Shown: positions 1 through 64,000 of the stretch, one piece after another
How positions within the stretch are numbered: position 1 is the stretch's first letter
Layout: each line of letters opens with the position of its first letter
From: Ramlibacter tataouinensis
Lineage (GTDB): Bacteria; Pseudomonadota; Gammaproteobacteria; Burkholderiales; Burkholderiaceae_C
Direction: 5' to 3'
DNA: 64,000 nt
Assembly (NCBI RefSeq): GCF_027941915.1
Contig: NZ_CP116009.1
Span: forward strand, 2,666,001 to 2,730,000
The notes under the pieces: model-generated
Databases searched by the model: none
What the model was told of the DNA's origin: nothing
Seen by the model: the letters and a program-made list of their open reading frames with translations, nothing else
Made by a program: the position numbers and the translations under genes

Positions 1-87
1 GCGGCTGCCGAGATGCCCGTCGGCGATCAGGGTCAGCGCGACCAGTCGCGCCGATGCGTGCGGGCTGTTGCGGGGATAGGCTCTCAT
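1..87 (-). CDS. Partial CDS, 5' end of a possible TerB-like protein
   Basis: This is the N-terminal 29 codons of a minus-strand gene that runs off the left edge. The ATG at 87 is preceded by GGAGA at a suitable distance. The residues begin MRAYPRNSPHASARL and continue into an ADGHL segment. From memory, that opening resembles short TerB-family (tellurite-resistance-like) proteins of Burkholderiales, whose first helix carries an ADGH/ADG motif. Too little is visible to confirm the family. It is divergent from the LysR gene starting at 194, so the two may share a promoter region of about 105 bp. Confidence 0.5.
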   Translation of the reverse strand, partial: MRAYPRNSPHASARLVALTLIADGHLGSR

Positions 88-193
88 CGCAGGTCTCCAG
101 TGAATCGATGCGGTCAATGTAGGCCCGGCGACCTCGCAAGAAAAATCGATATTCGTGCAGCAAGCTTCGATAATCTCGAAGGGTCGGGCCGCC

Positions 194-1147
194 ATGTCCT
201 CGTCTGGCCCGACCGACCGAGCGACCGTGAACTATCGGCATCTGCACTACTTCTGGAGCGTGGTGCGCGCTGGCGGCGTGTTGCGCGCGGCCGAGCAGCT
301 GCACCTGACTCCGCAGACGCTCAGCAGCCAGATCCGGCTGCTGGAGGAGCGCGTCGGCCAGCCGCTGCTGCGCAAGGCCGGCCGGGGGGTCGAGCCCACC
401 GAGGCTGGGCGGCTGGCACTGCAGTACGCCGAGGAGATCTTCGCCCTCGGACAGGAGTTGGAGCACGCGTTGCGGGGCGGGCGCGAAGCGGCGACACCGT
501 CGCCCGTCCTGCGCGTGGGCATCGCCGACGCGGTGCCCAAGGCGATCGCCTGGCACGTGCTGGAGCCGGCCCTGCGCATGTCACCCCCGCCGCGGCTGCA
601 GTGCAGCGAGGGCAAGCTCACTGCGCTGCTCGCTGAGCTGGCGCTGCGCCGGCTCGAACTCGTGGTGTCGGATGTACCGCTGCCCGGTCATGTTGGCGTG
701 CGAGCCTACAGTCACCTGCTCGGCCGTAGCGCGGTCTCGTTCTTTGCGGCTCCGGCCTTGCTGCAGCAGGCCGGGCTGACCCTGCGCGGCGCGCGCGCCC
801 GGTTCCCGGTCCTGCTGGCCGAGTTGCCGACCCTGCTGCCGGGCCCGGATTCCGCGCTGCGGCCGCGCCTTGACGCGTGGATGCGCCGCCAGGGGGTGCT
901 GCCACGGGTGGCCGGCGAGTTCGATGACACCGCCCTGATGAAGGCATTCGGCCGCGAGGGCAGCGGCGTCTTCGCCGCGCCGGCCGTGCTGGCCCGCGAG
1001 ATCGCCCGCCAGTACGAGGTGCAGGCGATCGGCACCGCCGGGGAGGTGCAGGAGGAGTTCTACGGCATCACCGGCGAGCGGCGCATCACTCAACCGGCGA
1101 TCGCGGCCATCACCGCGTCGGCGCGCCAGGAGCTGTTCGCCACCTGA
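194..1147 (+). CDS. nhaR: LysR-family regulator, NhaR-like
   Basis: Encodes a 317-residue LysR-type transcriptional regulator. The N-terminal winged helix-turn-helix (about residues 12-70: FWSVVRAGGVLRAAEQLHLT, then SQIRLLEERVGQPLL) is followed by a substrate-binding domain containing the PSPVLRVGIADAVPK stretch typical of NhaR, the activator of Na+/H+ antiport genes in enteric bacteria. In Burkholderiales such NhaR-like proteins are often not beside nhaA, and none is visible here, so the target is unknown. The ATG at 194 was chosen because an upstream GTG at 155 would add 13 residues with no family counterpart. It is convergent with the TPM gene ending at 1160, with a 12-bp gap. Confidence 0.85.
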   Translation: MSSSGPTDRATVNYRHLHYFWSVVRAGGVLRAAEQLHLTPQTLSSQIRLLEERVGQPLLRKAGRGVEPTEAGRLALQYAEEIFALGQELEHALRGGREAATPSPVLRVGIADAVPKAIAWHVLEPALRMSPPPRLQCSEGKLTALLAELALRRLELVVSDVPLPGHVGVRAYSHLLGRSAVSFFAAPALLQQAGLTLRGARARFPVLLAELPTLLPGPDSALRPRLDAWMRRQGVLPRVAGEFDDTALMKAFGREGSGVFAAPAVLAREIARQYEVQAIGTAGEVQEEFYGITGERRITQPAIAAITASARQELFAT

Positions 1148-1159
1148 CGGCCGGGCCCT

Positions 1160-1669
1160 TCAGCCAAGGGCCGGCGGGTCCGGCAACTCGTTCGGGTTGG
1201 CCTGGCCGGGCTGCAACGGGAAGTGCTCGACCAGCAGCGCCGACACCTCCTCCAGTGCTTGCGTGAGCCCGTCTTCGAAGCGGCCGGCGCGGAAGGCCTC
1301 GCGCATGTGCTGCACGATGGCGTGCCAGTGGCCCGGCTCGATGCGCCGCGCCAGCCCGCGGTCGGCCACGATCTCGATCGCGTGCTCGGCCAGCAGCAGG
1401 TAGATCAGCACGCCGTTGTTGTGCTCGGTGTCCCACACGCGCAGCTTGCCGAACATGGCGACAGCCCGTTCGCGCACGCCGGCGTCGCGCCACAGGTAGC
1501 TCAGCGGCAGCCCGGCTTCCACGTAGATGCGGATCTCGCCGCTGTGGCGCCGCTCGCTGGCCGCCACCCGCGCGGCCAGGCGCTCGGCCAGCTGGGGCGG
1601 GATCGCCTTGCGGGTGTCGTCTTCATCGAGCCAGCGGTGGCGCGCGATGCGCCGGATCCTGTGCCACAT
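1160..1669 (-). CDS. TPM domain protein (short, cytosolic-type)
   Basis: A 169-residue protein with a TPM (YgcG/MOLO1-type) domain over about residues 20-150. Features include ERLAARVAASERRHSGEIRIYVE, the GVLIYLLLAEHAIEIVADRG strand and the GRFEDGLTQALEEVSALL helix. No signal peptide or membrane helix is evident. It is the last gene of a three-gene minus-strand operon with lemA and a longer TPM protein; its ATG overlaps the stop of the upstream gene by one base. LemA plus two TPM proteins is a recurrent gene set in Burkholderiales. The biochemical role of bacterial TPM proteins is not settled; proposals include membrane-associated repair or phosphatase-like activity. Confidence 0.85.
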   Translation of the reverse strand: MWHRIRRIARHRWLDEDDTRKAIPPQLAERLAARVAASERRHSGEIRIYVEAGLPLSYLWRDAGVRERAVAMFGKLRVWDTEHNNGVLIYLLLAEHAIEIVADRGLARRIEPGHWHAIVQHMREAFRAGRFEDGLTQALEEVSALLVEHFPLQPGQANPNELPDPPALG

Positions 1670-2655
1670 CACCAGCTCCCCGAGGCGCCGCCGCCGCCGA
1701 AATCGCCGCCGCCGCCGGAGCCGAAGCCGCCGCCACCGCCCCAGCCGCCGCCGCGGCCACCCCCGCCCCAGCCGCCGCCGGGAAAGGTCACCGGCCCGCC
1801 CCAGCCGCGCCGGCGCCCGCCCAGCCCGCCGAGGCCGGACAGCATCGAGAACAGCAGCGCCAGCACGCCGGCCGCCAGTCCCACCACGAGGCTGGACGTG
1901 ATCAGCAGGGCCAGCCCGCCGACGCCGCCGCCGGTGAGCAGCGAGCCGAGCTTGCGGCCGAAGATGCCGCGCAGCACGGCGCCGGCGATCGGCACGGCGA
2001 AGAACAGGAAGATCGCCAGGTCGAACCAGTCGAAGCCCGGCGCCCGTCCCTGGCCACGCTGCCCGGGCGCCGGCAGCGCTTCGCCGCTGACGCGTGCGAT
2101 CAGCCGGTCGGCCGCGGCCTGCAACCCGCCGGCGAAGTCGCCCTGGCGAAAGCGCGGCGTGATCGCCTCGTCGATGATGATCTTCGCGGCCAGGTCCGGC
2201 ACCGCGCCCTCCAGCGTCTTGGCCACCTCGATGCGGACCTGCCGGTCCTCCTTGGCGACGATGACCAGGATGCCGTCGCCCACGTCCCGGCGGCCGATCT
2301 TCCAGGTGTTGGCGACCCGGTTGGCATAGCTGAAGATGTCCTCCGGCTGCGTGGTGGGCACCAGCAGCATCACGATCTGCGTGCCGCTGCGCTGCTCGAA
2401 GGCGGCCAGCTTGTCCTCCAGCCCCTTGCGCTGGCTGTCGTCGAGCGTGCCGGTCTGGTCGACGACGCGGGCGGTGAGCTCGGGGACGGGAAGGACGTCC
2501 TGGGCGGCGGCCGGTCCCCAGGACCATGCCAGCAGCAGGCCGACGAAGCACGAGAGCAGGAGCCGTGCGAAGACCTGGATCGCCGCCGGCGCGGCAGCGG
2601 CAGGCCGGGGCGCGCTACCGCCTCCTGCCGTCGACGAACGAGGCCGGCCGCCCAT
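1669..2655 (-). CDS. TPM domain protein with Gly-rich tail (YgcG family)
   Basis: A membrane-anchored TPM-domain protein of 328 residues. A signal-like hydrophobic segment (FARLLLSCFVGLLLAW) precedes a TPM domain (about residues 45-175, with PVPELTARVVDQTGTLDD and GDGILVIVAKEDRQVRIEV). Hydrophobic segments follow around residues 200-280, and the C-terminus is almost pure Gly/Trp/Ser ending in GGGGASGSW. This layout is typical of YgcG-like partners of LemA. The ATG at 2655 lies 4 bp after the lemA stop; an upstream start at 2697 would overlap lemA by 38 bp and is less likely. The N-terminal 20 residues before the hydrophobic stretch are basic and may be partly mis-started. Confidence 0.85.
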   Translation of the reverse strand: MGGRPRSSTAGGGSAPRPAAAAPAAIQVFARLLLSCFVGLLLAWSWGPAAAQDVLPVPELTARVVDQTGTLDDSQRKGLEDKLAAFEQRSGTQIVMLLVPTTQPEDIFSYANRVANTWKIGRRDVGDGILVIVAKEDRQVRIEVAKTLEGAVPDLAAKIIIDEAITPRFRQGDFAGGLQAAADRLIARVSGEALPAPGQRGQGRAPGFDWFDLAIFLFFAVPIAGAVLRGIFGRKLGSLLTGGGVGGLALLITSSLVVGLAAGVLALLFSMLSGLGGLGGRRRGWGGPVTFPGGGWGGGGRGGGWGGGGGFGSGGGGDFGGGGASGSW

Positions 2656-2659
2656 GCGG

Positions 2660-3334
2660 CTAGCGGGTCGGTGTCCCGGCCGGCGTGGACGGCGCACCCG
2701 AAGCGGCGGGCGCAGCAGGTGCCGCCGGCGCGGCCGGCCGTGCCGCGCCGCCGAAATCCACCTGCGGCGGCCGCGAGATCTCGGCCTCGTTCTGCACCGT
2801 GAAGTTGGGCTTGGGCTCGTAGTTGAACACCATGGCCGTCAGGTTGGTCGGGAAGCTGCGCGTGAGCACGTTGTACTGCTGCACGGCCTGGATGTAGCGG
2901 TTGCGCGCCACCGTGATGCGGTTCTCGGTGCCCTCGAGCTGCACGCGCAGGTCGCGAAAGCCCTGGTTGGCCTTCAGGTCCGGGTAGCGCTCGACCACCA
3001 CCATCAGCCGGCTCAGGGCGCTGGACAGCTCGCCCTGGGCCTGCTGGAAGCGCTGGAACGCCTGCGGATCGTTCAGCGTCTCGGGCGTGACCTGCATCGA
3101 GGTGGCCTTGGAACGCGCCTCGATCACCCGGCTGAGCGTCTCCTGCTCGAAGTTGGCTTCGCCCTTGACGGTGGCCACCAGGTTGGGCACCAGGTCGGCG
3201 CGGCGCTGGTACTGGTTGAGCACCTCGGACCAGGCCGAGCGGGTCTGTTCGTCCAGTCGCTGGAAGTCGTTGTAGCCGCAGCCGGTGAGCGTGAGCGACA
3301 GGGTCAGGGCGATGAGGGCGAACCAGTGGCGCAT
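2660..3334 (-). CDS. lemA: LemA family lipoprotein
   Basis: A 224-residue LemA-family protein. It has a lipoprotein signal with lipobox LTGC (Cys near residue 18), then the hallmark NQYQRRADLVPNLVATVKG segment and the long antiparallel helical bundle typical of LemA (GELSSALSRLMVVVERYPDL, then NRYIQAVQQYNVL). An Ala/Pro-rich tail of about 35 residues extends beyond the usual end. It is the first gene of the lemA-TPM-TPM operon and is divergent from the gene at 3384 with only 49 bp between them, so the promoters must overlap. LemA is generally envelope-associated and co-occurs with TPM proteins; its molecular function is not firmly known. Confidence 0.93.
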   Translation of the reverse strand: MRHWFALIALTLSLTLTGCGYNDFQRLDEQTRSAWSEVLNQYQRRADLVPNLVATVKGEANFEQETLSRVIEARSKATSMQVTPETLNDPQAFQRFQQAQGELSSALSRLMVVVERYPDLKANQGFRDLRVQLEGTENRITVARNRYIQAVQQYNVLTRSFPTNLTAMVFNYEPKPNFTVQNEAEISRPPQVDFGGAARPAAPAAPAAPAASGAPSTPAGTPTR

Positions 3335-3383
3335 CGGGGCGTCTCCTGCAGCAGGGATCGTCGCCGACGGTAGCATAGAAGCC

Positions 3384-4133
3384 ATGCGGCATGAGCCGAT
3401 CCACGCCCTGCAGGCGGCCGCGCGCGACCCGGCCCGGACGGCGCCGCCGCCCTCGCGCCTGGTCATCGCCGGCGCCACCGGCGTGCTCGGCAACGAAGTG
3501 CTGCGCCGGCTGGTCGGCCTGCAGCGCTACGGCAGCACGGAAGTGCTGGCGCGCGAGCCGATCCGCGCCGGCCTGCGCGGCGTCGGCAGCCGGCTGGTGG
3601 AAGGCGACGACCCCGCGCAGTGGGCGCCCGGCGCCGCCGACACCGGCCTGGTGCTGTTCGAGCCGCCGCGCCTGTTCTACGACCGCGAGCGCGCGCTGTG
3701 GACGCCCCGGCCCGGGCAGTTGCCCGCGCTCGCGCAGTGGATGCGCCGCAGCGGGGTGCGCACGCTGGCGATCGTGCTGCCGCACGCGCAGGGGCGCCTG
3801 CCCGAGGCGCTCAAGCGCGGGCTGGCCAGCCTGGATGAGCAGGCGGTGGCGGCGCTCGGCTTCGAGCGCCTGCTGATCGTGCGCAGCGCCCGCAAGCCCG
3901 AGCCGGTCGTCGGCGGCGGGCCGCTGGCCGGGCTGGCCCGCTGGATGGGTTCGGTGTTCAAGTACATGCTGCCCGACAGCGAGCAGCCGGTGCGCTCGGC
4001 CAAGGTCGCCGAGTTCGTCGCCGCGGCGCTGCAGGCCGCGCCGCCGGGCATCCACGTGGCCGCGCCGGAGACGGTGTGGCGCGCGGCGCAGGGCCCGGCG
4101 CAGGAGGCGGTGCACGCCTGGCTGCGCCGCTGA
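3384..4133 (+). CDS. NAD(P)-binding (SDR-like) protein
   Basis: A 249-residue protein with an N-terminal Rossmann nucleotide-binding motif (LVIAGATGVLGNEVLRRL, about residues 24-42) of the atypical short-chain dehydrogenase/NAD(P)-binding class. The later region (FERLLIVRSARKP, then a C-terminal AKVAEFVAAALQAAPPG segment) matches the layout of NmrA/YwnB-like putative oxidoreductases, but no clear catalytic YxxxK is seen, so enzymatic activity is uncertain. The ATG at 3384 was chosen because the Rossmann strand begins 23 residues later. Four bases separate it from the following gene, so the pair is likely co-transcribed with the next two genes. Confidence 0.75.
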   Translation: MRHEPIHALQAAARDPARTAPPPSRLVIAGATGVLGNEVLRRLVGLQRYGSTEVLAREPIRAGLRGVGSRLVEGDDPAQWAPGAADTGLVLFEPPRLFYDRERALWTPRPGQLPALAQWMRRSGVRTLAIVLPHAQGRLPEALKRGLASLDEQAVAALGFERLLIVRSARKPEPVVGGGPLAGLARWMGSVFKYMLPDSEQPVRSAKVAEFVAAALQAAPPGIHVAAPETVWRAAQGPAQEAVHAWLRR

Positions 4134-4137
4134 ATCC

Positions 4138-4605
4138 ATGCACAATCGCCCGGACATGCGCAAGTCCAGGCTCCAGGCGGCCAACCTCCAGGGCGATGCC
4201 GATGAGGTCGAGGCCGCGTTCTACGACGCGCTGCAGAGCGCCGACATCGACAAGCTGATGGCGTGCTGGGCCGACGAGGACGAGATCGTCTGCATCCACC
4301 CCGGCGGCCCGCGGGTGGTGGGCGCGGCGGCCATCCGCGCCACCTTCGAGGCGATGTTCGCCAACGGCAGCATCCGCGCCTGGCCCGAGCGGGTGCGCAA
4401 GATCGAGTCGATGGCCAGTTGCGTGCACAACCTGCTGGAGAAGGTGGAGGTGCTCACGCCGCAGGGTCCGCGCCACGCCTGGGTGATCGCGACCAACATC
4501 TACCACAAGACCGCGCAGGGCTGGCGCCTGGTGGCGCACCACGCCAGCCCCGGCACCGCCAGCGACATCCAGGAGGTCTCGGACTCGCCCTCGGTGCTGC
4601 ACTGA
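4138..4605 (+). CDS. SnoaL/NTF2-like protein
   Basis: A 155-residue protein with the small cone-shaped SnoaL/NTF2-like fold (DUF4440/YybH type). Supporting features are the helix EVEAAFYDALQSADIDKLMACW, the strand DEDEIVCIHPGGPRVVGAAAI, and the closing strands HAWVIATNIYHKTAQGWRLV and AHHAS. Proteins of this sort are ligand binders or small isomerase-like enzymes; the substrate cannot be read from sequence. It follows the NAD(P)-binding gene by 4 bp, and its stop overlaps the start of the hydrolase gene (TGATG at 4603-4607), indicating translational coupling. Confidence 0.8.
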   Translation: MHNRPDMRKSRLQAANLQGDADEVEAAFYDALQSADIDKLMACWADEDEIVCIHPGGPRVVGAAAIRATFEAMFANGSIRAWPERVRKIESMASCVHNLLEKVEVLTPQGPRHAWVIATNIYHKTAQGWRLVAHHASPGTASDIQEVSDSPSVLH

Positions 4606-5648
4606 TGCAGGCGGCGGCAGGCGGGGGAACGATCGCGCAGGACGGGGCGTTCGGCTACGCTGCTCCCGCCTGGCTGCCCGGCGGCAACCTGCAGACGATC
4701 TGGCCGGCGCTGTTCGCGCAGCGCGCGGCCGGCGCGCCGCCGCAGTACCGGCGCGAGCGCTGGCACACCCCGGACGGCGACTTCGTCGACCTCGACTGGC
4801 TCGAGCCCACGCCGGCCGCCGCAGCCCCCCTGCTGGTGCTGTTCCATGGCCTCGAAGGCTCCTCGCGCAGCCACTACGCCGAAGCCTTCGCCGGCTTCGC
4901 GCGCGACCAAGGACTGGCCTACGTGGTGCCGCACTTCCGTGGCTGCAGCGGCGAGATCAATCTCGGCCCGCGCGCCTACCACTCGGGCGACTACGAGGAA
5001 GTGGACTGGATCCTGCAGCGGCTGCGCGAGCGCCATCGCGGCCCGCTGCTGGCCGTCGGCGTGTCGCTGGGCGGCAATGCGCTGCTGCGCTGGGCCGGCG
5101 AGTCCGGCAGCCAGGCCGCACGGCTGGCCGATGCGGTGGCGGCGGTCTGCTCGCCGCTGGACCTGGCCGCCGGCGGCGCCGCCATCGGGCGCGGCTTCAA
5201 CCGGCTGGTCTACACCACCATGTTCCTGCGCAGCATGCGGCCCAAGGCCCTGCGCAAGCTGGCCCAGCACCCCGGCCTGTTCGATCGCGAGGCAATGCTG
5301 GCCGCGCGCGACCTGTACGCCTTCGACAACGTGTTCACCGCGCCGCTGCACGGTTTCCGCAACACCGATGACTACTGGGCGCGCGCCTCGGCCAAGCCGC
5401 ACCTGGCGCGCATCCGTCTCCCGGCGCTGGCGCTGAACGCCCGCAACGACCCGTTCGTGCCGGCGTCCAGCCTGCCGCGCGCGGCCGAGGTGGGCGGGTG
5501 GGTCACGCTGTGGCAGCCGCGGCAGGGCGGCCACGTGGGCTTTCCGGCCGGCGGCTGGCCGACCCATGTGCGTTCGATGCCGCACGCCGTCGGGCACTGG
5601 CTGCTGGACGCCGGAGGATGGCACGGGGGCGGTGTGGGCGGCGGCTGA
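4605..5648 (+). CDS. YheT-family alpha/beta hydrolase
   Basis: A 347-residue alpha/beta hydrolase of the YheT/EMB8 family. The N-terminal PAWLPGGNLQTIWPAL is diagnostic of this family. The oxyanion-side LFHGLEGSSRSHY, the FRGCSGE segment and the nucleophile elbow GVSLGGNAL (Ser) are present. A C-terminal Asp (NARNDPFVP) and His (GGHVGFPAGG) complete the triad. Family members are carboxylesterase-like with poorly known substrates. The start ATG overlaps the preceding stop by one base. The C-terminal dozen residues are Gly-rich and of low complexity. It ends 86 bp before the next gene. Confidence 0.9.
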   Translation: MQAAAGGGTIAQDGAFGYAAPAWLPGGNLQTIWPALFAQRAAGAPPQYRRERWHTPDGDFVDLDWLEPTPAAAAPLLVLFHGLEGSSRSHYAEAFAGFARDQGLAYVVPHFRGCSGEINLGPRAYHSGDYEEVDWILQRLRERHRGPLLAVGVSLGGNALLRWAGESGSQAARLADAVAAVCSPLDLAAGGAAIGRGFNRLVYTTMFLRSMRPKALRKLAQHPGLFDREAMLAARDLYAFDNVFTAPLHGFRNTDDYWARASAKPHLARIRLPALALNARNDPFVPASSLPRAAEVGGWVTLWQPRQGGHVGFPAGGWPTHVRSMPHAVGHWLLDAGGWHGGGVGGG

Positions 5649-5734
5649 CGCGGGCCGTCGCCTTTCGCCGATGGGGGCCGGCGCGCGCACTGGCAAGTTC
5701 GGCGGCTGGGGCAATCGCCCGCGGGGGTGTCCGC

Positions 5735-6112
5735 ATGAACACGCGACAGATGCTTCAGGTGGCCGGCGTTGCCGCGGTCCTGGCCCTGCCGGAGGCCAGC
5801 CAGGCCCAGCCGCAGCCGATCGGGCGAGATGACGACGCACCGCCGCCCTCCCGCTGTGACGGGCCGGCCTACGACGGGCCGGCGCTGTGGCATCGGCAAG
5901 AGCGCCTCGCGCAGTTCGAGTCCCTCGGCGAGCACTGCCTCAAGCGCCTGATGGTCGAGTGCGATGCCGCCGCCGGTCGCCAGTTGCTGGACCCCGACAG
6001 CGCGTTCACCTGCTCGCTCGGCTACGAGGCGCTGCTGCGGCGCGGCTTCGATGGCAACTTCCAGGCACTGCTGGCGTGGTGGCGCCGCCGCGCCGCCGGC
6101 CAGGGCGATTAG
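5735..6112 (+). CDS. Secreted small hypothetical protein with four Cys
   Basis: A 125-residue protein with a Sec-type signal peptide (MNTRQMLQ followed by VAGVAAVLALPEASQAQ, cleavage likely after SQA). The mature part is compact with four cysteines (CDGPAYDG, EHCLKRL, VECDAAAGR, FTCSLGYEALL) and a Trp-rich C-terminus (LLAWWRRR). Similar proteins occur in Comamonadaceae as conserved hypotheticals; no function is known to me. The pattern suggests a disulfide-stabilised periplasmic protein. Its TAG stop overlaps the mrdA stop on the other strand by three bases (convergent), at the place where rodA would be expected behind mrdA. Confidence 0.7.
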   Translation: MNTRQMLQVAGVAAVLALPEASQAQPQPIGRDDDAPPPSRCDGPAYDGPALWHRQERLAQFESLGEHCLKRLMVECDAAAGRQLLDPDSAFTCSLGYEALLRRGFDGNFQALLAWWRRRAAGQGD

Positions 6113-8199
6113 CCGGGCCGGCGCGGCGCTGCCACCGGCACGGTGCTGGTGGTCGGCACCGCCGCCGTGACGGGCGCCGAGGCAGGCGCGGACACGGCAG
6201 CGGCCATGGCGGCCGCGCCCGGCGGCGCCAGCGGCGGCGGGCGCGATCCGGCCGGTGGCCAGGCCGCCTCGGACGCCAGCCTCGGCTTGCCCATCGGCGG
6301 GCCGCCCTGGCCCTTGCTCACCGCCGCCAGGTCCTCTTCGCTCGGGTACAGCCCCGTCAGCCAGTAGTCGAACACGCGGCGCGCGATCGGTGCCGCCGCA
6401 GCCGCGCCGAAGCCGGCGTTCTCCACCACCACCGCCAGAGCGATCTGCGGGTCCTCGGCCGGCGCGAAGGCGATGTAGAGCGAGTGGTCGCGCTGGTGTT
6501 CCTCCAGCTTGGCGGCGTTGTACTTTTCCTTCTGGCCGATGGTCACGGCCTGGGCAGTGCCGGTCTTGCCGCCCGAGACGTAGCCGGCGCCGGCGAACAC
6601 CCGGGTGCCGGTGCCGCCCTGGGTCACGCCCACCATGGCCTTGCGCACCACGGTGATGTGCTCGGGCTTGTAGCCCAGGTCCACGCCCGGCTCCGGCGGC
6701 ACGATCTCGCGCACCCGCGTCATCGGGTCCTGGGTCGCGATCACCAGCCGCGGCTTGTGCTTGACGCCGCCGTTGGCCAGCGTGGCGGTGGCCTGGGCCA
6801 GCTGCAGCATGGTGAAGCTGTTGTAGCCCTGGCCGATGCCCAGCGAGATGGTCTCGCCGGCGTACCACTTCTTCTGCTCCGGCCGCCGGTAGTAGTTGCG
6901 CTTCCACTCCTGGCTGGGCAGCACGCCGCGCACCTCGCCGAAGATGTCGATGCCGGTCAGCTGGCCGAAGCCCAGCGGCTTCATGAAGTCGTGCATCAGG
7001 TCCACGCCCATCTCGTTGGCCAGCGAGTAGTAGTAGACGTTGCTCGACCTGACGATGCTGGTGTGCATGTCGACTGCCCCCAGCCCGTGGTCGCCGTGGC
7101 TGCGGAACACGTGGCCGCCGAAGCTCCAGGAGCCGTTGTCCATCACCACCTGGTTGGCGGTGCGCTTGCCGGTGGTCAGTGCGCCCAGCGCCATGAAGGG
7201 CTTGTAGGTGGAGCCGGGCGGGTAGGTGCCGCGCAGCGCCCGGTTCAGCAGCGGCTTGTCGATCGACTCGTTCAGCGCCTGCCAGTTCTCGGTGTCGATG
7301 CCGTCGACGAACAGGTTGGGGTCGAAGGTCGGCTTGGAGACGAAGGCCAGCACCTCGCCGGTCTTGGGGTCCAGCGCCACCAGCGCGCCGCGCCGCTCGC
7401 CGTACAGGTCCTCGACCAGCTTCTGCAGCTTGATGTCGATCGACAGCATCACCGTATGGCCCGGCGTGGCCGGCGTGTTGGCCAGCTTGCGCACGGCGCG
7501 CCCGCCGGCCGAAGTCTCGACCTGCTCGACGCCAGTGGTGCCGTGCAGCTGCCGCTCCAGGCTCTGCTCCACCCCCAGCTTGCCGATGTACTCGGTGCCG
7601 CGGTAGTTGGCCTGCGCCTCCTCTTCCCACTCCTCCATCTGCTTCTTCTCGGCCTGGTTGATGCGGCCGATGTAGCCGATCACGTGGCTGGCGAGGTCGC
7701 CCCAGGGGTAGTTGCGGAACAGGCGGGCCTTGATCTCCACGCCCGGAAAGCGGTAGCGCTGGGCGGCGAAGCGCGCCACCTCCTCGTCGGTCAGCTTGGT
7801 GCGGATCGGCAGCGACTCGAAGCCCTTGGTCTCGTCCAGCAGCTTGCGAAAGCGCCGCTTGTCGCGCGGCTGGATGTCGACCACCTGCGCCAGCGCCTCG
7901 ATGGTGGCCTCCAGGCTGCCGGCCAGGCGCGACGGCGTGATCTCCAGCGTGTAGGCCGAGTAGTTGGTGGCCAGCACGATGCCGTTGCGGTCCAGGATGA
8001 GGCCCCGGTTGGGAACGATCGGCACGATCGCCGTGCGGTTGCTCTCGGCCCGCTCGCTCAGCTCGTCGTGCTGCAGCACCTGCAGGTAGACCAGCCGCAG
8101 CGCCAGCAGCAGGAAGCAGGCCAGCACCACCAGGCTGGCCGCGAGCACCCGCGCGCGAAAACGCGAGAGGTCGGCTTCGACGTTGCGGAGTTCGGTCAT
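6109..8199 (-). CDS. mrdA: Penicillin-binding protein 2 (peptidoglycan transpeptidase)
   Basis: A 696-residue class B PBP2, the transpeptidase of the elongasome. A single N-terminal membrane helix (about residues 18-40, VLAASLVVLACFLLLALRLV) precedes the dimerisation domain (NRGLILDRNG). The penicillin-binding domain carries S330-T-Y-K333 (catalytic Ser), S385-S-N387 and K545-T-G. A Pro/Ala-rich tail of about 60 residues follows. It is the fourth gene after mreB, mreC and mreD, but a 220-bp gap separates it from mreD. The usual next gene, rodA, is absent; a convergent hypothetical gene abuts instead. Confidence 0.97.
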   Translation of the reverse strand: MTELRNVEADLSRFRARVLAASLVVLACFLLLALRLVYLQVLQHDELSERAESNRTAIVPIVPNRGLILDRNGIVLATNYSAYTLEITPSRLAGSLEATIEALAQVVDIQPRDKRRFRKLLDETKGFESLPIRTKLTDEEVARFAAQRYRFPGVEIKARLFRNYPWGDLASHVIGYIGRINQAEKKQMEEWEEEAQANYRGTEYIGKLGVEQSLERQLHGTTGVEQVETSAGGRAVRKLANTPATPGHTVMLSIDIKLQKLVEDLYGERRGALVALDPKTGEVLAFVSKPTFDPNLFVDGIDTENWQALNESIDKPLLNRALRGTYPPGSTYKPFMALGALTTGKRTANQVVMDNGSWSFGGHVFRSHGDHGLGAVDMHTSIVRSSNVYYYSLANEMGVDLMHDFMKPLGFGQLTGIDIFGEVRGVLPSQEWKRNYYRRPEQKKWYAGETISLGIGQGYNSFTMLQLAQATATLANGGVKHKPRLVIATQDPMTRVREIVPPEPGVDLGYKPEHITVVRKAMVGVTQGGTGTRVFAGAGYVSGGKTGTAQAVTIGQKEKYNAAKLEEHQRDHSLYIAFAPAEDPQIALAVVVENAGFGAAAAAPIARRVFDYWLTGLYPSEEDLAAVSKGQGGPPMGKPRLASEAAWPPAGSRPPPLAPPGAAAMAAAVSAPASAPVTAAVPTTSTVPVAAPRRPG

Positions 8200-8300
8200 G
8201 GGTGGGCGTTTCTGGCGGCGCTTGGTCGTCTGAGCGTGGGCGTTGGATCACTCCGATCGACGGCGCTTGCGCGCCTGTGCGGGGGCCGTTCGACCACTCC

Positions 8301-8413
8301 AGTCAGTTGGGGACAGAGCAACGCGGCACCCTGTGCCGCGCTTGGTCTGTCCCGCTCTCTAGTCAGTTGGGGACAGAGCGACGCGGCGTCCCGCCGCTCT
8401 CGGTCTGTCCCGC
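8301..8413. repeat. Two tandem copies of a nested palindrome between mreD and mrdA
   Basis: Two copies of an element about 54 bp long lie head to tail with a 60-bp period (8301-8354 and 8361-8413). Both begin AGTCAGTTGGGGACAGAGC and end GGTCTGTCCCGC. The outer arms GGGACAGA and TCTGTCCC are identical in both (8310-8317/8346-8353 and 8370-8377/8404-8411). The inner stems differ but still pair: GCGGCAC with GTGCCGC in copy 1, GCGGCG with CGCCGC in copy 2. This resembles REP-type palindromes spread by RAYT transposases. It sits inside the mre operon transcript, where it could stabilise or attenuate mRNA. The rest of 8200-8300 shows nothing recognisable. Confidence 0.75.
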
Positions 8414-8419
8414 AAAGTC

Positions 8420-8938
8420 TCATAAGGGGCGATTCTCATCCGGATCCGGCGCCCGGCGCTGCGGCGCCAGCAGGATCACGCTCACCACCGGCCAGAGCAG
8501 GGATTCGATCACGGGGGCGAGCAGGGCGCTGGCGCCGGGGAAGATGCCGCCGGCCATCATGCGGATCGCCAGCTCGATGGCGTGCGCCGCCGCGAACAGC
8601 GGCAGCACCTGCACCGCCTGCGACGGCACGGTGAACCAGAGCAGCCGGCGGTGCATGGTGATGGCGAAGAAGCTCAGGGTGGTGTAGGCCAGCGCGTGCT
8701 GGCCGAGCAGGGCGGCCTGGTGCACGTCCATCGCGATGCCGAACAGGAAGGCCGCGCCGATGCCCACCCGCAGCGGCTGGTGCACGCTCCAGAACACCAG
8801 CACCAGCGCCAGCACGTCCGGCATCCAGGCGACGCGGCCCAGCGGCAGCATGTTGGCGAGCATCGCCACCAGCAGGCTGGACCAGATGAACAGGGGGTTG
8901 GCCGGCAGCAGCAGCTGCTGGCCCGGGCGCATGATCAT
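8420..8938 (-). CDS. mreD: Rod-shape protein MreD
   Basis: A 172-residue integral membrane protein with about five hydrophobic segments, including IWSSLLVAMLANMLPL, VLALVLVFWSVHQP and LLWPVVSVILL. The conserved MDVHQAALLGQHALAYT region is characteristic of MreD, the inner-membrane component of the elongation complex. The ATG at 8938 overlaps the mreC stop (ATGA arrangement), so the genes are translationally coupled. An alternative Met two codons downstream is possible. The C-terminus ends in a short charged tail just before the tandem palindromes. Confidence 0.93.
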   Translation of the reverse strand: MIMRPGQQLLLPANPLFIWSSLLVAMLANMLPLGRVAWMPDVLALVLVFWSVHQPLRVGIGAAFLFGIAMDVHQAALLGQHALAYTTLSFFAITMHRRLLWFTVPSQAVQVLPLFAAAHAIELAIRMMAGGIFPGASALLAPVIESLLWPVVSVILLAPQRRAPDPDENRPL

Positions 8939-9858
8939 TTGCGCGCTCCCTTGCCCGTGGCCGGCGGCGCTGCCAGGTCGGCCGGCCGCGCCGGCAGCAG
9001 CCCGGCCACCGGCTTGAGCACCATCACGTAGCGGGCGCCGTCCACCTGCGCCTGCGGCACGCAGTAGATGCGGGCGAAGCCCGAGTCGGCGCGCCGCTCC
9101 ACCTTGCCGACGCGGGCCACCGGCAGGCCGGCCGGATAGATGCCGTCGACCCCGCTGGTGGTGAGCAGGTCGCCCTCGTGCACGTCGGCGTTGCCGGCCA
9201 TGAAGCGCAGCTCCAGCGCGCCGGCGTGGCCGGCGCCGGAGTCGCCGAAGGCCACACTGCGAGCGCCGGTGCGGGTGTTCAGCACCGGGATGGCCTGGTC
9301 GCGGTCGGTGATCAGCGTGACTTCGCTGATCAGCGGGTGCACGCGGGTGACCTGGCCGAGCACGCCGGACTCGTCGATCACCGGCGAGCCGGCCTCGATG
9401 CCCTGGGCCAGCCCCTTGTCGATCACCACCTTGCGGGTGTAGGGGTCGGCGGCGTCGTACAGTACCTCGGCGGCCTGCGCCGGCGTGGTGATGCGCTCGC
9501 GCAGCGCGAGCAGCTGGCGCAGCCGCTCGTTCTCCTGCGCCAGTTCCTCGACCTGGTTGGCGCGCTGCGACTGGCGAGCCAGCTTCTCGCGCGCCGCCGC
9601 TTCCTGCGACTGGGCGGCGCGCAGCGACTCGAAGTAGTGGCCCGCCTCGCGCACGGCCAGCACCGGCCGCAGCGCCAGCCATTGCACCGGGTACAGCACG
9701 GTGGCCACCCCGGCGCGCAGCGGCTGGGTGATGCCGAAGCGGGTGTCGGCCACCATCAGGAACAGCGCCAGCGCGCTGAACACCATCAGCCGCGACAGGG
9801 CCGAGGGGCCCTGCTTGAAGAAGGGGGGCGGGCTTCGATCCAGCGTACCGAGCGGCAT
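8935..9858 (-). CDS. mreC: Rod-shape protein MreC
   Basis: A 307-residue bitopic protein. It has an N-terminal membrane helix (about residues 23-40, LMVFSALALFLMVADTRFG), a periplasmic coiled coil (about residues 75-115, QSQEAAAREKLARQSQRANQ through ENERLRQLLAL), and then the two-barrel MreC domain with IEAGSPVIDESGVLGQV and VDGIYPAGLPVARVGKVE. MreC links cytoplasmic MreB filaments to PBP2 in the elongasome. It begins 20 bp after mreB and overlaps mreD. The C-terminal tail is Ala/Pro-rich and less conserved. Confidence 0.96.
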   Translation of the reverse strand: MPLGTLDRSPPPFFKQGPSALSRLMVFSALALFLMVADTRFGITQPLRAGVATVLYPVQWLALRPVLAVREAGHYFESLRAAQSQEAAAREKLARQSQRANQVEELAQENERLRQLLALRERITTPAQAAEVLYDAADPYTRKVVIDKGLAQGIEAGSPVIDESGVLGQVTRVHPLISEVTLITDRDQAIPVLNTRTGARSVAFGDSGAGHAGALELRFMAGNADVHEGDLLTTSGVDGIYPAGLPVARVGKVERRADSGFARIYCVPQAQVDGARYVMVLKPVAGLLPARPADLAAPPATGKGARK

Positions 9859-9878
9859 CGCTGTCTCCGCAGGCGGGA

Positions 9879-12831
<2,953 letters not shown>

Positions 12832-12835
<4 letters not shown>

Positions 12836-14277
12836 GCCCGCTCGTGCAAGGCTGGGAAGTGGTGATCGGCTTCGAGACCCACGCCCAGCTGTCCACCCGC
12901 TCCAAGATCTTCAGCCGCGCGCCGACCGACTTCGGCGCCGAGCCGAACACGCAGGCCAGCGCCGTCGACCTGGCGCTGCCCGGCACGCTGCCGGTGATGA
13001 ACCAGGGCGCGGTCGAGCGCGCCATCGCGTTCGGCCTGGCGGTCGGTGCGCACATCGCGCCGCGCAGCGTGTTCGCGCGCAAGAACTACTTCTACCCGGA
13101 CCTGCCCAAGGGCTACCAGATCAGCCAGTACGAGATCCCGGTGGTGCAGGGCGGCGTCGTCGAGTTCTGGCTCGGCGACGAGAAGCGCTCGGTGCGCCTG
13201 GTGCGGGCCCACCTGGAGGAAGACGCGGGCAAGTCGCTGCACGAGGACTTCGTCGGCCAGACCGGCATCGACCTGAACCGCGCCGGCACGCCGCTGCTGG
13301 AGATCGTCACCGAGCCGGACATGCGCTCCACCGCCGAGGCGGTCGCCTACGCCAAGGAGCTGCACAAGATCGTCACCTGGATCGGCATCTGCGACGGCAA
13401 CATGCAGGAAGGCAGCTTCCGCTGCGACGCCAACGTGTCGGTGCGCAGGCCAGGCGGGCCGCTGGGCACCCGGCGCGAGATCAAGAACCTCAACAGCTTC
13501 CGCTTCATGCAGCAGGCGATCGACTACGAGATCCGCTGGCAGATCGAGGAGCTGGAGGAGGGCCGCGCGATCCAGCAGGCCACCGTGCTGTTCGACCCCG
13601 ACACCGGCGAGACGCGCGCCATGCGCACCAAGGAGGACGCGGCCGACTACCGCTACTTCCCCGACCCGGACCTGCCGCCGCTGGTGGTGGCGAGCGAATG
13701 GGTCGAGCAGGTGCGCGGCTCGATGCCGGAGCTGCCGCGCGCCATGGCCGCGCGCTTCGTCGCCGGCTACGGTCTGCCCGAGTACGACGCCACCACGCTG
13801 ACGCAAAGCCCGGCGATGGCCGCCTACTTCGAAGCGGCGGCGAAGGCCAGCGGCCAGCCCAAGCTGGCCAGCAACTGGATCATGGGCGAGGTCTCGCGCC
13901 GGCTGAACGCGCAGGAGATGCCCATCGAGCAGGCGCCGGTGCCGGCCGCCACGCTGGCCGCGCTGGTCGGCCGGATCGCCGACGGCACCATCTCCAACAG
14001 CGCCGGCCGGCAGGTGTTCGACGCGCTGTGGAGCGGCGAGGGCCAGGACGTCGATGCGCTGATCGAGGCCAAGGGCCTGCGGCAGATGAACGACGCCGGC
14101 GAGCTGGAGCAGATCCTCGACGGCATCATCGCCGCCAACCCCGACAACGTCGCCCAGTTCAAGGCCGGCAAGGACAGGGCCTTCAACGCCCTGGTCGGCC
14201 AGGCCATGAAGGCCACCAAGGGCAAGGCCAACCCGCAGCAGGTCAACGAGCTGCTGCGCCGGAAGCTGCAGGGCTGA
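12832..14277 (+). CDS. gatB: Asp/Glu-tRNA amidotransferase subunit B
   Basis: A 481-residue GatB, the kinase/transamidase subunit that phosphorylates the misacylated tRNA-bound Glu or Asp and amidates it. The cradle domain begins [20 protein letters not shown] and contains the [19 protein letters not shown] motif. The C-terminal helical and YqeY-like tail domain (about residues 330-481) recognises tRNA. Length is normal. Presence of GatCAB implies the indirect route to Gln-tRNA or Asn-tRNA operates. The 93-bp gap to the convergent Bug-family gene is very GC-rich with imperfect hairpins but has no T-tract. Confidence 0.98.
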
Positions 14278-14370
14278 ACGCCGCGGCAGCGGGGCGGCCT
14301 GCGGGCCGCGCGGCCCCGGCAATGGCCGGGCCTTGCGCGGCCCGGCCGGTTGCCTCCAAGCCGGCCCGGC

Positions 14371-15354
14371 TTACTCCACCTTGCCGATCTTCTTGACGAC
14401 GTCCGCCATCCGGCGGGCATCGTCCTGCACGTACTTCTCGAAGTCGGGCGTGTCCTGGTACAGCACCGGGCTGCCGGCGCCGAGGATCACCTGCTTGACC
14501 TTGGGATCGTTGGCGGCCGCCTTGGCCGCCGCGCGCAGGCGCTGCACGACCGGCTCGGGCGTGTCGGCCGGGGCGAACAGGCCGGACCACTGCGCGTATT
14601 CGGCGCCATAGCCGATGTCCTTCAGCGCCGGCACCTCGGGCAGGGTTTCCAGCCGCGCCTGGCCCCAGTGGGCCAGCACGCGCACCTTGCCCGCCTTGAC
14701 GTGCTGCAGCACCGTGGCCGGCCCGGTGGACAGCGCGTCGACCTGGCCGCCCAGCAGGGCGACGACGGCCGGCCCGGCGCCGGTGAAGGGCACGTGCGTC
14801 ATCCGGACGCCGGCGTTCTGGGCCAGGATCTCCATCGGCACGTGCATGGTGCCGTAGTTGCCCGAGGACCCGTAGTTGATCGCGCCCGGGCGCTTGCGTG
14901 CGTCCTCGACGAAGTCCTTCGCGGTCTTCCACGGCGCGTCGGCGCGCACGGCCAGCACCGTGGGGTCGGCCGTGAAGCGCGCGATCGGCCGCAGCGAGCG
15001 GACCGTGAACGTGGTCTGGCGGCCCAGGATCGCGTCGGCTTCCGGCAGCACCGTCAGCGAGGACAGCGCCATCAGCACCGTGTAGCCGTCCGGCGCGGAC
15101 TTGGCCACCTGGGCCATGCCGATGGCGCCGCCGGCGCCGCCCTTGTTCTCGATGACCACCGGCTGGCCCAGCTCGCGCGACATCGCCTCGGCCACCGGCC
15201 GGGCGACGGTGTCGGCGAGCCCGCCCGGCGGGAAGGGCACGACCATCTTCACGGGACGGCTGGGAAAGTCGGCCGACTGGGCCATCGCGGTCGTGCCGGC
15301 CATGCACAAAGCGGCCACGACCGCGAACCTGAAGCCGGTAACAAGGGTTCTCAT
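14371..15354 (-). CDS. Bug-family (TctC) periplasmic solute receptor
   Basis: A 327-residue tripartite-tricarboxylate-type receptor (Bug superfamily), very abundant in Burkholderiales. It has a signal peptide ending AMAQS, the FPSRPVKMVVPFPPGG motif at the start of the mature domain, then GQPVVIENKGGAGGAIG. Bug proteins bind carboxylates or other small metabolites; the ligand cannot be predicted. The membrane subunits TctA and TctB are not present here, as is common for orphan Bug genes. It lies 34 bp downstream of a fumarylacetoacetase-family gene in the same direction, so the ligand may be an organic acid feeding that enzyme. ATG at 15354 chosen by the signal peptide. Confidence 0.92.
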   Translation of the reverse strand: MRTLVTGFRFAVVAALCMAGTTAMAQSADFPSRPVKMVVPFPPGGLADTVARPVAEAMSRELGQPVVIENKGGAGGAIGMAQVAKSAPDGYTVLMALSSLTVLPEADAILGRQTTFTVRSLRPIARFTADPTVLAVRADAPWKTAKDFVEDARKRPGAINYGSSGNYGTMHVPMEILAQNAGVRMTHVPFTGAGPAVVALLGGQVDALSTGPATVLQHVKAGKVRVLAHWGQARLETLPEVPALKDIGYGAEYAQWSGLFAPADTPEPVVQRLRAAAKAAANDPKVKQVILGAGSPVLYQDTPDFEKYVQDDARRMADVVKKIGKVE

Positions 15355-15388
15355 GGTGTCTCCTCGGGTCAAATGGAAAAGGGGGCTG

Positions 15389-16261
15389 TCACTCGAATCG
15401 GTTCTCGATCGAGCCGATCCCGTCGATCTCGATGCGCACCACGTCCCCACTGCGCAGGTAGCGCGGCGGGTTGAATCCCATGCCCACGCCGGCGGGGGTG
15501 CCGGTGGCGATCACGTCGCCGGGATAGAGCGTGATGCCGCGCGAGACGGTCTCGATCAGGGTCGGGATGTCGAAGATCAGGTTCACGGTCTCGGCGTCCT
15601 GCCGCAGCTCGCCGTTGACCCAGCAGCGCACGCGGGTGCGCGTGCCGTCGAGCTCGTCGGCCGTGACGATCCACGGGCCCATGGGGCAGAAGGTGTCGAA
15701 CGACTTGCCCATGTCCCACTGCTGGTGGCGCATCTGCACGTCGCGCGCCGTCACGTCGTTGACGATGGTGTAGCCGAACACGTGCGACAGGGCGTCGGCC
15801 CGGGCGATGTTCTTGCCGCCCTTGCCGATCACCAGGGCCAGTTCGGCCTCGTAGTCGATCTGGGCGGAAACCGCGTCGCCCGGCAGCGCCACCGGGTCGG
15901 CCGGGCCGACCACGCACTCGGGCACCTTGGTGAACACGATCGGCCACTCCATCGGGTTGGCGTTGCTGCCCTTGAAGACCGATCCGGCCAGCTCCTGCGC
16001 GTGCGCATGGTAGTTGCGGCCCACGCACCACAGGTTGCGACGCGGCAGCGGCAGCGGGGCCTCGAGGGTCACCGCCGACAGCGGCAGCGCGGCGCCGGCC
16101 GGTGCCGGCATCGGCTCGCCCCGGGCCGCGGCCTCCACCAGGGGCAGCGCGCCCTGGCGCGCCTGCTCCGGCGACAACTGCAACGGCGTGACCTGCTGGC
16201 CGTCGGGCGAGACAATGCCCACCTGGCGGCGCCCTTCATGGATAAAGGTGGCGATGCGCAC
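15389..16261 (-). CDS. Fumarylacetoacetate hydrolase family protein
   Basis: A 290-residue FAH-superfamily enzyme, a metal-dependent group acting on 3-oxoacids or acylpyruvates. The short N-terminal domain (about residues 1-70) is followed by the FAH fold: NLWCVGRNYHAHAQEL, then DYEAELALVIGKGG carrying the E-x-E metal ligands, FGYTIVNDVTARDVQ, and the C-terminal TGTPAGVGMGFNPPRYL. The start is GTG at 16261 with a strong AGGAG seven bases upstream. The exact substrate is unknown; aromatic or sugar-acid catabolism is plausible. It is divergent from a GntR regulator, and the shared region contains a palindromic operator. Confidence 0.9.
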   Translation of the reverse strand: MRIATFIHEGRRQVGIVSPDGQQVTPLQLSPEQARQGALPLVEAAARGEPMPAPAGAALPLSAVTLEAPLPLPRRNLWCVGRNYHAHAQELAGSVFKGSNANPMEWPIVFTKVPECVVGPADPVALPGDAVSAQIDYEAELALVIGKGGKNIARADALSHVFGYTIVNDVTARDVQMRHQQWDMGKSFDTFCPMGPWIVTADELDGTRTRVRCWVNGELRQDAETVNLIFDIPTLIETVSRGITLYPGDVIATGTPAGVGMGFNPPRYLRSGDVVRIEIDGIGSIENRFE

Positions 16262-16286
16262 GAAAAAACTCCTGATTGGTTAAAAA

Positions 16287-16302
16287 TGGTCCATTTGGAC
16301 CA
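16287..16302. promoter_or_regulatory. Palindromic GntR/FadR-type operator
   Basis: Perfect inverted repeat TGGTCC-ATTT-GGACCA, lying 26 bp upstream of the GTG start of the FAH gene and about 100 bp upstream of the GntR gene. FadR-subfamily regulators typically bind TGGT-N-ACCA-like palindromes, so this is a good candidate site for the divergent regulator, probably repressing the FAH-Bug operon and perhaps itself. The 9-mer CTGATTGGT also occurs twice in this intergenic region (16272-16280 and 16393-16401), once near each gene start, and could be a second recognition element. Confidence 0.65.
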
Positions 16303-16401
16303 ACATCCTTTATCCTACACGCATCGGCGCACGTGCATCCAGCGATATCCGACAAGGAGTTGCGATATGGCTGGGGTCTGCCGGAATTGGTACTGATTGG
16401 T

Positions 16402-17073
16402 ATGAAAGCCGGTAGCCTTCGCGAATTCATCCTCGACAACCTGCGCGCCGGCCGCTGGCGCGCCGGCGACCGGTTGCCGCCCGAGCGCAGCCTGAGCGAC
16501 CAGTTCACCCTCAGCCGCGGTTCGGTGCGCAAGGTGCTGCAGGACCTGCGCGGGCTGGGCCTGATCGAGCAGACGGTGGGCAGCGGCACCTACGTGACCG
16601 AGGGCGCCGATGCCGTGATCCGCACCCTGCCGGCCGTGCGGCCGGCGGCGGTCCAGACCAGCCCGGCCGAACTGATGGAGGCCCGCATCACCCTGGAGCC
16701 GGCGGTGCTCGAACTGGTGGTGGCCCAGGCCACCGCCGCCGACTTCGAGCGCATGGACGAATGCTGCGAGCGGGCGGAGGCCGCGCAGACGCTCGAGGAG
16801 TTCGAGCACTGGGACGGGCTGCTGCACGAGGTGATCGCCGGCGCGACGCGCAACAGCTTCGTCACCGGCGTGTTCCGCCTGATGAACCAGGCCCGGGCCC
16901 AGACCGAGTGGGGCGCCCTGAAGCGGCGCAGCGTCACGCCCGAGCGTCGCCAGGAGTACCAGCGGGAGCATCGACGCCTGGTGCAGGCCCTCAAGGCGCG
17001 CGACCTCGAGCAGGCCCGCTCGGCCGCACTTGCGCACCTGGAGCACGTGCGCCGGAACCTGTTCGGGTCCTGA
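16402..17073 (+). CDS. GntR-family regulator (FadR subfamily, FCD domain)
   Basis: A 223-residue transcriptional regulator. The N-terminal winged helix (residues 1-70) shows LREFILDNLRAGRWRAGDRLP, SQFTLSRGSVRK-like recognition residues (DQFTLSRGSVRKVLQDL) and the wing GLIEQTVGSGTYV. The C-terminal all-helical FCD domain contains ELMEARITLEPAVLELV and the EHWDGLLHEVIAGATRN segment, with Asp/His residues that usually bind a metal and ligand. The ATG at 16402 gives the usual family N-terminus. It is divergent from the FAH-Bug pair and likely controls it in response to an organic acid. Confidence 0.9.
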   Translation: MKAGSLREFILDNLRAGRWRAGDRLPPERSLSDQFTLSRGSVRKVLQDLRGLGLIEQTVGSGTYVTEGADAVIRTLPAVRPAAVQTSPAELMEARITLEPAVLELVVAQATAADFERMDECCERAEAAQTLEEFEHWDGLLHEVIAGATRNSFVTGVFRLMNQARAQTEWGALKRRSVTPERRQEYQREHRRLVQALKARDLEQARSAALAHLEHVRRNLFGS

Positions 17074-17125
17074 ACGGAGCCGCGCGCCACGACACGCGGA
17101 TGCCGTTCCGCACTACAGTGCAGCG

Positions 17126-17677
17126 GTGCCCCTTGAAGTCTGGACCCTCGGCCACTCGAACCGCTCGGCGCAGGAATTCCTGTTGCTGCTCCAGGCCTGG
17201 AAGATCGAGGCGGTGGCCGATGTGCGGCGCTTCCCGGGCTCGCGCAAGCACCCGCAGTTCGGCAGCGAGGCGCTGGCGGCCTCGCTGCAAGCCCACGGCA
17301 TCTCCTACGCCTGGCTGCACAAGCTCGGCGGCCGGCGCAAGCCCGACCCGGCCTCGCCCAACGTCGCCTGGCGCAACGACTCGTTCCGTGCCTACGCCGA
17401 CCACCTGGCGACGCCGGAGTTCGCCGAGGGGCTGGACGAACTGCTGCACATGGCCGCGGCCTGCCGCACCGCGATGATGTGCTCGGAGCTCGTTTGGTGG
17501 CGCTGCCACCGCGGCCTGATCGCGGACGTGCTGCTGTTCAGCGGCATGGCGGTGACGCACATCCTGGACGAGCACAAGGCCAGCCCCCATCCCTACACGC
17601 CGCCGGCGCGGGTGCGGGGCGGCGAGCTGGTCTATTCGCTGGAAGGCGAGCCGCTGTCGCGGCGCGGCTGCTGCTGA
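17126..17677 (+). CDS. DUF488 family protein
   Basis: A 183-residue DUF488 protein. Family hallmarks are the N-terminal WTLGHSNRSAQEFLLLLQ, the VADVRRFPGSRKHPQF motif and the C-terminal MCSELVWWRCHRGLIADVLL, where the CHR-I motif is invariant. DUF488 proteins have no proven biochemical role; some occur with nucleic-acid-related genes. No in-frame ATG precedes the conserved start, so the GTG at 17126 is taken as initiator. It is a single gene after the GntR regulator and convergent with the flavin enzyme gene 10 bp away. Confidence 0.85.
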   Translation: MPLEVWTLGHSNRSAQEFLLLLQAWKIEAVADVRRFPGSRKHPQFGSEALAASLQAHGISYAWLHKLGGRRKPDPASPNVAWRNDSFRAYADHLATPEFAEGLDELLHMAAACRTAMMCSELVWWRCHRGLIADVLLFSGMAVTHILDEHKASPHPYTPPARVRGGELVYSLEGEPLSRRGCC

Positions 17678-17687
17678 TCGCGCCGCT

Positions 17688-18731
17688 TCACGCCAGGCCG
17701 CGTGCCAGCTCCCGGGTGAGCTGCGCGGCCGGCACCTCGCGGCAGCCGCCGGTGTTCTGCCCGGCCCACAGCGGCGAGAAGTCGCTGCGGCCCTGGGCTT
17801 CGGCCCGGGCGCGCAGCAGCCCCATGGCCGGCGCCGCTTGCGGGAACGCCGGGGCCGCCGCGCTGATCGGGCCCAGTTCGCGGATCACCCGGTTGACGAT
17901 GCCGCGCGCCGGCCGGCCGGTGAAGACGTTGGTGACCACCGTGGTGCGCGCCGCTTCGCTCTTCAGCGCCGTGCGGTGCAGCGACGTGGTCGTGCATTCG
18001 GGACACAGCAGGTAGGCCGTGCCGACCTGCACGCCGGCGGCGCCCAGCGCCAGGGCCGCAGCGACACCCTGCGCATCGGCAATGCCGCCGGCGGCGATGA
18101 CCGGCACGCGCACGGCCTGCGCGACCTCCCGCACCAGGGCGAAGGTGCCGACCTGGGTGGCGACGTCGTCGGTCAGGAACATGCCGCGATGCCCGCCCGC
18201 TTCCAGCCCCTGGGCGATGACCGCGTCGACGCCGCGCTCCTGCAGCCACAGCGCCTCTGCCACGGTGGTGGCCGATGACAGCACCTTGGCGCCCCAGCCG
18301 CGCACGCGCTGCAGCAGCTCGGGCGAGGGCAGGCCGAAATGGAAGCTGACCACGGGCGGGCGGAATTCCGCCAGCAGGTCCGCCGCCTCCGGGCCGAACG
18401 GCAGCCGGCCTGGCCCGCGCGGGATCGCGCCGGGATCCAGCCCGAGTTCGCTGAAATACGGCGCCAGCGCCCGGTGCCAGCCCGCCTCGCGCGGCTCGTC
18501 GGCGGCGGGCGCGGTGTGGGCGAAGAAGTTGACGTTGAAGGGCTGGTCCGTCTGCGACCGGATCGTCTCCAGCTCCTTGCGCAGCGCGTCGGGTGCGAGC
18601 ATGGCGCAGGGCAGCGAACCGAGTCCGCCGGCATTGGAGACCGCGATGGCCAGCGCGCTGCCCTGCACGCCGGCCATCGGCGCCTGGACGATGGGCAGCT
18701 CGGTGCCCAGCAGTTGCTGGAGGGTGGTCAT
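17688..18731 (-). CDS. Nitronate monooxygenase-like flavoprotein
   Basis: A 347-residue FMN-dependent TIM-barrel enzyme of the nitronate monooxygenase / 2-nitropropane dioxygenase family. It begins TELPIVQAPMAGVQGSALAI, has FNVNFFAHTAPAADEP, the VDAVIAQGLEAGGHRGMF segment with the catalytic-type His, and the phosphate-binding VPVIAAGGIADAQGVAAALALGAAGVQVGTAYL (positions about 220-252). Family members oxidise alkyl nitronates or act as NADH:quinone reductases. The C-terminal WAGQNTGGCREVPAAQL is also conserved. The ATG at 18731 is clear. It is divergent from the phasin gene with a 181-bp gap. Confidence 0.9.
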   Translation of the reverse strand: MTTLQQLLGTELPIVQAPMAGVQGSALAIAVSNAGGLGSLPCAMLAPDALRKELETIRSQTDQPFNVNFFAHTAPAADEPREAGWHRALAPYFSELGLDPGAIPRGPGRLPFGPEAADLLAEFRPPVVSFHFGLPSPELLQRVRGWGAKVLSSATTVAEALWLQERGVDAVIAQGLEAGGHRGMFLTDDVATQVGTFALVREVAQAVRVPVIAAGGIADAQGVAAALALGAAGVQVGTAYLLCPECTTTSLHRTALKSEAARTTVVTNVFTGRPARGIVNRVIRELGPISAAAPAFPQAAPAMGLLRARAEAQGRSDFSPLWAGQNTGGCREVPAAQLTRELARGLA

Positions 18732-18912
18732 GGCGCGCTCCTGGTGTGCGAAGCGGCCATGGTAGCGGCGGCGCCGTGGCGCTACCGCCGGCACGGGGAC
18801 TGGGCGCGCGGCCGGCCGTGCGCGGCTCCGGCTGCAACAGTTGATTGCCGAGCACGAACCGGGCGATCCGCTGGCTACATTGGGCCGCTTCGCAATGAAA
18901 GGAGAAATCCGG

Positions 18913-19428
18913 ATGGCCACCCAATCCAGGCGTGCACAGAACAGCTCGACCGACGACGCGGCCCGCGTGGCCCGAGGTGCCCTGACGTCCGGCGCCGCGG
19001 CGGCAGCCGACATGGCACGCCAGCAACTGGCGCTGGCAGCCGACTTGTGGGCCACGCTGCTGCGAGCCGGAGAGTCCGTGCAGCAGGCGCAATTGCACAT
19101 GACGCAGCGCGCTTCGCTGCTGCACCGGCAGGCGGCGGAGAACCTGCGCAAGGCCGAGACGCCGCTGGAGTTGATGTCGGTGCAGGCCAACCTGCTCGCC
19201 TACGACTTCCAGGAGTCGATGCGCTACCTGCAGGAGCTGCTGCAGGCCGGCACCAGGGCCGGCAGCGATGGGCTCAGCCGGGCAGAGCCGCGCGAGCAGG
19301 ATGCGGCCACGCAGGCCGCGAGCGCGGCCGCGCAGGCCGTCGGTGCGGCCATGAACGCGGCCGCCCCGATGGCGCAGGCCTGGCAGCAGATGTTCACGGC
19401 ACCGATGGCGGCACAGAAGCCGCACTGA
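18913..19428 (+). CDS. Phasin family protein
   Basis: A 171-residue, Ala/Gln/Leu-rich, largely helical protein of the phasin family. Phasins coat polyhydroxyalkanoate granules. Family-like features include MARQQLALAADLWATLLRAGESVQQ and the ETPLELMSVQANLLAYDFQESMRYLQELL helix. There is no signal peptide or membrane segment. The ATG at 18913 has AGGAGAA 11 bases upstream; upstream in-frame starts lack one. The tail is an Ala-rich stretch ending with MAAQKPH. No PHA synthase gene is in the window. Confidence 0.8.
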   Translation: MATQSRRAQNSSTDDAARVARGALTSGAAAAADMARQQLALAADLWATLLRAGESVQQAQLHMTQRASLLHRQAAENLRKAETPLELMSVQANLLAYDFQESMRYLQELLQAGTRAGSDGLSRAEPREQDAATQAASAAAQAVGAAMNAAAPMAQAWQQMFTAPMAAQKPH

Positions 19429-19495
19429 TCGCACGGCGGGGCTGACCGCCCATGGCGGGCCGGCGCGGGCTGCACCGGCCGGATGCCGGCCGGCG

Positions 19496-20176
19496 TCAGT
19501 CGACCCCGTATTGCTCCCGGTACGCCAGCACCCGGGCGTAATGCGCGCCGAGTTCGCCGCCGGCGTGCTGCTCCAGATAGGCCAGCAGGTCGGCCAGCTC
19601 CGCGATCGCGCACACCTGCAGGCCGAGCTGGCCGCGCACGTACTGCACGGCGCTGTGCGCGACGTCTCGGCCATCCTCGGTCGCCTTCTCCTGGCGGTCC
19701 AGCGCGATCGCCACCGCATGCGGCGTGGCGCCGGCGGCGCGGATCAGCGCGATCGATTCGCGCGCGGCGGTGCCGGCCGACATCACGTCGTCGACGATCA
19801 GCACCCGGCCGCGCACCGGCGCGCCGACCAGGTGGCCGCCCTCCCCGTGGTCCTTGGCTTCCTTGCGGTTGTAGGCGTAGGGCACGTTGCGCCCGGCGCG
19901 CGCCAGCTCGATCGCGACCGCCGCCGCCAGCGGGATGCCCTTGTAGGCCGGCCCGAACAGCATGTCGAACTCGATGCCCGAAGCCAGGATGCGGCGTGCA
20001 TAGAATTGCGCCAGCCGGCCGAGCTTGGCGCCGTCGTCGAACAGCCCCGCATTGAAGAAGTAGGGCGACAGGCGACCGGCCTTGGTCCTGAACTCGCCGA
20101 AGCGCAGCACGCCGGCTTCCACCGCAAATTGCACGAACTCCTGCGCCAGGGCGTCCTGGCCGCGCGCTGCCACCAT
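19496..20176 (-). CDS. pyrE: Orotate phosphoribosyltransferase
   Basis: A 226-residue OPRTase, which makes orotidine 5'-phosphate from orotate and PRPP in pyrimidine synthesis. It shows the conserved FGEFRTKAGRLSPYFFNAGLFDDG start, the FDMLFGPAYKGIPLAAAVAI loop, the flexible KEAKDHGEGG loop and the PRPP motif VLIVDDVMSAGTA. The ATG at 20176 matches the usual Burkholderiales N-terminus. Its start codon shares the CATG palindrome with the divergent exonuclease gene, so the leaders overlap completely. Confidence 0.97.
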   Translation of the reverse strand: MVAARGQDALAQEFVQFAVEAGVLRFGEFRTKAGRLSPYFFNAGLFDDGAKLGRLAQFYARRILASGIEFDMLFGPAYKGIPLAAAVAIELARAGRNVPYAYNRKEAKDHGEGGHLVGAPVRGRVLIVDDVMSAGTAARESIALIRAAGATPHAVAIALDRQEKATEDGRDVAHSAVQYVRGQLGLQVCAIAELADLLAYLEQHAGGELGAHYARVLAYREQYGVD

Positions 20177-20978
20177 GGGAAATTCCTTGTTCAAGCTCAC
20201 CAGCCTCAACCTCAACGGCATCCGTTCCGCCGCGAACAAGGGCGTGGAGCAATGGCTGGCGCAGGCGAAGCCGGATTGTATTTGCGTGCAGGAGGTCAAG
20301 GCCCAGGCGCCCGACGTGCAGGGCCGCTTCGAGGAGCTGGCCGGCCTGAAGGGCCACTTCCATTTCGCCCAGAAGAAGGGCTACTCGGGCGTGGCGGCGT
20401 ACAGCCGGCACGAACCGACCGACGTGATCACCGGCTTCGGCTCCGAGGAGTTCGATGCCGAGGGCCGCTACGTCGAACTGCGCTTCGACACGCCGCAGCG
20501 CAAGTTCTCCGTCATCAGCGCCTACTTCCCCAGCGGCTCCTCGGGCGAGGAGCGCCAGCAGGCCAAGTTCCGCTTCCTGGCCGAGTTCGAGCCGCATCTG
20601 CTGCGCCTGAAGGGCGAGCGCGAATTCGTGCTGTGCGGCGACGTCAACATCGCGCACAAGGAGCAGGACCTGAAGAACTGGCGCAGCAACCAGAAGAACA
20701 GCGGCTTCCTGCCGGAGGAGCGGGCCTGGATGACCAAGCTGCTGGAGCAGCACCGCGTGGTCGATGTCTACCGCCACCTGCAGCCGCACACCACCGGCGA
20801 GAGCTACACGTGGTGGAGCAACCGCGGCCAGGCCTATGCCAACAACGTCGGCTGGCGGCTGGACTACCACCTGGCCACGCCCAACGTCGCCGTCACGGCC
20901 CGGCGCGAGGAGATCTACCGCGCCGAGAAGTTCTCCGACCACGCGCCGGTGACGGTGGAGTACGAGTTGAAGATGTAG
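20175..20978 (+). CDS. xth: Exodeoxyribonuclease III / AP endonuclease
   Basis: A 267-residue Mg2+-dependent exonuclease III-family repair enzyme. Catalytic motifs are LNLNGIRSA (Asn), CICVQEVKAQ (Glu metal ligand), AYFPSG, LCGDVNIAH (Asp-x-Asn), WRLDYHLAT and the C-terminal SDHAPV (Asp-His). Two starts are possible: ATG at 20175, which shares CATG with pyrE, or TTG at 20187, which would give the more usual LFKLTSLNLNG opening. I list the ATG because a normal initiator is available. It is divergent from pyrE. Confidence 0.95.
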   Translation: MGNSLFKLTSLNLNGIRSAANKGVEQWLAQAKPDCICVQEVKAQAPDVQGRFEELAGLKGHFHFAQKKGYSGVAAYSRHEPTDVITGFGSEEFDAEGRYVELRFDTPQRKFSVISAYFPSGSSGEERQQAKFRFLAEFEPHLLRLKGEREFVLCGDVNIAHKEQDLKNWRSNQKNSGFLPEERAWMTKLLEQHRVVDVYRHLQPHTTGESYTWWSNRGQAYANNVGWRLDYHLATPNVAVTARREEIYRAEKFSDHAPVTVEYELKM

Positions 20979-21003
20979 CCCGGCGCAACGCGTCAGGGCA
21001 GGC

Positions 21004-21408
21004 TCAGAGCCGGATCTTCGCGGCGAGCTGCCGCAGCTCGTCGATCGATGGATTCTTGCGCGGCCACACCAGCCCGACCCCGTCATCGGCATGGCGCGGC
21101 AGCACGTGCACGTGCAGGTGCGGCACGGTCTGCCAGCCCGACGCCTTGTTGGCCTGCAGGATGGTCAGGCCTTCCGGCTGGAAGGCGGCGTGCACCGCCT
21201 TCGCGACCCGGTGCACGGTGCGGAACAGCGCGGCGGCCGTGTCCTCGTCGATGTCGAGCAGGGTCTCGGCCGGCTGCCGCGTGGCCACCAGCACGTGACC
21301 GGGGTTGAGCTGGCCCGCGTCCATGAAGGCGAAGGTCAGTTCGTCTTCGTACACGATCGCCGCCGGCACTTCGCGCCGGAGGATGCGGGTGAAGATGGTC
21401 GGTTCCAA
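21004..21408 (-). CDS. HIT family nucleotide hydrolase
   Basis: A 134-residue histidine-triad protein. The HxHxH motif HLHVHVLPR near residues 98-106 is the nucleotide-alpha-phosphate-binding catalytic site. The N-terminal TIFTRILRREVPAAIVYED and GHVLVATRQP are also typical of the Hint/HinT branch, which hydrolyses nucleoside phosphoramidates or dinucleotides. The start is taken as TTG at 21408 with GGGAG upstream, because it gives the family-normal length. An ATG at 21474 would add 22 unconserved residues. It lies downstream of the OmpR-type regulator on the same strand, 95 bp away. Confidence 0.88.
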   Translation of the reverse strand: MEPTIFTRILRREVPAAIVYEDELTFAFMDAGQLNPGHVLVATRQPAETLLDIDEDTAAALFRTVHRVAKAVHAAFQPEGLTILQANKASGWQTVPHLHVHVLPRHADDGVGLVWPRKNPSIDELRQLAAKIRL

Positions 21409-21503
21409 GCGGGGCTCCCGTGCAGGCCAAGGAGACCCGATTCTCGGGCAGGCCCGCGCCGCCGTGCCGGCCATGCGGGCAAGGCCATTCCTCCTGCCGG
21501 GCC

Positions 21504-22229
21504 TCAGCCGGGGACGAACATGTAGCCGGCGTTGCGCACCGTGCGGATGCAGCGCGGCTCGCCGCCGGGATCGGGCTCCACCTTGCGGCGCAGGCGGCCG
21601 ATGCGGATGTCGATCGAGCGGTCGAACGGGCCCGATTCGCGGTTGCGCGTGCGCATCAGCAGCTGGTCGCGCGTGAGCACCCGGTTCGGGTTGGCCAGGA
21701 AGGTCGTGAGGAGCTCGAACTCCATCGGCGTGATCGGGATCTCGCCGCCGCCGAGCTCGAACAGGCGGTGCGATTCGACGTCGATCTCGCAGCGGCCGAA
21801 GCGCTGCCGCCCGCCCGCCCGGGTCGCGATGCCGGAGACGGCCGCGGCGGTCGGCCTGGCCTGCAGCCGCCGCAGCACGCTCTTGAGGCGGGCCAGCAGC
21901 TCGCGCATGTCGAACGGCTTGGCGATGTAGTCGTCGGCGCCGATCTCCAGCCCCACCACGCGGTCGACCACGTCGCCCGAGGCGGTGACCATGATCAGGC
22001 CGAGGTCGTAGTGTTCGCGCAGGTAGCGCGCCAGCGCCAGCCCGTCCTCGCCGGGCAGCCGGATGTCCAGCAGGACGGCGTCCGGCAGGTGGTGCTCCAG
22101 CTGCCGGCGCATCTGCGGTCCGCTGCCCGCCTCGTCCACGTCGAAGCCGTGGCCTTCGAGGTAGTCGTGCAGCATCGCCCGCACCGACGGGTCGTCGTCC
22201 ACCACGAGCAAACGGTTGCGCGCGTCCAT
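21504..22229 (-). CDS. OmpR-type response regulator
   Basis: A 241-residue two-component regulator. The receiver domain (residues 1-125) has the acidic DDD pocket (VVDDDPSV), phosphoacceptor Asp55 in LLDIRLPGEDG, Thr in IMVTAS and Lys in YIAKPFDMRELL. The C-terminal winged-helix Trans_reg_C domain includes ITPMEFELLTTFLANPNRVL and SIDIRIGRLRRKVE. It is located 55 bp downstream of a hybrid kinase in the same direction, its probable partner, although that kinase also carries its own receiver. Target genes are unknown. Confidence 0.92.
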   Translation of the reverse strand: MDARNRLLVVDDDPSVRAMLHDYLEGHGFDVDEAGSGPQMRRQLEHHLPDAVLLDIRLPGEDGLALARYLREHYDLGLIMVTASGDVVDRVVGLEIGADDYIAKPFDMRELLARLKSVLRRLQARPTAAAVSGIATRAGGRQRFGRCEIDVESHRLFELGGGEIPITPMEFELLTTFLANPNRVLTRDQLLMRTRNRESGPFDRSIDIRIGRLRRKVEPDPGGEPRCIRTVRNAGYMFVPG

Positions 22230-22284
22230 GGCGCCGGAATTTTCCCGCAGCGGCCGCCCGGTCCAAGGCCAGCCGCGGGTGCGC

Positions 22285-24810
22285 TTACAGCGCCGTTACA
22301 CCCTGCTCGACCACCGGCCGCGCGGCCCCCGCTTCGGCATCGAGCAGCTCGCGCAGCAGCTGGCGCAGCGCCGCGGTGTCGATCGGCTTGCGCAGCAGCC
22401 CGGCCACGCCGCTGCCGGCCAGATCTTCCGCCCGGATCGCGCCGGCATTGCCGGTGTACAGCAGCACCGGCAGGCCCGGGCGGCACTGCACCGCATGGCG
22501 CGCGAGCGCGAGCCCGGTCATGCCCGGCATGGTCTGGTCCGTCAGCAGCAGCTCGAAGGCCTCGTCGTGCGCCGCCAGCCGGCGGGCCGCGAGCAGCGGG
22601 TCATGCTCCAGCACCACCTCCAGGCCCCAGCTGCCCAACAGCTCCTGCATGTAGTCGCTGACGATGGACTCGTCCTCCACCAGCAGCACCCGGGCGCGCA
22701 GCGGCGGCGCCGGTGGCGCGGCCGCGGCCGCTGCCGCAAGCGCGGCCGGGGGCTCGCCGCAGGCCTGGTGCGCGGCGGGCAGCATGACGCGAAAGGTGGA
22801 GCCGCGACCCGGCTCCGATTCCACCTGCACGTGGCCGCCATGGTCGTGCGCGATGGCATGGACCATGGCCAGGCCCATGCCGCTGCCGCGGCCGACCTCC
22901 TTGGTCGTGTAGAACGGATCGAACATCCGGTCGAGCACGTCCTGCGGCATGCCGCGGCCGTCGTCGGCCACTTCGAACCAGACCCAGCCGTCCCCCTCCA
23001 GCGCCATGCTGCACGAGGCGCAATGGCCGGCCGCCGCGGAGTGCCCGATGCGCAGGCGCAGGTTGCCGTGCTCGCCGATCGCATCGCGGGCGTTCAGGCA
23101 CAGGTTCAGCAGCACCTGTTCGAGCTGCACCGGGTCGGCCGCCACCGGCGGCAGTTCGGCGTCGTGGCCGCCCGGCGCGTCCAGCGTCACCGCAATCGAG
23201 GCCGGCAGGTTGGGCCGCAGCAACTGCAGCGCCTGCCGCGCCACCTGGGCTGGCTCCAGCAGCCGCCGGTCGCCGCTGCGCGGCCGCGAGAACGCCAGCA
23301 GCTGGGCGACGTGGTCGCGCGCGCGCTCGGCGGCCAGCCGGGCCTGCTCGAGCTGGCGCCCCAGCACCGCGTCGTCGTCGTTCGCCGCCGCGCGCTCCTG
23401 CGCCATCGTGACGTAGCCGAGCACGCTGGTGAGGATGTTGTTGAAGTCGTGCGCCAGCCCGCCGGTGAGGTGGCCGATCGCCTCCATCTTCTGGGCCTGG
23501 CGCAGCTGCCGCTCCAGCTCGGCGCGGCGCTGCTCGGCGGCCTTGCGCTCGGTGATGTCGCGCACCGCGTACAGCACGTGCGGCCGCCCGCGGTACGTCA
23601 TCGGCGTGCCGCGCACCTCGGCCTGCCAGGTGGAGCCGTCCTTGCGGGTGCCGGTGACTTCGAACCGCAGTTCCCGGCCGGTCGCCAGCGCCACGTCGTG
23701 GGCCCGGCGGTGCCGGGCGCGGGCGCCGGCATCCGCCTGCGTCAGCACGTGGTCGGCGGCCATCACTTCCTCGCGCGTGTAGCCGCTGGCCGCCGTGTAG
23801 GCCGGATTCACCTCGATGGCGCGGTAGTCGGTATCGCGCAGCACCAGCGCGTCGGCCGAGGCGTTGAAGATCGCGCGGTACTGCTCCTCGCTGTCGCGCA
23901 GGGCCTGCCCGGCCGCCTTGGCCTGCGTGATGTCGCGGCCGATGTACAGCACGTGCGGCTGGCCACGGTGCTGGATCGGCACGCCCCGCAACTCCAGCTC
24001 GTAGCGGTGGCCATCGCGGTGCAGCAGCTGGGTTTCCAGCCGGATCGTCGCCCCGGCCAGTGCCTTGTCGTGCTGGGCCCGGATGGTGGCGCTCAGCTCG
24101 GGCGGGTTGGCCAGCACCCGATCGACCCCCAGCACCTCGGCCCGGGTGTTGCCGGTCATCGCCTCGTAGGTGGCGTTGACGTCCACGATGGCGAAATCGG
24201 CGTCGCGCAGCACCAGGGCATCGACCGAGGCGTTGAAGATCGCGCGGTACTGCTCCTCGCTGTCGCGCAGGGCGCGGTCGCGCGCGCGTCGCTCGCTGAT
24301 GTCGCGCACCACGGTCAGGGCGTGCGGCCGGCCGCGCTGCACGAAGGGCATCACCCGCAGGTCGGCCTCGAAGGTGGTGCCGTCCGGACGCAGCACGGTG
24401 GTCTCGACGTGCGTCGTGCGGCCGGCCAGGGCGTCGCGGACCATGTCCAGCCGGGCCCGCACATAGTCGGCGGGCATGCTGTCCGGATAGCTCTGCCCGA
24501 CCATGTCCTCGCGGCGCACGCCGTACAGGGCAACGCCGGCCGGGTTCACGTCCGCCACGCGCAGGCGCTCGTCCCAGACGAACAGGCCGTCGAGCGAGGC
24601 CTCGAACACGGCGCGATACTGTTCGTCGCGCTGGCGCAGGTCTTCCAGCACCTGCTTGCGCGCCTGGCTGGTGGCCAGCAGCCGCACCAGCTCGTCGAAC
24701 ACGATCGCGCTGGGCGAGGGCGGTGCGGACCGCACCAGGCGCCGCCGCGTCTGCCCTGGGTCGGCGTGGCACATCGATGCCGCCGGCGGCGGTGGCGCTG
24801 GCCTGCTCAT
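22285..24810 (-). CDS. Soluble hybrid histidine kinase with three PAS domains and a receiver
   Basis: An 841-residue sensor kinase without membrane helices, so a cytoplasmic sensor. Three PAS/PAC modules in tandem (about residues 60-180, 185-305 and 310-425), each with a YRAIFNAS- or YRAVFEAS-like start and a closing DI(S/T) PAC end. Then HisKA with His454 in GGLAHDFNN, HATPase_c with [19 protein letters not shown] and [11 protein letters not shown], and a C-terminal receiver with Asp758 in LLTDQTMPG. The second and third PAS segments share a 47-bp identical DNA stretch. It is upstream of the OmpR regulator at 21504. The signal is unknown; no heme- or flavin-binding signature is evident. Confidence 0.93.
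23858..24273 (-). repeat. 47-bp identical direct repeat within the kinase PAS region
   Basis: The segments 23858-23904 and 24227-24273 are identical over 47 bp and encode the [11 protein letters not shown] linker at the start of successive PAS domains. Flanking PAS sequences are clearly diverged, so either this junction was exchanged recently (gene conversion) or PAS units were copied with the linker as the crossover point. Confidence 0.8.
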
Positions 24811-24946
24811 GGCGCCAGTCTAGGACGCAGCGGGCGGTGCCGGCGGGCCGATTGCCATGCCGCTACACAGCCGATACATGCCGGTTGCCAGGCGCTCGCG
24901 CGGCCGGCCGGCAAGGCGGGGCCGCGCGGGACGGCGGCGGCCGAGC

Positions 24947-25339
24947 TCAGCGGGTCTCCTCGCGGCCGGCCAGCAGCGTGGCGCGGCTGCCCATCGGATG
25001 CTGGGCGAGATAGGCCGAGCCGCTGTCTTCCGAGGTGAAAGCGCGGACCGCGTCGCGCGAGGCGATGTAGTCGGCCGTGACCTGGGCGCGCGTGAGCTGG
25101 CTCGTCCTCGGCTGCGGCATGTTGCCCTGCGACGCCCATTCGCCGCCGGCGGCGGTCAGCATGTCGCGCTGGCTCATCACCTCGGCCCGCACGTCGGCGC
25201 GGCTGCGGGTGCTGACGAACGGCGGGGTATCGACCAGCGGGGTCTCGGCATTGGCGCTGGCCGTCATCAGGGCGGAGGCGAGGGTGGCGGCGGCGACGGT
25301 GCTGCCGTACGCGAGGGCGGAAACGAGGCGGCGGTTCAT
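24947..25339 (-). CDS. Secreted DUF4148-like small protein
   Basis: A 130-residue exported protein. The signal peptide (MNRRLVSALAYGSTVAAATL, cleavage near SANAE) precedes a mature chain with two short repeats of the type seen in DUF4148 proteins, SRADVRAEV and LTRAQVTADYIASRDAVRAF. DUF4148 proteins are common in Burkholderiales with unknown function, often induced by stress. The assignment rests on the signal peptide and the S/T-R-x-x-V-x-A-E/D pattern; I would not exclude an unrelated family. A monocistronic gene; the 160 bp upstream region shows no recognised element. Confidence 0.7.
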   Translation of the reverse strand: MNRRLVSALAYGSTVAAATLASALMTASANAETPLVDTPPFVSTRSRADVRAEVMSQRDMLTAAGGEWASQGNMPQPRTSQLTRAQVTADYIASRDAVRAFTSEDSGSAYLAQHPMGSRATLLAGREETR

Positions 25340-25499
25340 GGCATTCTCCAGAGCGAAGCGACTGCGAGGAGGTGGCAAGGCGGCCTTCGCTCTCTTTCCG
25401 CATTGCCCCGTGGCGTGGAAAGGAGTCTGTCCGGCGACGGTATTCGCCCTGTGTCGGGCGACCGCCGTTTTGTATTGCCCGCGTATTCGCGCGGGGCGC

Positions 25500-26786
25500 T
25501 CAGGCGGATTCGCCTTGCCGGCCGGCGCCCGCGTGCTGCAGCCAGCGTGCCGCGCCCAGCCCGGCGATGCGTCCGGTGGCCAGGCAGGCGGTCAGCAGGT
25601 AGCCGCCGGTGGGCGCTTCCCAGTCCAGCATCTCGCCGGCGCAGAACACGCCGGGTACCTCGCGCAGCATGCCGTGCGCATCCAGCGCCTCCAGGCACAC
25701 GCCGCCGGCGGTGCTGATCGCTTCGGCCACCGGCCGTGCCCGCGCCAGCGGAAGCGGCAACGCCTTGAGGGCGGTCGCCAGCGTCGCGGGATCTGCCAGT
25801 TGTTCCGCCGTGAGCAGTTCATGCAGCAGCGCCGACTTGACGCCGGCGATGCCCAGACGGCTCTTGAGGTGGGTGGACAGGCTGCGCGGCCCGCGCGGGC
25901 GCTGGGTCTCGGCCAGCACCTGCTGCGCACTGTGCTGCGGCAGCAGGTCGATGATCCAGCGGGCCTGGCCACGGGCGGCGATCTCTTCGCGCAAGGCGGC
26001 CGAGAACGCGTACACCAGGCTGCCCTCGATGCCGCTGTCGGTCAGCACGAATTCGCCTTGCTGGCTGTCCGCCGGCGCTTGCACCGACAGGCGGGCGGCG
26101 ACCGGCTTGACCGGATGCCCGGCGAAGCGCTGGCGCAGCCAGTCGCTCCAGCCGGACGCACCGGGGCGCGTCGGCACCACGTCGAACCCGCAGTTGGCCG
26201 GCTGCAGGGGCGCGAGGGCCACGCCGCGCTCGCGCAGCAGCGGCACCCAGGCGCCATCCGATCCCAGTCGCGGCCAGCTGGCGCCGCCCAGCGCCAGCAC
26301 GGTGGCATCGGCCCGGTGCACGACCGGTCCGGCCGGCGTGTCGAAGGCCAGGGCGCCGCCGGCGCCGTCCCATCCGGTCCAGCGGTGGCGGGTGTGCACC
26401 CGCACGCCGGCGGCGCGCAGCCGGTGCAGCCAGGCACGCAGCAGCGGCGCGGCCTTCATGTCGGTCGGGAACACCCGCCCCGAAGTGCCGACGAACGTCT
26501 CGATGCCCAGGCCGGCGGCCCATTGCCGCACCGCCTCGCCGCCGAAGCCGGCGAGCGCTTCGCGCAGCTCGCCGCTGCGCGCGCCGTAGCGCGCGAGGAA
26601 GCGCTGCGGGCCCTCGGAATGCGTCAGGTTCAGGCCGCCGCGGCCGGCCAGCAGGAACTTGCGGCCGACCGACGGCATCGCATCGAACAGGTCCACCGCC
26701 AGGCCCTGCCCGGCCAGCGTCTCGGCCGCCATCAGGCCGGCGGGGCCGCCGCCGATGACGGCAACGCACAAGGGGGAAGAGGTCAC
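25500..26786 (-). CDS. FAD-dependent oxidoreductase, HI0933/YhiN-like (TIGR03862 type)
   Basis: A 428-residue flavoprotein. The N-terminal dinucleotide-binding motif CVAVIGGGPAGLMAAETLA and the following VGRKFLLAGRGGLNLTHSE are diagnostic of the HI0933/YhiN group. The FAD-closing C-terminal motif GVFCAGEMLDWEAPTGGYLL (near residues 375-395) is present. The function of this branch is not established. Initiation is ambiguous: GTG at 26786 puts the Rossmann strand six residues in, as in the family; GTG at 26846 would add 20 residues. Divergent from the small gene at 26896. Confidence 0.88.
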   Translation of the reverse strand: MTSSPLCVAVIGGGPAGLMAAETLAGQGLAVDLFDAMPSVGRKFLLAGRGGLNLTHSEGPQRFLARYGARSGELREALAGFGGEAVRQWAAGLGIETFVGTSGRVFPTDMKAAPLLRAWLHRLRAAGVRVHTRHRWTGWDGAGGALAFDTPAGPVVHRADATVLALGGASWPRLGSDGAWVPLLRERGVALAPLQPANCGFDVVPTRPGASGWSDWLRQRFAGHPVKPVAARLSVQAPADSQQGEFVLTDSGIEGSLVYAFSAALREEIAARGQARWIIDLLPQHSAQQVLAETQRPRGPRSLSTHLKSRLGIAGVKSALLHELLTAEQLADPATLATALKALPLPLARARPVAEAISTAGGVCLEALDAHGMLREVPGVFCAGEMLDWEAPTGGYLLTACLATGRIAGLGAARWLQHAGAGRQGESA

Positions 26787-26895
26787 GGTCCGATTGTCGG
26801 GTGTGTTCCCCCATGTAAGAGTCCGTTTCCCTCGCCGAAGTGTCACACACGGCCCTTAGCATGGCCGCGCAGTCCGGTTTTGCAAGGGAGGTTGC

Positions 26896-27276
26896 ATGAA
26901 CGAATACCGTCCGCAGTTCTGGTTTCGCGCCGAGCACGTCGGTGCCGATTTCAGCGCCGACGGCGAGCGGCAAGTGGCGGCGTGGCTGCGCGATCGCCTG
27001 CAAGCCCTGGGCTATGCGGCGCGGGCGCCCGAGGAACAGTCCTGGGGACACCGCATCCGCATCGATTCGGCCGTGCCGCTGTATGTCGATTGCGCGCCGG
27101 CCCGGCGCGTGACCGGCTCGCCCTTCGCGCCGCCGTGCTGGATCGCGGAGGTCAACGCCGACGACGGGCTGAAGATCGGCTGCGAGGGCCGGGTGACGGC
27201 GCTGCCGGTGGTGGCCCAGGTCGGGCGCGACCTCAAGGGCATCCTCGGCGAGGACGCCGGCGCCTGGATCCACTGA
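26896..27276 (+). CDS. Conserved hypothetical protein
   Basis: A 126-residue protein of mixed alpha/beta character without signal peptide or membrane helix. A strong AAGGGAGGT ribosome-binding site precedes the ATG. The sequence (for example [35 protein letters not shown], and a [10 protein letters not shown] stretch) looks like a compact globular domain with a Cys-rich middle. I do not recognise a family. Codon use matches neighbours, and the good start site argues that the gene is real. It lies between the flavoprotein (divergent) and cysK (same direction, 121 bp downstream). Confidence 0.7.
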
Positions 27277-27397
27277 CGAGCTATTGGCGGCGCGCGCCGG
27301 CGCCGGTGGGTGGGGCGCCGCGCATCACCGAACCGCCCCCGCACGGCGGTCGCGGCCGGCGCACAATGGCCGCCTTGCCTGCAAGGAGCATCCAGCG

Positions 27398-28318
27398 ATG
27401 AAGGCCAACAGCATCCTCGACACCATCGGCCGCACGCCGCACGTGCGCCTCAACCGGCTGTTCGGCGACAGCCACCAGGTCTGGGTCAAGTGCGAGCGCG
27501 CCAATCCGGGCGCGTCGGTCAAGGACCGCATCGCCCTGTCGATGATCGAGGACGCCGAGAAGACGGGCAAGCTGCGCCCGGGCGGCACCATCATCGAGCC
27601 GACCTCCGGCAACACCGGCATCGGGCTGGCCATGGTGGCGGCCGTCAAGGGCTACAAGCTGGTGCTGGTGATGCCCGACAGCATGTCCGTCGAGCGGCGC
27701 CGGTTGATGCTGGCCTATGGCGCGACCTTCGACCTGACCCCGCGCGAGAAGGGCATGAAGGGCGCCATCGCCAGGGCCGAGGAGCTGGCCGCGCAGACGC
27801 CCGGCGCCTGGATCCCGCAGCAGTTCGAGAACCCGGCCAACGTCGCGGTGCACGAGCAGACCACCGCGCGCGAGATCCTGGAGGACTTCCCCGACGGGCT
27901 GGACTGCATCATCACCGGCGTCGGCACCGGCGGCCACATCACGGCCTGCGCCAAGGTGCTCAAGCCCAAGTGGCCGCAGCTGAAGGTGTTCGCGGTCGAG
28001 CCGACCGCCTCGCCCGTGCTGTCCGGCGGCCAGCCGAGCCCGCACCCGATCCAGGGGATCGGCGCCGGCTTCGTGCCGGCGATCATGGACATGTCGCTGC
28101 TCGACGGCGTGATCCAGGTCGACGCCGAGCCGTCCCGCGAGATGGCGCGCCGCTGCGCGCGCGAGGAGGGCATCTTGGTGGGCATCTCGTCCGGCGCGGC
28201 GCTGGCCGCGGTGGCGCAGAAGCTGCCCGAGCTGCCCGCCGGCGCCCGGGTGCTGACTTTCAACTACGACACCGGCGAGCGCTACCTGTCGGTGGACGGC
28301 TTCCTGCCGGCGGCCTGA
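27398..28318 (+). CDS. cysK: Cysteine synthase A
   Basis: A 306-residue PLP enzyme of the O-acetylserine sulfhydrylase family. The PLP Lys lies in [11 protein letters not shown], the substrate loop is [10 protein letters not shown], and the phosphate-binding loop is TGVGTGGHI. The C-terminal [11 protein letters not shown] holds the Ser near the PLP pyridine nitrogen. It converts O-acetylserine and sulfide to cysteine. Length is normal, and AAGGAG sits ahead of the ATG. MetY, which uses sulfide with O-acetylhomoserine, lies about 3 kb downstream, but the two are not in one operon. Confidence 0.94.
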
Positions 28319-28406
28319 ACGCCGAGCCCATCCGGTAACGCCGCCCCCACGCGGGGCCGGCCGCCGATATAGTGACCCGCTCCACTTCACGCAGCGAGGC
28401 TCGGCC

Positions 28407-28775
28407 ATGAAGCCACTGACGCACTTCGTTCGCCGCTCGTGCTGGGGCCTGGCGGCGGCCCTCGCATTGCAGGCGCCGCTGGCGCAGGCGGAAATGATCG
28501 GGGCCGAGGCGGCCATGGCCGCGCAGCCGGCCACCCAGGAGCAGCTCGAGCGGGCCCGCGTGCAGCAGTTCCTGGAAAGCGCCGCGCTGCAGGACCGCTT
28601 GCGGGCGCTGGGCGTGGACGGGCTGCACGCGGCCAGCCGGGTCGACGCCATGACGCAGCAGGAGGTGCACGCGCTCGCGCAGCGCATCGACAGCCTGCCG
28701 GCCGGCGGCGCCTTCAGCGACCGCGAGATCATCCTGATCCTGCTGATCGCGCTGCTGATCGTGGTCGCGCTCTGA
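28407..28775 (+). CDS. PA2779-family secreted or membrane protein
   Basis: A 122-residue protein with a signal peptide (cleavage near AQAE), a helical central part (QLERARVQQFLESAALQDRL, then LGVDGLHAASRVDAMTQQEV) and a C-terminal membrane helix (IILILLIALLIVVAL). The ordering RIDSLPAGG then a hydrophobic C-terminus is typical of the PA2779 family. From memory, PA2779 genes usually sit beside a PA2778-type cysteine peptidase with TPR repeats. None is present here, so this copy appears orphaned. Function unknown. Confidence 0.75.
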   Translation: MKPLTHFVRRSCWGLAAALALQAPLAQAEMIGAEAAMAAQPATQEQLERARVQQFLESAALQDRLRALGVDGLHAASRVDAMTQQEVHALAQRIDSLPAGGAFSDREIILILLIALLIVVAL

Positions 28776-28812
28776 CGCGCTCTGACGCGCTTTGCCGTGC
28801 CCGCGGGCCGGG

Positions 28813-30864
28813 CTACTCTTCCTTCGGCTTGAACTGCGCCGCCAGTTGCGCCTGCACGCTGGGCGGCACCGCCTCGTAGTGGCTGAAGGCCAGCGTGTAG
28901 CGGCCCTGGCCGCCGGTCAGCGAGTTGAGCCGCGACTGGTAGCTGGCCAGCTCCGACAGCGGCGCCAGCGCCTGCACCATGGACAGGCCGTCGGCGCCCG
29001 AATGGGTGCCGCTCACCTGGCCGCGGCGCGCGGCCAGGTCGCCGGTGATGTCGCCCAGGTTCGGCTCGGGCGCGCTGATCTCCATGCCGACGATCGGCTC
29101 CAGCACGCAGGGCCGGGCCGACTTGACCGCATCGACCAGCGCCTTGCGGCCGGCGGTGACGAAGGCGATCTCCTTGCTGTCCACGTTGTGGTGCTTGCCG
29201 TCGTACACGGTGACCTTCAGGTCCACCACCGGGTAGCCGGCCACCACCCCCTGCGCCATCGCCTGGCGCACGCCCTTTTCCACCGCCGGCATGAAGTTGC
29301 CGGGGATGGCGCCGCCCTTGACCTCGTCGACGAACTGGAAGCCGGTGCCGCGCGGCAGCGGCTCGATGCGCAGGAACACCTCGCCGAACTGGCCGGCGCC
29401 GCCGGTCTGCTTCTTGTGGCGGTGGTGGCCCTCGGCCGGCGCCGTCACCGTTTCACGGTAGGCGATGCGCGGCGGGCGCGTCTCGACCGGGCAGCCGTGC
29501 ACTTCCGTCAGCCGCTCCAGCAGGGTGCGCAGGTGCAGCTCGCCCAGGCCGTAGACCACGGTCTCGTGGGCGCCCGCCGGCTGCTCGACCCGCAGGCACG
29601 GGTCCTCGCTCACCAGCTTCTGCAGGATCTCGTGCAGGCGCTGTTCGTCGCCGCGCCGCTTCGGCTCGATCGCCAGCCCGTGCACCGGCACCGGGAACTG
29701 CAGCGGCTTCAGGTGGATGTGCGCGTCCTCGGCGGCGTCGTGCAGCACCGCGTCGAAGTGCATCTCCTCCACCTTGGCAATGGCGCACAGGTCGCCGGGG
29801 ACCGCCTGGGCCACCTCCGTCAGCCGGCTGCCCTGCAGCTGGAAGAGGTGGCCGACCTTGAAAGGGCGGCGGCCATCGCCCACGTAGAGCTGGCTGTCGC
29901 GCGTGATCGTGCCCTGGTGCACGCGCGCCACGCCCATCTTGCCGACGTAGGGGTCCTGCGTGATCTTGAAGACATGGGCCAACACGTGGCGCTCCGGGTC
30001 CACCGCCGCCTCGACCGGCCGTGCAGCCTCGTCTTCGCGCAGCAGGAACTCGGGCGGGTTGCCCTCGCTCGGGTCGGGCAGCAGGCGCTCGATCACGTCC
30101 AGCAGCTCGGCCACGCCGGCGCCGGTGCGCGCCGAGACGAAGCAGATCGGCACCAGGTGGCCTTCGCGCAGCGCCTGCTCGAGCGGCGCGTGCAGCTCGG
30201 CCGGATCGACGTCGCCCTCGTTCAGGTAGCGCTCGACGAAGGCGGCGTCCACTTCCACCACCTGCTCGACCAGCGCGCGATGGGCCTGCTCGACCGAGGA
30301 GAAGTCGGGGGCCGGCCTTTCGTCGCCGAGCTTCCAGAAGCAGTCCAGCACCGCCTGGCCCTCCTGCGCCGGCAGGTTGACCGGCAGGCATTCCTTGCCG
30401 AAGGCGGCCTGGATCTGCTCGACCAGCGGCTGCAGCCCGGCGCCCGGCGCGTCGATGCGGTTGACCACGATGAGGCGGTCGCGCCCGAGCTGGCGCGCCG
30501 CCTCCATCATGCGCACCGCCATCGGCTCGATGCCGGTGGCGGCGTTGATGACGATGGCCGCGCTCTCCACCGCCTGCAGCGCCGGCAGCGACTGGCCCAG
30601 GAAGTCGGGCGCGCCGGGCGTGTCGATCAGGTGGGTGGTGATGCCGCGGTGCTCGAGGTGCAGCACGCTGCTGTTGAGGGAGCGCAGCGCGCGCTTTTCC
30701 AGCGGGTCCCCGTCGGAGACCGTGCTGCCCTTTTCCACGCTGCCGGGCGCGCCGATCGCCCCGGCCTTCCACAGCAGGGCTTCGGCCAGGCTGGTCTTGC
30801 CGGCCGCGCTGGGGCCCACCAGGGCCACGGTGCGGCGGCTGGCAATGTCACGATGAGCGGGCAC
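28813..30864 (-). CDS. EF-G-like translational GTPase with degenerate G motifs
   Basis: A 683-residue elongation-factor-G-like protein with all five EF-G domains in order. G domain: the P-loop is GPSAAGKTSLAEALLW instead of AHIDAGKTT; G3 is DTPGAPDF; G4 is VNRID instead of NKxD. The switch I ERGITI motif is replaced by EKRALRSLNSSV. Domain IV holds the VETRPPRIAYRETVT and KKQTGGAGQFGEVFL stretches, and domain V follows. The start is GTG at 30864 with AGGAG nine bases upstream. It is a paralogue of FusA; such EF-G-like proteins are widespread but poorly characterised, and the altered motifs make canonical translocase activity doubtful. Confidence 0.9.
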   Translation of the reverse strand: MPAHRDIASRRTVALVGPSAAGKTSLAEALLWKAGAIGAPGSVEKGSTVSDGDPLEKRALRSLNSSVLHLEHRGITTHLIDTPGAPDFLGQSLPALQAVESAAIVINAATGIEPMAVRMMEAARQLGRDRLIVVNRIDAPGAGLQPLVEQIQAAFGKECLPVNLPAQEGQAVLDCFWKLGDERPAPDFSSVEQAHRALVEQVVEVDAAFVERYLNEGDVDPAELHAPLEQALREGHLVPICFVSARTGAGVAELLDVIERLLPDPSEGNPPEFLLREDEAARPVEAAVDPERHVLAHVFKITQDPYVGKMGVARVHQGTITRDSQLYVGDGRRPFKVGHLFQLQGSRLTEVAQAVPGDLCAIAKVEEMHFDAVLHDAAEDAHIHLKPLQFPVPVHGLAIEPKRRGDEQRLHEILQKLVSEDPCLRVEQPAGAHETVVYGLGELHLRTLLERLTEVHGCPVETRPPRIAYRETVTAPAEGHHRHKKQTGGAGQFGEVFLRIEPLPRGTGFQFVDEVKGGAIPGNFMPAVEKGVRQAMAQGVVAGYPVVDLKVTVYDGKHHNVDSKEIAFVTAGRKALVDAVKSARPCVLEPIVGMEISAPEPNLGDITGDLAARRGQVSGTHSGADGLSMVQALAPLSELASYQSRLNSLTGGQGRYTLAFSHYEAVPPSVQAQLAAQFKPKEE

Positions 30865-31028
30865 GGGGCACTCCTTTCGCAACGAAGGACGGCCCCGCGG
30901 GCGAGGCCGATCGCCTTCATTGTGGGTGCATTCGGTGGCCGATGGCAGCCCTGGCGGCAGCCGAGGCGCGGCCGTGCCGCCGCGCGGATGGGCTCGCCCC
31001 GGCGGGAGCCCGGCCGGGGCGGGAGCCG

Positions 31029-31373
31029 CTACACCGCGGCCGTGACCACCACCTCGATGCGCCACTCCTTCTTCACCAGCTGGCCCTGCACGGTGGCGCG
31101 CGGCGGCGCGTTGCCGGGCGCCACCCAGGCTTCCCAGACCTCGTTCATGCCGGCGAAGTCGGCCAGGTCGGGCAGGAAGATCTGGGCCATCAGGATCTTC
31201 GACTTGTCGCTGCCGGCGCGCGCCAGCAGCGCGTCGATGGCGGCCAGCACCTGGCGCGTCTGGCCGCGGATGTCCTGGGTGGCGTCGCCGGCCACCTGGC
31301 CGGCGAGGTAGGCGGTGCCGTTGTGCACGGCCATCTCGGACAGCCGGGTGCCCACGTCGAAGCGCTGGATCAA
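31029..31373 (-). CDS. RidA family protein
   Basis: A 114-residue YjgF/YER057c/UK114 trimeric protein. Family motifs are VHNGTAYLAGQVA, the QTRQVLAAIDALLARAGSD helix and the APGNAPPRATVQGQL segment with the conserved Arg. RidA proteins hydrolyse reactive enamine/imine intermediates from PLP enzymes, which fits its place next to metY. The start is TTG at 31373 with AAAGGAA 6 bases upstream, giving the usual MIQRFDVG opening. It lies about 95 bp downstream of metY on the same strand. Confidence 0.88.
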   Translation of the reverse strand: MIQRFDVGTRLSEMAVHNGTAYLAGQVAGDATQDIRGQTRQVLAAIDALLARAGSDKSKILMAQIFLPDLADFAGMNEVWEAWVAPGNAPPRATVQGQLVKKEWRIEVVVTAAV

Positions 31374-31468
31374 GTCGATTCCTTTCGTGCGGGCCCCGCA
31401 GGGCCCTGGACAAGCTGCGCCGTCACCCATGGCGGCGCCAGGCCGCCATTGTTGCAGCCGGCCCGCGC

Positions 31469-32755
31469 TCAGCGCGTGGCCGCCAGCGCCTGCGCCAGGT
31501 CGGCCTTGAGGTCGTCGATGTGCTCGATGCCGATCGACAGCCGCACGGTCTCTTCCGACACGCCGGCCTTCTTCAGCTCCTCGGGCGACAGCTGGCGGTG
31601 CGTGGTAGAGGCCGGGTGGGTGGCCAGCGAGCGCACGTCGCCGATGTTGACCAGCCGGGTGAACAGCTGGAGCGCATCGAGGAAGCGTGCACCGGCCTCG
31701 CGCCCGCCCTTGACGCCGAAGGTCAGGATGCCGGAGGCGCGCCCGCCCAGGTAGCGCTTGGCCAGCTCATGCTGCGGGTGCTGCGGCAGCCCGGCGTAGC
31801 TGACCCATTCGACGGCCTGGTGCTGTTGCAGGAACTGCGCGACGGCCAGCGCGTTGTCGCAGATGCGGTCCATGCGCAGCGCCAGCGTCTCGATGCCCTG
31901 CAGCACCAGCCAGGCGTTGAACGGCGAGATCGCCGCGCCCATGTTGCGCAGCGGCACCACGCGCGCGCGGGCAATGTAGGCGGCCGCGCCCAGCGCCTCG
32001 GTGTACACGACGCCGTGGTAGCTCACGTCAGGCTCGTTCAGGCGGCGAAAGCGCGCCGCATGCTGCGCCCAGGGGAACTTGCCGCTGTCGACGATGGCGC
32101 CGCCGATGCTGTTGCCGTGGCCGTTGAGGTACTTGGTCAGGGCGTGCACCACGATGTCGGCGCCGTGCTCGAACGGGCGCAGCAGGTAGGGGCTGGGCAC
32201 GGTGTTGTCCACGATCAGCGGCACGCCATGGTCGTGCGCCACCCGGGCCAGGGCGGCGATGTCGGTCACGTTGCCCAGCGGGTTGCCGATCGACTCGCAG
32301 AACACGGCCTTGGTGCGATCGTCGATCAGCGCGGCGAACGACTCGGGCCGGGCCGGGTCGGCGAAGCGCACCTCGATGCCCTGCTGCGGGAAGGTGTGGG
32401 CGAACAGGTTGTAGGTGCCGCCGTACAGCGTGCTGGCCGAGACGATGTTGTCGCCGGCCTCGGCGATGGTCTGGATCGACGCCGTGATGGCCGCCATGCC
32501 CGACGCCACGGCCAGCGCGCCGATGCCGCCTTCCAGCGCCGCCAGCCGCTGCTCCAGCACCGACTGGGTCGGGTTCATGATGCGCGTGTAGATGTTGCCC
32601 TCGACCTTCAGGTCGAACAGGTCGGCGCCGTGCTGGGCGCTGTCGAAGGCATAGGCCACCGTCTGGTACAGCGGCGGCACCACGGCGCGCGTGGTCGGGT
32701 CGGGCGAATAGCCGGCGTGCACCGATCGCGTCTCGAATTTCCAGTTCTGGCTCAT
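31469..32755 (-). CDS. metY: O-acetylhomoserine sulfhydrylase
   Basis: A 428-residue PLP enzyme of the Cys/Met-metabolism family that forms homocysteine from O-acetylhomoserine and sulfide. It has the TRSVHAGYSPDPTTRAVVPP start, YTRIMNPTQSVLEQRLAALE, the VASGMAAITASI PLP-phosphate loop and the Schiff-base Lys in VHALTKYLNGHGNSIGG. The length of about 430 residues separates it from MetB/MetC (about 390). The ATG at 32755 has AGGAGA upstream. A GC-rich hairpin lies in the leader. No metX is present in the window. Confidence 0.95.
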   Translation of the reverse strand: MSQNWKFETRSVHAGYSPDPTTRAVVPPLYQTVAYAFDSAQHGADLFDLKVEGNIYTRIMNPTQSVLEQRLAALEGGIGALAVASGMAAITASIQTIAEAGDNIVSASTLYGGTYNLFAHTFPQQGIEVRFADPARPESFAALIDDRTKAVFCESIGNPLGNVTDIAALARVAHDHGVPLIVDNTVPSPYLLRPFEHGADIVVHALTKYLNGHGNSIGGAIVDSGKFPWAQHAARFRRLNEPDVSYHGVVYTEALGAAAYIARARVVPLRNMGAAISPFNAWLVLQGIETLALRMDRICDNALAVAQFLQQHQAVEWVSYAGLPQHPQHELAKRYLGGRASGILTFGVKGGREAGARFLDALQLFTRLVNIGDVRSLATHPASTTHRQLSPEELKKAGVSEETVRLSIGIEHIDDLKADLAQALAATR

Positions 32756-32779
32756 AAGGGTCTCCTCGTGCGGCATGGC

Positions 32780-32800
32780 GCCCGCCGCGAGCCGGCGGGC
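32780..32800 (-). promoter_or_regulatory. Hairpin in the metY leader
   Basis: A perfect 8-bp stem GCCCGCCG / CGGCGGGC with a 5-base loop lies 25 bp upstream of the metY ATG, just before the ribosome-binding site. On the coding strand it is preceded, not followed, by a run of five T, so it is not a standard terminator. It could influence metY translation. I looked for SAM-II or SAH riboswitch features in the 32756-32990 leader and could not identify one from sequence alone. Confidence 0.35.
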
Positions 32801-32992
32801 AAAAAGGGCGTAGCTTGCCTGCGAAATGGGACGCGGCAAGGAACGAGTTCTCATGAGCTTATGGCGGGCCGGCGCGTTGATGCAGCTCAATCCGCGGTGC
32901 GAGGGGCGCTGTCGTCAATAACGTCCTACAGACGCCAGGGGGCCGCGCGGAACACCATCGCGCCCCTGTAGTACCACCGCTTGCATCGACAC

Positions 32993-33403
32993 GTGACTTC
33001 CGCCAGTGCCTTTGCTCCCGAGCGAGCCCGCGAAACCTCCTTCAACGGCACCCTCTCCCTTGCGCGGCCGGCCCGACCGGCGGTGCGGCCCTTGCAGCCG
33101 CACCGCCGCCGGGCCCTGCGTTACCACTTCCACCTCGCCCAGCGGGCAGACCGCTCGCCGGTGCGGGCCGTCGATTTCGACGACCCCGCCGTGTTCGACG
33201 CCTGCTGCCGCGTGCTGGTGCGGTGCGCGGTGATCGGCCGGGTGGAGGTGCCGCCCGCCGGCGCGGCCGCCGGCAGCCTGAGCTTCCGCTCCGAGTTGCC
33301 GCTGCGCCGCGTGTTCGAACAGCTCGAGCCCACCGTGCAGGCCTGCAACCGCGCGCTGCGCGACACACCCTGGCAGTTCCTGCTGCAGGCGGGCGATCCC
33401 TGA
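32993..33403 (+). CDS. Hypothetical protein
   Basis: A 136-residue open frame in the interval between metY and the Crp/Fnr gene. The first 40 residues are rich in Arg/Pro/Ala and look unstructured. The rest appears as a folded domain, with YHFHLAQRADRSPVRAVDFD, VFDACCRVLVRCAVIGRVEV and LEPTVQACNRALRDTPWQFL. I do not recognise it. Start is uncertain: GTG at 32993 or TTG at 32981, with no good ribosome-binding site. The third-position GC bias is consistent with a coding region. Alternatively, translation could begin further inside near residue 40. Confidence 0.5.
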   Translation: MTSASAFAPERARETSFNGTLSLARPARPAVRPLQPHRRRALRYHFHLAQRADRSPVRAVDFDDPAVFDACCRVLVRCAVIGRVEVPPAGAAAGSLSFRSELPLRRVFEQLEPTVQACNRALRDTPWQFLLQAGDP

Positions 33404-33478
33404 ATCCGGTCGTTTCCCCCGCGAAGGTGGCGGATCCGGCGCAGCGCGCCTGCAGCGCTTCGATTCCCCTGGATGCGG

Positions 33479-34201
33479 TCAGGCGGCGTCGGCCGCCCGC
33501 AAGGCGGCCACGTCGGGCACCACGATGCGCCGGCCGGCCACGGTCAGCAGGCCGCTCGCCTGCAGCTCGCGCAGCAGGCGCGAGAAATGCTCGGGCGAGA
33601 CGTGCAGGCGCGCGGCGATCGAGGCCTTGCTGGCCGGCAGCACGACGCCGTCGGGCCCGCCGCCGGCCTCGGCCACCCGGGCCAGGAAGTCGATCACCCG
33701 CTGGCGGCCGCCGCCGCGGGCCTGGCGGCCCTGTTCCTGCACCAGGCTTTCGATGCGCGCGCTCAGCGCCGCGATGATGCGGCGCGCGAACACCGGGCTG
33801 CGGTCGATCTCCTCGAACACCGCTTCGCGGGGCAGGTGCAGCAGCAGCGCGTCGCCGGCGGCGACCGCATCGACCACCGCCGGGCGCTCGAGGAACATCA
33901 CGGCTTCGCCGAAGCTGCGGCCGGCCGAGGCCACGCCGGTCAGGCGCTCCCGGCCGTGGCCGTCGCGCGCCAGCAGCCGCACTTCGCCGAACACCACCAG
34001 GTACATGCCGGTGGGCTGGTCGCCGATGCGGAACAGCGCCTGGCCGCGCTGCAAGGCCAGGCGCCGGGTGCGCGCCGCCAGCCGGTCGAGGCTGGCCCGG
34101 TCCATGCCCTTGAGCAGGGGCAAGGCGGCGAGCAGGGCGCGTTCCCGGGCCGGCGCCAGGCCGGCGCCGTCGCTGCGGGATCGGGGGTCGGATGCGGACA
34201 C
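33479..34201 (-). CDS. Crp/Fnr family regulator without Fe-S cysteines (DNR-like)
   Basis: A 240-residue regulator. A cyclic-nucleotide-type beta-roll (about residues 30-145: RRLALQRGQALFRIGDQPTG, MYLVVFGEVRLLARD, SFGEAVMFLERP) and dimerisation helix lead into a C-terminal winged helix (SKASIAARLHVSPEHFSRLL). There are no cysteines at all, so oxygen sensing through an Fnr-type [4Fe-4S] cluster is excluded. DNR-type members of this superfamily respond to NO through heme. The start codon is GTG at 34201. It is followed upstream by a gene resembling those labelled DnrO, on the same strand with a 98-bp gap, suggesting a redox or nitrogen-oxide link. Confidence 0.85.
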   Translation of the reverse strand: MSASDPRSRSDGAGLAPARERALLAALPLLKGMDRASLDRLAARTRRLALQRGQALFRIGDQPTGMYLVVFGEVRLLARDGHGRERLTGVASAGRSFGEAVMFLERPAVVDAVAAGDALLLHLPREAVFEEIDRSPVFARRIIAALSARIESLVQEQGRQARGGGRQRVIDFLARVAEAGGGPDGVVLPASKASIAARLHVSPEHFSRLLRELQASGLLTVAGRRIVVPDVAALRAADAA

Positions 34202-34299
34202 GGCTGCCAGGCCGGCACGGCCCTGCCGCGCCGGCCCACCGGGTGTACCTGCTGCGCCCCCGGCGCGCCTTGAGCTGGCGCAAGCCGGCGCGCGCGGGA

Positions 34300-34803
34300 T
34301 CAGGCGCGCAGCTTCTTCCAGCCCGGGTGGTCGAAGGTGCGGCCGTATTCGTTCAGCGCGTTCAGCAGCTTGACGGCACCGTCGCGCGGCCTGGCCTTGG
34401 ACTTGCCCGCCATCGCCTCGTTGGCTTCGCCGATCTGGCCGATGATCAGGTGCAGCGCCGCGTCGGCGTCCGGCGGCAGCTTGCAGTTGGCCACGATGTA
34501 GGCGACCTGCTGCTCGGCCTTGGCGGCGATCGCCTGGTACTGCTCGGGCGCCAGCTTGTTGTCGTGGATGGCGCCCAGCTGCGGCTCCAGCGCGTGGCGG
34601 ATCTCGGTCATGCCCTGGCGCAGGGCCGCGTCGGTGGCCCAGCGCTTGCCGGCCGGCAGCGGCTTGTCGGCCGCGCTGGCATGGCCGTGGTCATGCGCTT
34701 CGCCGGCCGCCAGGGCCGGGGTGGCGGCCACGTTCAGGGCGGTGAAGCCGGCGGCGGCCAGCGTGATGGCCAGCAGGCGGGCGGTGGCGGGGATCGATGT
34801 CAT
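34300..34803 (-). CDS. Secreted helical protein, DnrO-like
   Basis: A 167-residue exported protein. The signal peptide ends around TPALAAGEA, followed by a His-rich stretch (EAHDHGHA). The mature domain has GKRWATDAALRQGMTEIRHALEPQ, QVAYIVANCKLPPDADAALH and LLNALNEYGRTFDHPGW, suggesting a four-helix bundle with one Cys and several His. It resembles cytochrome c'-like or metal-binding bundles but lacks a CxxCH heme site. Similar proteins in related genera are annotated DnrO. Function unknown; proximity to the Crp/Fnr regulator and the cytochrome module suggests a redox or metal role. Confidence 0.7.
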   Translation of the reverse strand: MTSIPATARLLAITLAAAGFTALNVAATPALAAGEAHDHGHASAADKPLPAGKRWATDAALRQGMTEIRHALEPQLGAIHDNKLAPEQYQAIAAKAEQQVAYIVANCKLPPDADAALHLIIGQIGEANEAMAGKSKARPRDGAVKLLNALNEYGRTFDHPGWKKLRA

Positions 34804-34955
34804 GGGGTGTCCTTTCGGTCGGTTGCGGGAAGGACGATGGCCTTCCTCGCCCCGATGGAGCGTCCCGTGCGGCCACGGATTCCGGCGCGCTGGCGCGGTC
34901 TTGATATCTGCTAAGAAATGGCCGCGCGGTGCAGGTCGCCGGGCGCTTGCCGCGC

Positions 34956-36356
34956 TCAGGCCGCCGGCAGCAGCAGCACCGCCCGCAGGCCGCCCGCGGC
35001 GCCGCGCTGCAGCTCCAGCGTGCCGCCGTACAGGCCGACCAGGTCCTGCACGATGGCCAGCCCGAGGCCGCTGCCCGGCACGGTTTCGTCCAGCCGCACG
35101 CCGCGGCGCGAGGCCTGCGCGCGAGCGGCGTCGTCGATGCCGGGGCCGTCGTCTTCCACTTCGATGCGCACCTGCGGGCGCTGCGTGCCGGCGGTGACCG
35201 CCTGCGCGCGGACGTCCACCGCGCTGCGCGCCCACTTGCAGGCGTTGTCCAGCAGGTTGCCCAGGATCTCGTGCAAATCCTGCTCTTCGCCCTGGAAGGC
35301 CAGCGCGCCGTCGATGGCCGCGGACTCGATGCGCAGGCCGCGATCGGCATGCACGCGCGCCATCGCCCGCACCAGTCCTTGCGCCACGGGCGCCACCGGC
35401 GTGGACTGGCCCCCCGGGCGCGCCAGGGCCGCGGAACGGGCCCGCGCCAGGTGCCAGTCGACGTGCCGCGCCGCGCGATCGACCTGCTCGTGCACCAGCC
35501 GGCCCAGCTGCGGCAGCTCGCCGCTGGCCACGGTGCCGGCCGCCAGCCGCTCGGCCGCCTGCCGCAGCACCGCCAGCGGCGTCTTCACCGCATGCGCCAG
35601 GTTGCCGGCGTGCTTGCGCGCCTGCTCCACCATGGCGGCGTTCTGCTCCAGCACGCCGTTGAAGTCGTCGACCAGCGGCTGCACCTCGGCCGGAAAGCGG
35701 CCCAGCAGCCGCTGCGCGCGCTGGCCGCGCACCGCCTCCAGCGCCTCGCGCAGCGCGCGCAGCGGCGCCAGCCCCACCAGCACCTGGACCCACGAGGCCG
35801 CCAGCAGCAGCGCGAACAGCACCAGCAGCGACAGCGCCAGCTGGCCGCGAAAGCGCTGCACCGCCTGGTCCAGCGGCGCGGTGTCGGCCGCCACCGCCAG
35901 CCGCCAGCTGGCCTGCGGCTGGCGCGGGTCGTGCACGCTGCGCTCGACCACCAGCACCGGCCGGCCGAGCGGCCCGAGCGCCTCGTGCACGTGCACGGCA
36001 CCGCCGGGCACGCGGTCGTCCGGCAGCACCAGCGCCTGGTCCCACAGCGAGCGCGAGCGCAGCGCGCCGCTGCGGGCGGGCCCGTCGACCTGCCAGTACA
36101 GGCCGGAGTAGGGCCGGTCCCAGCGCGGGTCGCTCAGCCCGGCGCTGTCCACCAGCGGCTGCGCCGCCGGGTCGAAATCCAGCCGCGCCGTCAGCTGGTC
36201 GAGCTGGCCCTGCAGGCCGTCGCGGAACTGCTGCAGCGCATGTTCGCGAAACAGCGCCGACAGCCCCCAGCCGGCCACCAGCAGCGCCAGCGCCAGCACC
36301 ACCGCGGTGGCGGCCAGCAGCCGCCGGCGCAGCGACGGCGCGGCGGCGGGCTTCAT
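34956..36356 (-). CDS. Membrane sensor histidine kinase (PhoQ/QseC-like)
   Basis: A 466-residue classical sensor kinase. TM1 (about residues 13-33) and TM2 (about residues 175-195) flank a periplasmic domain of about 140 residues. A HAMP-like linker precedes the phosphoacceptor His255 in NLAHAVKTPLAVL, a PhoQ-type H-box. The ATPase domain has LLDNACKWA, EDDGPGI and GSGLGLAIV. Its ATG overlaps the stop of the response regulator (ATGA), so the pair is coupled. The PepSY gene is upstream in the same operon, and the operon diverges from the SHP/diheme/b561 genes, suggesting that this system regulates them. Confidence 0.93.
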   Translation of the reverse strand: MKPAAAPSLRRRLLAATAVVLALALLVAGWGLSALFREHALQQFRDGLQGQLDQLTARLDFDPAAQPLVDSAGLSDPRWDRPYSGLYWQVDGPARSGALRSRSLWDQALVLPDDRVPGGAVHVHEALGPLGRPVLVVERSVHDPRQPQASWRLAVAADTAPLDQAVQRFRGQLALSLLVLFALLLAASWVQVLVGLAPLRALREALEAVRGQRAQRLLGRFPAEVQPLVDDFNGVLEQNAAMVEQARKHAGNLAHAVKTPLAVLRQAAERLAAGTVASGELPQLGRLVHEQVDRAARHVDWHLARARSAALARPGGQSTPVAPVAQGLVRAMARVHADRGLRIESAAIDGALAFQGEEQDLHEILGNLLDNACKWARSAVDVRAQAVTAGTQRPQVRIEVEDDGPGIDDAARAQASRRGVRLDETVPGSGLGLAIVQDLVGLYGGTLELQRGAAGGLRAVLLLPAA

Positions 36357-37015
36357 GCGCCGGGCACCAGCCGGTAGCCCATGCCGCGCACGGTTTCGAT
36401 CATGCCGGGCGGCAGCTTCTTGCGCAGGCGGCCGACGAACACCTCGATGGTGTTGGAGTCGCGCTCGAAGTCCTGCGCGTACAGGTGCTCGGTGAGTTCG
36501 GTGCGCGACACCACGCGGCCGGGCCGGTGCATCAGGTAGGCCAGCAGCTTGAACTCGTGGCTGGTCAGCGGGACCGGCACGCCGTCGCAGGTCACGCGGC
36601 CGCTGCGGGTGTCGAGCGCGACGGGGCCGCAGGTCAGCACCGCCGAGGCGAGGCCCTGGGCGCGCCGGATCAGGGCCCGCAGCCGCGCCAGCAGTTCTTC
36701 CATGTGGAAGGGCTTGGCCAGGTAGTCGTCGGCGCCGGCGTCGATGCCGGCCACCTTCTCGTGCCAGAGGTCGCGCGCGGTGAGGATCAGCACCGGCGTG
36801 GCCAGCCCGCCGGCGCGCCAGCGGCGCAGCACGCTCAGCCCGTCCAGCACCGGCAGCCCCAGGTCCAGCACGATGGCGTCATGGGGCTCGACCGCGCCGA
36901 GGTGCAGCGCGTCCTGCCCGTTGTCGGCGACGTCGACCGCGTAGCCGGCTTCGGCCAGCGCCTGCGCCAGCTGGCGGCGCAGCGCCGGCTCGTCCTCCAC
37001 CAGCAGCACCCGCAT
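36353..37015 (-). CDS. OmpR/QseB-type response regulator
   Basis: A 220-residue regulator. The receiver has VLLVEDEPALRRQL, phosphoacceptor Asp51 in IVLDLGLPVLDG, LILTARD and DYLAKPFHMEELLARL. The DNA-binding Trans_reg_C domain contains LTSHEFKLLAYLMHRPGRVV and SNTIEVFVGRLRKKL. It is most like the QseB/PmrA group. Start and stop overlap the PepSY gene (TCAT at 37013-37017 region) and the kinase gene, giving a tightly coupled PepSY-RR-HK operon. Confidence 0.94.
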   Translation of the reverse strand: MRVLLVEDEPALRRQLAQALAEAGYAVDVADNGQDALHLGAVEPHDAIVLDLGLPVLDGLSVLRRWRAGGLATPVLILTARDLWHEKVAGIDAGADDYLAKPFHMEELLARLRALIRRAQGLASAVLTCGPVALDTRSGRVTCDGVPVPLTSHEFKLLAYLMHRPGRVVSRTELTEHLYAQDFERDSNTIEVFVGRLRKKLPPGMIETVRGMGYRLVPGA

Positions 37016-37341
37016 CAGCGCTGCCTCTCGCGGCGCCGCAGCACCTCGCCGGTGCGGCCGTCGACGTCCAGCTTGACCAGCGCGCCGCCGGGCTGCAGCA
37101 GCTTGAGCTCGTAGACCCAGCGCTCGCCGTCGCGCTCCAGCTCCACCGCCATCACCTGGCCGGGATGGGTCTGCGCCACCTGCTGCAGCACGCGGTCGAG
37201 CGGCAGGACGTCGCCGGCCTGCAGCGCGGCCCGCGCCTGCTCGTGGTCCCGGTGGCGGTCGGCCCGGGCGGCGGGTGCTCCGGACGCCAGCGCCAGCGCC
37301 GCGAGCAGCGGCAGGAGGCGGGCGAGGGGACGGATGCGCAT
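37015..37341 (-). CDS. Periplasmic PepSY domain protein
   Basis: A 108-residue exported protein. The signal peptide (RPLARLLPLLAALALASG, cleavage near ARA) precedes one PepSY domain (LPLDRVLQQVAQTHPGQVMAVELERD, then YELKLLQPGGALVKLDVDGRTGEVL). PepSY proteins are often periplasmic accessory inputs of two-component systems. It is the first gene of the PepSY-RR-HK operon, transcribed away from the SHP cytochrome gene; the intervening 136 bp must contain both promoters. Confidence 0.9.
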   Translation of the reverse strand: MRIRPLARLLPLLAALALASGAPAARADRHRDHEQARAALQAGDVLPLDRVLQQVAQTHPGQVMAVELERDGERWVYELKLLQPGGALVKLDVDGRTGEVLRRRERQR

Positions 37342-37477
37342 CGGGGCTCCGAAGGGCGGGTGGGCGTGCGCCGCATTGTGTCGCGGTCCGGCTGAACGCC
37401 ACATGAACGCCGCCTTCATCGCGGGTACAGCCGCCGGCTCGCAGCATGGCGGCGCCATTCGATGAAAGGAAGCTTCC

Positions 37478-37906
37478 ATGACGCCTCGCCCGATCCGCGC
37501 CGCCGCCCGGCGCGCGCTGCCGTGGGCCCTCGCGCTGCTGGCCGCCTTGAGCGGGCTGGCCGCGCACGCGGCCGACACCTCGGCGGCGCAGCAGTTGCAG
37601 CACTGGAGCGCGCAGGCCGACCAGCCCGGCGATGCGGCGGCCGGCCGCGTGTTCTTCACCGGCCGCCATGGCGGCGAGTGGTCCTGCGCGTCCTGCCACG
37701 GCAACCCGCCGACCGCCAACGGCCGGCACGAGAGCACCGGCAAGACCATCGCCCCGCTGGCGCCCGCCTTCAACCCCAAGGCCTTCACCGACAGCGCCAA
37801 GGTCGACAAGTGGTTCCGCCGCAACTGCCGCGACGTGTTGCAGCGCGAGTGCAGCGCCCAGGAGAAGGCCGACGTGCTGGCCTTCCTGCAGGGGTTCAAG
37901 CCATGA
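37478..37906 (+). CDS. SHP-type monoheme cytochrome c (DUF1924)
   Basis: A 142-residue periplasmic cytochrome. Signal peptide ends near AHAAD; the mature domain has one heme site, CASCH, after FFTGRHGGEWS. The DUF1924/SHP signature FTDSAKVDKWFRRNCRDV is clear; the Asn in WFRRNC corresponds to the unusual removable axial heme ligand of sphaeroides heme protein, which allows binding of O2, NO and other small ligands. First gene of a three-gene operon with a diheme cytochrome and a membrane b-type cytochrome. The ATG follows AAGGAAG. Confidence 0.92.
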   Translation: MTPRPIRAAARRALPWALALLAALSGLAAHAADTSAAQQLQHWSAQADQPGDAAAGRVFFTGRHGGEWSCASCHGNPPTANGRHESTGKTIAPLAPAFNPKAFTDSAKVDKWFRRNCRDVLQRECSAQEKADVLAFLQGFKP

Positions 37907-38421
37907 CCCGCGCCGCTGCCTTCGCTTCGCGCGCGCTGCTCTCGCTGGCCGTGCTCGGTGTTATTCCCGTTGCCGCCCAGGCCGACGGCGGCCGCCGACT
38001 GCCGGCGCAGGTGCCGCCGGCCTACACCGCCGAATGCGGCAGTTGCCACCTGGCCTATCCGCCCGGACTGCTGCCGGCGCGCGCCTGGCTGCGCGTCATG
38101 TCCGGGCTGCAGGACCACTACGGCACCGATGCGTCGCTGGACCCCGCCACGGTGCAGCAGCTGTCGGCCTGGCTGGTGGCGAACGCCGGCACCTACAAGC
38201 GGGTGCGCGAGGAGCCGCCCGAGGACCGCCTGACGCGCTCGGCCTGGTTCGAGCGCAAGCACCGCGGCCTCGAGCCGGCTGCCTGGAAGCTGGCCAGCGT
38301 CAGGAGCGCCGCCAACTGCGCGGCCTGCCACACCCGCGCCGAGCAGGGCGAGTTCGACGAGCACCAGTTGCGCATCCCGGCCGGGCTGGACGCCCGCTCG
38401 CGCCGCGCCTTCCACGATTGA
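37903..38421 (+). CDS. Diheme cytochrome c (DHC)
   Basis: A 172-residue periplasmic diheme cytochrome. After the signal peptide, heme 1 is CGSCH within YTAECGSCHLAYPPGLLPAR, and heme 2 is CAACH within AANCAACHTRAEQG. The SAWFERKHRGLEP stretch supplies further conserved His. In other bacteria DHC is the electron donor to SHP. Its ATG overlaps the SHP stop (ATGA), and the b561 gene follows after 15 bp. Confidence 0.92.
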   Translation: MTRAAAFASRALLSLAVLGVIPVAAQADGGRRLPAQVPPAYTAECGSCHLAYPPGLLPARAWLRVMSGLQDHYGTDASLDPATVQQLSAWLVANAGTYKRVREEPPEDRLTRSAWFERKHRGLEPAAWKLASVRSAANCAACHTRAEQGEFDEHQLRIPAGLDARSRRAFHD

Positions 38422-38436
38422 CAAGGAGCCCATGCC

Positions 38437-39237
38437 ATGACTTCCACCTCCCCTTCGCTGGCGGCCGCGACCGCCGCGCGTCCGCCCGCGGCCAGCCGCC
38501 GCGCGGTGGACGCGCCCACCCGCATGTTCCACTGGCTGTTCGCCCTGAGCTTTGCCGGCGCCTGGTTGACCGGCGACGCCGAGCGCTGGCGCGCCCTGCA
38601 CGTGGTGCTGGGCTACACGATGGCCGGCCTGCTGGCGTTCCGCATCGTCTACGGCCTGGTCGGGCCGCGGCAGGCGCGATTGAGCCTGACGTTCCGCCGG
38701 CTCGGCGGGTCGCTGCGATGGCTGCGCGGCGCGGTCGCGAGCAGGCTGTCCGGCGTCGATTGGCGGCGCGGCCAGAACCTGCTGACGCCGCTGGCCATCG
38801 TGGGGATGCTGGCGCTGGTCGTTCCGGTCACCCTGAGCGGCTACGCCACCTTCCACGAATGGGCCGACGGCGAATGGCTGGAGGAGATCCACGAGTTCTT
38901 CGCCAACGCGTTGCTGTGGGTGGTGCTCGCCCACCTGGCGCTGCTGGCGGTGCTCAGCCTACTGCGTCGCCAGAACCAGGCGCTGCCCATGCTGACCGGC
39001 CGCCTGCCCGGGCGCGGGCCCGACCTGGTGCAGCAGAACCGCGTCGGCCTGGCCTTGCTGGTGCTGGCCGCCGTGCTGGCGTACGGCAGCTGGGAATGGC
39101 AGCAGGCGCCCCACGGACTGCTGCCGTCCAAGGCGCTGCGCGGCGGCGACCACCGCAAGCGCCGGCAGGGCGACGACGACCGTGCGCGTGCGCCGACGCC
39201 GGTGCAGCCGGCACCGGTTCGCTCCATACTCGTGTGA
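38437..39237 (+). CDS. Cytochrome b561-family membrane protein
   Basis: A 266-residue membrane cytochrome with four membrane helices (about residues 30-50, 55-75, 115-135 and 150-170). His ligands for b-type heme are in TRMFHWLFALSF, RALHVVLGYT and LEEIHEFFANALLWVVLAHLA. It is the Ni/Fe-hydrogenase-type or b561 group that passes electrons from the quinone pool to periplasmic cytochromes, here presumably DHC and then SHP. A hydrophobic segment near residue 210 (LALLVLAAVLAYGSWEW) and a basic tail are additional. Alternative ATG at 38432 is out of frame. Confidence 0.9.
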   Translation: MTSTSPSLAAATAARPPAASRRAVDAPTRMFHWLFALSFAGAWLTGDAERWRALHVVLGYTMAGLLAFRIVYGLVGPRQARLSLTFRRLGGSLRWLRGAVASRLSGVDWRRGQNLLTPLAIVGMLALVVPVTLSGYATFHEWADGEWLEEIHEFFANALLWVVLAHLALLAVLSLLRRQNQALPMLTGRLPGRGPDLVQQNRVGLALLVLAAVLAYGSWEWQQAPHGLLPSKALRGGDHRKRRQGDDDRARAPTPVQPAPVRSILV

Positions 39238-39265
39238 TGCCCCTCGATGCCACCCGTCCGTACCG

Positions 39266-39886
39266 ATGAAGCCCGCGCGCCTGTGGGCTTGCGTGAGCCT
39301 GGCGCCGGCCGTCGTCCTCGGCCGCAGCCAGCGCGGGCTGCCGACGCACCCGGTGGTGCGCGTGCAGCGCCGCTCCAGCGGCGGCGGCGCCGTGCTGACC
39401 GGCCCCTGGATGCTGGAGGCGATGCTGCGGCTGCCGCGTCAGCACCCGATCGCGGCCCGGGGCCCGGCGGAAGCCGCGCGCTGGTTCGGTAGCTTGCACC
39501 TCGAGTGGCTGCGCGAGCAGGGCATCGAAGGCGCCGCGCTGCACGAAGGCAAGACCACCGCGCACTGGTCCTGCTTCGCCGGCCTGGGGCCGGGCGAGGT
39601 ACTGGTGCAGGGCCGCAAGCTGACCGGCATCGCCCAGACCTGGCGCCGCCAGAACATCTACCTGGGATCGGGCACCCTGCTGTCCACGCCGCCCTGGCCG
39701 CTGCTGTGCGAGGTGCTGGGCCGCCCGTCCGGCGACGCCGCGGAACTGCGCGACCAGGCCACCTCCGCCCAGGAATGCCTGGGCCAGCCGGTGCAGGCGG
39801 CCGAGTGGCTGCGCAGCCTGCGCCAGAAATTGGGGTCAGATTCCAATTTCCCGCTCACCAATCGACCAGGCTCAGCCCCACGCTGA
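39266..39886 (+). CDS. Lipoate/biotin ligase-like protein
   Basis: A 206-residue protein of the LplA/BirA catalytic fold. Motifs: APAVVLGRSQRG (start of lipoate-binding loop), QRRSSGGGAVLTGPWMLEA (RxxGGGAV adenylate loop) and VLVQGRKLTGIAQTWRRQN, with the Lys and Gly of the K-x-x-G motif. It is short compared with LplA (normally over 250), lacking the C-terminal accessory domain and beginning close to the first motif. The last 15 codons run through an inverted repeat (39827-39849), so its natural C-terminus may have been extended. Downstream of the b561 gene by 28 bp; it may be functionally unrelated. Confidence 0.7.
   Translation: MKPARLWACVSLAPAVVLGRSQRGLPTHPVVRVQRRSSGGGAVLTGPWMLEAMLRLPRQHPIAARGPAEAARWFGSLHLEWLREQGIEGAALHEGKTTAHWSCFAGLGPGEVLVQGRKLTGIAQTWRRQNIYLGSGTLLSTPPWPLLCEVLGRPSGDAAELRDQATSAQECLGQPVQAAEWLRSLRQKLGSDSNFPLTNRPGSAPR
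39827..39849. repeat. Palindromic element at the convergent lipoate-ligase/pldA junction
   Basis: Inverted repeat AAATTGG / CCAATTT with a 9-base spacer reading GGTCAGATT. The spacer-flanked motif AATTGGGGTCAGA is a sequence I recognise as recurrent in many beta- and gammaproteobacterial genomes, usually as REP-like elements. It overlaps the end of the plus-strand gene and lies five bases from the pldA stop on the minus strand. It is AT-rich against a GC-rich background and could act as a bidirectional termination or mRNA-end structure. Confidence 0.6.
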
Positions 39887-41039
39887 ACGTCACGCGCCGG
39901 CGGTTGTAGTCGAGCAGGCTGTCGCCGTAGCCGGCGAAGAGCTGGGTGTGCAACTGCAGCCCGCTGGGCTCGCCGGTGCCCTTGTCGACCAGCGCGCGGA
40001 ACCATTCGACGCGCAGCGAGCCGCGGCCGCTGCGCCGCAGCGAGTGGCGCGCGGTGACCGACCACAGGTTGTCGCTGTTGGCCTGCCAGATCGCCTGCAG
40101 CTCGCCGCGGCCCAGCCAGTCGGTGATCGCGGGGTTGTCGTCGGTGCCGCCCTCGGCCATGCGGCGCCACAGGCGGCCGTGCAACTGCAGTGCGCCTTTC
40201 TCGGCGCCGGCCATCAGGTAGGCGCGGTTCCAGCTGCGCGACAGCGGCAGCGACTGGCCGTTCGACTGGTGCGCCGCGCCCAGGCCGGCGTAACGCAGCC
40301 GCCACTGGCCGGGCATGGCCGATTGCACCGGCGCCACGTACATCACCTCCGGCTCGTGGTCGGTGTTGCGGAACGGCCGCGACAGGCCGGGCGTGAACAG
40401 CTGCCAGTACGACTGCTGCGTGTAGCCCAGCCAGAGCGAATCGGTCTCGTCCTCGTCGTGCACCAGCAGCCCCTTGGCGATCTTGGTGCGCACCGACAGC
40501 TGCAGCCGCAGTTCGGTGTTGCGGTAGGGCACGTCGGCCAGCGCGGTGTTGGTCGGGTTGTCCGACGTGGGCCGCCGGTTCACGCTGTCGGACGCCACCA
40601 CGTCGATGCTGCTCGGGCGGTAGCCGCGCAGGCCGAAGGTGCCGCAATCGGCGCCGGGCTCCAGCTCCCAGAAGCGCGACATCGAGGAGTAGCGCTGGTC
40701 GGCGCAACCCTGGCGCGAGGTCAGGCGCAGGCCGATGCGGGCGCCGGGGGCCGAGCGCACCGGCGGTTCGGGCAGCACCTCGGCAGCCGGGGCCGCAGGT
40801 GCCGGGGCCGCGGGTGCCGGGGGTGCGGGCGACGGCGGCGCTACTGGCAACGGCACCGCGTTCGACGAGGCGGCTGCACCGGTCTGTCCCTGCGACCAGC
40901 GGTCGAAGCAGGCCAGCCGCGCGGCCGGTTCGGCCAGCGCCGTGCAGGTTTGCCAGGGTTCGGAAGGAGTCGGCTGCGCCTGCGCAGCCAGCGACGCGAA
41001 CACGAGGCCGGCGGCCCCGCGCGTGAGGAAAACAGGCAT
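39855..41039 (-). CDS. pldA: Outer-membrane phospholipase A
   Basis: A 394-residue outer-membrane phospholipase A1 (OMPLA). A signal peptide (cleavage near AAQAQ) is followed by an Ala/Pro-rich linker (about residues 50-95) and a 12-strand beta-barrel ending in the aromatic SVGLSLVDW. The catalytic triad His257, Ser259 and Asn271 is in GAAHQSNGQS and SRSWNR, with exactly the spacing of the family (H142, S144, N156 in E. coli). It hydrolyses phospholipids mislocalised to the outer leaflet of the outer membrane in a Ca2+-dependent manner as a dimer. Monocistronic. Confidence 0.95.
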   Translation of the reverse strand: MPVFLTRGAAGLVFASLAAQAQPTPSEPWQTCTALAEPAARLACFDRWSQGQTGAAASSNAVPLPVAPPSPAPPAPAAPAPAAPAAEVLPEPPVRSAPGARIGLRLTSRQGCADQRYSSMSRFWELEPGADCGTFGLRGYRPSSIDVVASDSVNRRPTSDNPTNTALADVPYRNTELRLQLSVRTKIAKGLLVHDEDETDSLWLGYTQQSYWQLFTPGLSRPFRNTDHEPEVMYVAPVQSAMPGQWRLRYAGLGAAHQSNGQSLPLSRSWNRAYLMAGAEKGALQLHGRLWRRMAEGGTDDNPAITDWLGRGELQAIWQANSDNLWSVTARHSLRRSGRGSLRVEWFRALVDKGTGEPSGLQLHTQLFAGYGDSLLDYNRRRVTFSVGLSLVDW

Positions 41040-41094
41040 CGGGCGATGCTAGCCCGCAAGGCGGCCCGAACCGCCGCGCTTGCGTATCAAGTCG

Positions 41095-41493
41095 CTACAG
41101 CTTCCGCATGGTGAAGCCGAGCGCCTTGCCCTCGCCGCGCGGCTGCCAGCTGCCGCGGATCTCGCGACCGCACGAGCCGGGCACCACCTCGCCCAGCCAG
41201 GTGCCGTCGATGCGCCGGCCGTCGGCCGACTCCTCCAGCGTGACCTCGCCTTCCTCGATGTCGCCGGCGACCAGCCTGCGCTCGCCGTCGCGGTTGATGG
41301 CGCCGCGCAGGCTCTGTGCATAGACCGGGTGCCGCTCCAGCAGCAGCGTGGCGCCCTGCGCCAGGCCGTCGAACTCGGCGTGCCACAGGCCCAGCATCTG
41401 GAGCGGCGTCACTTCGGCCGGCTGCGGGCAGTCGGCGGCATTCGCCAGCGCGCTGGCGCCGCCCAGCAGCAGTGCGGCCAGCCGCGCCTTCAT
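41095..41493 (-). CDS. Secreted hypothetical protein
   Basis: A 132-residue exported protein. Signal peptide MKARLAALLLGGASALANAA; two Cys in the mature chain (ADCPQPAEV and VVPGSCGREI) could form a disulfide. The pattern (LGLWHAEFDGLAQGATLLLERHPVYAQSLRG; GDIEEGEVTLEESADGRRIDGTWLGEV) resembles a small beta-barrel or lipocalin-like fold seen in conserved Burkholderiales proteins of unknown function. Its ATG overlaps the rep stop (41490-41493), so it is probably co-transcribed with the helicase gene. Confidence 0.75.
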   Translation of the reverse strand: MKARLAALLLGGASALANAADCPQPAEVTPLQMLGLWHAEFDGLAQGATLLLERHPVYAQSLRGAINRDGERRLVAGDIEEGEVTLEESADGRRIDGTWLGEVVPGSCGREIRGSWQPRGEGKALGFTMRKL

Positions 41494-43562
41494 GGCGTGC
41501 CGCCCGCTGCGGCGGCGGCCGCTTCGGCGCTGCGGCGCGCGAACTCCGCGCGCAACGCCTTGAGCTTCTCGCGCGGGTCCTCCTTCACCGTGGCCTTGTC
41601 CAGCGCCATCTCCGCGATGAAGCGGCTGGGCTGGCCGGCGACCACTTCGCGCCCCTTCTTGCGCTTGCGCAACCAGCTCACCGCCAGCGAGCGCTGCGCG
41701 CGCGTGATGCCCACGTACATCAGCCGGCGCTCCTCCTGCAGCCGCTGCAGGATGCCCTCGTTGGCCTGGCCCTTGAGGCCGTCGTCGTCATCCAGCTTGA
41801 ACGGCAGCAGCCCTTCCACGCAGCCGACCAGCATCACGTGCGGCCACTCCAGGCCCTTGGACGCGTGCAGGGTGGACAGGGTCACCACGTTCTGGTCCTG
41901 CTCGCGCTCGGACAGCGTGGACAGCAGCGAGATCGTCTGCGCCACCTCCAGCAGGCTCTTCTTCTCGCCGGCCAGCGCGACGCCGGCGCTGTCGTCGATC
42001 TCGCCGCCGCAGCGCTTGGCCATCCAGTCGCAGAAGTCCAGCACGTTGCTCCAGCGCGCCGCCGCCAGCTTCTCGCTGTCCTCGCTGTCGTACAGGTGCT
42101 TCTCGTAGCCGATGTCCTTGAGCCAGTCGGCCAGGAACGCCTTCGCATCTTCCGCGCCCAGCGTGTGGCGGGCGCGGTACTCGAGGTCGTTCACGTAGCG
42201 GCCGAACTCGTGCAGGCTGCCCACCGCCCGGGCCGGCAGCGCCGCGCCGAGCGAGGAGGAGAACAGCGCCTCGAACAGCGACAGCTTGTACTGGCCGGCG
42301 AACACGCCCAGGCTCCCCAGCGTGGTGTGGCCGATGCCGCGCTTGGGCGTGGTCACCGCGCGCAGGAACGCCGGGTCGTCGTCGTTGTTCACCCACAGGC
42401 GCAGCCAGGCGCACAGGTCGCGGATCTCGGCGCGGTCGAAGAAGCTCTGGCCGCCCGAGACCTTGTACGGCACCTGCGCCTTGCGCAGCGCCTGCTCGAA
42501 CACCCGCGCCTGGTGGTTGGCGCGGTACAGCACGGCGAAGTCCTTCCAGTCCTTGCCCAGGCCGGCGGCGCGCAGCGACTGGATGCGCGCCACCGCGCGT
42601 TCGGCCTCGTGCTCCTCGTTGTCGCAATCGACCACGCGCACCGGCTCGCCCTCGCCCAGCTCGGAGAACAGCGTCTTGGGAAACAGCTTGGGGTTGGGCT
42701 GGATGACGTTGTTGGCGGCGCGCAGGATGGCCCCGGTGGAGCGGTAGTTCTGCTCGAGCTTGACCACCTTCAGCTGCGGCCAGTCCTGCGGCAGGCGCTT
42801 GAGGTTGTCGAGCGTGGCGCCGCGCCAGCCGTAGATCGACTGGTCGTCGTCGCCGACCGCGGTGAACCGGCCGCGCTCGCCCACCAGCAGCTTGAGCAGC
42901 TCGTACTGGGTGGCGTTGGTGTCCTGGTATTCGTCGACCAGCACATGGCCCAGGTGGCGCTGCCACTTGTCGCGCACTGCGTCGTGCTCGTGCAGCAGCT
43001 TCAGCGGCAGGCCGATCAGGTCGTCGAAGTCGACGCTCTGGTAGGCGGTCAGGCGCTCCTCATAGCGCGCCATGATGCGGGCGGTGACCCGCTCGTTGTC
43101 GTCCTTGGCCTGCGCCTCGGCCTGGGCCGCGTTCAGGCCCATGTTCTTCCACAGGCTGATCGCCCACTGCCACTGGCGCGCGGTGGCGGCGTCGGTGGTG
43201 CCGCCGGCGTCCTTCAGGATCGCCGTGACGTCGCCGGTGTCGAGGATCGAGAACTGGGGCTTGAGACCGAGCGCCGCGCCGTCCTGCCGCAGCAGCCGCA
43301 CGCCCAGCGCGTGGAAGGTGCAGATCACCACCTCCTTGGCGTCGCGCCCGATCAGGCCCTTGGCGCGCTCGCGCATTTCGGCGGCGGCCTTGTTGGTGAA
43401 GGTGATGGCCAGGATGCGGCGCGCCTCCAGCCCGGTCTGGATCAGGCGCGCGACCTTGTGCGTGATCACGCGCGTCTTGCCCGACCCCGCCCCGGCCAGC
43501 ACCAGGCAGGGCCCGTGCATGTAGTTGACTGCTTCCTGCTGGGCGAGGTTGAGGCCGGACAT
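41490..43562 (-). CDS. rep: Rep-type superfamily I DNA helicase
   Basis: A 690-residue UvrD/Rep helicase, a 3'-5' translocase used in replication restart. Motifs seen: Walker A LVLAGAGSGKTRVI, motif Ia FTNKAAAEMRERA, motif II VLVDEYQDTNATQ, motif III VGDDDQSIYGWRGA, motif IV QNYRSTGAI, motif V LSTLHASKGLEW and motif VI EERRLMYVGITRAQ. The length and the central region match Rep more than UvrD. An Ala-rich tail ends the protein. ATG at 43562, divergent from the AEC transporter gene. Confidence 0.94.
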   Translation of the reverse strand: MSGLNLAQQEAVNYMHGPCLVLAGAGSGKTRVITHKVARLIQTGLEARRILAITFTNKAAAEMRERAKGLIGRDAKEVVICTFHALGVRLLRQDGAALGLKPQFSILDTGDVTAILKDAGGTTDAATARQWQWAISLWKNMGLNAAQAEAQAKDDNERVTARIMARYEERLTAYQSVDFDDLIGLPLKLLHEHDAVRDKWQRHLGHVLVDEYQDTNATQYELLKLLVGERGRFTAVGDDDQSIYGWRGATLDNLKRLPQDWPQLKVVKLEQNYRSTGAILRAANNVIQPNPKLFPKTLFSELGEGEPVRVVDCDNEEHEAERAVARIQSLRAAGLGKDWKDFAVLYRANHQARVFEQALRKAQVPYKVSGGQSFFDRAEIRDLCAWLRLWVNNDDDPAFLRAVTTPKRGIGHTTLGSLGVFAGQYKLSLFEALFSSSLGAALPARAVGSLHEFGRYVNDLEYRARHTLGAEDAKAFLADWLKDIGYEKHLYDSEDSEKLAAARWSNVLDFCDWMAKRCGGEIDDSAGVALAGEKKSLLEVAQTISLLSTLSEREQDQNVVTLSTLHASKGLEWPHVMLVGCVEGLLPFKLDDDDGLKGQANEGILQRLQEERRLMYVGITRAQRSLAVSWLRKRKKGREVVAGQPSRFIAEMALDKATVKEDPREKLKALRAEFARRSAEAAAAAAGGTP

Positions 43563-43677
43563 TCGGGGGGTACTGCGGCGCCCGGGGGCGCGATGGGGAA
43601 AGCGGCGAATCATAAGCGGCGGGTCCGGCGCGCACCCGGCAAAAAGGCCGCATGGGGTTGCACGGACAATACGCTGC

Positions 43678-44643
43678 GTGCTCGACGTCCTGAGGGTCAC
43701 CTTCCCCTTCTTCGCGCTGGTGCTGTGCGGCTACCTGGCCGCGCGCTGGCGCCTGCTGCCGCTTGAGGCGATCGGCGGGCTCAATGCCTTCGTGCTGTAT
43801 TTCGCACTGCCGGCCATGCTGTACGAGTTCGGCGCGCGCACGCCGCTGCACCAGTTGCTGGACCCGGTGGCCTTCACGGTTTATCTGGCCTGCGCGCTGC
43901 TGATGGTGGCCGGCACCGTGAAATTCAGCCTGAACCCGCGCATCCGCTGGAACGACGCGGCGTTCGGCGCGCTGGTGGCGGCCTTCCCCAACACCGGCTT
44001 CATGGGCGTGCCGCTGCTGGTGGCGCTGCTCGGCGCGGCCTCCGCCGGCCCGACCATCCTCACGATCGCGATCGACCTGGTGATCACCAGTTCGCTGTGC
44101 ATTGCCTTGTCGCGGCTGGACGGCGCCCACCAGCACGGCGCCGCCGGCGCGGCCCGCAAGGCGCTGCGCGGCATGGCGCTCAACCCGATGCCCTGGTCGA
44201 TCGCGCTGGGCGCGCTGTCCTCGGGCCTCGGCGTGCTGCCGGTCCAGCCGGTGATGGCCACGATCTCGCTGCTGGCCGCCGCCGCCTCGCCGGTGGCGCT
44301 GTTCACCATCGGTGCGGTGCTGGCGCGCTCGCAGCTCGTCGCGGCGGCGTCGGAGCACGGCCCGCTGCCGGCGGGCGACTACGTGCCGGTCGCCGCAGCC
44401 AAGCTGCTGGTGCACCCGCTGCTGGTGTTCGCCGTCGGCGAGCTCGCCATCGCGCTCGGCCTGCCGCTGGACCGCTTCGCCCTGACCGTGATGGTGCTGG
44501 TGGCGGCGCTGCCCAGCGCCAGCAACGTGTCCATGCTGGCAGAGCGCTTCGGCGCCGACAACGGGCGCATCGCGCGGATCATCCTGCTGACCACGGCCGC
44601 GGCGTTCTTCACGTTTTCGGCGGCGGTGGCGTTGATGAAATAG
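43678..44643 (+). CDS. AEC family transporter
   Basis: A 321-residue integral membrane protein of the auxin-efflux-carrier family with around ten hydrophobic helices. It begins LRVTFPFFALVLCGYLAARW, has the FPNTGFMGVPLLVALLG motif around residue 104, and ends with a LPSASNVSMLAERFGAD region typical of the crossover in the second half. AEC proteins in bacteria export or import small organic acids; the substrate is not predictable. GTG at 43678 is the only good start and aligns with the family. Monocistronic. Confidence 0.9.
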   Translation: MLDVLRVTFPFFALVLCGYLAARWRLLPLEAIGGLNAFVLYFALPAMLYEFGARTPLHQLLDPVAFTVYLACALLMVAGTVKFSLNPRIRWNDAAFGALVAAFPNTGFMGVPLLVALLGAASAGPTILTIAIDLVITSSLCIALSRLDGAHQHGAAGAARKALRGMALNPMPWSIALGALSSGLGVLPVQPVMATISLLAAAASPVALFTIGAVLARSQLVAAASEHGPLPAGDYVPVAAAKLLVHPLLVFAVGELAIALGLPLDRFALTVMVLVAALPSASNVSMLAERFGADNGRIARIILLTTAAAFFTFSAAVALMK

Positions 44644-44808
44644 GCGCCTGGCGCCGCCTCGGCCGGAGGTCACAGCTGTGTGCGATCGCACGGCGACTGG
44701 AAGGTGGTAGCACACGTGCTGCGGTTCCCGCGGCAGGCGCCGCCCGCCGCGCCGCACGGCCTCAAGTCACGCGCTCTGTGCGTGTCCCGCCCGCTGAAGG
44801 CGAAAGCA

Positions 44809-44840
44809 TTGGATCCCCGCCTCCGCGGGGATGACGGGGA
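44809..44840. repeat. REP-like palindrome in the AEC/MFS intergenic region
   Basis: The sequence ATTGGATCCCCGCCTCCGCG with its following GGGATGACGGGG forms a hairpin (ATCCCCGC / GCGGGGAT, loop CTCC). This GGATCCCCGC...GCGGGGATGACG element is a well-known dispersed repeat in many proteobacteria. It lies between the convergent AEC and MFS genes and is likely to act as a transcript-end structure. The rest of 44644-44877 shows nothing recognisable. Confidence 0.7.
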
Positions 44841-44877
44841 AAAGGCGTGCCGCCAGCGGACCCTCGAGGGACATCGC

Positions 44878-46404
44878 TCACGCGCTTCGCCTGCGATCGA
44901 GGATCCGCTGCTCCGGCCAGCGCGGCGGCTCGCGCAGGCGGCGGCGCTCGCTGCGCCACCACTTGCGGCGCTCGTTCAGGCGCTCGAACGGGAACAGGCC
45001 CTCGAAGGCGGCGGACGACAGGCTGTTGAGCGAGCGGCGCGCCTCGAACACGAAGGCCTGCACCACCTGGCGCTCGCTCACCTCGCGCCCTTCCTCGATG
45101 CGGTACAGCGCGTGGATCACGTACAGGCCCAGCAGGGCGGAGATCGCGAACAGGAACTCCCAGTGGGCGAAGCTGAAGATCGCCATCTCCTTCCAGTGGC
45201 CGGGCGACTGCCAGCGCACCACGGCCGACAGCTCGCTGGTCTGGAAGGCCTGGGCCAGCGCGCCGGCCAGCACCGGCGCGATGCCGCCGGCCACCGCCGA
45301 GGCCAGGCCGATCGCGGCCAGGTACACCGTGCCCTCGCCCTGCGGCGCCAGCTTCAGGCCGAGGTTGCCGGTGGCCAGCGCGATGCCGCCGGTGGCGATG
45401 CCCATCACGAAATGCAGCACGTACAGCAGCCCGAGCTGGCCGCGCGCACCGCTCACCGCATCGACGAACACCAGCGCCAGCACGCAGGCGAAGTGCACCG
45501 GCAGCGCCACCGCCAGCACGCCCTTGTTGGAGAGCCGGTCCGACAGCCGCCCCCAGAGGTACAGCGTGAGGGCGTTGCTCACCTGGCTGGTGACCCACAG
45601 GCTGGTGACGGTGCCCACCGGGTAGCCGAGCTGCTCGATCAGGTAGACGGTCAGGAACGGCGCGGTGAAGTTGGAGGCGATGGTCCACGCCGCCAGGAAG
45701 ATCAGCAGCCGGCGGAAGTTCGGATGCGTGAACGGCTGGCGCAAGCGCTCGAGCGCGCGCCCGGCCGGGGCGCCGGCCGACATCGCCGGCTCGGGCGCGC
45801 GGCCCAGGTGCCAGGAGCTGACGAAGCCGGCCAGGCCGGCCAGGGCGAAGGCCGCGGCGTAGGCGTACATCGGCTGGCCGCGCGGCGCCGCGTCGACCAT
45901 CCTGCCGGCGATCAGCGTGCCGACGCAGGCCAGGGCCGTGCCGAAGAACAGGCGGCGCGAGAAGAAGTGGCCCAGCCGCTCGTGCGGGATGAGCTGGTGC
46001 AGCCAGGAGTTGATGGCGCAGCCGCCCACCGCGTTGAAGGTGGCGATCAGCACCTGCGCGCCGATCAGCGCCGTCAGCGCGAAGCCGCCGCCGATGAACG
46101 GCAGGACGGCGGTCGCCAGGATCACCAGCCGCGCCGCCGTCACCGACAGCACGCCGATGCGCCGGCGCAGCCGCACCCGCTCGATCAGCAGCGTGGCCGG
46201 CAGCTGCGACGCCTGGGCCAGGAACGGAATGGCCGCCAGCAGGCCGATCTGCAGCGGTGTCGCGCCCAGCGTGAGCGCGAAGGCGACCAGGATCACGCCG
46301 CCGGAGAAGGCGCCGCACAGGCTGGCCCAGGCCAGGTCCTGCACCAGCGCGCGCTCGCCGCTGGCGAGCTGCTCGGCCGAGACGTGGGGGACCGGGCGCA
46401 GCAT
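44878..46404 (-). CDS. MFS transporter
   Basis: A 508-residue major-facilitator protein with about 12 membrane segments. Features: GVILVAFALTLGATPLQIGLLAAIPFLAQ (first helices), the RLFFGTALACVGTLIAGR region, and GYPVGTVTSLWVTSQVSNALTLYLWGRLSD in the second half with the loop-8/9 G-R-L-S-D motif. A long cytoplasmic C-terminal extension of about 70 residues (from IEEGREVSERQVVQAF) is rich in Arg and Trp. Substrate unknown. Convergent with the AEC gene. Confidence 0.88.
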   Translation of the reverse strand: MLRPVPHVSAEQLASGERALVQDLAWASLCGAFSGGVILVAFALTLGATPLQIGLLAAIPFLAQASQLPATLLIERVRLRRRIGVLSVTAARLVILATAVLPFIGGGFALTALIGAQVLIATFNAVGGCAINSWLHQLIPHERLGHFFSRRLFFGTALACVGTLIAGRMVDAAPRGQPMYAYAAAFALAGLAGFVSSWHLGRAPEPAMSAGAPAGRALERLRQPFTHPNFRRLLIFLAAWTIASNFTAPFLTVYLIEQLGYPVGTVTSLWVTSQVSNALTLYLWGRLSDRLSNKGVLAVALPVHFACVLALVFVDAVSGARGQLGLLYVLHFVMGIATGGIALATGNLGLKLAPQGEGTVYLAAIGLASAVAGGIAPVLAGALAQAFQTSELSAVVRWQSPGHWKEMAIFSFAHWEFLFAISALLGLYVIHALYRIEEGREVSERQVVQAFVFEARRSLNSLSSAAFEGLFPFERLNERRKWWRSERRRLREPPRWPEQRILDRRRSA

Positions 46405-46451
46405 CGGTCAGCGCATCCGGCCTGCGCCCGCGCCGCGCCCGCGGCTGGCGA

Positions 46452-46754
46452 TCAATGGTTGCGGTGCAGGCGGGCGGCGCCGTCGCCGTGCAATGCCTTC
46501 AGCAGGTTGCGGCCGCGCCGCTCGGTCTCCGGGTCGGGCAGGTCCAGCATCTCGCGCACGCTTGGCAGCGGCTCCAGGCAGGGGCCGAGCGCCGTCTCCA
46601 GGGCCGCCATTCCGGTGCTCTCCGGTTCGGGCGAACCGCTGCGCTCGAGGTGCGCCTTGAGGTCGCGCAGCACGCGGTGCAGGAAAAGCTTGGTCGTTTC
46701 GGGCACCAGCAGGTCGCCGTTCATCTGCTCCTGGGCTCGGGGAAGATAGGACAT
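46452..46754 (-). CDS. Hypothetical protein
   Basis: A 100-residue soluble protein (MSYLPRAQEQMNGDLLVPET) with helical segments FLHRVLRDLKAHLERSG and TERRGRNLLKALHGDGAARL. No family recognised; no signal peptide or membrane helix. The ATG at 46754 is chosen over an upstream GTG at 46763. Located between the lipase-like gene and the MFS gene on the same strand, 47 bp from the MFS start. Codon use is normal, supporting a real gene. Confidence 0.6.
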   Translation of the reverse strand: MSYLPRAQEQMNGDLLVPETTKLFLHRVLRDLKAHLERSGSPEPESTGMAALETALGPCLEPLPSVREMLDLPDPETERRGRNLLKALHGDGAARLHRNH

Positions 46755-46846
46755 CGCACGCACTCCACAAGTTGCGGCCAGTGTGCGGCGCGCCCGCCGA
46801 GGCGCCTGTCAGCGACCGGCCTACCCCCCTGTGCGAGCGGCGCCCC

Positions 46847-48043
46847 TCAGGCCGACAGCCACTGCCGCATCGTGCGAAAGACTGCATCGCTCGCCAGCAA
46901 GCCCATGTGGTCCACGCCGCGGGCGACCCAGCGGCGCTCCTCCGGCAGGGCCAGGGGGCCGCCGGCTGCGCCGCCGGCGCGGCCCAGCGCGCTCGCCACC
47001 GGCACCAGGCCGTCGCTCAGCCCATCGCCGACGGCACCGGCGATCGCATGGGCGCGCAAGGTGGGCGGCAGGCCGGCGTCGGCGTCGGGCGGCAGCGCCG
47101 CGCCGGCGCGTGGATCGGCCGGCAGCACGCGGCCATGGAGAAAGTCGTCGATGCCGGCGCTGTGTCGGCGGGGCAGGCGCGCCAGCGGCAGCAGGCCGGC
47201 GGCGCGGCCGGCGCCGATGCGGGCCAGCCAGGCCAGCACCCGGCCCGGCGCGGCGCCGCCGTGCGGCGTGCCGAGGAACACCACGTGCCGCACCCGCGCG
47301 GGCCAGGCCATGCCGCAGCGGCCGGCCTGGTGCAGGGCGCTGCGCAGCACCAACCCGCCCAGGCCATGGCCCACCAGCACCACGCCCTGCAGCGCGACGG
47401 GCCACTGCGACAGCATCGCCTGCAACTCGGACGCCAGCTCGCGCCCGACGGCCGCGACCGGCCGCCCGCTGCTGTAGTGCGCCAGCACCGGCGTGGCATC
47501 GATGGCCGCGGCCAGCGCCTGTCCGTGGTCCTGGCCGTCGTCGGTCTGCCAGTGCAGCGGATCCAGGCCCAGGTCGTGCACCAGCACCAGCACGCGCGGC
47601 GTCGGGCTGCCGGCGCGCTGCAGCCGGGTGCGGATCAGCAGCGGGTTGTCGGTGCGCTGCAGGTGGTCGCCGGCGACGGCATTGAGCGCGGCCAGCAGCG
47701 CTTCGCGCCGCGGCGACGGCCCGGCCGAATCCCGCTCCTGGCGCGGGTCGGCCAGCGAAGCCTGCAACGAGGCCAGCGCCAGGTCGATCACGCCGCCGGC
47801 GAGGCCGGCCGTGCCGCGCAGGCCGTGGTAGATGACCGTGCCCCAGCCGGTGCGCGGCTGCGCAATGCGCGCGCCGCGCACCGCCGGCCGGACCCGGGCC
47901 AGGCGGTCGTGCGCCGCCTCGATGCGATCGATGCCCAGCGCCACGCCGTCCATCACCAGCCGCATGCCGCCGCGCAGGTCGCGCACGGCGGCGGCGGCGT
48001 GGCGCGGCCATGGCGGATCGGCGGTCGGTGCGGGGCTGGGCAT
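46847..48043 (-). CDS. Alpha/beta hydrolase, PGAP1/lipase-like
   Basis: A 398-residue hydrolase. The N-terminal 100 residues are helical (RDLRGGMRLVMDGVALGIDR). The hydrolase core has RVLVLVHDLGLDPLHW (oxyanion strand), the nucleophile elbow VLVGHGLGGLVLRSAL with Gly-His-Gly-Leu-Gly in place of G-x-S-x-G, then HVVFLGTPHGGAAPGRVLA and the C-terminal VDHMGLLAS. The His at the elbow position instead of Ser is unusual: the usual GHSxGG motif reads GHGLGG here, so the catalytic Ser appears to be missing. Start at ATG 48043 with GGGAGG upstream. Confidence 0.8.
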   Translation of the reverse strand: MPSPAPTADPPWPRHAAAAVRDLRGGMRLVMDGVALGIDRIEAAHDRLARVRPAVRGARIAQPRTGWGTVIYHGLRGTAGLAGGVIDLALASLQASLADPRQERDSAGPSPRREALLAALNAVAGDHLQRTDNPLLIRTRLQRAGSPTPRVLVLVHDLGLDPLHWQTDDGQDHGQALAAAIDATPVLAHYSSGRPVAAVGRELASELQAMLSQWPVALQGVVLVGHGLGGLVLRSALHQAGRCGMAWPARVRHVVFLGTPHGGAAPGRVLAWLARIGAGRAAGLLPLARLPRRHSAGIDDFLHGRVLPADPRAGAALPPDADAGLPPTLRAHAIAGAVGDGLSDGLVPVASALGRAGGAAGGPLALPEERRWVARGVDHMGLLASDAVFRTMRQWLSA

Positions 48044-48282
48044 GGGGTCCTCCCTTCGGCGGTGCGCCGCCCATGCTAGGCGGGCCGTTCCCGACGCCTC
48101 GTAGGAGGAGGGTGACACATGCAGTGGCCCTGCGGGGCCCTGGCCCAGGGCCGGACCGCACAGCCGGCGCCGCCGCGTTCCTACAGCCCGGCAGCGGTGC
48201 GCCTGTCCAGAATGGCTGCAGGACCCGCGGTTGCGGCCGCGCTCCGCTTTCCATCACTTTCCATGCCATCGGGAGATTCGAC

Positions 48283-48594
48283 ATGTCCAAGACCACGCTG
48301 ACCGCCGCGCTCGCGGCCGCCGCCGCCCTGGGCCTGGCCGCCTGCGACGTGCAGAAGACCGACGAGGGCCATGTGGCGCTGCCCAAGTACGAAGTCACCA
48401 AGACCCAGGAGGGCCGGGTCGACCTGCCCAACTACAACGTGAAGACGCCGGACGTCGAAGTCGGCACCACGCGCAAGCAGGTCACGGTTCCCGACGTCGA
48501 TGTGCACGCCGAGAAGAAGACCATCGAGGTGCCCAAGGTGACGGTCACCCCGCCGGCCGAGGAACGGCAGGCGAACGCGACCGGCAAGCAATAG
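48283..48594 (+). CDS. Small lipoprotein, hypothetical
   Basis: A 103-residue lipoprotein: signal sequence ending LAAC (lipobox, Cys21) and a mature chain consisting of short Val/Pro/Lys/Thr motifs (HVALPKYEVTKTQEGRVDLP, VKTPDVEVGTTRKQVTVPDV, KKTIEVPKVTV). These are imperfect repeats with a beta-like V-x-V-P pattern. No known family is recognised. It is divergent from the hydrolase gene, with a 239-bp spacer containing no recognisable motif apart from a strong SD ahead of an unlikely 60-codon frame at 48119. Convergent with the UspA gene. Confidence 0.8.
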   Translation: MSKTTLTAALAAAAALGLAACDVQKTDEGHVALPKYEVTKTQEGRVDLPNYNVKTPDVEVGTTRKQVTVPDVDVHAEKKTIEVPKVTVTPPAEERQANATGKQ

Positions 48595-48609
48595 GCGGGG
48601 CGGGCCGGC

Positions 48610-49059
48610 TCAGTCGATCTCGCTGCCGCGGATCACCAGCACCGGCACCGGCGCGAGCCGGATGATCTGCTCGGCGCCGCTGCCCAGCAGCAGCCGGCCC
48701 ATGCCGCGCCGGCCATGGGTGCCGACCACGATCAGGTCGGCATTCCACCCCTGCGCCGCCTGCGCGATCGATTCGCCCAGGCGGTTGGCGGTGTGTTCGA
48801 GCAGGCGGGTCTCCACCTCGACGCCGGCGTCGCGGGCGCGCTGGGCCGCCTCCTGCAGCGACTTCGCGCCGGCTTCCCGCGCCACCGTCAGCAATTGGCC
48901 CGAATAGTCCATGCCGGCGACGAAGGCCAGCTCCTCGACCGCATGGACCGCCAGCATCCGGCCGCCCGAGGCGCGGGCGAATTCGATGGCCGTGGCCATC
49001 GCCTGCAGCGCGGTGGCGCTGCCATCGACGGGAACGAGGATGCGTTGGTAGTTGGGCAT
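48610..49059 (-). CDS. Universal stress protein (UspA family)
   Basis: A 149-residue UspA-fold protein. N-terminal YQRILVPVDGSATALQAM and the ATP-binding loop GTHGRRGMGRLLLGSGAEQI, followed by VPVLVIRGSE. The G-2x-G-9x-G(S) loop indicates an ATP-binding type. Together with PfkB and Hsp20 genes downstream in sequence order on the same strand, it forms a stress group common in Burkholderiales and often linked to low oxygen or stationary phase. The 92-bp gap to pfkB could hold a promoter. Confidence 0.93.
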   Translation of the reverse strand: MPNYQRILVPVDGSATALQAMATAIEFARASGGRMLAVHAVEELAFVAGMDYSGQLLTVAREAGAKSLQEAAQRARDAGVEVETRLLEHTANRLGESIAQAAQGWNADLIVVGTHGRRGMGRLLLGSGAEQIIRLAPVPVLVIRGSEID

Positions 49060-49151
49060 GGGACCTCCTGCAGGTGGCTTGCCGCCAAGCATAGCCTTGG
49101 CGGCAGGGCTTGCATCGCCCGCGCGTGCTCGGCACGGCGGGGGCGGCCCCG

Positions 49152-50090
49152 CTAGACCGGCCGCACCTGCACCTGCGCCCGCAGCCGGTCGATGTCTTGC
49201 GGCCGCGCCAGGCTGGTGCCGCCGCCCAGCAGCGCGGCCGCGCCGGCGGCCATGGCGGTGGCGAGCGCATCGGGCAGGTCGCCCCCCCGCGCCAGCACCG
49301 ACACCAGCCCGGCCAGGAAGCTGTCGCCGGCCCCCACGGTGCCGGCCACGTCGACGCTCAGACCGGGCGCGCGCAGGGACTGATCGCGCGTGACCAGCAG
49401 GGCCCCCTTGGCCCCGAGCGAGACGGCGATGATCTCGGCCCGGCCCTGCTCGATCAGCCGGCGGGCGGCGCGCAGCCAGTCGGCCTCGACGGCCAGCGGC
49501 TCGCCCGTGAGGGTGCGCAATTCGGACAGGCTGGGCTTGGCCAGGTACAGCCCGGCGGCGAACGCAGCCGCCAGCGCGGGCCCGGAGGTGTCCACCACCA
49601 GCCGGCTGCCCAGGCGTTGCGCGGCCGCCGCCAGCGCCTGCTGGAACGCCAGCGGCACGCCCGGCGCCAGGCTGCCGCTGGCGATGATCCAGCGCGGCGC
49701 CGGCGCGAAGGCGCCGAGCGCATCGAGGCAGGCGCGCCACTCGCTCTCGGCCAGCTCCGGGCCCGGCAGCACGAAGCGGTACTCGCGCCCGGTGGCGGTT
49801 TCGTTCACCGTGAAGCTCTCGCGCGTCTCGCCGCCGATGCCCACGCAGTGCACCGGCACGCCCTCGGCCTGCACCCGCTCGCGCAGGCGGTCGCCGGTGG
49901 AGCCGCCGCAGGGGAACACCGCCGCCACCTCGGCGCCGAGGCGGTGCAGCACGCGCGCCACGTTGATGCCGCCGCCGCCCGGGTCGAAGCGCGGCTGCTC
50001 GCAGCGCAGCTTGTGAGCGTCGAGCACGCGCTCGGTGCGGGTGGAGACGTCCAGGGCCGGGTTGAGGGTGAGCGTGACGATCGCAGCCAT
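49152..50090 (-). CDS. 1-phosphofructokinase-type PfkB sugar kinase
   Basis: A 312-residue ribokinase-family kinase. It starts VTLTLNPALDVSTRTERV and has the DPGGGGINVARVLHRLG motif typical of 1-phosphofructokinase/6-phosphofructokinase II. The catalytic Asp is in VDVAGTVGAGDSFLAGLV (GAGD anion hole). It could be a PfkB-type 6-phosphofructokinase or a tagatose/fructose-1-phosphate kinase; no PTS genes are nearby. ATG at 50090 preferred over an upstream one at 50108. It lies 67 bp from the Hsp20 gene on the same strand. Confidence 0.9.
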   Translation of the reverse strand: MAAIVTLTLNPALDVSTRTERVLDAHKLRCEQPRFDPGGGGINVARVLHRLGAEVAAVFPCGGSTGDRLRERVQAEGVPVHCVGIGGETRESFTVNETATGREYRFVLPGPELAESEWRACLDALGAFAPAPRWIIASGSLAPGVPLAFQQALAAAAQRLGSRLVVDTSGPALAAAFAAGLYLAKPSLSELRTLTGEPLAVEADWLRAARRLIEQGRAEIIAVSLGAKGALLVTRDQSLRAPGLSVDVAGTVGAGDSFLAGLVSVLARGGDLPDALATAMAAGAAALLGGGTSLARPQDIDRLRAQVQVRPV

Positions 50091-50157
50091 GCGCCCGTTT
50101 ATACCCACGCACCCGGCTCGCCCGGCGGTGCGCGCAGGCCCCGATGCGGGCCGCGGA

Positions 50158-50583
50158 TCACTGGACCGTGATCTTGCGGGCCGCCGCCGGCGCCTTCTTG
50201 GGCAGCTGCAGGCTCAGCACGCCGTCGGCGTACTTGGCTTCCACCTTGATCTCGTCGATGTCGCTGGCCAGGCTGAAGCTGCGCGACATCGTGCCGTAGT
50301 AGCGCTCGCTGCGCAGCACCTTGTCGCCAGCACCCTTGGTCTCCTTCTCGCTGCGGCACTCGGCGTCGATGCGCACCACGTTGCCGTCCACCCGCACCTG
50401 GATGTCTTCCTTGCGCACGCCGGGCACGTCGGCGGTGACCTGGTAGCCCTGGTCGTTCTCGCTCACGTCGATGCGCATGCGCAGCGGCTGCGAGTCGTCC
50501 GCATGGGTCGGCGCGAAGAAGCGGCGGAAGGCGGCATCGAAGGGATCGCTGAACACGGGGTCCAGCACGCGAAGGTTGCTCAT
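50158..50583 (-). CDS. Small heat-shock protein, Hsp20 family
   Basis: A 141-residue alpha-crystallin-domain chaperone. After a short N-terminal arm, the ACD runs over about residues 38-130 with MRIDVSENDQGYQVTADVPG, KEDIQVRVDGNVVRIDAE, RYYGTMSRSFSLASDIDEIKV and the A-x-x-x-n-G-v-L motif as AKYADGVLSLQLPK. It holds unfolding proteins in an ATP-independent way. It is the first gene of the hsp20-pfkB-usp group. ATG at 50583 was chosen by comparison with typical short N-termini. Confidence 0.94.
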   Translation of the reverse strand: MSNLRVLDPVFSDPFDAAFRRFFAPTHADDSQPLRMRIDVSENDQGYQVTADVPGVRKEDIQVRVDGNVVRIDAECRSEKETKGAGDKVLRSERYYGTMSRSFSLASDIDEIKVEAKYADGVLSLQLPKKAPAAARKITVQ

Positions 50584-50767
50584 GGCCGGTTTCTCCTCAC
50601 GGGGTGGCGCGGCGTCCAGCGCCGCACTATCGATCCTCGCCAGGGCCGGCGCGGCGTGCCAGTCAGCCGCAACGCCATCGCGTGTAGGCCAAGGCATACG
50701 ACGGGCTGGACCGCCCGCGATCGAGGCGCCGGCGGGAGCGGGTCGCGTCGCGCGCTGTCGGGTTCCC

Positions 50768-50804
50768 GAAAAGAAGAAGGCGCCGGCGGTTCGCGCCGGC
50801 GCCT
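50768..50804 (-). terminator. Rho-independent terminator of terC
   Basis: A perfect 11-bp stem (AGGCGCCGGCG / CGCCGGCGCCT) with a 5-base loop GTTCG at 50778-50804. Going in the minus-strand direction the stem is followed by a T-rich tract TTCTTCTTTT (50768-50777). It sits 39 bp beyond the terC stop, so it is the terC terminator. It separates terC from the hsp20 group. The remaining 50584-50767 shows no gene. Confidence 0.85.
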
Positions 50805-50842
50805 CGTGTGGCGCGGATGGGGCGGCGGGCGCCGCCCGGGGG

Positions 50843-51574
50843 TCAGGAGGCGGGTGCGCCTTCTTCCTTCGATTGCCCGGCCTGGGTGCGCTGCGCCTGG
50901 CGGCGGGCGGCCAGCCAGCCGGCGCCCAGCACGCCGACGATGGCCAGCACGTAGACGGCCCAGCGCGAGGCCGTGGCCTGCACGGTCTGGGGGTCGAACA
51001 CGCCGTCCAGCCACTGCTCGCCGACGATCATCTTGGCCGCCGTGAAGGCCAGCACGGCCGCGCCGAGCTGGATGATGATGGGGAAGCGGTCCACCAGCTT
51101 GAGCACCATGGTGCTGCCGAACACCACGATCGGGATGCTCACCAGCAGGCCGATGACCACCAGGTCGAACGAGCCGTGGGCGGCACCGGCCACGCCCAGC
51201 ACGTTGTCGATGCCCATCAGGGCGTCGGCGATCACGATGGTCTTCATCGCGCCCCAGAAAGTGGAGGCGACCGCCCCGCCGTGTTCGTCCGATTCCTCGT
51301 GCGGGGCGATCAGCTTGTAGGCGATCCACAGCAGGCCCAGGCCGCCGACCAGCATCAGCCCCGGAACCTTGAGCAGCCAGACCACGCCGATGGTCATCAC
51401 CGAACGCACGGCGATGGCACCGACGGTGCCCCAGACGATGGCCTTCTTGCGCAGGTGCTCGGGCAGGTTGCGCGCGGCCAGCGCGATGACGATGGCGTTG
51501 TCGCCCGCCAGCACGAGGTCGATGAGGATGATGGCCAGCAGCGCGGAGAACCAGGCCGGCGAAAGGAATTCCAT
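50843..51574 (-). CDS. TerC-family membrane protein (Alx-like)
   Basis: A 243-residue integral membrane protein with about seven helices. Conserved TerC motifs are LAIILIDLVLAGDNAIVIALAA (acidic pair D/D in the first helix) and VIADALMGIDNVLGVAG in the second half. TerC/Alx proteins are implicated in Mn2+ efflux and metal homeostasis. The 5' region carries a yybP-ykoY riboswitch, which supports a Mn-related role. The end of the protein is hydrophilic (RRQAQRTQAGQSKEEG). A rho-independent terminator follows. ATG at 51574. Confidence 0.94.
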   Translation of the reverse strand: MEFLSPAWFSALLAIILIDLVLAGDNAIVIALAARNLPEHLRKKAIVWGTVGAIAVRSVMTIGVVWLLKVPGLMLVGGLGLLWIAYKLIAPHEESDEHGGAVASTFWGAMKTIVIADALMGIDNVLGVAGAAHGSFDLVVIGLLVSIPIVVFGSTMVLKLVDRFPIIIQLGAAVLAFTAAKMIVGEQWLDGVFDPQTVQATASRWAVYVLAIVGVLGAGWLAARRQAQRTQAGQSKEEGAPAS

Positions 51575-51654
51575 GGTGAGAAGGGCTCCAGGTCTTGACT
51601 TCGGGGTGTCCGGGGCGACGGCGCCGGCGCAAGGCCGACGTCCGGCACCCAGGC

Positions 51655-51790
51655 CGTCGTCGAAGGTCTTGCTCGGCTTGATGAGTCCGGCCCGGCGTGC
51701 CGGAAGCCGCGCAGCGGCTTCGTACTGACGACACGTCGATCGGCGCGGCCGGGATCGCCGGCGCGCCGGGGAGCTACTCCCCTTCGCAGG
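51655..51790 (-). promoter_or_regulatory. yybP-ykoY (Mn2+) riboswitch upstream of terC
   Basis: On the minus strand the region shows the conserved features of the yybP-ykoY/Mn2+ aptamer: GGGGAGTAGC (51773-51782), CGTCAG (51725-51730) and GCAAGACC (51665-51672). P1 pairs CGAAGG (51781-51786) with CCTTCG (51661-51666). Just downstream an inverted repeat CGACGGC / GCCGTCG (51653-51659 and 51616-51622) could form the alternative structure. The aptamer lies about 80 bp before the terC ATG. In E. coli the same class controls alx, a TerC homologue. The remaining region 51791-51966 shows no other element. Confidence 0.85.
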
Positions 51791-51966
51791 CCGCGATTAG
51801 AACACGCAGGCTGCACAGCCGGAATACGTAGCGTCCGCATGTCCCGGCGTCGGCGAGGGGGCTTGCAGCAGGCGTGCGCCGGCGACCCGCTCCGCCGCTT
51901 GCGCTGCGCCAGCGGCCTGCCGCTGCGGGCGCCCCGGCGACCGCGCGATCCACCGACAATCGCGGC

Positions 51967-52884
51967 ATGAGTTCGGCCCGCACCGTCTGCCTGATCGGCG
52001 CGCCCACCGACATCGGCGCCAGCGTCCGCGGCGCCGGCATGGGCCCGGACGCGCTGCGCGTGGCTGGCCTGGCCGAAGCGCTGCGCGCGCACCGGCTGGA
52101 GGTGGTCGACCGCGGCAACCTGTCCGGCCCGCCCAACCCCTGGCAGCCGGCGCAGGGTGGGGCGCGCCACCTGGACGAGGTGGTGGCCTGGAACTGGAGC
52201 GTGTACGGCGCCGTCGAGCAGGCCCTGGCCAGCGGACAGGTGCCGCTGCTGATGGGTGGCGACCACTCGCTGGCGATCGGCTCGATCAGCGCGGTGGCGC
52301 GGCACTGCCGCGCCCATGGCCGGCAGTTGCGGGTGGTCTGGCTGGACGCCCACACCGACGTCAACACCGAAGCCATCAGCCCGAGCGGCAACCTGCACGG
52401 CATGCCGGTGGCCTGCCTGCTGGGCCACGGCCCGGCGCCGCTGGTGGGCTGGAGCGGCGAGCCGGCCGCGCTGGCGCCCGGCCAGCTCGACTTCATCGGC
52501 ATCCGCAGCGTCGATGCCGACGAGAAGGAGGCGATCCGCCAGCTCGGCCTGCAGGTGTTCGACATGCGCCACCTGGACGAGCACGGCATGCGCACCACCA
52601 TGGCCGAGGTATTGGCCGACGTGCACGAGGACACCCACCTGCACGTGAGCTTCGACCTCGACTGCCTGGATCCGATGGAGGCGCCCGGCGTGGGCACCGG
52701 CGTGCGCGGCGGCCCCACCTACCGCGAGATGCAGCTGTGCATGGAAATGATCGCCGACACCGGCCGGCTCGGCTCGCTCGACGTGGTGGAGATCAACCCG
52801 GCGCTGGACGTGCGCAACCGGACCGCCGAACTGGCGGTGGAGTTCGTGCGCAGCCTGTTCGGCGCCTCGACGCTGGTCCGCTGA
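51967..52884 (+). CDS. rocF: Arginase
   Basis: A 305-residue Mn-dependent arginase, splitting arginine to ornithine and urea. The binuclear-metal motifs are GGDHSLAIG, WLDAHTDVNT (DAHxDxN) and SFDLDCLDP (SxDxDxxDP). The N-terminal VCLIGAPTDIGASVRGAGMGPDALR is also standard. ATG at 51967. Interestingly the gene lies divergent from the Mn-riboswitch-controlled terC, with 392 bp between the coding regions. No urease or ornithine genes are nearby. Confidence 0.94.
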   Translation: MSSARTVCLIGAPTDIGASVRGAGMGPDALRVAGLAEALRAHRLEVVDRGNLSGPPNPWQPAQGGARHLDEVVAWNWSVYGAVEQALASGQVPLLMGGDHSLAIGSISAVARHCRAHGRQLRVVWLDAHTDVNTEAISPSGNLHGMPVACLLGHGPAPLVGWSGEPAALAPGQLDFIGIRSVDADEKEAIRQLGLQVFDMRHLDEHGMRTTMAEVLADVHEDTHLHVSFDLDCLDPMEAPGVGTGVRGGPTYREMQLCMEMIADTGRLGSLDVVEINPALDVRNRTAELAVEFVRSLFGASTLVR

Positions 52885-52989
52885 GCCGGCAGCCGTTTCG
52901 GCCGCGTCACGTCGGCCGCAAAGTGTGATCGGCGCGCCCTGCTGGGCGGCTGCGCGGCTAGGCTGGTGGGTTGCAGGGAGACCGCCCCC

Positions 52990-53268
52990 GTGGACCCCGA
53001 GCTGGAACAGCAGGACTTCGCCCCGCCGCCCGAGCGGCGGCTGCTCCTGCGCGGCCTGCCGGTGGCGATCGTGGCCAACGTGCTGCTGATCCTGGCGCTG
53101 GCCGCCAGCCTGGACTGGAAGCGCGCGCCGGACCCGTCGCTGGCGGCGATCCCCTTGCCGCCGCCGGCCGCCACCCCGGCCGAGCCGACCCAGGCGATGG
53201 GCGCGCCGCCCGCGCCGCCCGCTGCCGAAGCCGCCGCAGCGCGCCGCCCACCGCCGCGCTCCCGCTGA
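52990..53268 (+). CDS. Small single-pass membrane hypothetical protein
   Basis: A 92-residue protein with one predicted membrane helix (about residues 24-43, GLPVAIVANVLLILALAASL) and a Pro/Ala-rich C-terminal half (IPLPPPAATPAEP and on) likely exposed to the periplasm. GTG start at 52990 with a GGGAG site upstream; an earlier GTG at 52966 is possible. Not recognised. Convergent with the 700-residue kinase gene. Confidence 0.55.
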   Translation: MDPELEQQDFAPPPERRLLLRGLPVAIVANVLLILALAASLDWKRAPDPSLAAIPLPPPAATPAEPTQAMGAPPAPPAAEAAAARRPPPRSR

Positions 53269-53275
53269 ATCCGCC

Positions 53276-55378
53276 TCAGCCGGCCAGCGGCAGCGTGATC
53301 TCCAGCGCCACGCCGCCGTCCTCGTTGGCCGCGCGGATGCGCCCGCCCATCTTGGCCAGGTAGGTGCGCGCCACGAACAGGCCCTGGCCGCGGCGGCCGC
53401 CGGTGTCCTCGCGCGCGGCGTCGCTGACGCCGTAGTCGAACACCTTGTCGAGCAGGGCCGGATCGATGGCCGGGCCCCGGTTGTGCACGCGCACCAGCGC
53501 CTGGCCGTCGGCCGCCGACAGGCGCAGCCCGATCGGCGTGCCGGGCGTGCGGTGCCGGTCGGCGTTGCGCAGCAGGTGGGTGAGCACGTCTTCCAGCGAG
53601 AACTCGTCGGCGCGCACCGTCACCGCGCGGCCGAGCGGGCGGTACTCGACGCCGGCGATGCCGGCGAAGGCGGCGTTGCCGGCCACGTGGCGCAGGAACT
53701 CGTCGAGGTCGAGCGGCGCCAGCGCCAGGTCGGCGGCGGCCAGCGCCTCGCTCGGCGAGGCCTGTCCGTACAGCACCTGCACCGCGTGCTGCATGCGCTG
53801 CACATAGCGGCGCGCCGGGTCGTCTTCGCCCGCGTGCAGCACCATCAGCGACTGCAGCGGCGACAGGATCTCGTGGCCGACCGCCTGCAGCATGTCGCGC
53901 TCCTGGCGGGCGCGCAGCTGCTCGCGCTGCACGTCGTCCTTCACGCGCTGCAGCAGGTCGGCCAGCCCGCCGGCCAGGATGCCCAGCTCGTCGCGCCCGC
54001 GCAGGTCCGACACGTCGAGCCGGCCGATGCGCTCGCCGCCGTGCGCGTCCTGCTGCACGTCGCGCGACACCGCTGCCGCGCGCCGCGTCAGCACCGTGAT
54101 GCGCCGGATCAGCCCCAGCTCGATCACCAGCCAGGCCAGCACGATGGCGCCCAGCATGGCGGCCACGTACCAGGACATGCGGGTGGCCACCGCGCTCAGC
54201 CCGCGCTCGATGCCGCGCGCGTCGCCGGTGAGCAGCACCTCGTAGCGGCCGGCCGGCGTGGCCAGCACCTCGCGCGCCTCCGAGCGCCCGGTCATGCCCT
54301 TGACCGGCAGCTGCCGCACCAGCCGCGTGATCAGCGGTGAGCTCGGCTCGGGCGACTCGTCGCGGCCCTGCAGCACCAGCGGCTGCGGGTTCTTCGCGCC
54401 CAGCTTGCGGATGCTGAGCGTCTCGCCGGGCAGCAGCGCCTTGCGCAGGTCCTGCAGCGAGGGCGGCGGCGAGGCGCCCGGTGCCGCGGTGTCGAACAGC
54501 GGCCGGTCCGAGCCCGGCCCGAGCACCTGCATGCGCACGTCGATGCGGTCCAGGTCGGGCGGCGGCCAGACCGGCCGGCGATCGCCGAACAGGGCCTCGC
54601 TGAAGGCCTCGACCGGCAGCCGGATCGAGAAGAAGGCATCGCGCAGGCAGCCCGGCTGCGGGTCGCCCTCGGCGCAGGCGCCGGCCTGCCACAGCCAGCC
54701 GCGGAAATCGCGCACCGGCCGCGCCGCCGACGGCAGGGTCGGCGCGCCACTGTCGACGAAGCCGGTCAGGCGGCCGCGCACCAACGGCGAGCGCGGGCTG
54801 CCCAGCTGCTCGAACGGCGCGACCCAGCGCCAGGTTTCGCCGCGCATGGACAGGCTGACGTGGGCGCGGTGCACGGCGCCCAGGTCCAGCATGCCGCGCT
54901 CGCGCGGCACCAGCTCGCCGACCCGCAAGCGCCCGACCAGGTAGACGAAGCCGCCGGCGTACGGGTCGCTGCCGATCGCCACGCAGACCGAGCTGCCGTC
55001 GGGGTAGCGCACCGAGCAGCCGGCCATCTCCACGGCCTGCTGCGCCTTGTGCTGGTCATCGAAGTCGATCGCCGAATAGGGCAGCAGCAGCGGGTGCAGG
55101 GCGCCGGCGCCCTCGCCGCTGGCGCCGGGGTTGAGCAGCGCCAGCAGCCCGGCCGGATGCCGCAGGCGCGCCATCAGTTCGGCCTGGGTGCGCAGGAAGC
55201 CGCGCTGGTAGTTGGCGTAGCTGCGCTCCTTCTCGTCCTGCAGGAGCACCAGCGCCAGCGCCAATGTCGCGACCACCAGCAGCAGGAACACGCCGCGCAG
55301 CAGGATGCGGCGGGTGAAGGCGGCCAGCCCCAGCCGCGGCTTGTCGCGCGCGGACGGGGCGGGCGCCGGCCGCTTCAT
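53276..55378 (-). CDS. Sensor histidine kinase with large periplasmic domain
   Basis: A 700-residue membrane kinase. TM1 is at about residues 24-46 (LRGVFLLLVVATLALALVLL) and TM2 at about residues 386-408 (YVAAMLGAIVLAWLVIELGL), enclosing about 340 periplasmic residues with no domain that I recognise. It contains Cys in three places, including QAGACAEGDPQPGCL. HAMP follows, then the phosphoacceptor His502 in AVGHEILSPLQSL, and an ATPase domain with LLRNADRHR and GGRRGQGLFVARTYLAKMGG. The usual HELRTPL box is altered to HEILSPLQ. Its ATG overlaps the stop of its response regulator. Divergent from the SPFH operon. Confidence 0.9.
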   Translation of the reverse strand: MKRPAPAPSARDKPRLGLAAFTRRILLRGVFLLLVVATLALALVLLQDEKERSYANYQRGFLRTQAELMARLRHPAGLLALLNPGASGEGAGALHPLLLPYSAIDFDDQHKAQQAVEMAGCSVRYPDGSSVCVAIGSDPYAGGFVYLVGRLRVGELVPRERGMLDLGAVHRAHVSLSMRGETWRWVAPFEQLGSPRSPLVRGRLTGFVDSGAPTLPSAARPVRDFRGWLWQAGACAEGDPQPGCLRDAFFSIRLPVEAFSEALFGDRRPVWPPPDLDRIDVRMQVLGPGSDRPLFDTAAPGASPPPSLQDLRKALLPGETLSIRKLGAKNPQPLVLQGRDESPEPSSPLITRLVRQLPVKGMTGRSEAREVLATPAGRYEVLLTGDARGIERGLSAVATRMSWYVAAMLGAIVLAWLVIELGLIRRITVLTRRAAAVSRDVQQDAHGGERIGRLDVSDLRGRDELGILAGGLADLLQRVKDDVQREQLRARQERDMLQAVGHEILSPLQSLMVLHAGEDDPARRYVQRMQHAVQVLYGQASPSEALAAADLALAPLDLDEFLRHVAGNAAFAGIAGVEYRPLGRAVTVRADEFSLEDVLTHLLRNADRHRTPGTPIGLRLSAADGQALVRVHNRGPAIDPALLDKVFDYGVSDAAREDTGGRRGQGLFVARTYLAKMGGRIRAANEDGGVALEITLPLAG

Positions 55379-56094
55379 GGCCGGCGCGCGGTGGCGGCAT
55401 CGACCCAGCGGAAGCCCCGCATGGGCACGTTCTCGATGCCCTCGAAGGCGGGATCGACCTCGCGGAAGGCGTCGCGGATGGTGCTGACGTGCTTGCGCAC
55501 GTTGTCGCGGTTGCGCCCGCTCTTGACCACCTCGAACAGCTCGTCGTAGCCCACCACCTGGCCGCGCCGCTGGTACAGGGTGGCCAGGATGCGCTGGGCC
55601 GTCAGCGGCAGGTTGATGCGCTCGCCGCGCCAGGTCGGGGTGCGCTGCCACAGCGGATCGAGCGACAGTTCGGCGGCGGCCGGTTGTGCCGGCGCCGGCT
55701 GCTGCGCACGGCGCTCGCGCGCCACCCGCAGGATCTCCAGGAAGGTCTCGACGAAGTCGGCCTCTTCGAAGGTGGTCTTCTGCAGGTAGTCCCAGGCGTC
55801 CAGCGCCTTCATGATGCTGCGGTAGATCGCTGCCGGCATGGCCGACACCACCAGCACCGGCGTGCCGCGGCCCTGCTTGTTGATCGCGTTGATCAGGGCG
55901 ACGCCGGCGTGGCGCTCGCGCCCCAGCTCGATGTCCAGCACCACCACGTCCCAGGCCTGGCGCGCCAGCGCGGCCTCGGCCTCGTCGCGGCTGAAGAACT
56001 GCTCGATCTGCGCCGCCGGGTGCGCGGCGCGGATCCAGCCGGCGAGCTGCCCGCTGGTGGGCGGGTCGTCCTCGATGACGGCGATGCGGGCCAT
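55375..56094 (-). CDS. Response regulator with winged-helix output
   Basis: A 239-residue regulator. The receiver (residues 1-125) has VIEDDPPTSGQL, phosphoacceptor Asp54 in VVVLDIELGRERH, Ser in LVVSAMP and Lys in YLQKTTFEE. The C-terminal domain (about residues 150-235), NLPLTAQRILATLYQRRGQV and GRNRDNVRKHVSTIRDAF, is a divergent Trans_reg_C winged helix. It is translationally coupled to the kinase gene (ATGA). Only 143 bp separate it from the divergent three-gene SPFH operon, which is its likely target. Confidence 0.9.
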   Translation of the reverse strand: MARIAVIEDDPPTSGQLAGWIRAAHPAAQIEQFFSRDEAEAALARQAWDVVVLDIELGRERHAGVALINAINKQGRGTPVLVVSAMPAAIYRSIMKALDAWDYLQKTTFEEADFVETFLEILRVARERRAQQPAPAQPAAAELSLDPLWQRTPTWRGERINLPLTAQRILATLYQRRGQVVGYDELFEVVKSGRNRDNVRKHVSTIRDAFREVDPAFEGIENVPMRGFRWVDAATARRP

Positions 56095-56237
56095 GCGGCC
56101 GATTATGGGCGGCGGCCCGCGCGGCGCGCGTGAAGGTTTCTTCCGGGCCGTGAAGCAAGCCGCCCGCCGCCCGCCTTGTTCACTCCGGGGCCGCTTCGAA
56201 GAATGGCCGCATCGCACCACCACCAAGGAGAAACGCG

Positions 56238-56900
56238 ATGCACGCCACCCCCGTCCCGTTCCGCGCGCGGCGCGCACTCGGCCAGTTGCTGGCCGTGGCC
56301 GCCGCCGCGGTGATCGCCGCCTCCACCTGGGCCGCCGGCGTCCAGGAAGAGGGCTACCTGCTCGATGCCGGGCTCTGGCACAGCGAGGTGGCCGGTGCGG
56401 CCGCGAGCCATTGGCCGCGCGACGGCTGGTACCGGCTGGCCCTGGGCGACCAGGCGATCGAAGTGCAAGTCGCCGACCCCCAGCTGGCCACCGTTGCGGA
56501 CGAAGACGAGGACCGCGGCTGGTACGTGCGCATCCCCGGCCTGCGCCTGCAGACCGGCGCGCGTGCGCTGTACCGCATGGCGGCGCCGGTGGCGCAGCCG
56601 GCGCTCGACCGCGAGTACCAGCTGATGTTCGGCCGCACGCCCTTCGGCTTCACGGTCGAGGACGGCAACGGGTCGCTGAACTACGCCATCCGCTATGACG
56701 GCGCCGAGCACCTGTACCGGCTCGGGCGCCCGGGCGACCCGACCGCGATCCGCTCGATCGTCGACCTGGATGGCGACGGGCGGCCCGACTTCGTCGTCGA
56801 CGTGGACGACCAGACCTACCTGCTGCTCTCGGGTACCGCGCGGCCGGGCGTCAATCTGCCGAGCGCGCAGCTGTGGGCCGCGGCGCACGACGGCTGCTGA
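56238..56900 (+). CDS. Secreted hypothetical protein with DxDGDG calcium-type motif
   Basis: A 220-residue exported protein. The signal peptide (about residues 1-33, RALGQLLAVAAAAVIAASTWAA) is followed by a domain of about 190 residues. Near the C-terminus SIVDLDGDGRPDFVVDVDDQ matches a DxDxDG Ca2+-binding loop of the FG-GAP/VCBS type. I do not recognise the rest (WYRLALGDQAIEVQVADPQL, GWYVRIPGLRLQTGARALYR). It is first in a three-gene operon followed after 22 bp by an SPFH protein. AAGGAGAA precedes the ATG at the correct distance. Confidence 0.8.
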   Translation: MHATPVPFRARRALGQLLAVAAAAVIAASTWAAGVQEEGYLLDAGLWHSEVAGAAASHWPRDGWYRLALGDQAIEVQVADPQLATVADEDEDRGWYVRIPGLRLQTGARALYRMAAPVAQPALDREYQLMFGRTPFGFTVEDGNGSLNYAIRYDGAEHLYRLGRPGDPTAIRSIVDLDGDGRPDFVVDVDDQTYLLLSGTARPGVNLPSAQLWAAAHDGC

Positions 56901-56922
56901 CACCCGTTTCTGGAGGAACGCC

Positions 56923-58212
56923 ATGAACGACCGCCTCGAGTCCCTGTGGGCCGCCTTGCGTGCCGCACTCTCGCGCGTCCGGTGGCGCCGTGCCGGCCCC
57001 GCCGGCGAAGCCGCGCCTGCTCCCTTCGGCGCCGAGGCCACGCTGGGCCGCTTCGCCCGGCTGCTGCCGGTGCTGCTGGTGCTGGCCGGCGCGGTGGCCG
57101 CCGGCTGCTGGCTCGCCTTCCATCCGCCGCTGCAGCCGGTGCCGCGCGGCGAGGTCGGGCTGCGCGTCAACCAGTTCACCGGCCAGGTCACGCAGTGGCG
57201 CGACGGGCTGGTGCTGGTCGTGCCCGGCCTGCACCGGATGCGGGTGGTGTCGCTGCGCGACCGCACCTGGCGGCCGGACCAGCTGGCGCTGGCGTCGGGG
57301 CCGGCGCCGGTGCAGTCGGTCGAAGGCCTGTCGGTCGGCATCGACCTGACCGTGCGCTACGCGGTCGATCCGGCCGGCGTGGCGCGGCTGCGCGAGTTGC
57401 CGACCGACCTGGACGCGGAGATCGTCGAGCCGGCGGTGCAGAACGTGGTCTACAAGGTGTTCGCCCGCTACACGGTGCGCGAGATCTTCGCCACCCAGCG
57501 GGCCGAGATCCAGGCCGCGATCGAAGCGGAGCTGGGCCCGCGGCTGGCGGCCGATGCGGTGCTGCTGCGCAGCGTGCTGGTCGGCAAGGTCGACCTGCCG
57601 GCCGACTACAAGCGCGGCATGGAGTCGCTGCTGGCCGAGGAACTGGCCACGCAGAAGATGCGCTACACGCTGGAGCTGAAGGACAAGCGGGTCAGGGAGA
57701 CCGAACTGGAGGCCACGGCCGACAAGGTCCGGCGCGAGGTGCGGGCCGAGGCGGCGGCGCGCGAGCAGGTGATTGCGGCGCGCGCGCAGGAGGAGGCCAT
57801 GCGGCACGTGCTGCCGTTCAAGGAGCGCCAGATCGAGCAGCGCCGGCTGGAGGCCGAGGCCGAGAAGCAGGCCCGCCTCAAGGTGGCCGAGGGCAGTGCC
57901 CAGGCGCGCCGCATCGAGGCCGGCGGCGAGGCCGACGCGCGCCGGCAGTTGGCGGAAGCGGAGGCCTTCCGGCTCGACCGGCTGGGCCAGGCCAGCGCCG
58001 AGCAGATGGCGCGCGAAGGCACGCTGCTGTCGCGCCACCCCCTGCTGATCCAGAAGACGCTGGCCGACAAGCTGTCGGACAAGGTGCAGGTGATCATCGC
58101 CCCGCCTGGTGCCGCCGGCGGCTTCATCGGCGCCAACCTGCTGGGGGGCGGCTCCGGCGCGGCGCCCGGTCTGCAGCAGGCGGCCGCGCGCGAAGCGCAG
58201 GAGGGTGACTGA
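56923..58212 (+). CDS. Membrane SPFH/band-7 domain protein
   Basis: A 429-residue protein with a single N-terminal membrane helix (about residues 46-66, FARLLPVLLVLAGAVAAGCWLAF). An SPFH domain covers about residues 75-250: PPLQPVPRGEVGLRVNQFTG, VEGLSVGIDLTVRYAVDP and NVVYKVFARYTVREIFATQR. A long coiled coil rich in Glu/Arg/Ala (about residues 250-370) follows, with a short Gly-rich tail (GGFIGANLLGGGSGAAPG). This resembles prohibitin/HflK more than flotillin, but no HflC partner or FtsH protease is nearby. SPFH proteins form large membrane-bound oligomers that organise membrane domains. Middle gene of the operon; 2 bp from the next gene. Confidence 0.88.
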   Translation: MNDRLESLWAALRAALSRVRWRRAGPAGEAAPAPFGAEATLGRFARLLPVLLVLAGAVAAGCWLAFHPPLQPVPRGEVGLRVNQFTGQVTQWRDGLVLVVPGLHRMRVVSLRDRTWRPDQLALASGPAPVQSVEGLSVGIDLTVRYAVDPAGVARLRELPTDLDAEIVEPAVQNVVYKVFARYTVREIFATQRAEIQAAIEAELGPRLAADAVLLRSVLVGKVDLPADYKRGMESLLAEELATQKMRYTLELKDKRVRETELEATADKVRREVRAEAAAREQVIAARAQEEAMRHVLPFKERQIEQRRLEAEAEKQARLKVAEGSAQARRIEAGGEADARRQLAEAEAFRLDRLGQASAEQMAREGTLLSRHPLLIQKTLADKLSDKVQVIIAPPGAAGGFIGANLLGGGSGAAPGLQQAAAREAQEGD

Positions 58213-58213
58213 G

Positions 58214-59671
58214 ATGCCGGCGGGGATGCTGCTCACCGCCGCCGCGGCCGCCGGCCTGGGCACCGCCATCGTCACCGGCGAGGCGGCGGTGCTGCGCGCC
58301 GCACCGCGCGAGTCGGCGCAGCAGCAGGCCAGCCTGCGCCGCGGCGAGCTGCTGGAGGTGCGCGGCGAGCGGCTGGACCACCTGCAGGTCTGGGACCACC
58401 GGCGCGAGCGCGGCGGCTTCGTGCGCGCCAGCCAGCTGCGGCGGCTGTCCGGTGCGCCGGAGGACGCGCCGGAGCTGCTCGCGGTGCTGCGCTTCGTGCG
58501 CGAGACGCCGGGCGACGAGGCGCTGGGCATCGGCCTGGCCGGCGCCTGGCTGCAGGCCGCGCCGGCCGAGGCGGTGCGCGGGGCGGCCGGTGTCGAGGTG
58601 CTGGATGCGCTGGGTACGCTGGCCGAGCGGCTGGCGCAGCGCGCCTCGTCCGGTGCACACCTGAGCCGCGGTGCGCAGGCCGGCGTCGCCGCCGACCTGG
58701 AGGTCGCACGGCACTACGGCGTGCGCTTCGCCAGCCACGAGCGCGACGGCCGCATGCGCGTGTGCTACGACGGCGAGGCGTTCCGGCGCGTGCTGGTCCT
58801 GGGCGCGCAGCCGGCGCAGCAGGCCCACGCCGCACTGGCGCTGACGAATGCCGATTGCCTCGACCCGGACCTGCCGCCGTTGCAGCTGCACCAGGCCAAC
58901 CAGTGGCGCGCGCAGGTGCTCGATCGGGTCGAGGCGGCGGGCCTGCCCGCGTACTTGAAGAACCGTGTCGCGATGCGTCGCGCCGAGGTCTGGAGCACGC
59001 TGGCCTGGGAGCTGGCCCGCCTGAGCCAGCCGCCGCAGGCGGCGGGCCGGCGCGCCTTGGCGGAACTGGGCTCGGTGCAGCCGGCCGAGCTGCCGGAAGC
59101 CGATGCGGCGGCGTGGAACGATGCGGTGATGCGGGTCAATGCCTCGCGCTGGGCGGCGGTGGCGCCGCCGGCGGCAGCCACGCCCTCGTCGCGCCCGTCG
59201 GTGATCGCCGTTGCCGGCCAGCCGGGGGAGACCTGCGTGCTGCTGGTCGATGCGCGCCACGATGCGGCGAACCCGCTGGCGCGCCGCTGCACCTGGGGCG
59301 TGGCCTGGCCCTCATCGGCCTCGCTCAACCGCGAAGGCAACGCGCTGGCGCTGGCGGTGCAGCCGCTGGCGGGCTGGCGCGAGCTGTGGCTGTTCCGCCG
59401 CTCGCGGGCCGGCTGGGCGGTCGATGTGCTGCCGCCCCATGCGGTGTCGCCGGCGCTGGGCTACGCCGAGTTCGCCGGCTGGGTGCCGGGCGGACAGCAG
59501 GTGCTGGTGGCGCGCGAGGCGCGCGGCGATGGCCAGTACCGGCGCCGCTACGAGGTGCTGTCGCTCGACAGCCTGGCGGTGCAGCGGCAATCGACGGATG
59601 CGGCTGGGCTGGGTCCGTTCCAGCGCTGGGCCGACCCGGCCTGGAAGCGGCTGACGGTCAGCCTGCGCTGA
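58214..59671 (+). CDS. SH3b-domain protein of unknown function, possible beta-propeller-like C-terminus
   Basis: A 485-residue protein. The N-terminus is hydrophobic (PAGMLLTAAAAAGLGTAIV), then an SH3b-like domain (about residues 20-80: GEAAVLRAAPRESAQQQASL, RRGELLEVRGERLDHLQVWD, RRERGGFVRASQLR). A central helical segment (residues 85-330) contains two Cys. The C-terminal 150 residues have short beta-strand repeats such as ELWLFRRSRAGWAVDVLPP and FAGWVPGGQQVLVAREARG, like TolB-type propeller blades. I do not recognise the family. The ATG is 2 bp after the SPFH stop, so expression is coupled. It probably acts with the SPFH protein at the membrane or periplasm. Confidence 0.8.
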   Translation: MPAGMLLTAAAAAGLGTAIVTGEAAVLRAAPRESAQQQASLRRGELLEVRGERLDHLQVWDHRRERGGFVRASQLRRLSGAPEDAPELLAVLRFVRETPGDEALGIGLAGAWLQAAPAEAVRGAAGVEVLDALGTLAERLAQRASSGAHLSRGAQAGVAADLEVARHYGVRFASHERDGRMRVCYDGEAFRRVLVLGAQPAQQAHAALALTNADCLDPDLPPLQLHQANQWRAQVLDRVEAAGLPAYLKNRVAMRRAEVWSTLAWELARLSQPPQAAGRRALAELGSVQPAELPEADAAAWNDAVMRVNASRWAAVAPPAAATPSSRPSVIAVAGQPGETCVLLVDARHDAANPLARRCTWGVAWPSSASLNREGNALALAVQPLAGWRELWLFRRSRAGWAVDVLPPHAVSPALGYAEFAGWVPGGQQVLVAREARGDGQYRRRYEVLSLDSLAVQRQSTDAAGLGPFQRWADPAWKRLTVSLR

Positions 59672-59704
59672 GCCGGGCACCGACAAGCCGATACGGCCGC
59701 GTTT

Positions 59705-60073
59705 TCAGTCGTCGGCTTCCGGCTCGCGATCGGCGTCGAGGTCGGTGAACTCCTGGCTGTCGGGATCGGCTTCCGGGAAGCCGTTGCCGGAACCGGGGCC
59801 GCTGTCCACGTCCTCGCCGAGCGTCTCGTCCTGGTCGCCGGCGCCCATGCGCACCACGCGGTCGGGCGCGATGTCGGCGCCTTCCTCGAAATCGCCGCCG
59901 AAGACGCCGGCGCGCTCGCCGGTGCCGGGGCCGTCGGAGTCGGCATGGACCTCGGGCGTGCCGATCGCGTCGCTGCCGCTGTCGGAGTTGTCGCTCGGGC
60001 CGAGGGCGTCGCTGCCGCGCCCGGCGGGCTGGGCGGGCGCCGGGTCGGCGCCCAGGATGCTGCTGTAGGCCAT
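59705..60073 (-). CDS. Acidic low-complexity hypothetical protein
   Basis: A 122-residue, strongly acidic, Gly/Asp/Ser-rich protein (SDALGPSDNSDSGSDAIGTP, GADIAPDRVVRMGAGDQDE, and an Asp-rich end). It lacks a signal peptide or hydrophobic segment and is predicted disordered. The GADIAPDRVV piece with GTGERA is a pattern I recall from conserved but uncharacterised Burkholderiales proteins. ATG at 60073, with a good AGGAG. Convergent with the SH3b gene and divergent from the hybrid kinase gene (137-bp gap). Confidence 0.7.
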   Translation of the reverse strand: MAYSSILGADPAPAQPAGRGSDALGPSDNSDSGSDAIGTPEVHADSDGPGTGERAGVFGGDFEEGADIAPDRVVRMGAGDQDETLGEDVDSGPGSGNGFPEADPDSQEFTDLDADREPEADD

Positions 60074-60210
60074 GGGGTTCTCCTGTGGTCCGGAACCAGT
60101 TTGGCGGCGCCGTTGCTGCTGTCGCGTAGTCGGCAGGGCGCGCCCGCTGTCGGACGCGGCGCATAATCGTTTGCACTCCCGTCCGCAGCCTCCAGCCCGG
60201 GGCACCGAGC

Positions 60211-62637
60211 ATGCAAGTTGCGCAGCCCGACCCAGCGGAGGAGCCGTCCGCCGGCCCTCCATCCCACCGTCCCGCCGAGCGCACAGGAGGGCCGCTGGCC
60301 GGTGCCGGGCACATCCCCGGCCAGCGCGCCGCACTGGCCGAGCTGCACCTGAAGCTGCTGGACCGGCTCGGCCCGCCGTCGGCCCTGGTCGACGCCGACC
60401 ACGAGGTTTTGCACCTGTCGCCGCAAGCCGGCCGTTTCCTGCAACTGCGCGGCGGGGAGCCGTCGCGACGGTTGCTGGCGCTGGTCGATCCGGCCTTGCG
60501 CCCGAGCCTGGCGGCGGCCCTGCAGCAAGCCGGGCGGTCGGCCGCCGAAGTGCGATCGGCGCCGGTCGAGCTAGGCAGCGGCGGCGAGCGCCTGTCACTG
60601 GCGGTGCGGGTGGTGCCGGCGGCCGACCTGGGCCCCGGCCTGCTGCTGGTGCTGTTCGAGACGGGCCCCCCCGCCGCAGCGCCGGCGGCCGATGCGTGCC
60701 TGGCCGAGCTGGAGCACGCCACCCGCGGCCTGCTCGAGCTGCTGGAGGCCACCGGCATTCCCACCGTGTTCCTCGATCCCGGGCTGGGCGTGCGGCGCTA
60801 CACGCGCGCCGCGACCCAGCTGTTCAGCCTGCTGCCGGCCGACGCCGGGCGCCGGCTGACCGACCTGGCCACGCCGCTGGCGTACCCGGAGCTGGCCGCC
60901 GATCTCGAACGCGTGCTGCAGGAGCTGCAGCCGGTCGAGCGCGAAGTCGGCGACCGCGCCGGGCGCCGCTTCCTGGCGCGGCTGCTGCCCTACCGCGCCA
61001 CCGGCGACGACCTGGCCGGGGTGGTGCTGTCGTTCACCGATGTCACCGAGCGCAAGCAGGCCGACGAGACACGGCGCTGGCTGTCCACGGTGGTCAATGC
61101 CTCGACCGACGCCATCATCAGCTTCTCGACCGACTTCACCATCCTGAGCTGGAACGCCGGCGCCGAGCGCATCTATGGCTACCCGGCGGCGGAGGTGATC
61201 GGCCGGCCCCTGTTCCTGCTGGCGCCGGGCCGCGAGGCCGACTACCACGAGAACATGCGGCAGCTGCGCCGGGGCGAGGCGATCCAGTACGAGGCGGTGC
61301 GGCGGCGCAAGGACGGCGGCGAGGCGCAGATCTCGGTGCGGGTGTCGCCGATCCGCGGCGCCGACGGCCAGGTGGTCGGCGGCACCGCGATCGCGCGCGA
61401 CATCAGCGATGCCATGCGCGCGCGGCAGGCGTTGCAGGAGCGCGAGGCCGAGCTGCGCCAGGCGCTGGAGGAGACCCAGCAGGCGCGCAGCGCGCTGGAG
61501 ACGGCCGACGCCAACAAGGACCGCTTCCTGGCCGTGCTCTCGCACGAACTGCGCAACCCGCTGGCCTCGATCGCCAGCGCCTCCGAGCTGCTGCTGATGC
61601 CGCGCCTGCCCGAGTCGGCCCGGCACAAGGCGGCCGAGGTGGTGCAGCGCCAGGCGCACGCCATGAAGGCGCTGCTGGACGAGCTGCTCGATGTCTCGCG
61701 GCTGACGCTGGGGCGGCTGAGCCTGGAGCGGCAGCCGGTGGCGGTGGCCTCGGTGATCCAGACCGCGCTGGAGGCCACCCGGCCGCTGGTGCAGGCCGCC
61801 TCCCACGAGTTGCTGGTGCGGCTGCCGCCGCCGGCGGTGCAAGTCGATGGCGACCCGATGCGGCTGGCCCAGGTGGTGTCCAACCTGGTCACCAATGCCG
61901 CCAAGTACACGCCCGAGAGCGGCCGCATCGAGGTGTCGGCCACGGTCTTCCACGACGAGGTGGTGATCGAGGTGTCGGACAACGGCATCGGCATGGAGCC
62001 TTCGCAGATCGAGCGCATGTTCGACCTGTTCTCGCAGGGCGAAGGTGCGCTGGACCGCTCCAATGCCGGGCTGGGGGTCGGCCTGGCCCTGGCCCGCAAC
62101 ATCGTCGAGCTGCACGGCGGCTGGATCATGGCCAGCTCGGCCGGGCTGGGGCAGGGCTGCCAGGTGCGCGTCGGGCTGCCGCTGCTGCCCGAATCGGCGC
62201 GCGGCGCCGTTGCCGGCGAACCGCCGCCGCAGCAGGCGCCCGAGCCGGCCGTTGCCGCCGAGGGCGAGCTGATCCTGGTGGCCGACGACAACGGCGACGC
62301 GGCGTGGGGGCTGGCCAAGCTGCTGGAGCTGTCGGGCTATCGCGCCGTGCTGGCGCGCAGCGGCGGCGAGGCGCTGCAGGTGGCCGAGCAGGAGCGGCCG
62401 GCGATCGCGCTGCTGGACATCGGCATGCCCGACCTCAGCGGCCACGAGGTCGCCCGGCGGCTGCGCCGGTCGCCCTGGGGGCGCGACATGATCCTGATCG
62501 CGGCCACCGGCTGGGCGCAGGAGACCGATATCCGGCATTCGATGGAAGCCGGCTTCGATGCCCACCTGACCAAGCCGCTCAACGTGGCGCGCATCGACGG
62601 GCTGATCGAGGAACTGGCGGCGCGGCGCAAGAGCTGA
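60211..62637 (+). CDS. Hybrid histidine kinase derived from the CheB/CheR-fusion C-terminus
   Basis: An 808-residue soluble kinase. The N-terminal half (about residues 40-290) matches the PAS-rich C-terminal part of CheB-CheR fusion proteins: a PAS segment ([20 protein letters not shown], closing LLLVLFE), then [20 protein letters not shown] and [20 protein letters not shown]. The CheB methylesterase and CheR methyltransferase domains and the long coiled coil are missing. A normal PAS domain (about residues 290-400, [20 protein letters not shown]) leads into HisKA with His445 in LSHELRNPL, the ATPase domain ([25 protein letters not shown]) and a receiver with Asp736 in LLDIGMP. Probably cytoplasmic; the signal is unknown. 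Confidence 0.92.
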
Positions 62638-62660
62638 GCCGCGCCGGCCGCCACGGCGGC

Positions 62661-62955
62661 CTAGCAGGCGGCGACGTAGTGGCCATCCGGTCCGCCCGCC
62701 ACCGCGAAGTCGATCGGCGCGGCACCGGCTTGCGGGGCCGTGCGGGGGCCGCCCATCCGGATCCGAGCACCTGCCAGCGCGCTTCCAGCGGAACCAGCAC
62801 CGGCCCCAGGGGCTGCGCCCACACGCCGGAGGCACCAGCGCCGGGACGGCGGGGGCGCTCCAGGCGATGACCCAGTCCCCGTTCGACAGGCCGGCGAGCG
62901 CGAACGAGCGGACCGGCGGCGCAATCGTCGTGACCCCGCAGTCCGTGCGCGTCTC
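62661..62955 (-). pseudogene. Decayed fragment, multiply frameshifted
   Basis: On the minus strand three short segments in three different frames read like pieces of one protein: FALAGLSNGDWVIAWSAP (about 62860-62912), then VWAQPLGPVLVPLEARWQV (about 62760-62824), then APIDFAVAGGPDGHYVAAC followed by a stop at 62661. The style (short strands, GDWVIAW, VWAQPLGPV) resembles the repetitive modules of large secreted repeat proteins. No single open frame connects them, and no start is evident. The interval 62638-63246 has no other gene. Confidence 0.35.
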
Positions 62956-63033
62956 CCGGAGTGAATGGCGGATGCTGGCGTCGCGCCCCGGCCGGAAGCG
63001 AGCCGGTCTCGCATCATTGGTGGCGACAGGTTG

Positions 63034-63075
<42 letters not shown>

Positions 63076-63246
63076 GGCTTGTTTCGATCCGCCATCGATT
63101 GGCGCAATGGGTTTGCAGGTCCCGGCCACATCGGAGCGGGCATCGAGCCGTGCCAAGGGCGGCAGCAGCCGGCGCCTGGGATGTGCAGCGCCGCGGCGTG
63201 GCCCTGCTGCCTGGCCGCCGGTCCGCGCTGCGGCTAGCATCGCCGG

Positions 63247-64000
63247 ATGACCTACCTGCTTGCGCTCGACCAGGGCACCTCCAGCTCCCGCAGCATCGTC
63301 TTCGACGCCGCCGGCGCCATCGTCGCCATGGCCCAGCGCGAGCTGCCGCAGATCTACCCGCAGCCCGGCTGGGTGGAGCACGACCCGATGGCGATCTGGC
63401 ACGGCCAGCTGGCCACCGCGCAGGAGGCGCTGGCCCAGGCGGGGATCGCGGCCAAGGACGTGGCGGCGCTGGGCATCACCAACCAGCGCGAGACGGCGGT
63501 TGTGTGGAACCGCCGGACCGGCCAGCCGATCCACCACGCCATCGTCTGGCAGGACCGGCGCGGCGAGCCGCTGTGCGCCCAGCTGCGCGAGCAGGGCCAT
63601 GCCGAGCGCATCCAGCAGCGCACCGGGCTGCTGATCGACTCGTACTTCTCCGGCACCAAGATCCGCTGGCTGCTGAACCACGTGCCCGGCGCCCGCGCCC
63701 TGGCCGACCAGGGCGAGCTGGCCTTCGGCACCATCGACAGCTGGCTGCTGTGGCAGCTCACCGGCGGCGCCCTGCACGCCACCGACGTGACCAACGCCTC
63801 GCGCACGATGCTGTTCGACGTGCACCGCAACCGCTGGGACGAGGAGCTGCTGGAGCTGCTGCAGGTGCCGGCCTCGCTGATGCCGCAGGTGCTGCCGTCC
63901 AGCGCCGACTACGGCCGCACGGTGGAGGCGCTGCTGGGCGCGCCGGTGCGCATCGGCGGCGTCGCCGGCGACCAGCAGAGCGCCCTGTTCGGCCAGGCCT
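63247..64000 (+). CDS. glpK: Glycerol kinase, 5' part
   Basis: The first 251 codons of a FGGY-family kinase truncated by the window edge. N-terminal [20 protein letters not shown] is the ATPase phosphate-1 motif; [20 protein letters not shown], the IVWQDRR stretch, the SGTKIRWLL segment and [14 protein letters not shown] are typical of GlpK. The final [14 protein letters not shown] holds the catalytic Asp (GDQQSAL). It phosphorylates glycerol to glycerol-3-phosphate. The start ATG at 63247 is certain by family, but no good SD is seen. The rest of the gene lies outside. Confidence 0.95.

Follow-up and report, generated by a model that had tools for sequence, protein, structure and literature searches.

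A conserved leader upstream of terC

Does the RNA that precedes the terC gene of Ramlibacter tataouinensis sense Mn2+, and if so, how might it control the gene? The window, by which we mean the entire 64,000-nucleotide (64 kb) stretch of DNA that was analyzed, carries a terC gene at 50843-51574 on the minus strand, coding for a 243-amino-acid protein of the TerC family, YjbE subfamily. The initial annotation described three conserved segments, a P1 stem and a downstream inverted repeat before this gene, and we find all of these elements on the minus strand and in the expected order. We are highly confident that positions 51659-51790 form an aptamer of the yybP-ykoY class of Mn2+ riboswitches, of the subtype represented by E. 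coli alx, located at the 5′ end of the terC mRNA. The class is already known, and the subtype is under-annotated.

All features described here lie on the minus strand. The conserved segments are GGGGAGTAGC (51773-51782), CGTCAG (51725-51730) and GCAAGACC (51665-51672). P1 is formed by a 5′ strand, CGAAGG (51781-51786), and a 3′ strand, CCUUCG (CCTTCG in the DNA; 51661-51666), and this helix is 98.2% paired across 110 aligned leaders. The 3′ strand is the putative switch strand, to judge from covariation and from the competing-helix test presented below. L1 comprises GGAGUA on its 5′ side (51775-51780), which is invariant in 110 of 110 leaders, and AAGA on its 3′ side (51667-51670), whose last three bases are likewise invariant in all 110. 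Next is P1.2, in which GCUC (51771-51774) pairs with GAGC (51671-51674); this helix is 96.1% paired and shows little variation, being fixed in part by the way that the leaders were selected.

The remaining substructures vary more. The P2 hairpin (51742-51767) has changes on both sides in all six of its counted pairs and is absent in 12 of the 110 relatives. Within the P3 arm (51693-51738), 11 of 12 pairs show two-sided changes. According to the alignment of the window sequence to model R1 (defined below), this arm contains P3.1 (51732-51738 with 51693-51699, including one A.C mismatch in the window), P3.2 (51717-51721 with 51703-51707) and the internal loop L3, UCGUCAGUAC/CGG. The P4 hairpin (51675-51692), with the pairing GGC/GCC in the window, is 95.2% paired, and all four of its pairs carry two-sided changes.

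The end of P1 is separated from the AUG of terC, which starts at 51574, by 86 nucleotides, and the ribosome binding site of the gene can be read from the sequence as GGAG (51586-51589). The octamer CAAGACCT, which belongs to the 3′ core of the aptamer (51664-51671), has an exact second copy beside this site (51590-51597). The second copy might reflect chance or might act as a decoy.

The predicted metal-sensing adenosine lies at 51726. All 110 leaders have A here, and 95 of them were chosen with no selection on L3. We take this residue to be the equivalent of A41 of the Lactococcus lactis riboswitch, a position mapped by the alignment to model R2 (also defined below) and partly by comparison with the L. 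lactis sequence, and it would likewise match A48 of the Xanthomonas oryzae RNA. In the L. lactis RNA, Mn2+ is reported to be held by five phosphoryl oxygens and by N7 of the invariable A41 (PMC9190785). For X. oryzae, it has been reported that P1.1 is stabilized by Mn2+ and that mutation of A48 abolishes this effect of the metal (PMC6754395).

Conservation and covariation

Of 200 genomes of the family, 32 contain the three motifs in this order and none contains the reversed pattern; the arrangement of the motifs is more than chance. TerC homologs (E ≤ 1e-20, distant copies counted) are present in 185 of the same 200 genomes. Among the best 80 of 523 related terC loci, which include Ramlibacter, Curvibacter, Polaromonas, Variovorax and Pseudorhodoferax, 77 carry the leader, as do all 30 of the terC loci L002-L031, the window's own among them. 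The three exceptions are two contigs that begin less than 230 nucleotides from terC (L112 and L147, the latter retaining the 3′ part of a leader) and one locus with no visible leader (L173).

Alignment A1 comprises 110 distinct leaders, 15 of which come from loci found with the motif pattern. Every leader was picked by a pattern that fixes L1 and the 3′ end, whereas L3 played no part in the selection of the other 95. The invariance of L1 and of the 3′ end is therefore partly a product of selection. The alignment leaves out exact duplicates, leaders that do not fit the pattern (including the Alx-type leaders of L004, L005 and L013), and the three exceptional loci named above.

Pairing was scored over all 110 leaders for helices P1, P1.2, P2, P3.1, P3.2 and P4. 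Overall, 90.4% of the cells are paired, and two-sided changes occur in 23 of the 32 pairs; P2 pairs least consistently, in 71% of its cells. Covariation scores 0.320, compared with at most 0.104 for versions of the structure that were slid by one to three columns. On each of five measures, all 500 shuffles fall short of the observed value; relatedness inflates these shuffle tests, but it is retained in the slid versions. The leader thus shows the class junction of P1-L1-P1.2, P2, P3 with L3, and P4 with support from covariation, and P2 is present in the window.

Relationship to known Mn2+ riboswitches

The check suggested in the initial annotation, a search with the covariance model RF00080, returned no match to the leader, and by the reckoning of that annotation this amounts to a refutation. 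The Rfam 15 model detects nothing in the window at its cut-off, and searches of the 401 and 301 bases surrounding the leader are likewise empty at E ≤ 10. We do not count this negative result because RF00080 at its cut-off also misses the E. coli K-12 leaders of alx and mntP, both of which are reported to be Mn2+ riboswitches (PMC9603457). The alx leader (L223:4372-4501) gives no match at E ≤ 10, and the mntP leader (L224:2462-2574) scores 41.6 bits, under the cut-off of 45. The RF00080 alignment has no pairs for the strands of P1 and extends for nearly 70 positions after the GCAAGACC region.

We therefore relied on two reciprocal models. R1 was built from A1, with the window sequence among its 110 rows. 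In the window it gives the whole aptamer (51659-51790) 106.0 bits, and the next place scores 7.2 bits. When run unfiltered over 30 loci recognized by RF00080 (92,913 bases), R1 yields 30 matches at E ≤ 0.01, one per locus. The E. coli leaders of alx and mntP are also its top matches in the stretches that contain them, at 38.8 and 20.7 bits, respectively, ahead of a next score of 6.4. R2 was built only from those 30 aptamers recognized by RF00080, with no terC leader included, although its structure is not independent because its alignment was fitted with R1. Over the 64 kb window, R2 places the terC leader first with 44.9 bits, followed by a score of 17.0. R2 gives the E. coli mntP leader 53.8 bits and, at E ≤ 0.5, detects 16 of another 18 terC leaders, several with weak scores. 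At that threshold it misses the other two terC leaders and the E. coli alx leader, and one match, in L099, lies away from any leader. The two models together establish end-to-end homology between the window leader and accepted members of the yybP-ykoY class. The proposal of the initial annotation, a yybP-ykoY-class aptamer before a TerC-family gene, is thus upheld by the reciprocal models and by covariation, and also by the name of the protein subfamily to which the gene belongs (TIGR03717, 'R_switched_YjbE').

At E ≤ 1, R1 has matches in at least 92 of 200 genomes of the family, and at E ≤ 1e-4 it identifies at least 88 places in at least 85 genomes. In the class, at least 18 of 274 genomes have a match at E ≤ 1 and at least 6 at E ≤ 1e-8, three of these six being in the window's own family. 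Both searches used stricter filters, so that these counts are lower bounds. RF00080 exceeds its cut-off in 97 of the 200 family genomes. Judged among the matches listed, however, it does so at none of the 88 places that R1 identifies at E ≤ 1e-4; only two of these places are among the RF00080 matches listed (to E of about 1), both under the cut-off at 24.6 and 17.9 bits. We consequently rejected RF00080 as a judge of this leader: its searches of the window, the short stretches and the 200 genomes were all negative here, and the E. coli controls make that outcome uninformative. Rfam 15 RF00080 recognizes only part of the Mn2+ riboswitch class, and annotation at its cut-off under-counts these RNAs, such that even the E. 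coli alx and mntP leaders are missed.

Two of the three strong R1 places outside the family were checked with family models, and both precede TerC-family genes. The gene downstream is of the Alx type in one case (L206), and in the other (L208) it starts about 430 nucleotides downstream. The other TerC copies of the genome, at C1:2809521 and C1:3597103, have no aptamer in the regions examined (C1:2808900-2810300, L225, and 3596400-3597900, L226), where the best R1 score is 3.2 bits. The Rfam terC RNA, RF03067, shares its name with the gene and presumably has a gene context like that of the terC leader. This 59-position model has no match at the leader and only three weak matches in the same genome, all elsewhere and below the cut-off, and we rejected this identity.

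Aligned with R1, the leader of E. coli alx shares the architecture of the window leader, with L3 as UCGUCAUUACG/CCGG and with AAGGGGAGUA and AGACCUU at its ends. Neither leader matches RF00080, and the E. coli gene is annotated as coding for the Mn(2+) exporter Alx. The E. coli RNA differs in having no P2 in this alignment and in escaping R2, whereas the window leader has P2 and is found. We take TIGR03718 to be the Alx subfamily. The window protein falls far under the TIGR03718 cut-off and over that of YjbE, Alx being another TerC subfamily.

The same genome carries a second Mn riboswitch, at C1:3740891-3741073 (L001:1501-1683), to which RF00080 assigns 90.6 bits. Like other aptamers recognized by that model, it aligns end to end with the window leader and shares its helices, L1, the invariant adenosine and GCAAGACC. 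In contrast to the window leader, it carries UCAACA rather than UCGUCA in L3, has a shorter P4, controls a GDT1-family (PF01169) gene and is recognized by RF00080. The L. lactis yoaB Mn2+ riboswitch (crystal structure 4Y1I) resembles the window leader by position in its L1/L3 docking nucleotides and in its P1.1 switch helix.

Manganese and the associated gene

The terC protein scores 158.2 bits with PF03741 and 224.3 bits with the NCBIfam model TIGR03717 (cut-off 134.8), whose subfamily name suggests that a link to a riboswitch was already known. The claim of the initial annotation that terC is a gene for Mn homeostasis is reasonable as an inference, with the family name TIGR03717 as its support; likewise, the leader precedes a gene that is assigned to Mn homeostasis by its TerC family name only. 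Other systems are informative in this regard. Reporters of E. coli alx and mntP are described as Mn-induced (PMC9603457). In Vibrio parahaemolyticus, terC is reported to be Mn-induced, and a terC mutant grows poorly in weakly acidic medium with high Mn (PMC13274385). In that report, the Vibrio TerC is closer to Alx than to the rest of the TerC proteins that were compared, and the part played by TerC proteins in Mn homeostasis is called controversial. Control by Mn2+ is probable for the terC gene of the window and, by extension, for the terC group that is widespread in Comamonadaceae and their allies.

The anatomy of the leader is observed directly; that it binds Mn2+, in which direction the metal acts and what TerC does are predicted by analogy with the class. 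It is conceivable that the conserved leader adopts the same fold for another signal, such as a different metal or alkaline pH, and that Mn2+ is not its main cellular ligand. R1 scores the E. coli leader of alx higher than that of mntP, and alx is reported to respond to alkaline pH as well as to Mn2+ (PMC9603457). The terC leaders also carry UCGUCA in L3 where aptamers recognized by RF00080 have UCAACA. However, the invariant adenosine and L1 are retained (L1 partly through selection), and the Mn induction of terC elsewhere (PMC13274385) points to the metal itself. We therefore regard another main signal as unlikely and favor Mn2+ as the ligand.

Expression platform

The best -10-like hexamer starts 13 to 15 nucleotides before P1 in 97 of 110 leaders, a count made without a shuffled control, and the window example is TCTAAT (51796-51801). 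This spacing suggests that the transcript probably begins at the edge of P1. When the window stretch is scanned for two hexamers, which is the stricter test, no promoter is found.

In the mechanism that we propose, Mn2+ would dock L1 against L3 and stabilize P1. When Mn2+ is absent, downstream sequence would capture the 3′ strand of P1, resulting in low expression of terC. Mn2+ would thereby raise terC expression, and TerC might then handle the excess of the metal.

A competing helix of at least seven contiguous pairs can form between the 3′ strand of P1 and a partner within about 50 nucleotides downstream in 96 of 110 leaders, compared with 15% of linkers whose letters were shuffled singly. 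In 11 leaders that have CCUUUG in P1 and a competing helix of at least six pairs, the partner is CAAGG or CAAAG in 10 and CGAAG in one. The window is a weak case and departs from this trend. Its near hairpin, the downstream inverted repeat CGACG../..CGTCG (51635-51662), overlaps P1 only slightly, at the last bases of the stem, and has only four contiguous pairs. In the minimum-energy fold, the 3′ strand of P1 pairs instead with CGAAGUC (51597-51603), which lies just before the ribosome binding site and might serve as a second partner.

An overlap between P1 and a competing hairpin is also found in the terminator design of L. lactis, and yoaB of that species is reported to use an intrinsic terminator (PMC11087558). 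A terminator/antiterminator switch of this kind is one alternative here. However, no U tract follows the competing hairpin in the terC leaders: at least five T within the next eight nucleotides are found in none of the 96 leaders, and there is no terminator-like site between 51500 and 51900 of the window. The lack of such a tract makes intrinsic termination improbable. Rho-dependent termination or control of translation is more likely. The 50 nucleotides that follow the hairpin contain 38% C and 25% G, compared with 29% and 30% in the 100 nucleotides before the leaders, and such a C-rich stretch is compatible with Rho, although this is weak evidence. For the Vibrio parahaemolyticus riboswitch, the report cited above describes no drop in RNA reads (PMC13274385), which speaks against simple termination there.

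A specific translation switch was equally doubtful in our assessment. In this scheme, the 5′ strand of L1/P1.2 (GGGGAGUAGCUCC) would base-pair with the ribosome binding site of terC in the absence of Mn2+. This pairing does appear in the minimum-energy fold of the window leader, whose -106.8 kcal/mol is 5.3 below the best fold in which P1 and P1.2 are enforced. However, the 88 leaders with a mapped site, among them that of the window, have a mean pairing probability of 0.098, lower than the mean of 0.135 for shuffled sequences, and a probability above 0.5 is reached in 8 of the 88 leaders compared with 12.6% of shuffles. (Another 22 of the 110 leaders were left out because they have no GGAG at the expected place or no mapped start.) Shuffling the window leader itself also gives more than 0.5 in 7 of 10 cases, and thus L1 easily gives pairing with the ribosome binding site by chance. 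The shuffle test with 88 leaders led us to reject an anti-Shine-Dalgarno role of the L1/P1.2 strand as a conserved mechanism, and we retain capture of the 3′ strand of P1 as the preferred model. The base after GGAG, which had also hinted at an anti-Shine-Dalgarno role, is a pyrimidine in 71 of 88 leaders and in 48 of 81 background genes, a comparison that involves related sequences and a rough background.

A second aptamer-like leader is present on the minus strand of L004, L005 and L013, before a terC gene that by eye resembles the Alx type. The stretch before its start codon is complementary to CAAGACCUUU, exactly in L004 and nearly so in L005 and L013. This second leader looks like a translation switch.

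The adjacent arginase gene

The divergent neighbor of terC in the window codes for arginase (279 bits), a Mn enzyme, and the initial annotation raised the idea of a local Mn logic shared by the two genes. A common regulatory unit is extremely improbable, given that the aptamer and the -10-like element point toward terC and that, among the best 80 of 523 relatives, arginase occurs in only one of the 62 terC loci that span at least 6 kb (at a distance of about 2 kb from the leader), whereas the leader itself is kept in 77 of 80. Across 140 loci with terC or the leader, the only arginase genes are those of the window's own two copies and of L098, which is that one example; the neighborhood is not conserved, and we rejected the shared logic.

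Distribution and natural variants

We tentatively suggest that the alx-like subtype is a coherent branch of Mn2+ riboswitches that is invisible to the current Rfam model and widespread in this family of Burkholderiales (85 of 200 genomes with R1 at E ≤ 1e-4, and before TerC-family genes in the loci examined). Its members might sometimes lack P2, might sense Mn2+ and pH together, and might act through Rho or translation rather than an intrinsic terminator, but this proposal as a whole is possible rather than probable. For Herbaspirillum, one yybP-ykoY RNA, assigned by Rfam, has been described before mntP, and no TerC is named in the portion of that report considered here (PMC7011215). In a search outside subscription papers and regulon databases, no title or opening of an abstract dealt with the alx-like subtype in Comamonadaceae; earlier notice is quite possible. 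The interest of the subtype lies in its being missed by Rfam 15, in its natural variants that lack P2 and in a platform that appears to operate without an intrinsic terminator.

The 12 leaders with no P2 have fewer than 12 nucleotides at the corresponding place (L018, L031, L096, L097, L101, L105, L117, L124, L128, L140, L157 and L171). Together with the rest of the 110 aligned leaders, they are natural variants with which the requirement for each part of the aptamer can be tested. Another variation affects P1.2, where 17 of the 110 leaders (L016, L020, L130 and L142 among them) have A in place of G at position 1, reading UAAC for UAGC, which creates an A.C mismatch. Of the 13 such leaders with a genus name, 11 are from Polaromonas. 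The R1 alignment shows UAAC in the E. coli alx leader as well.
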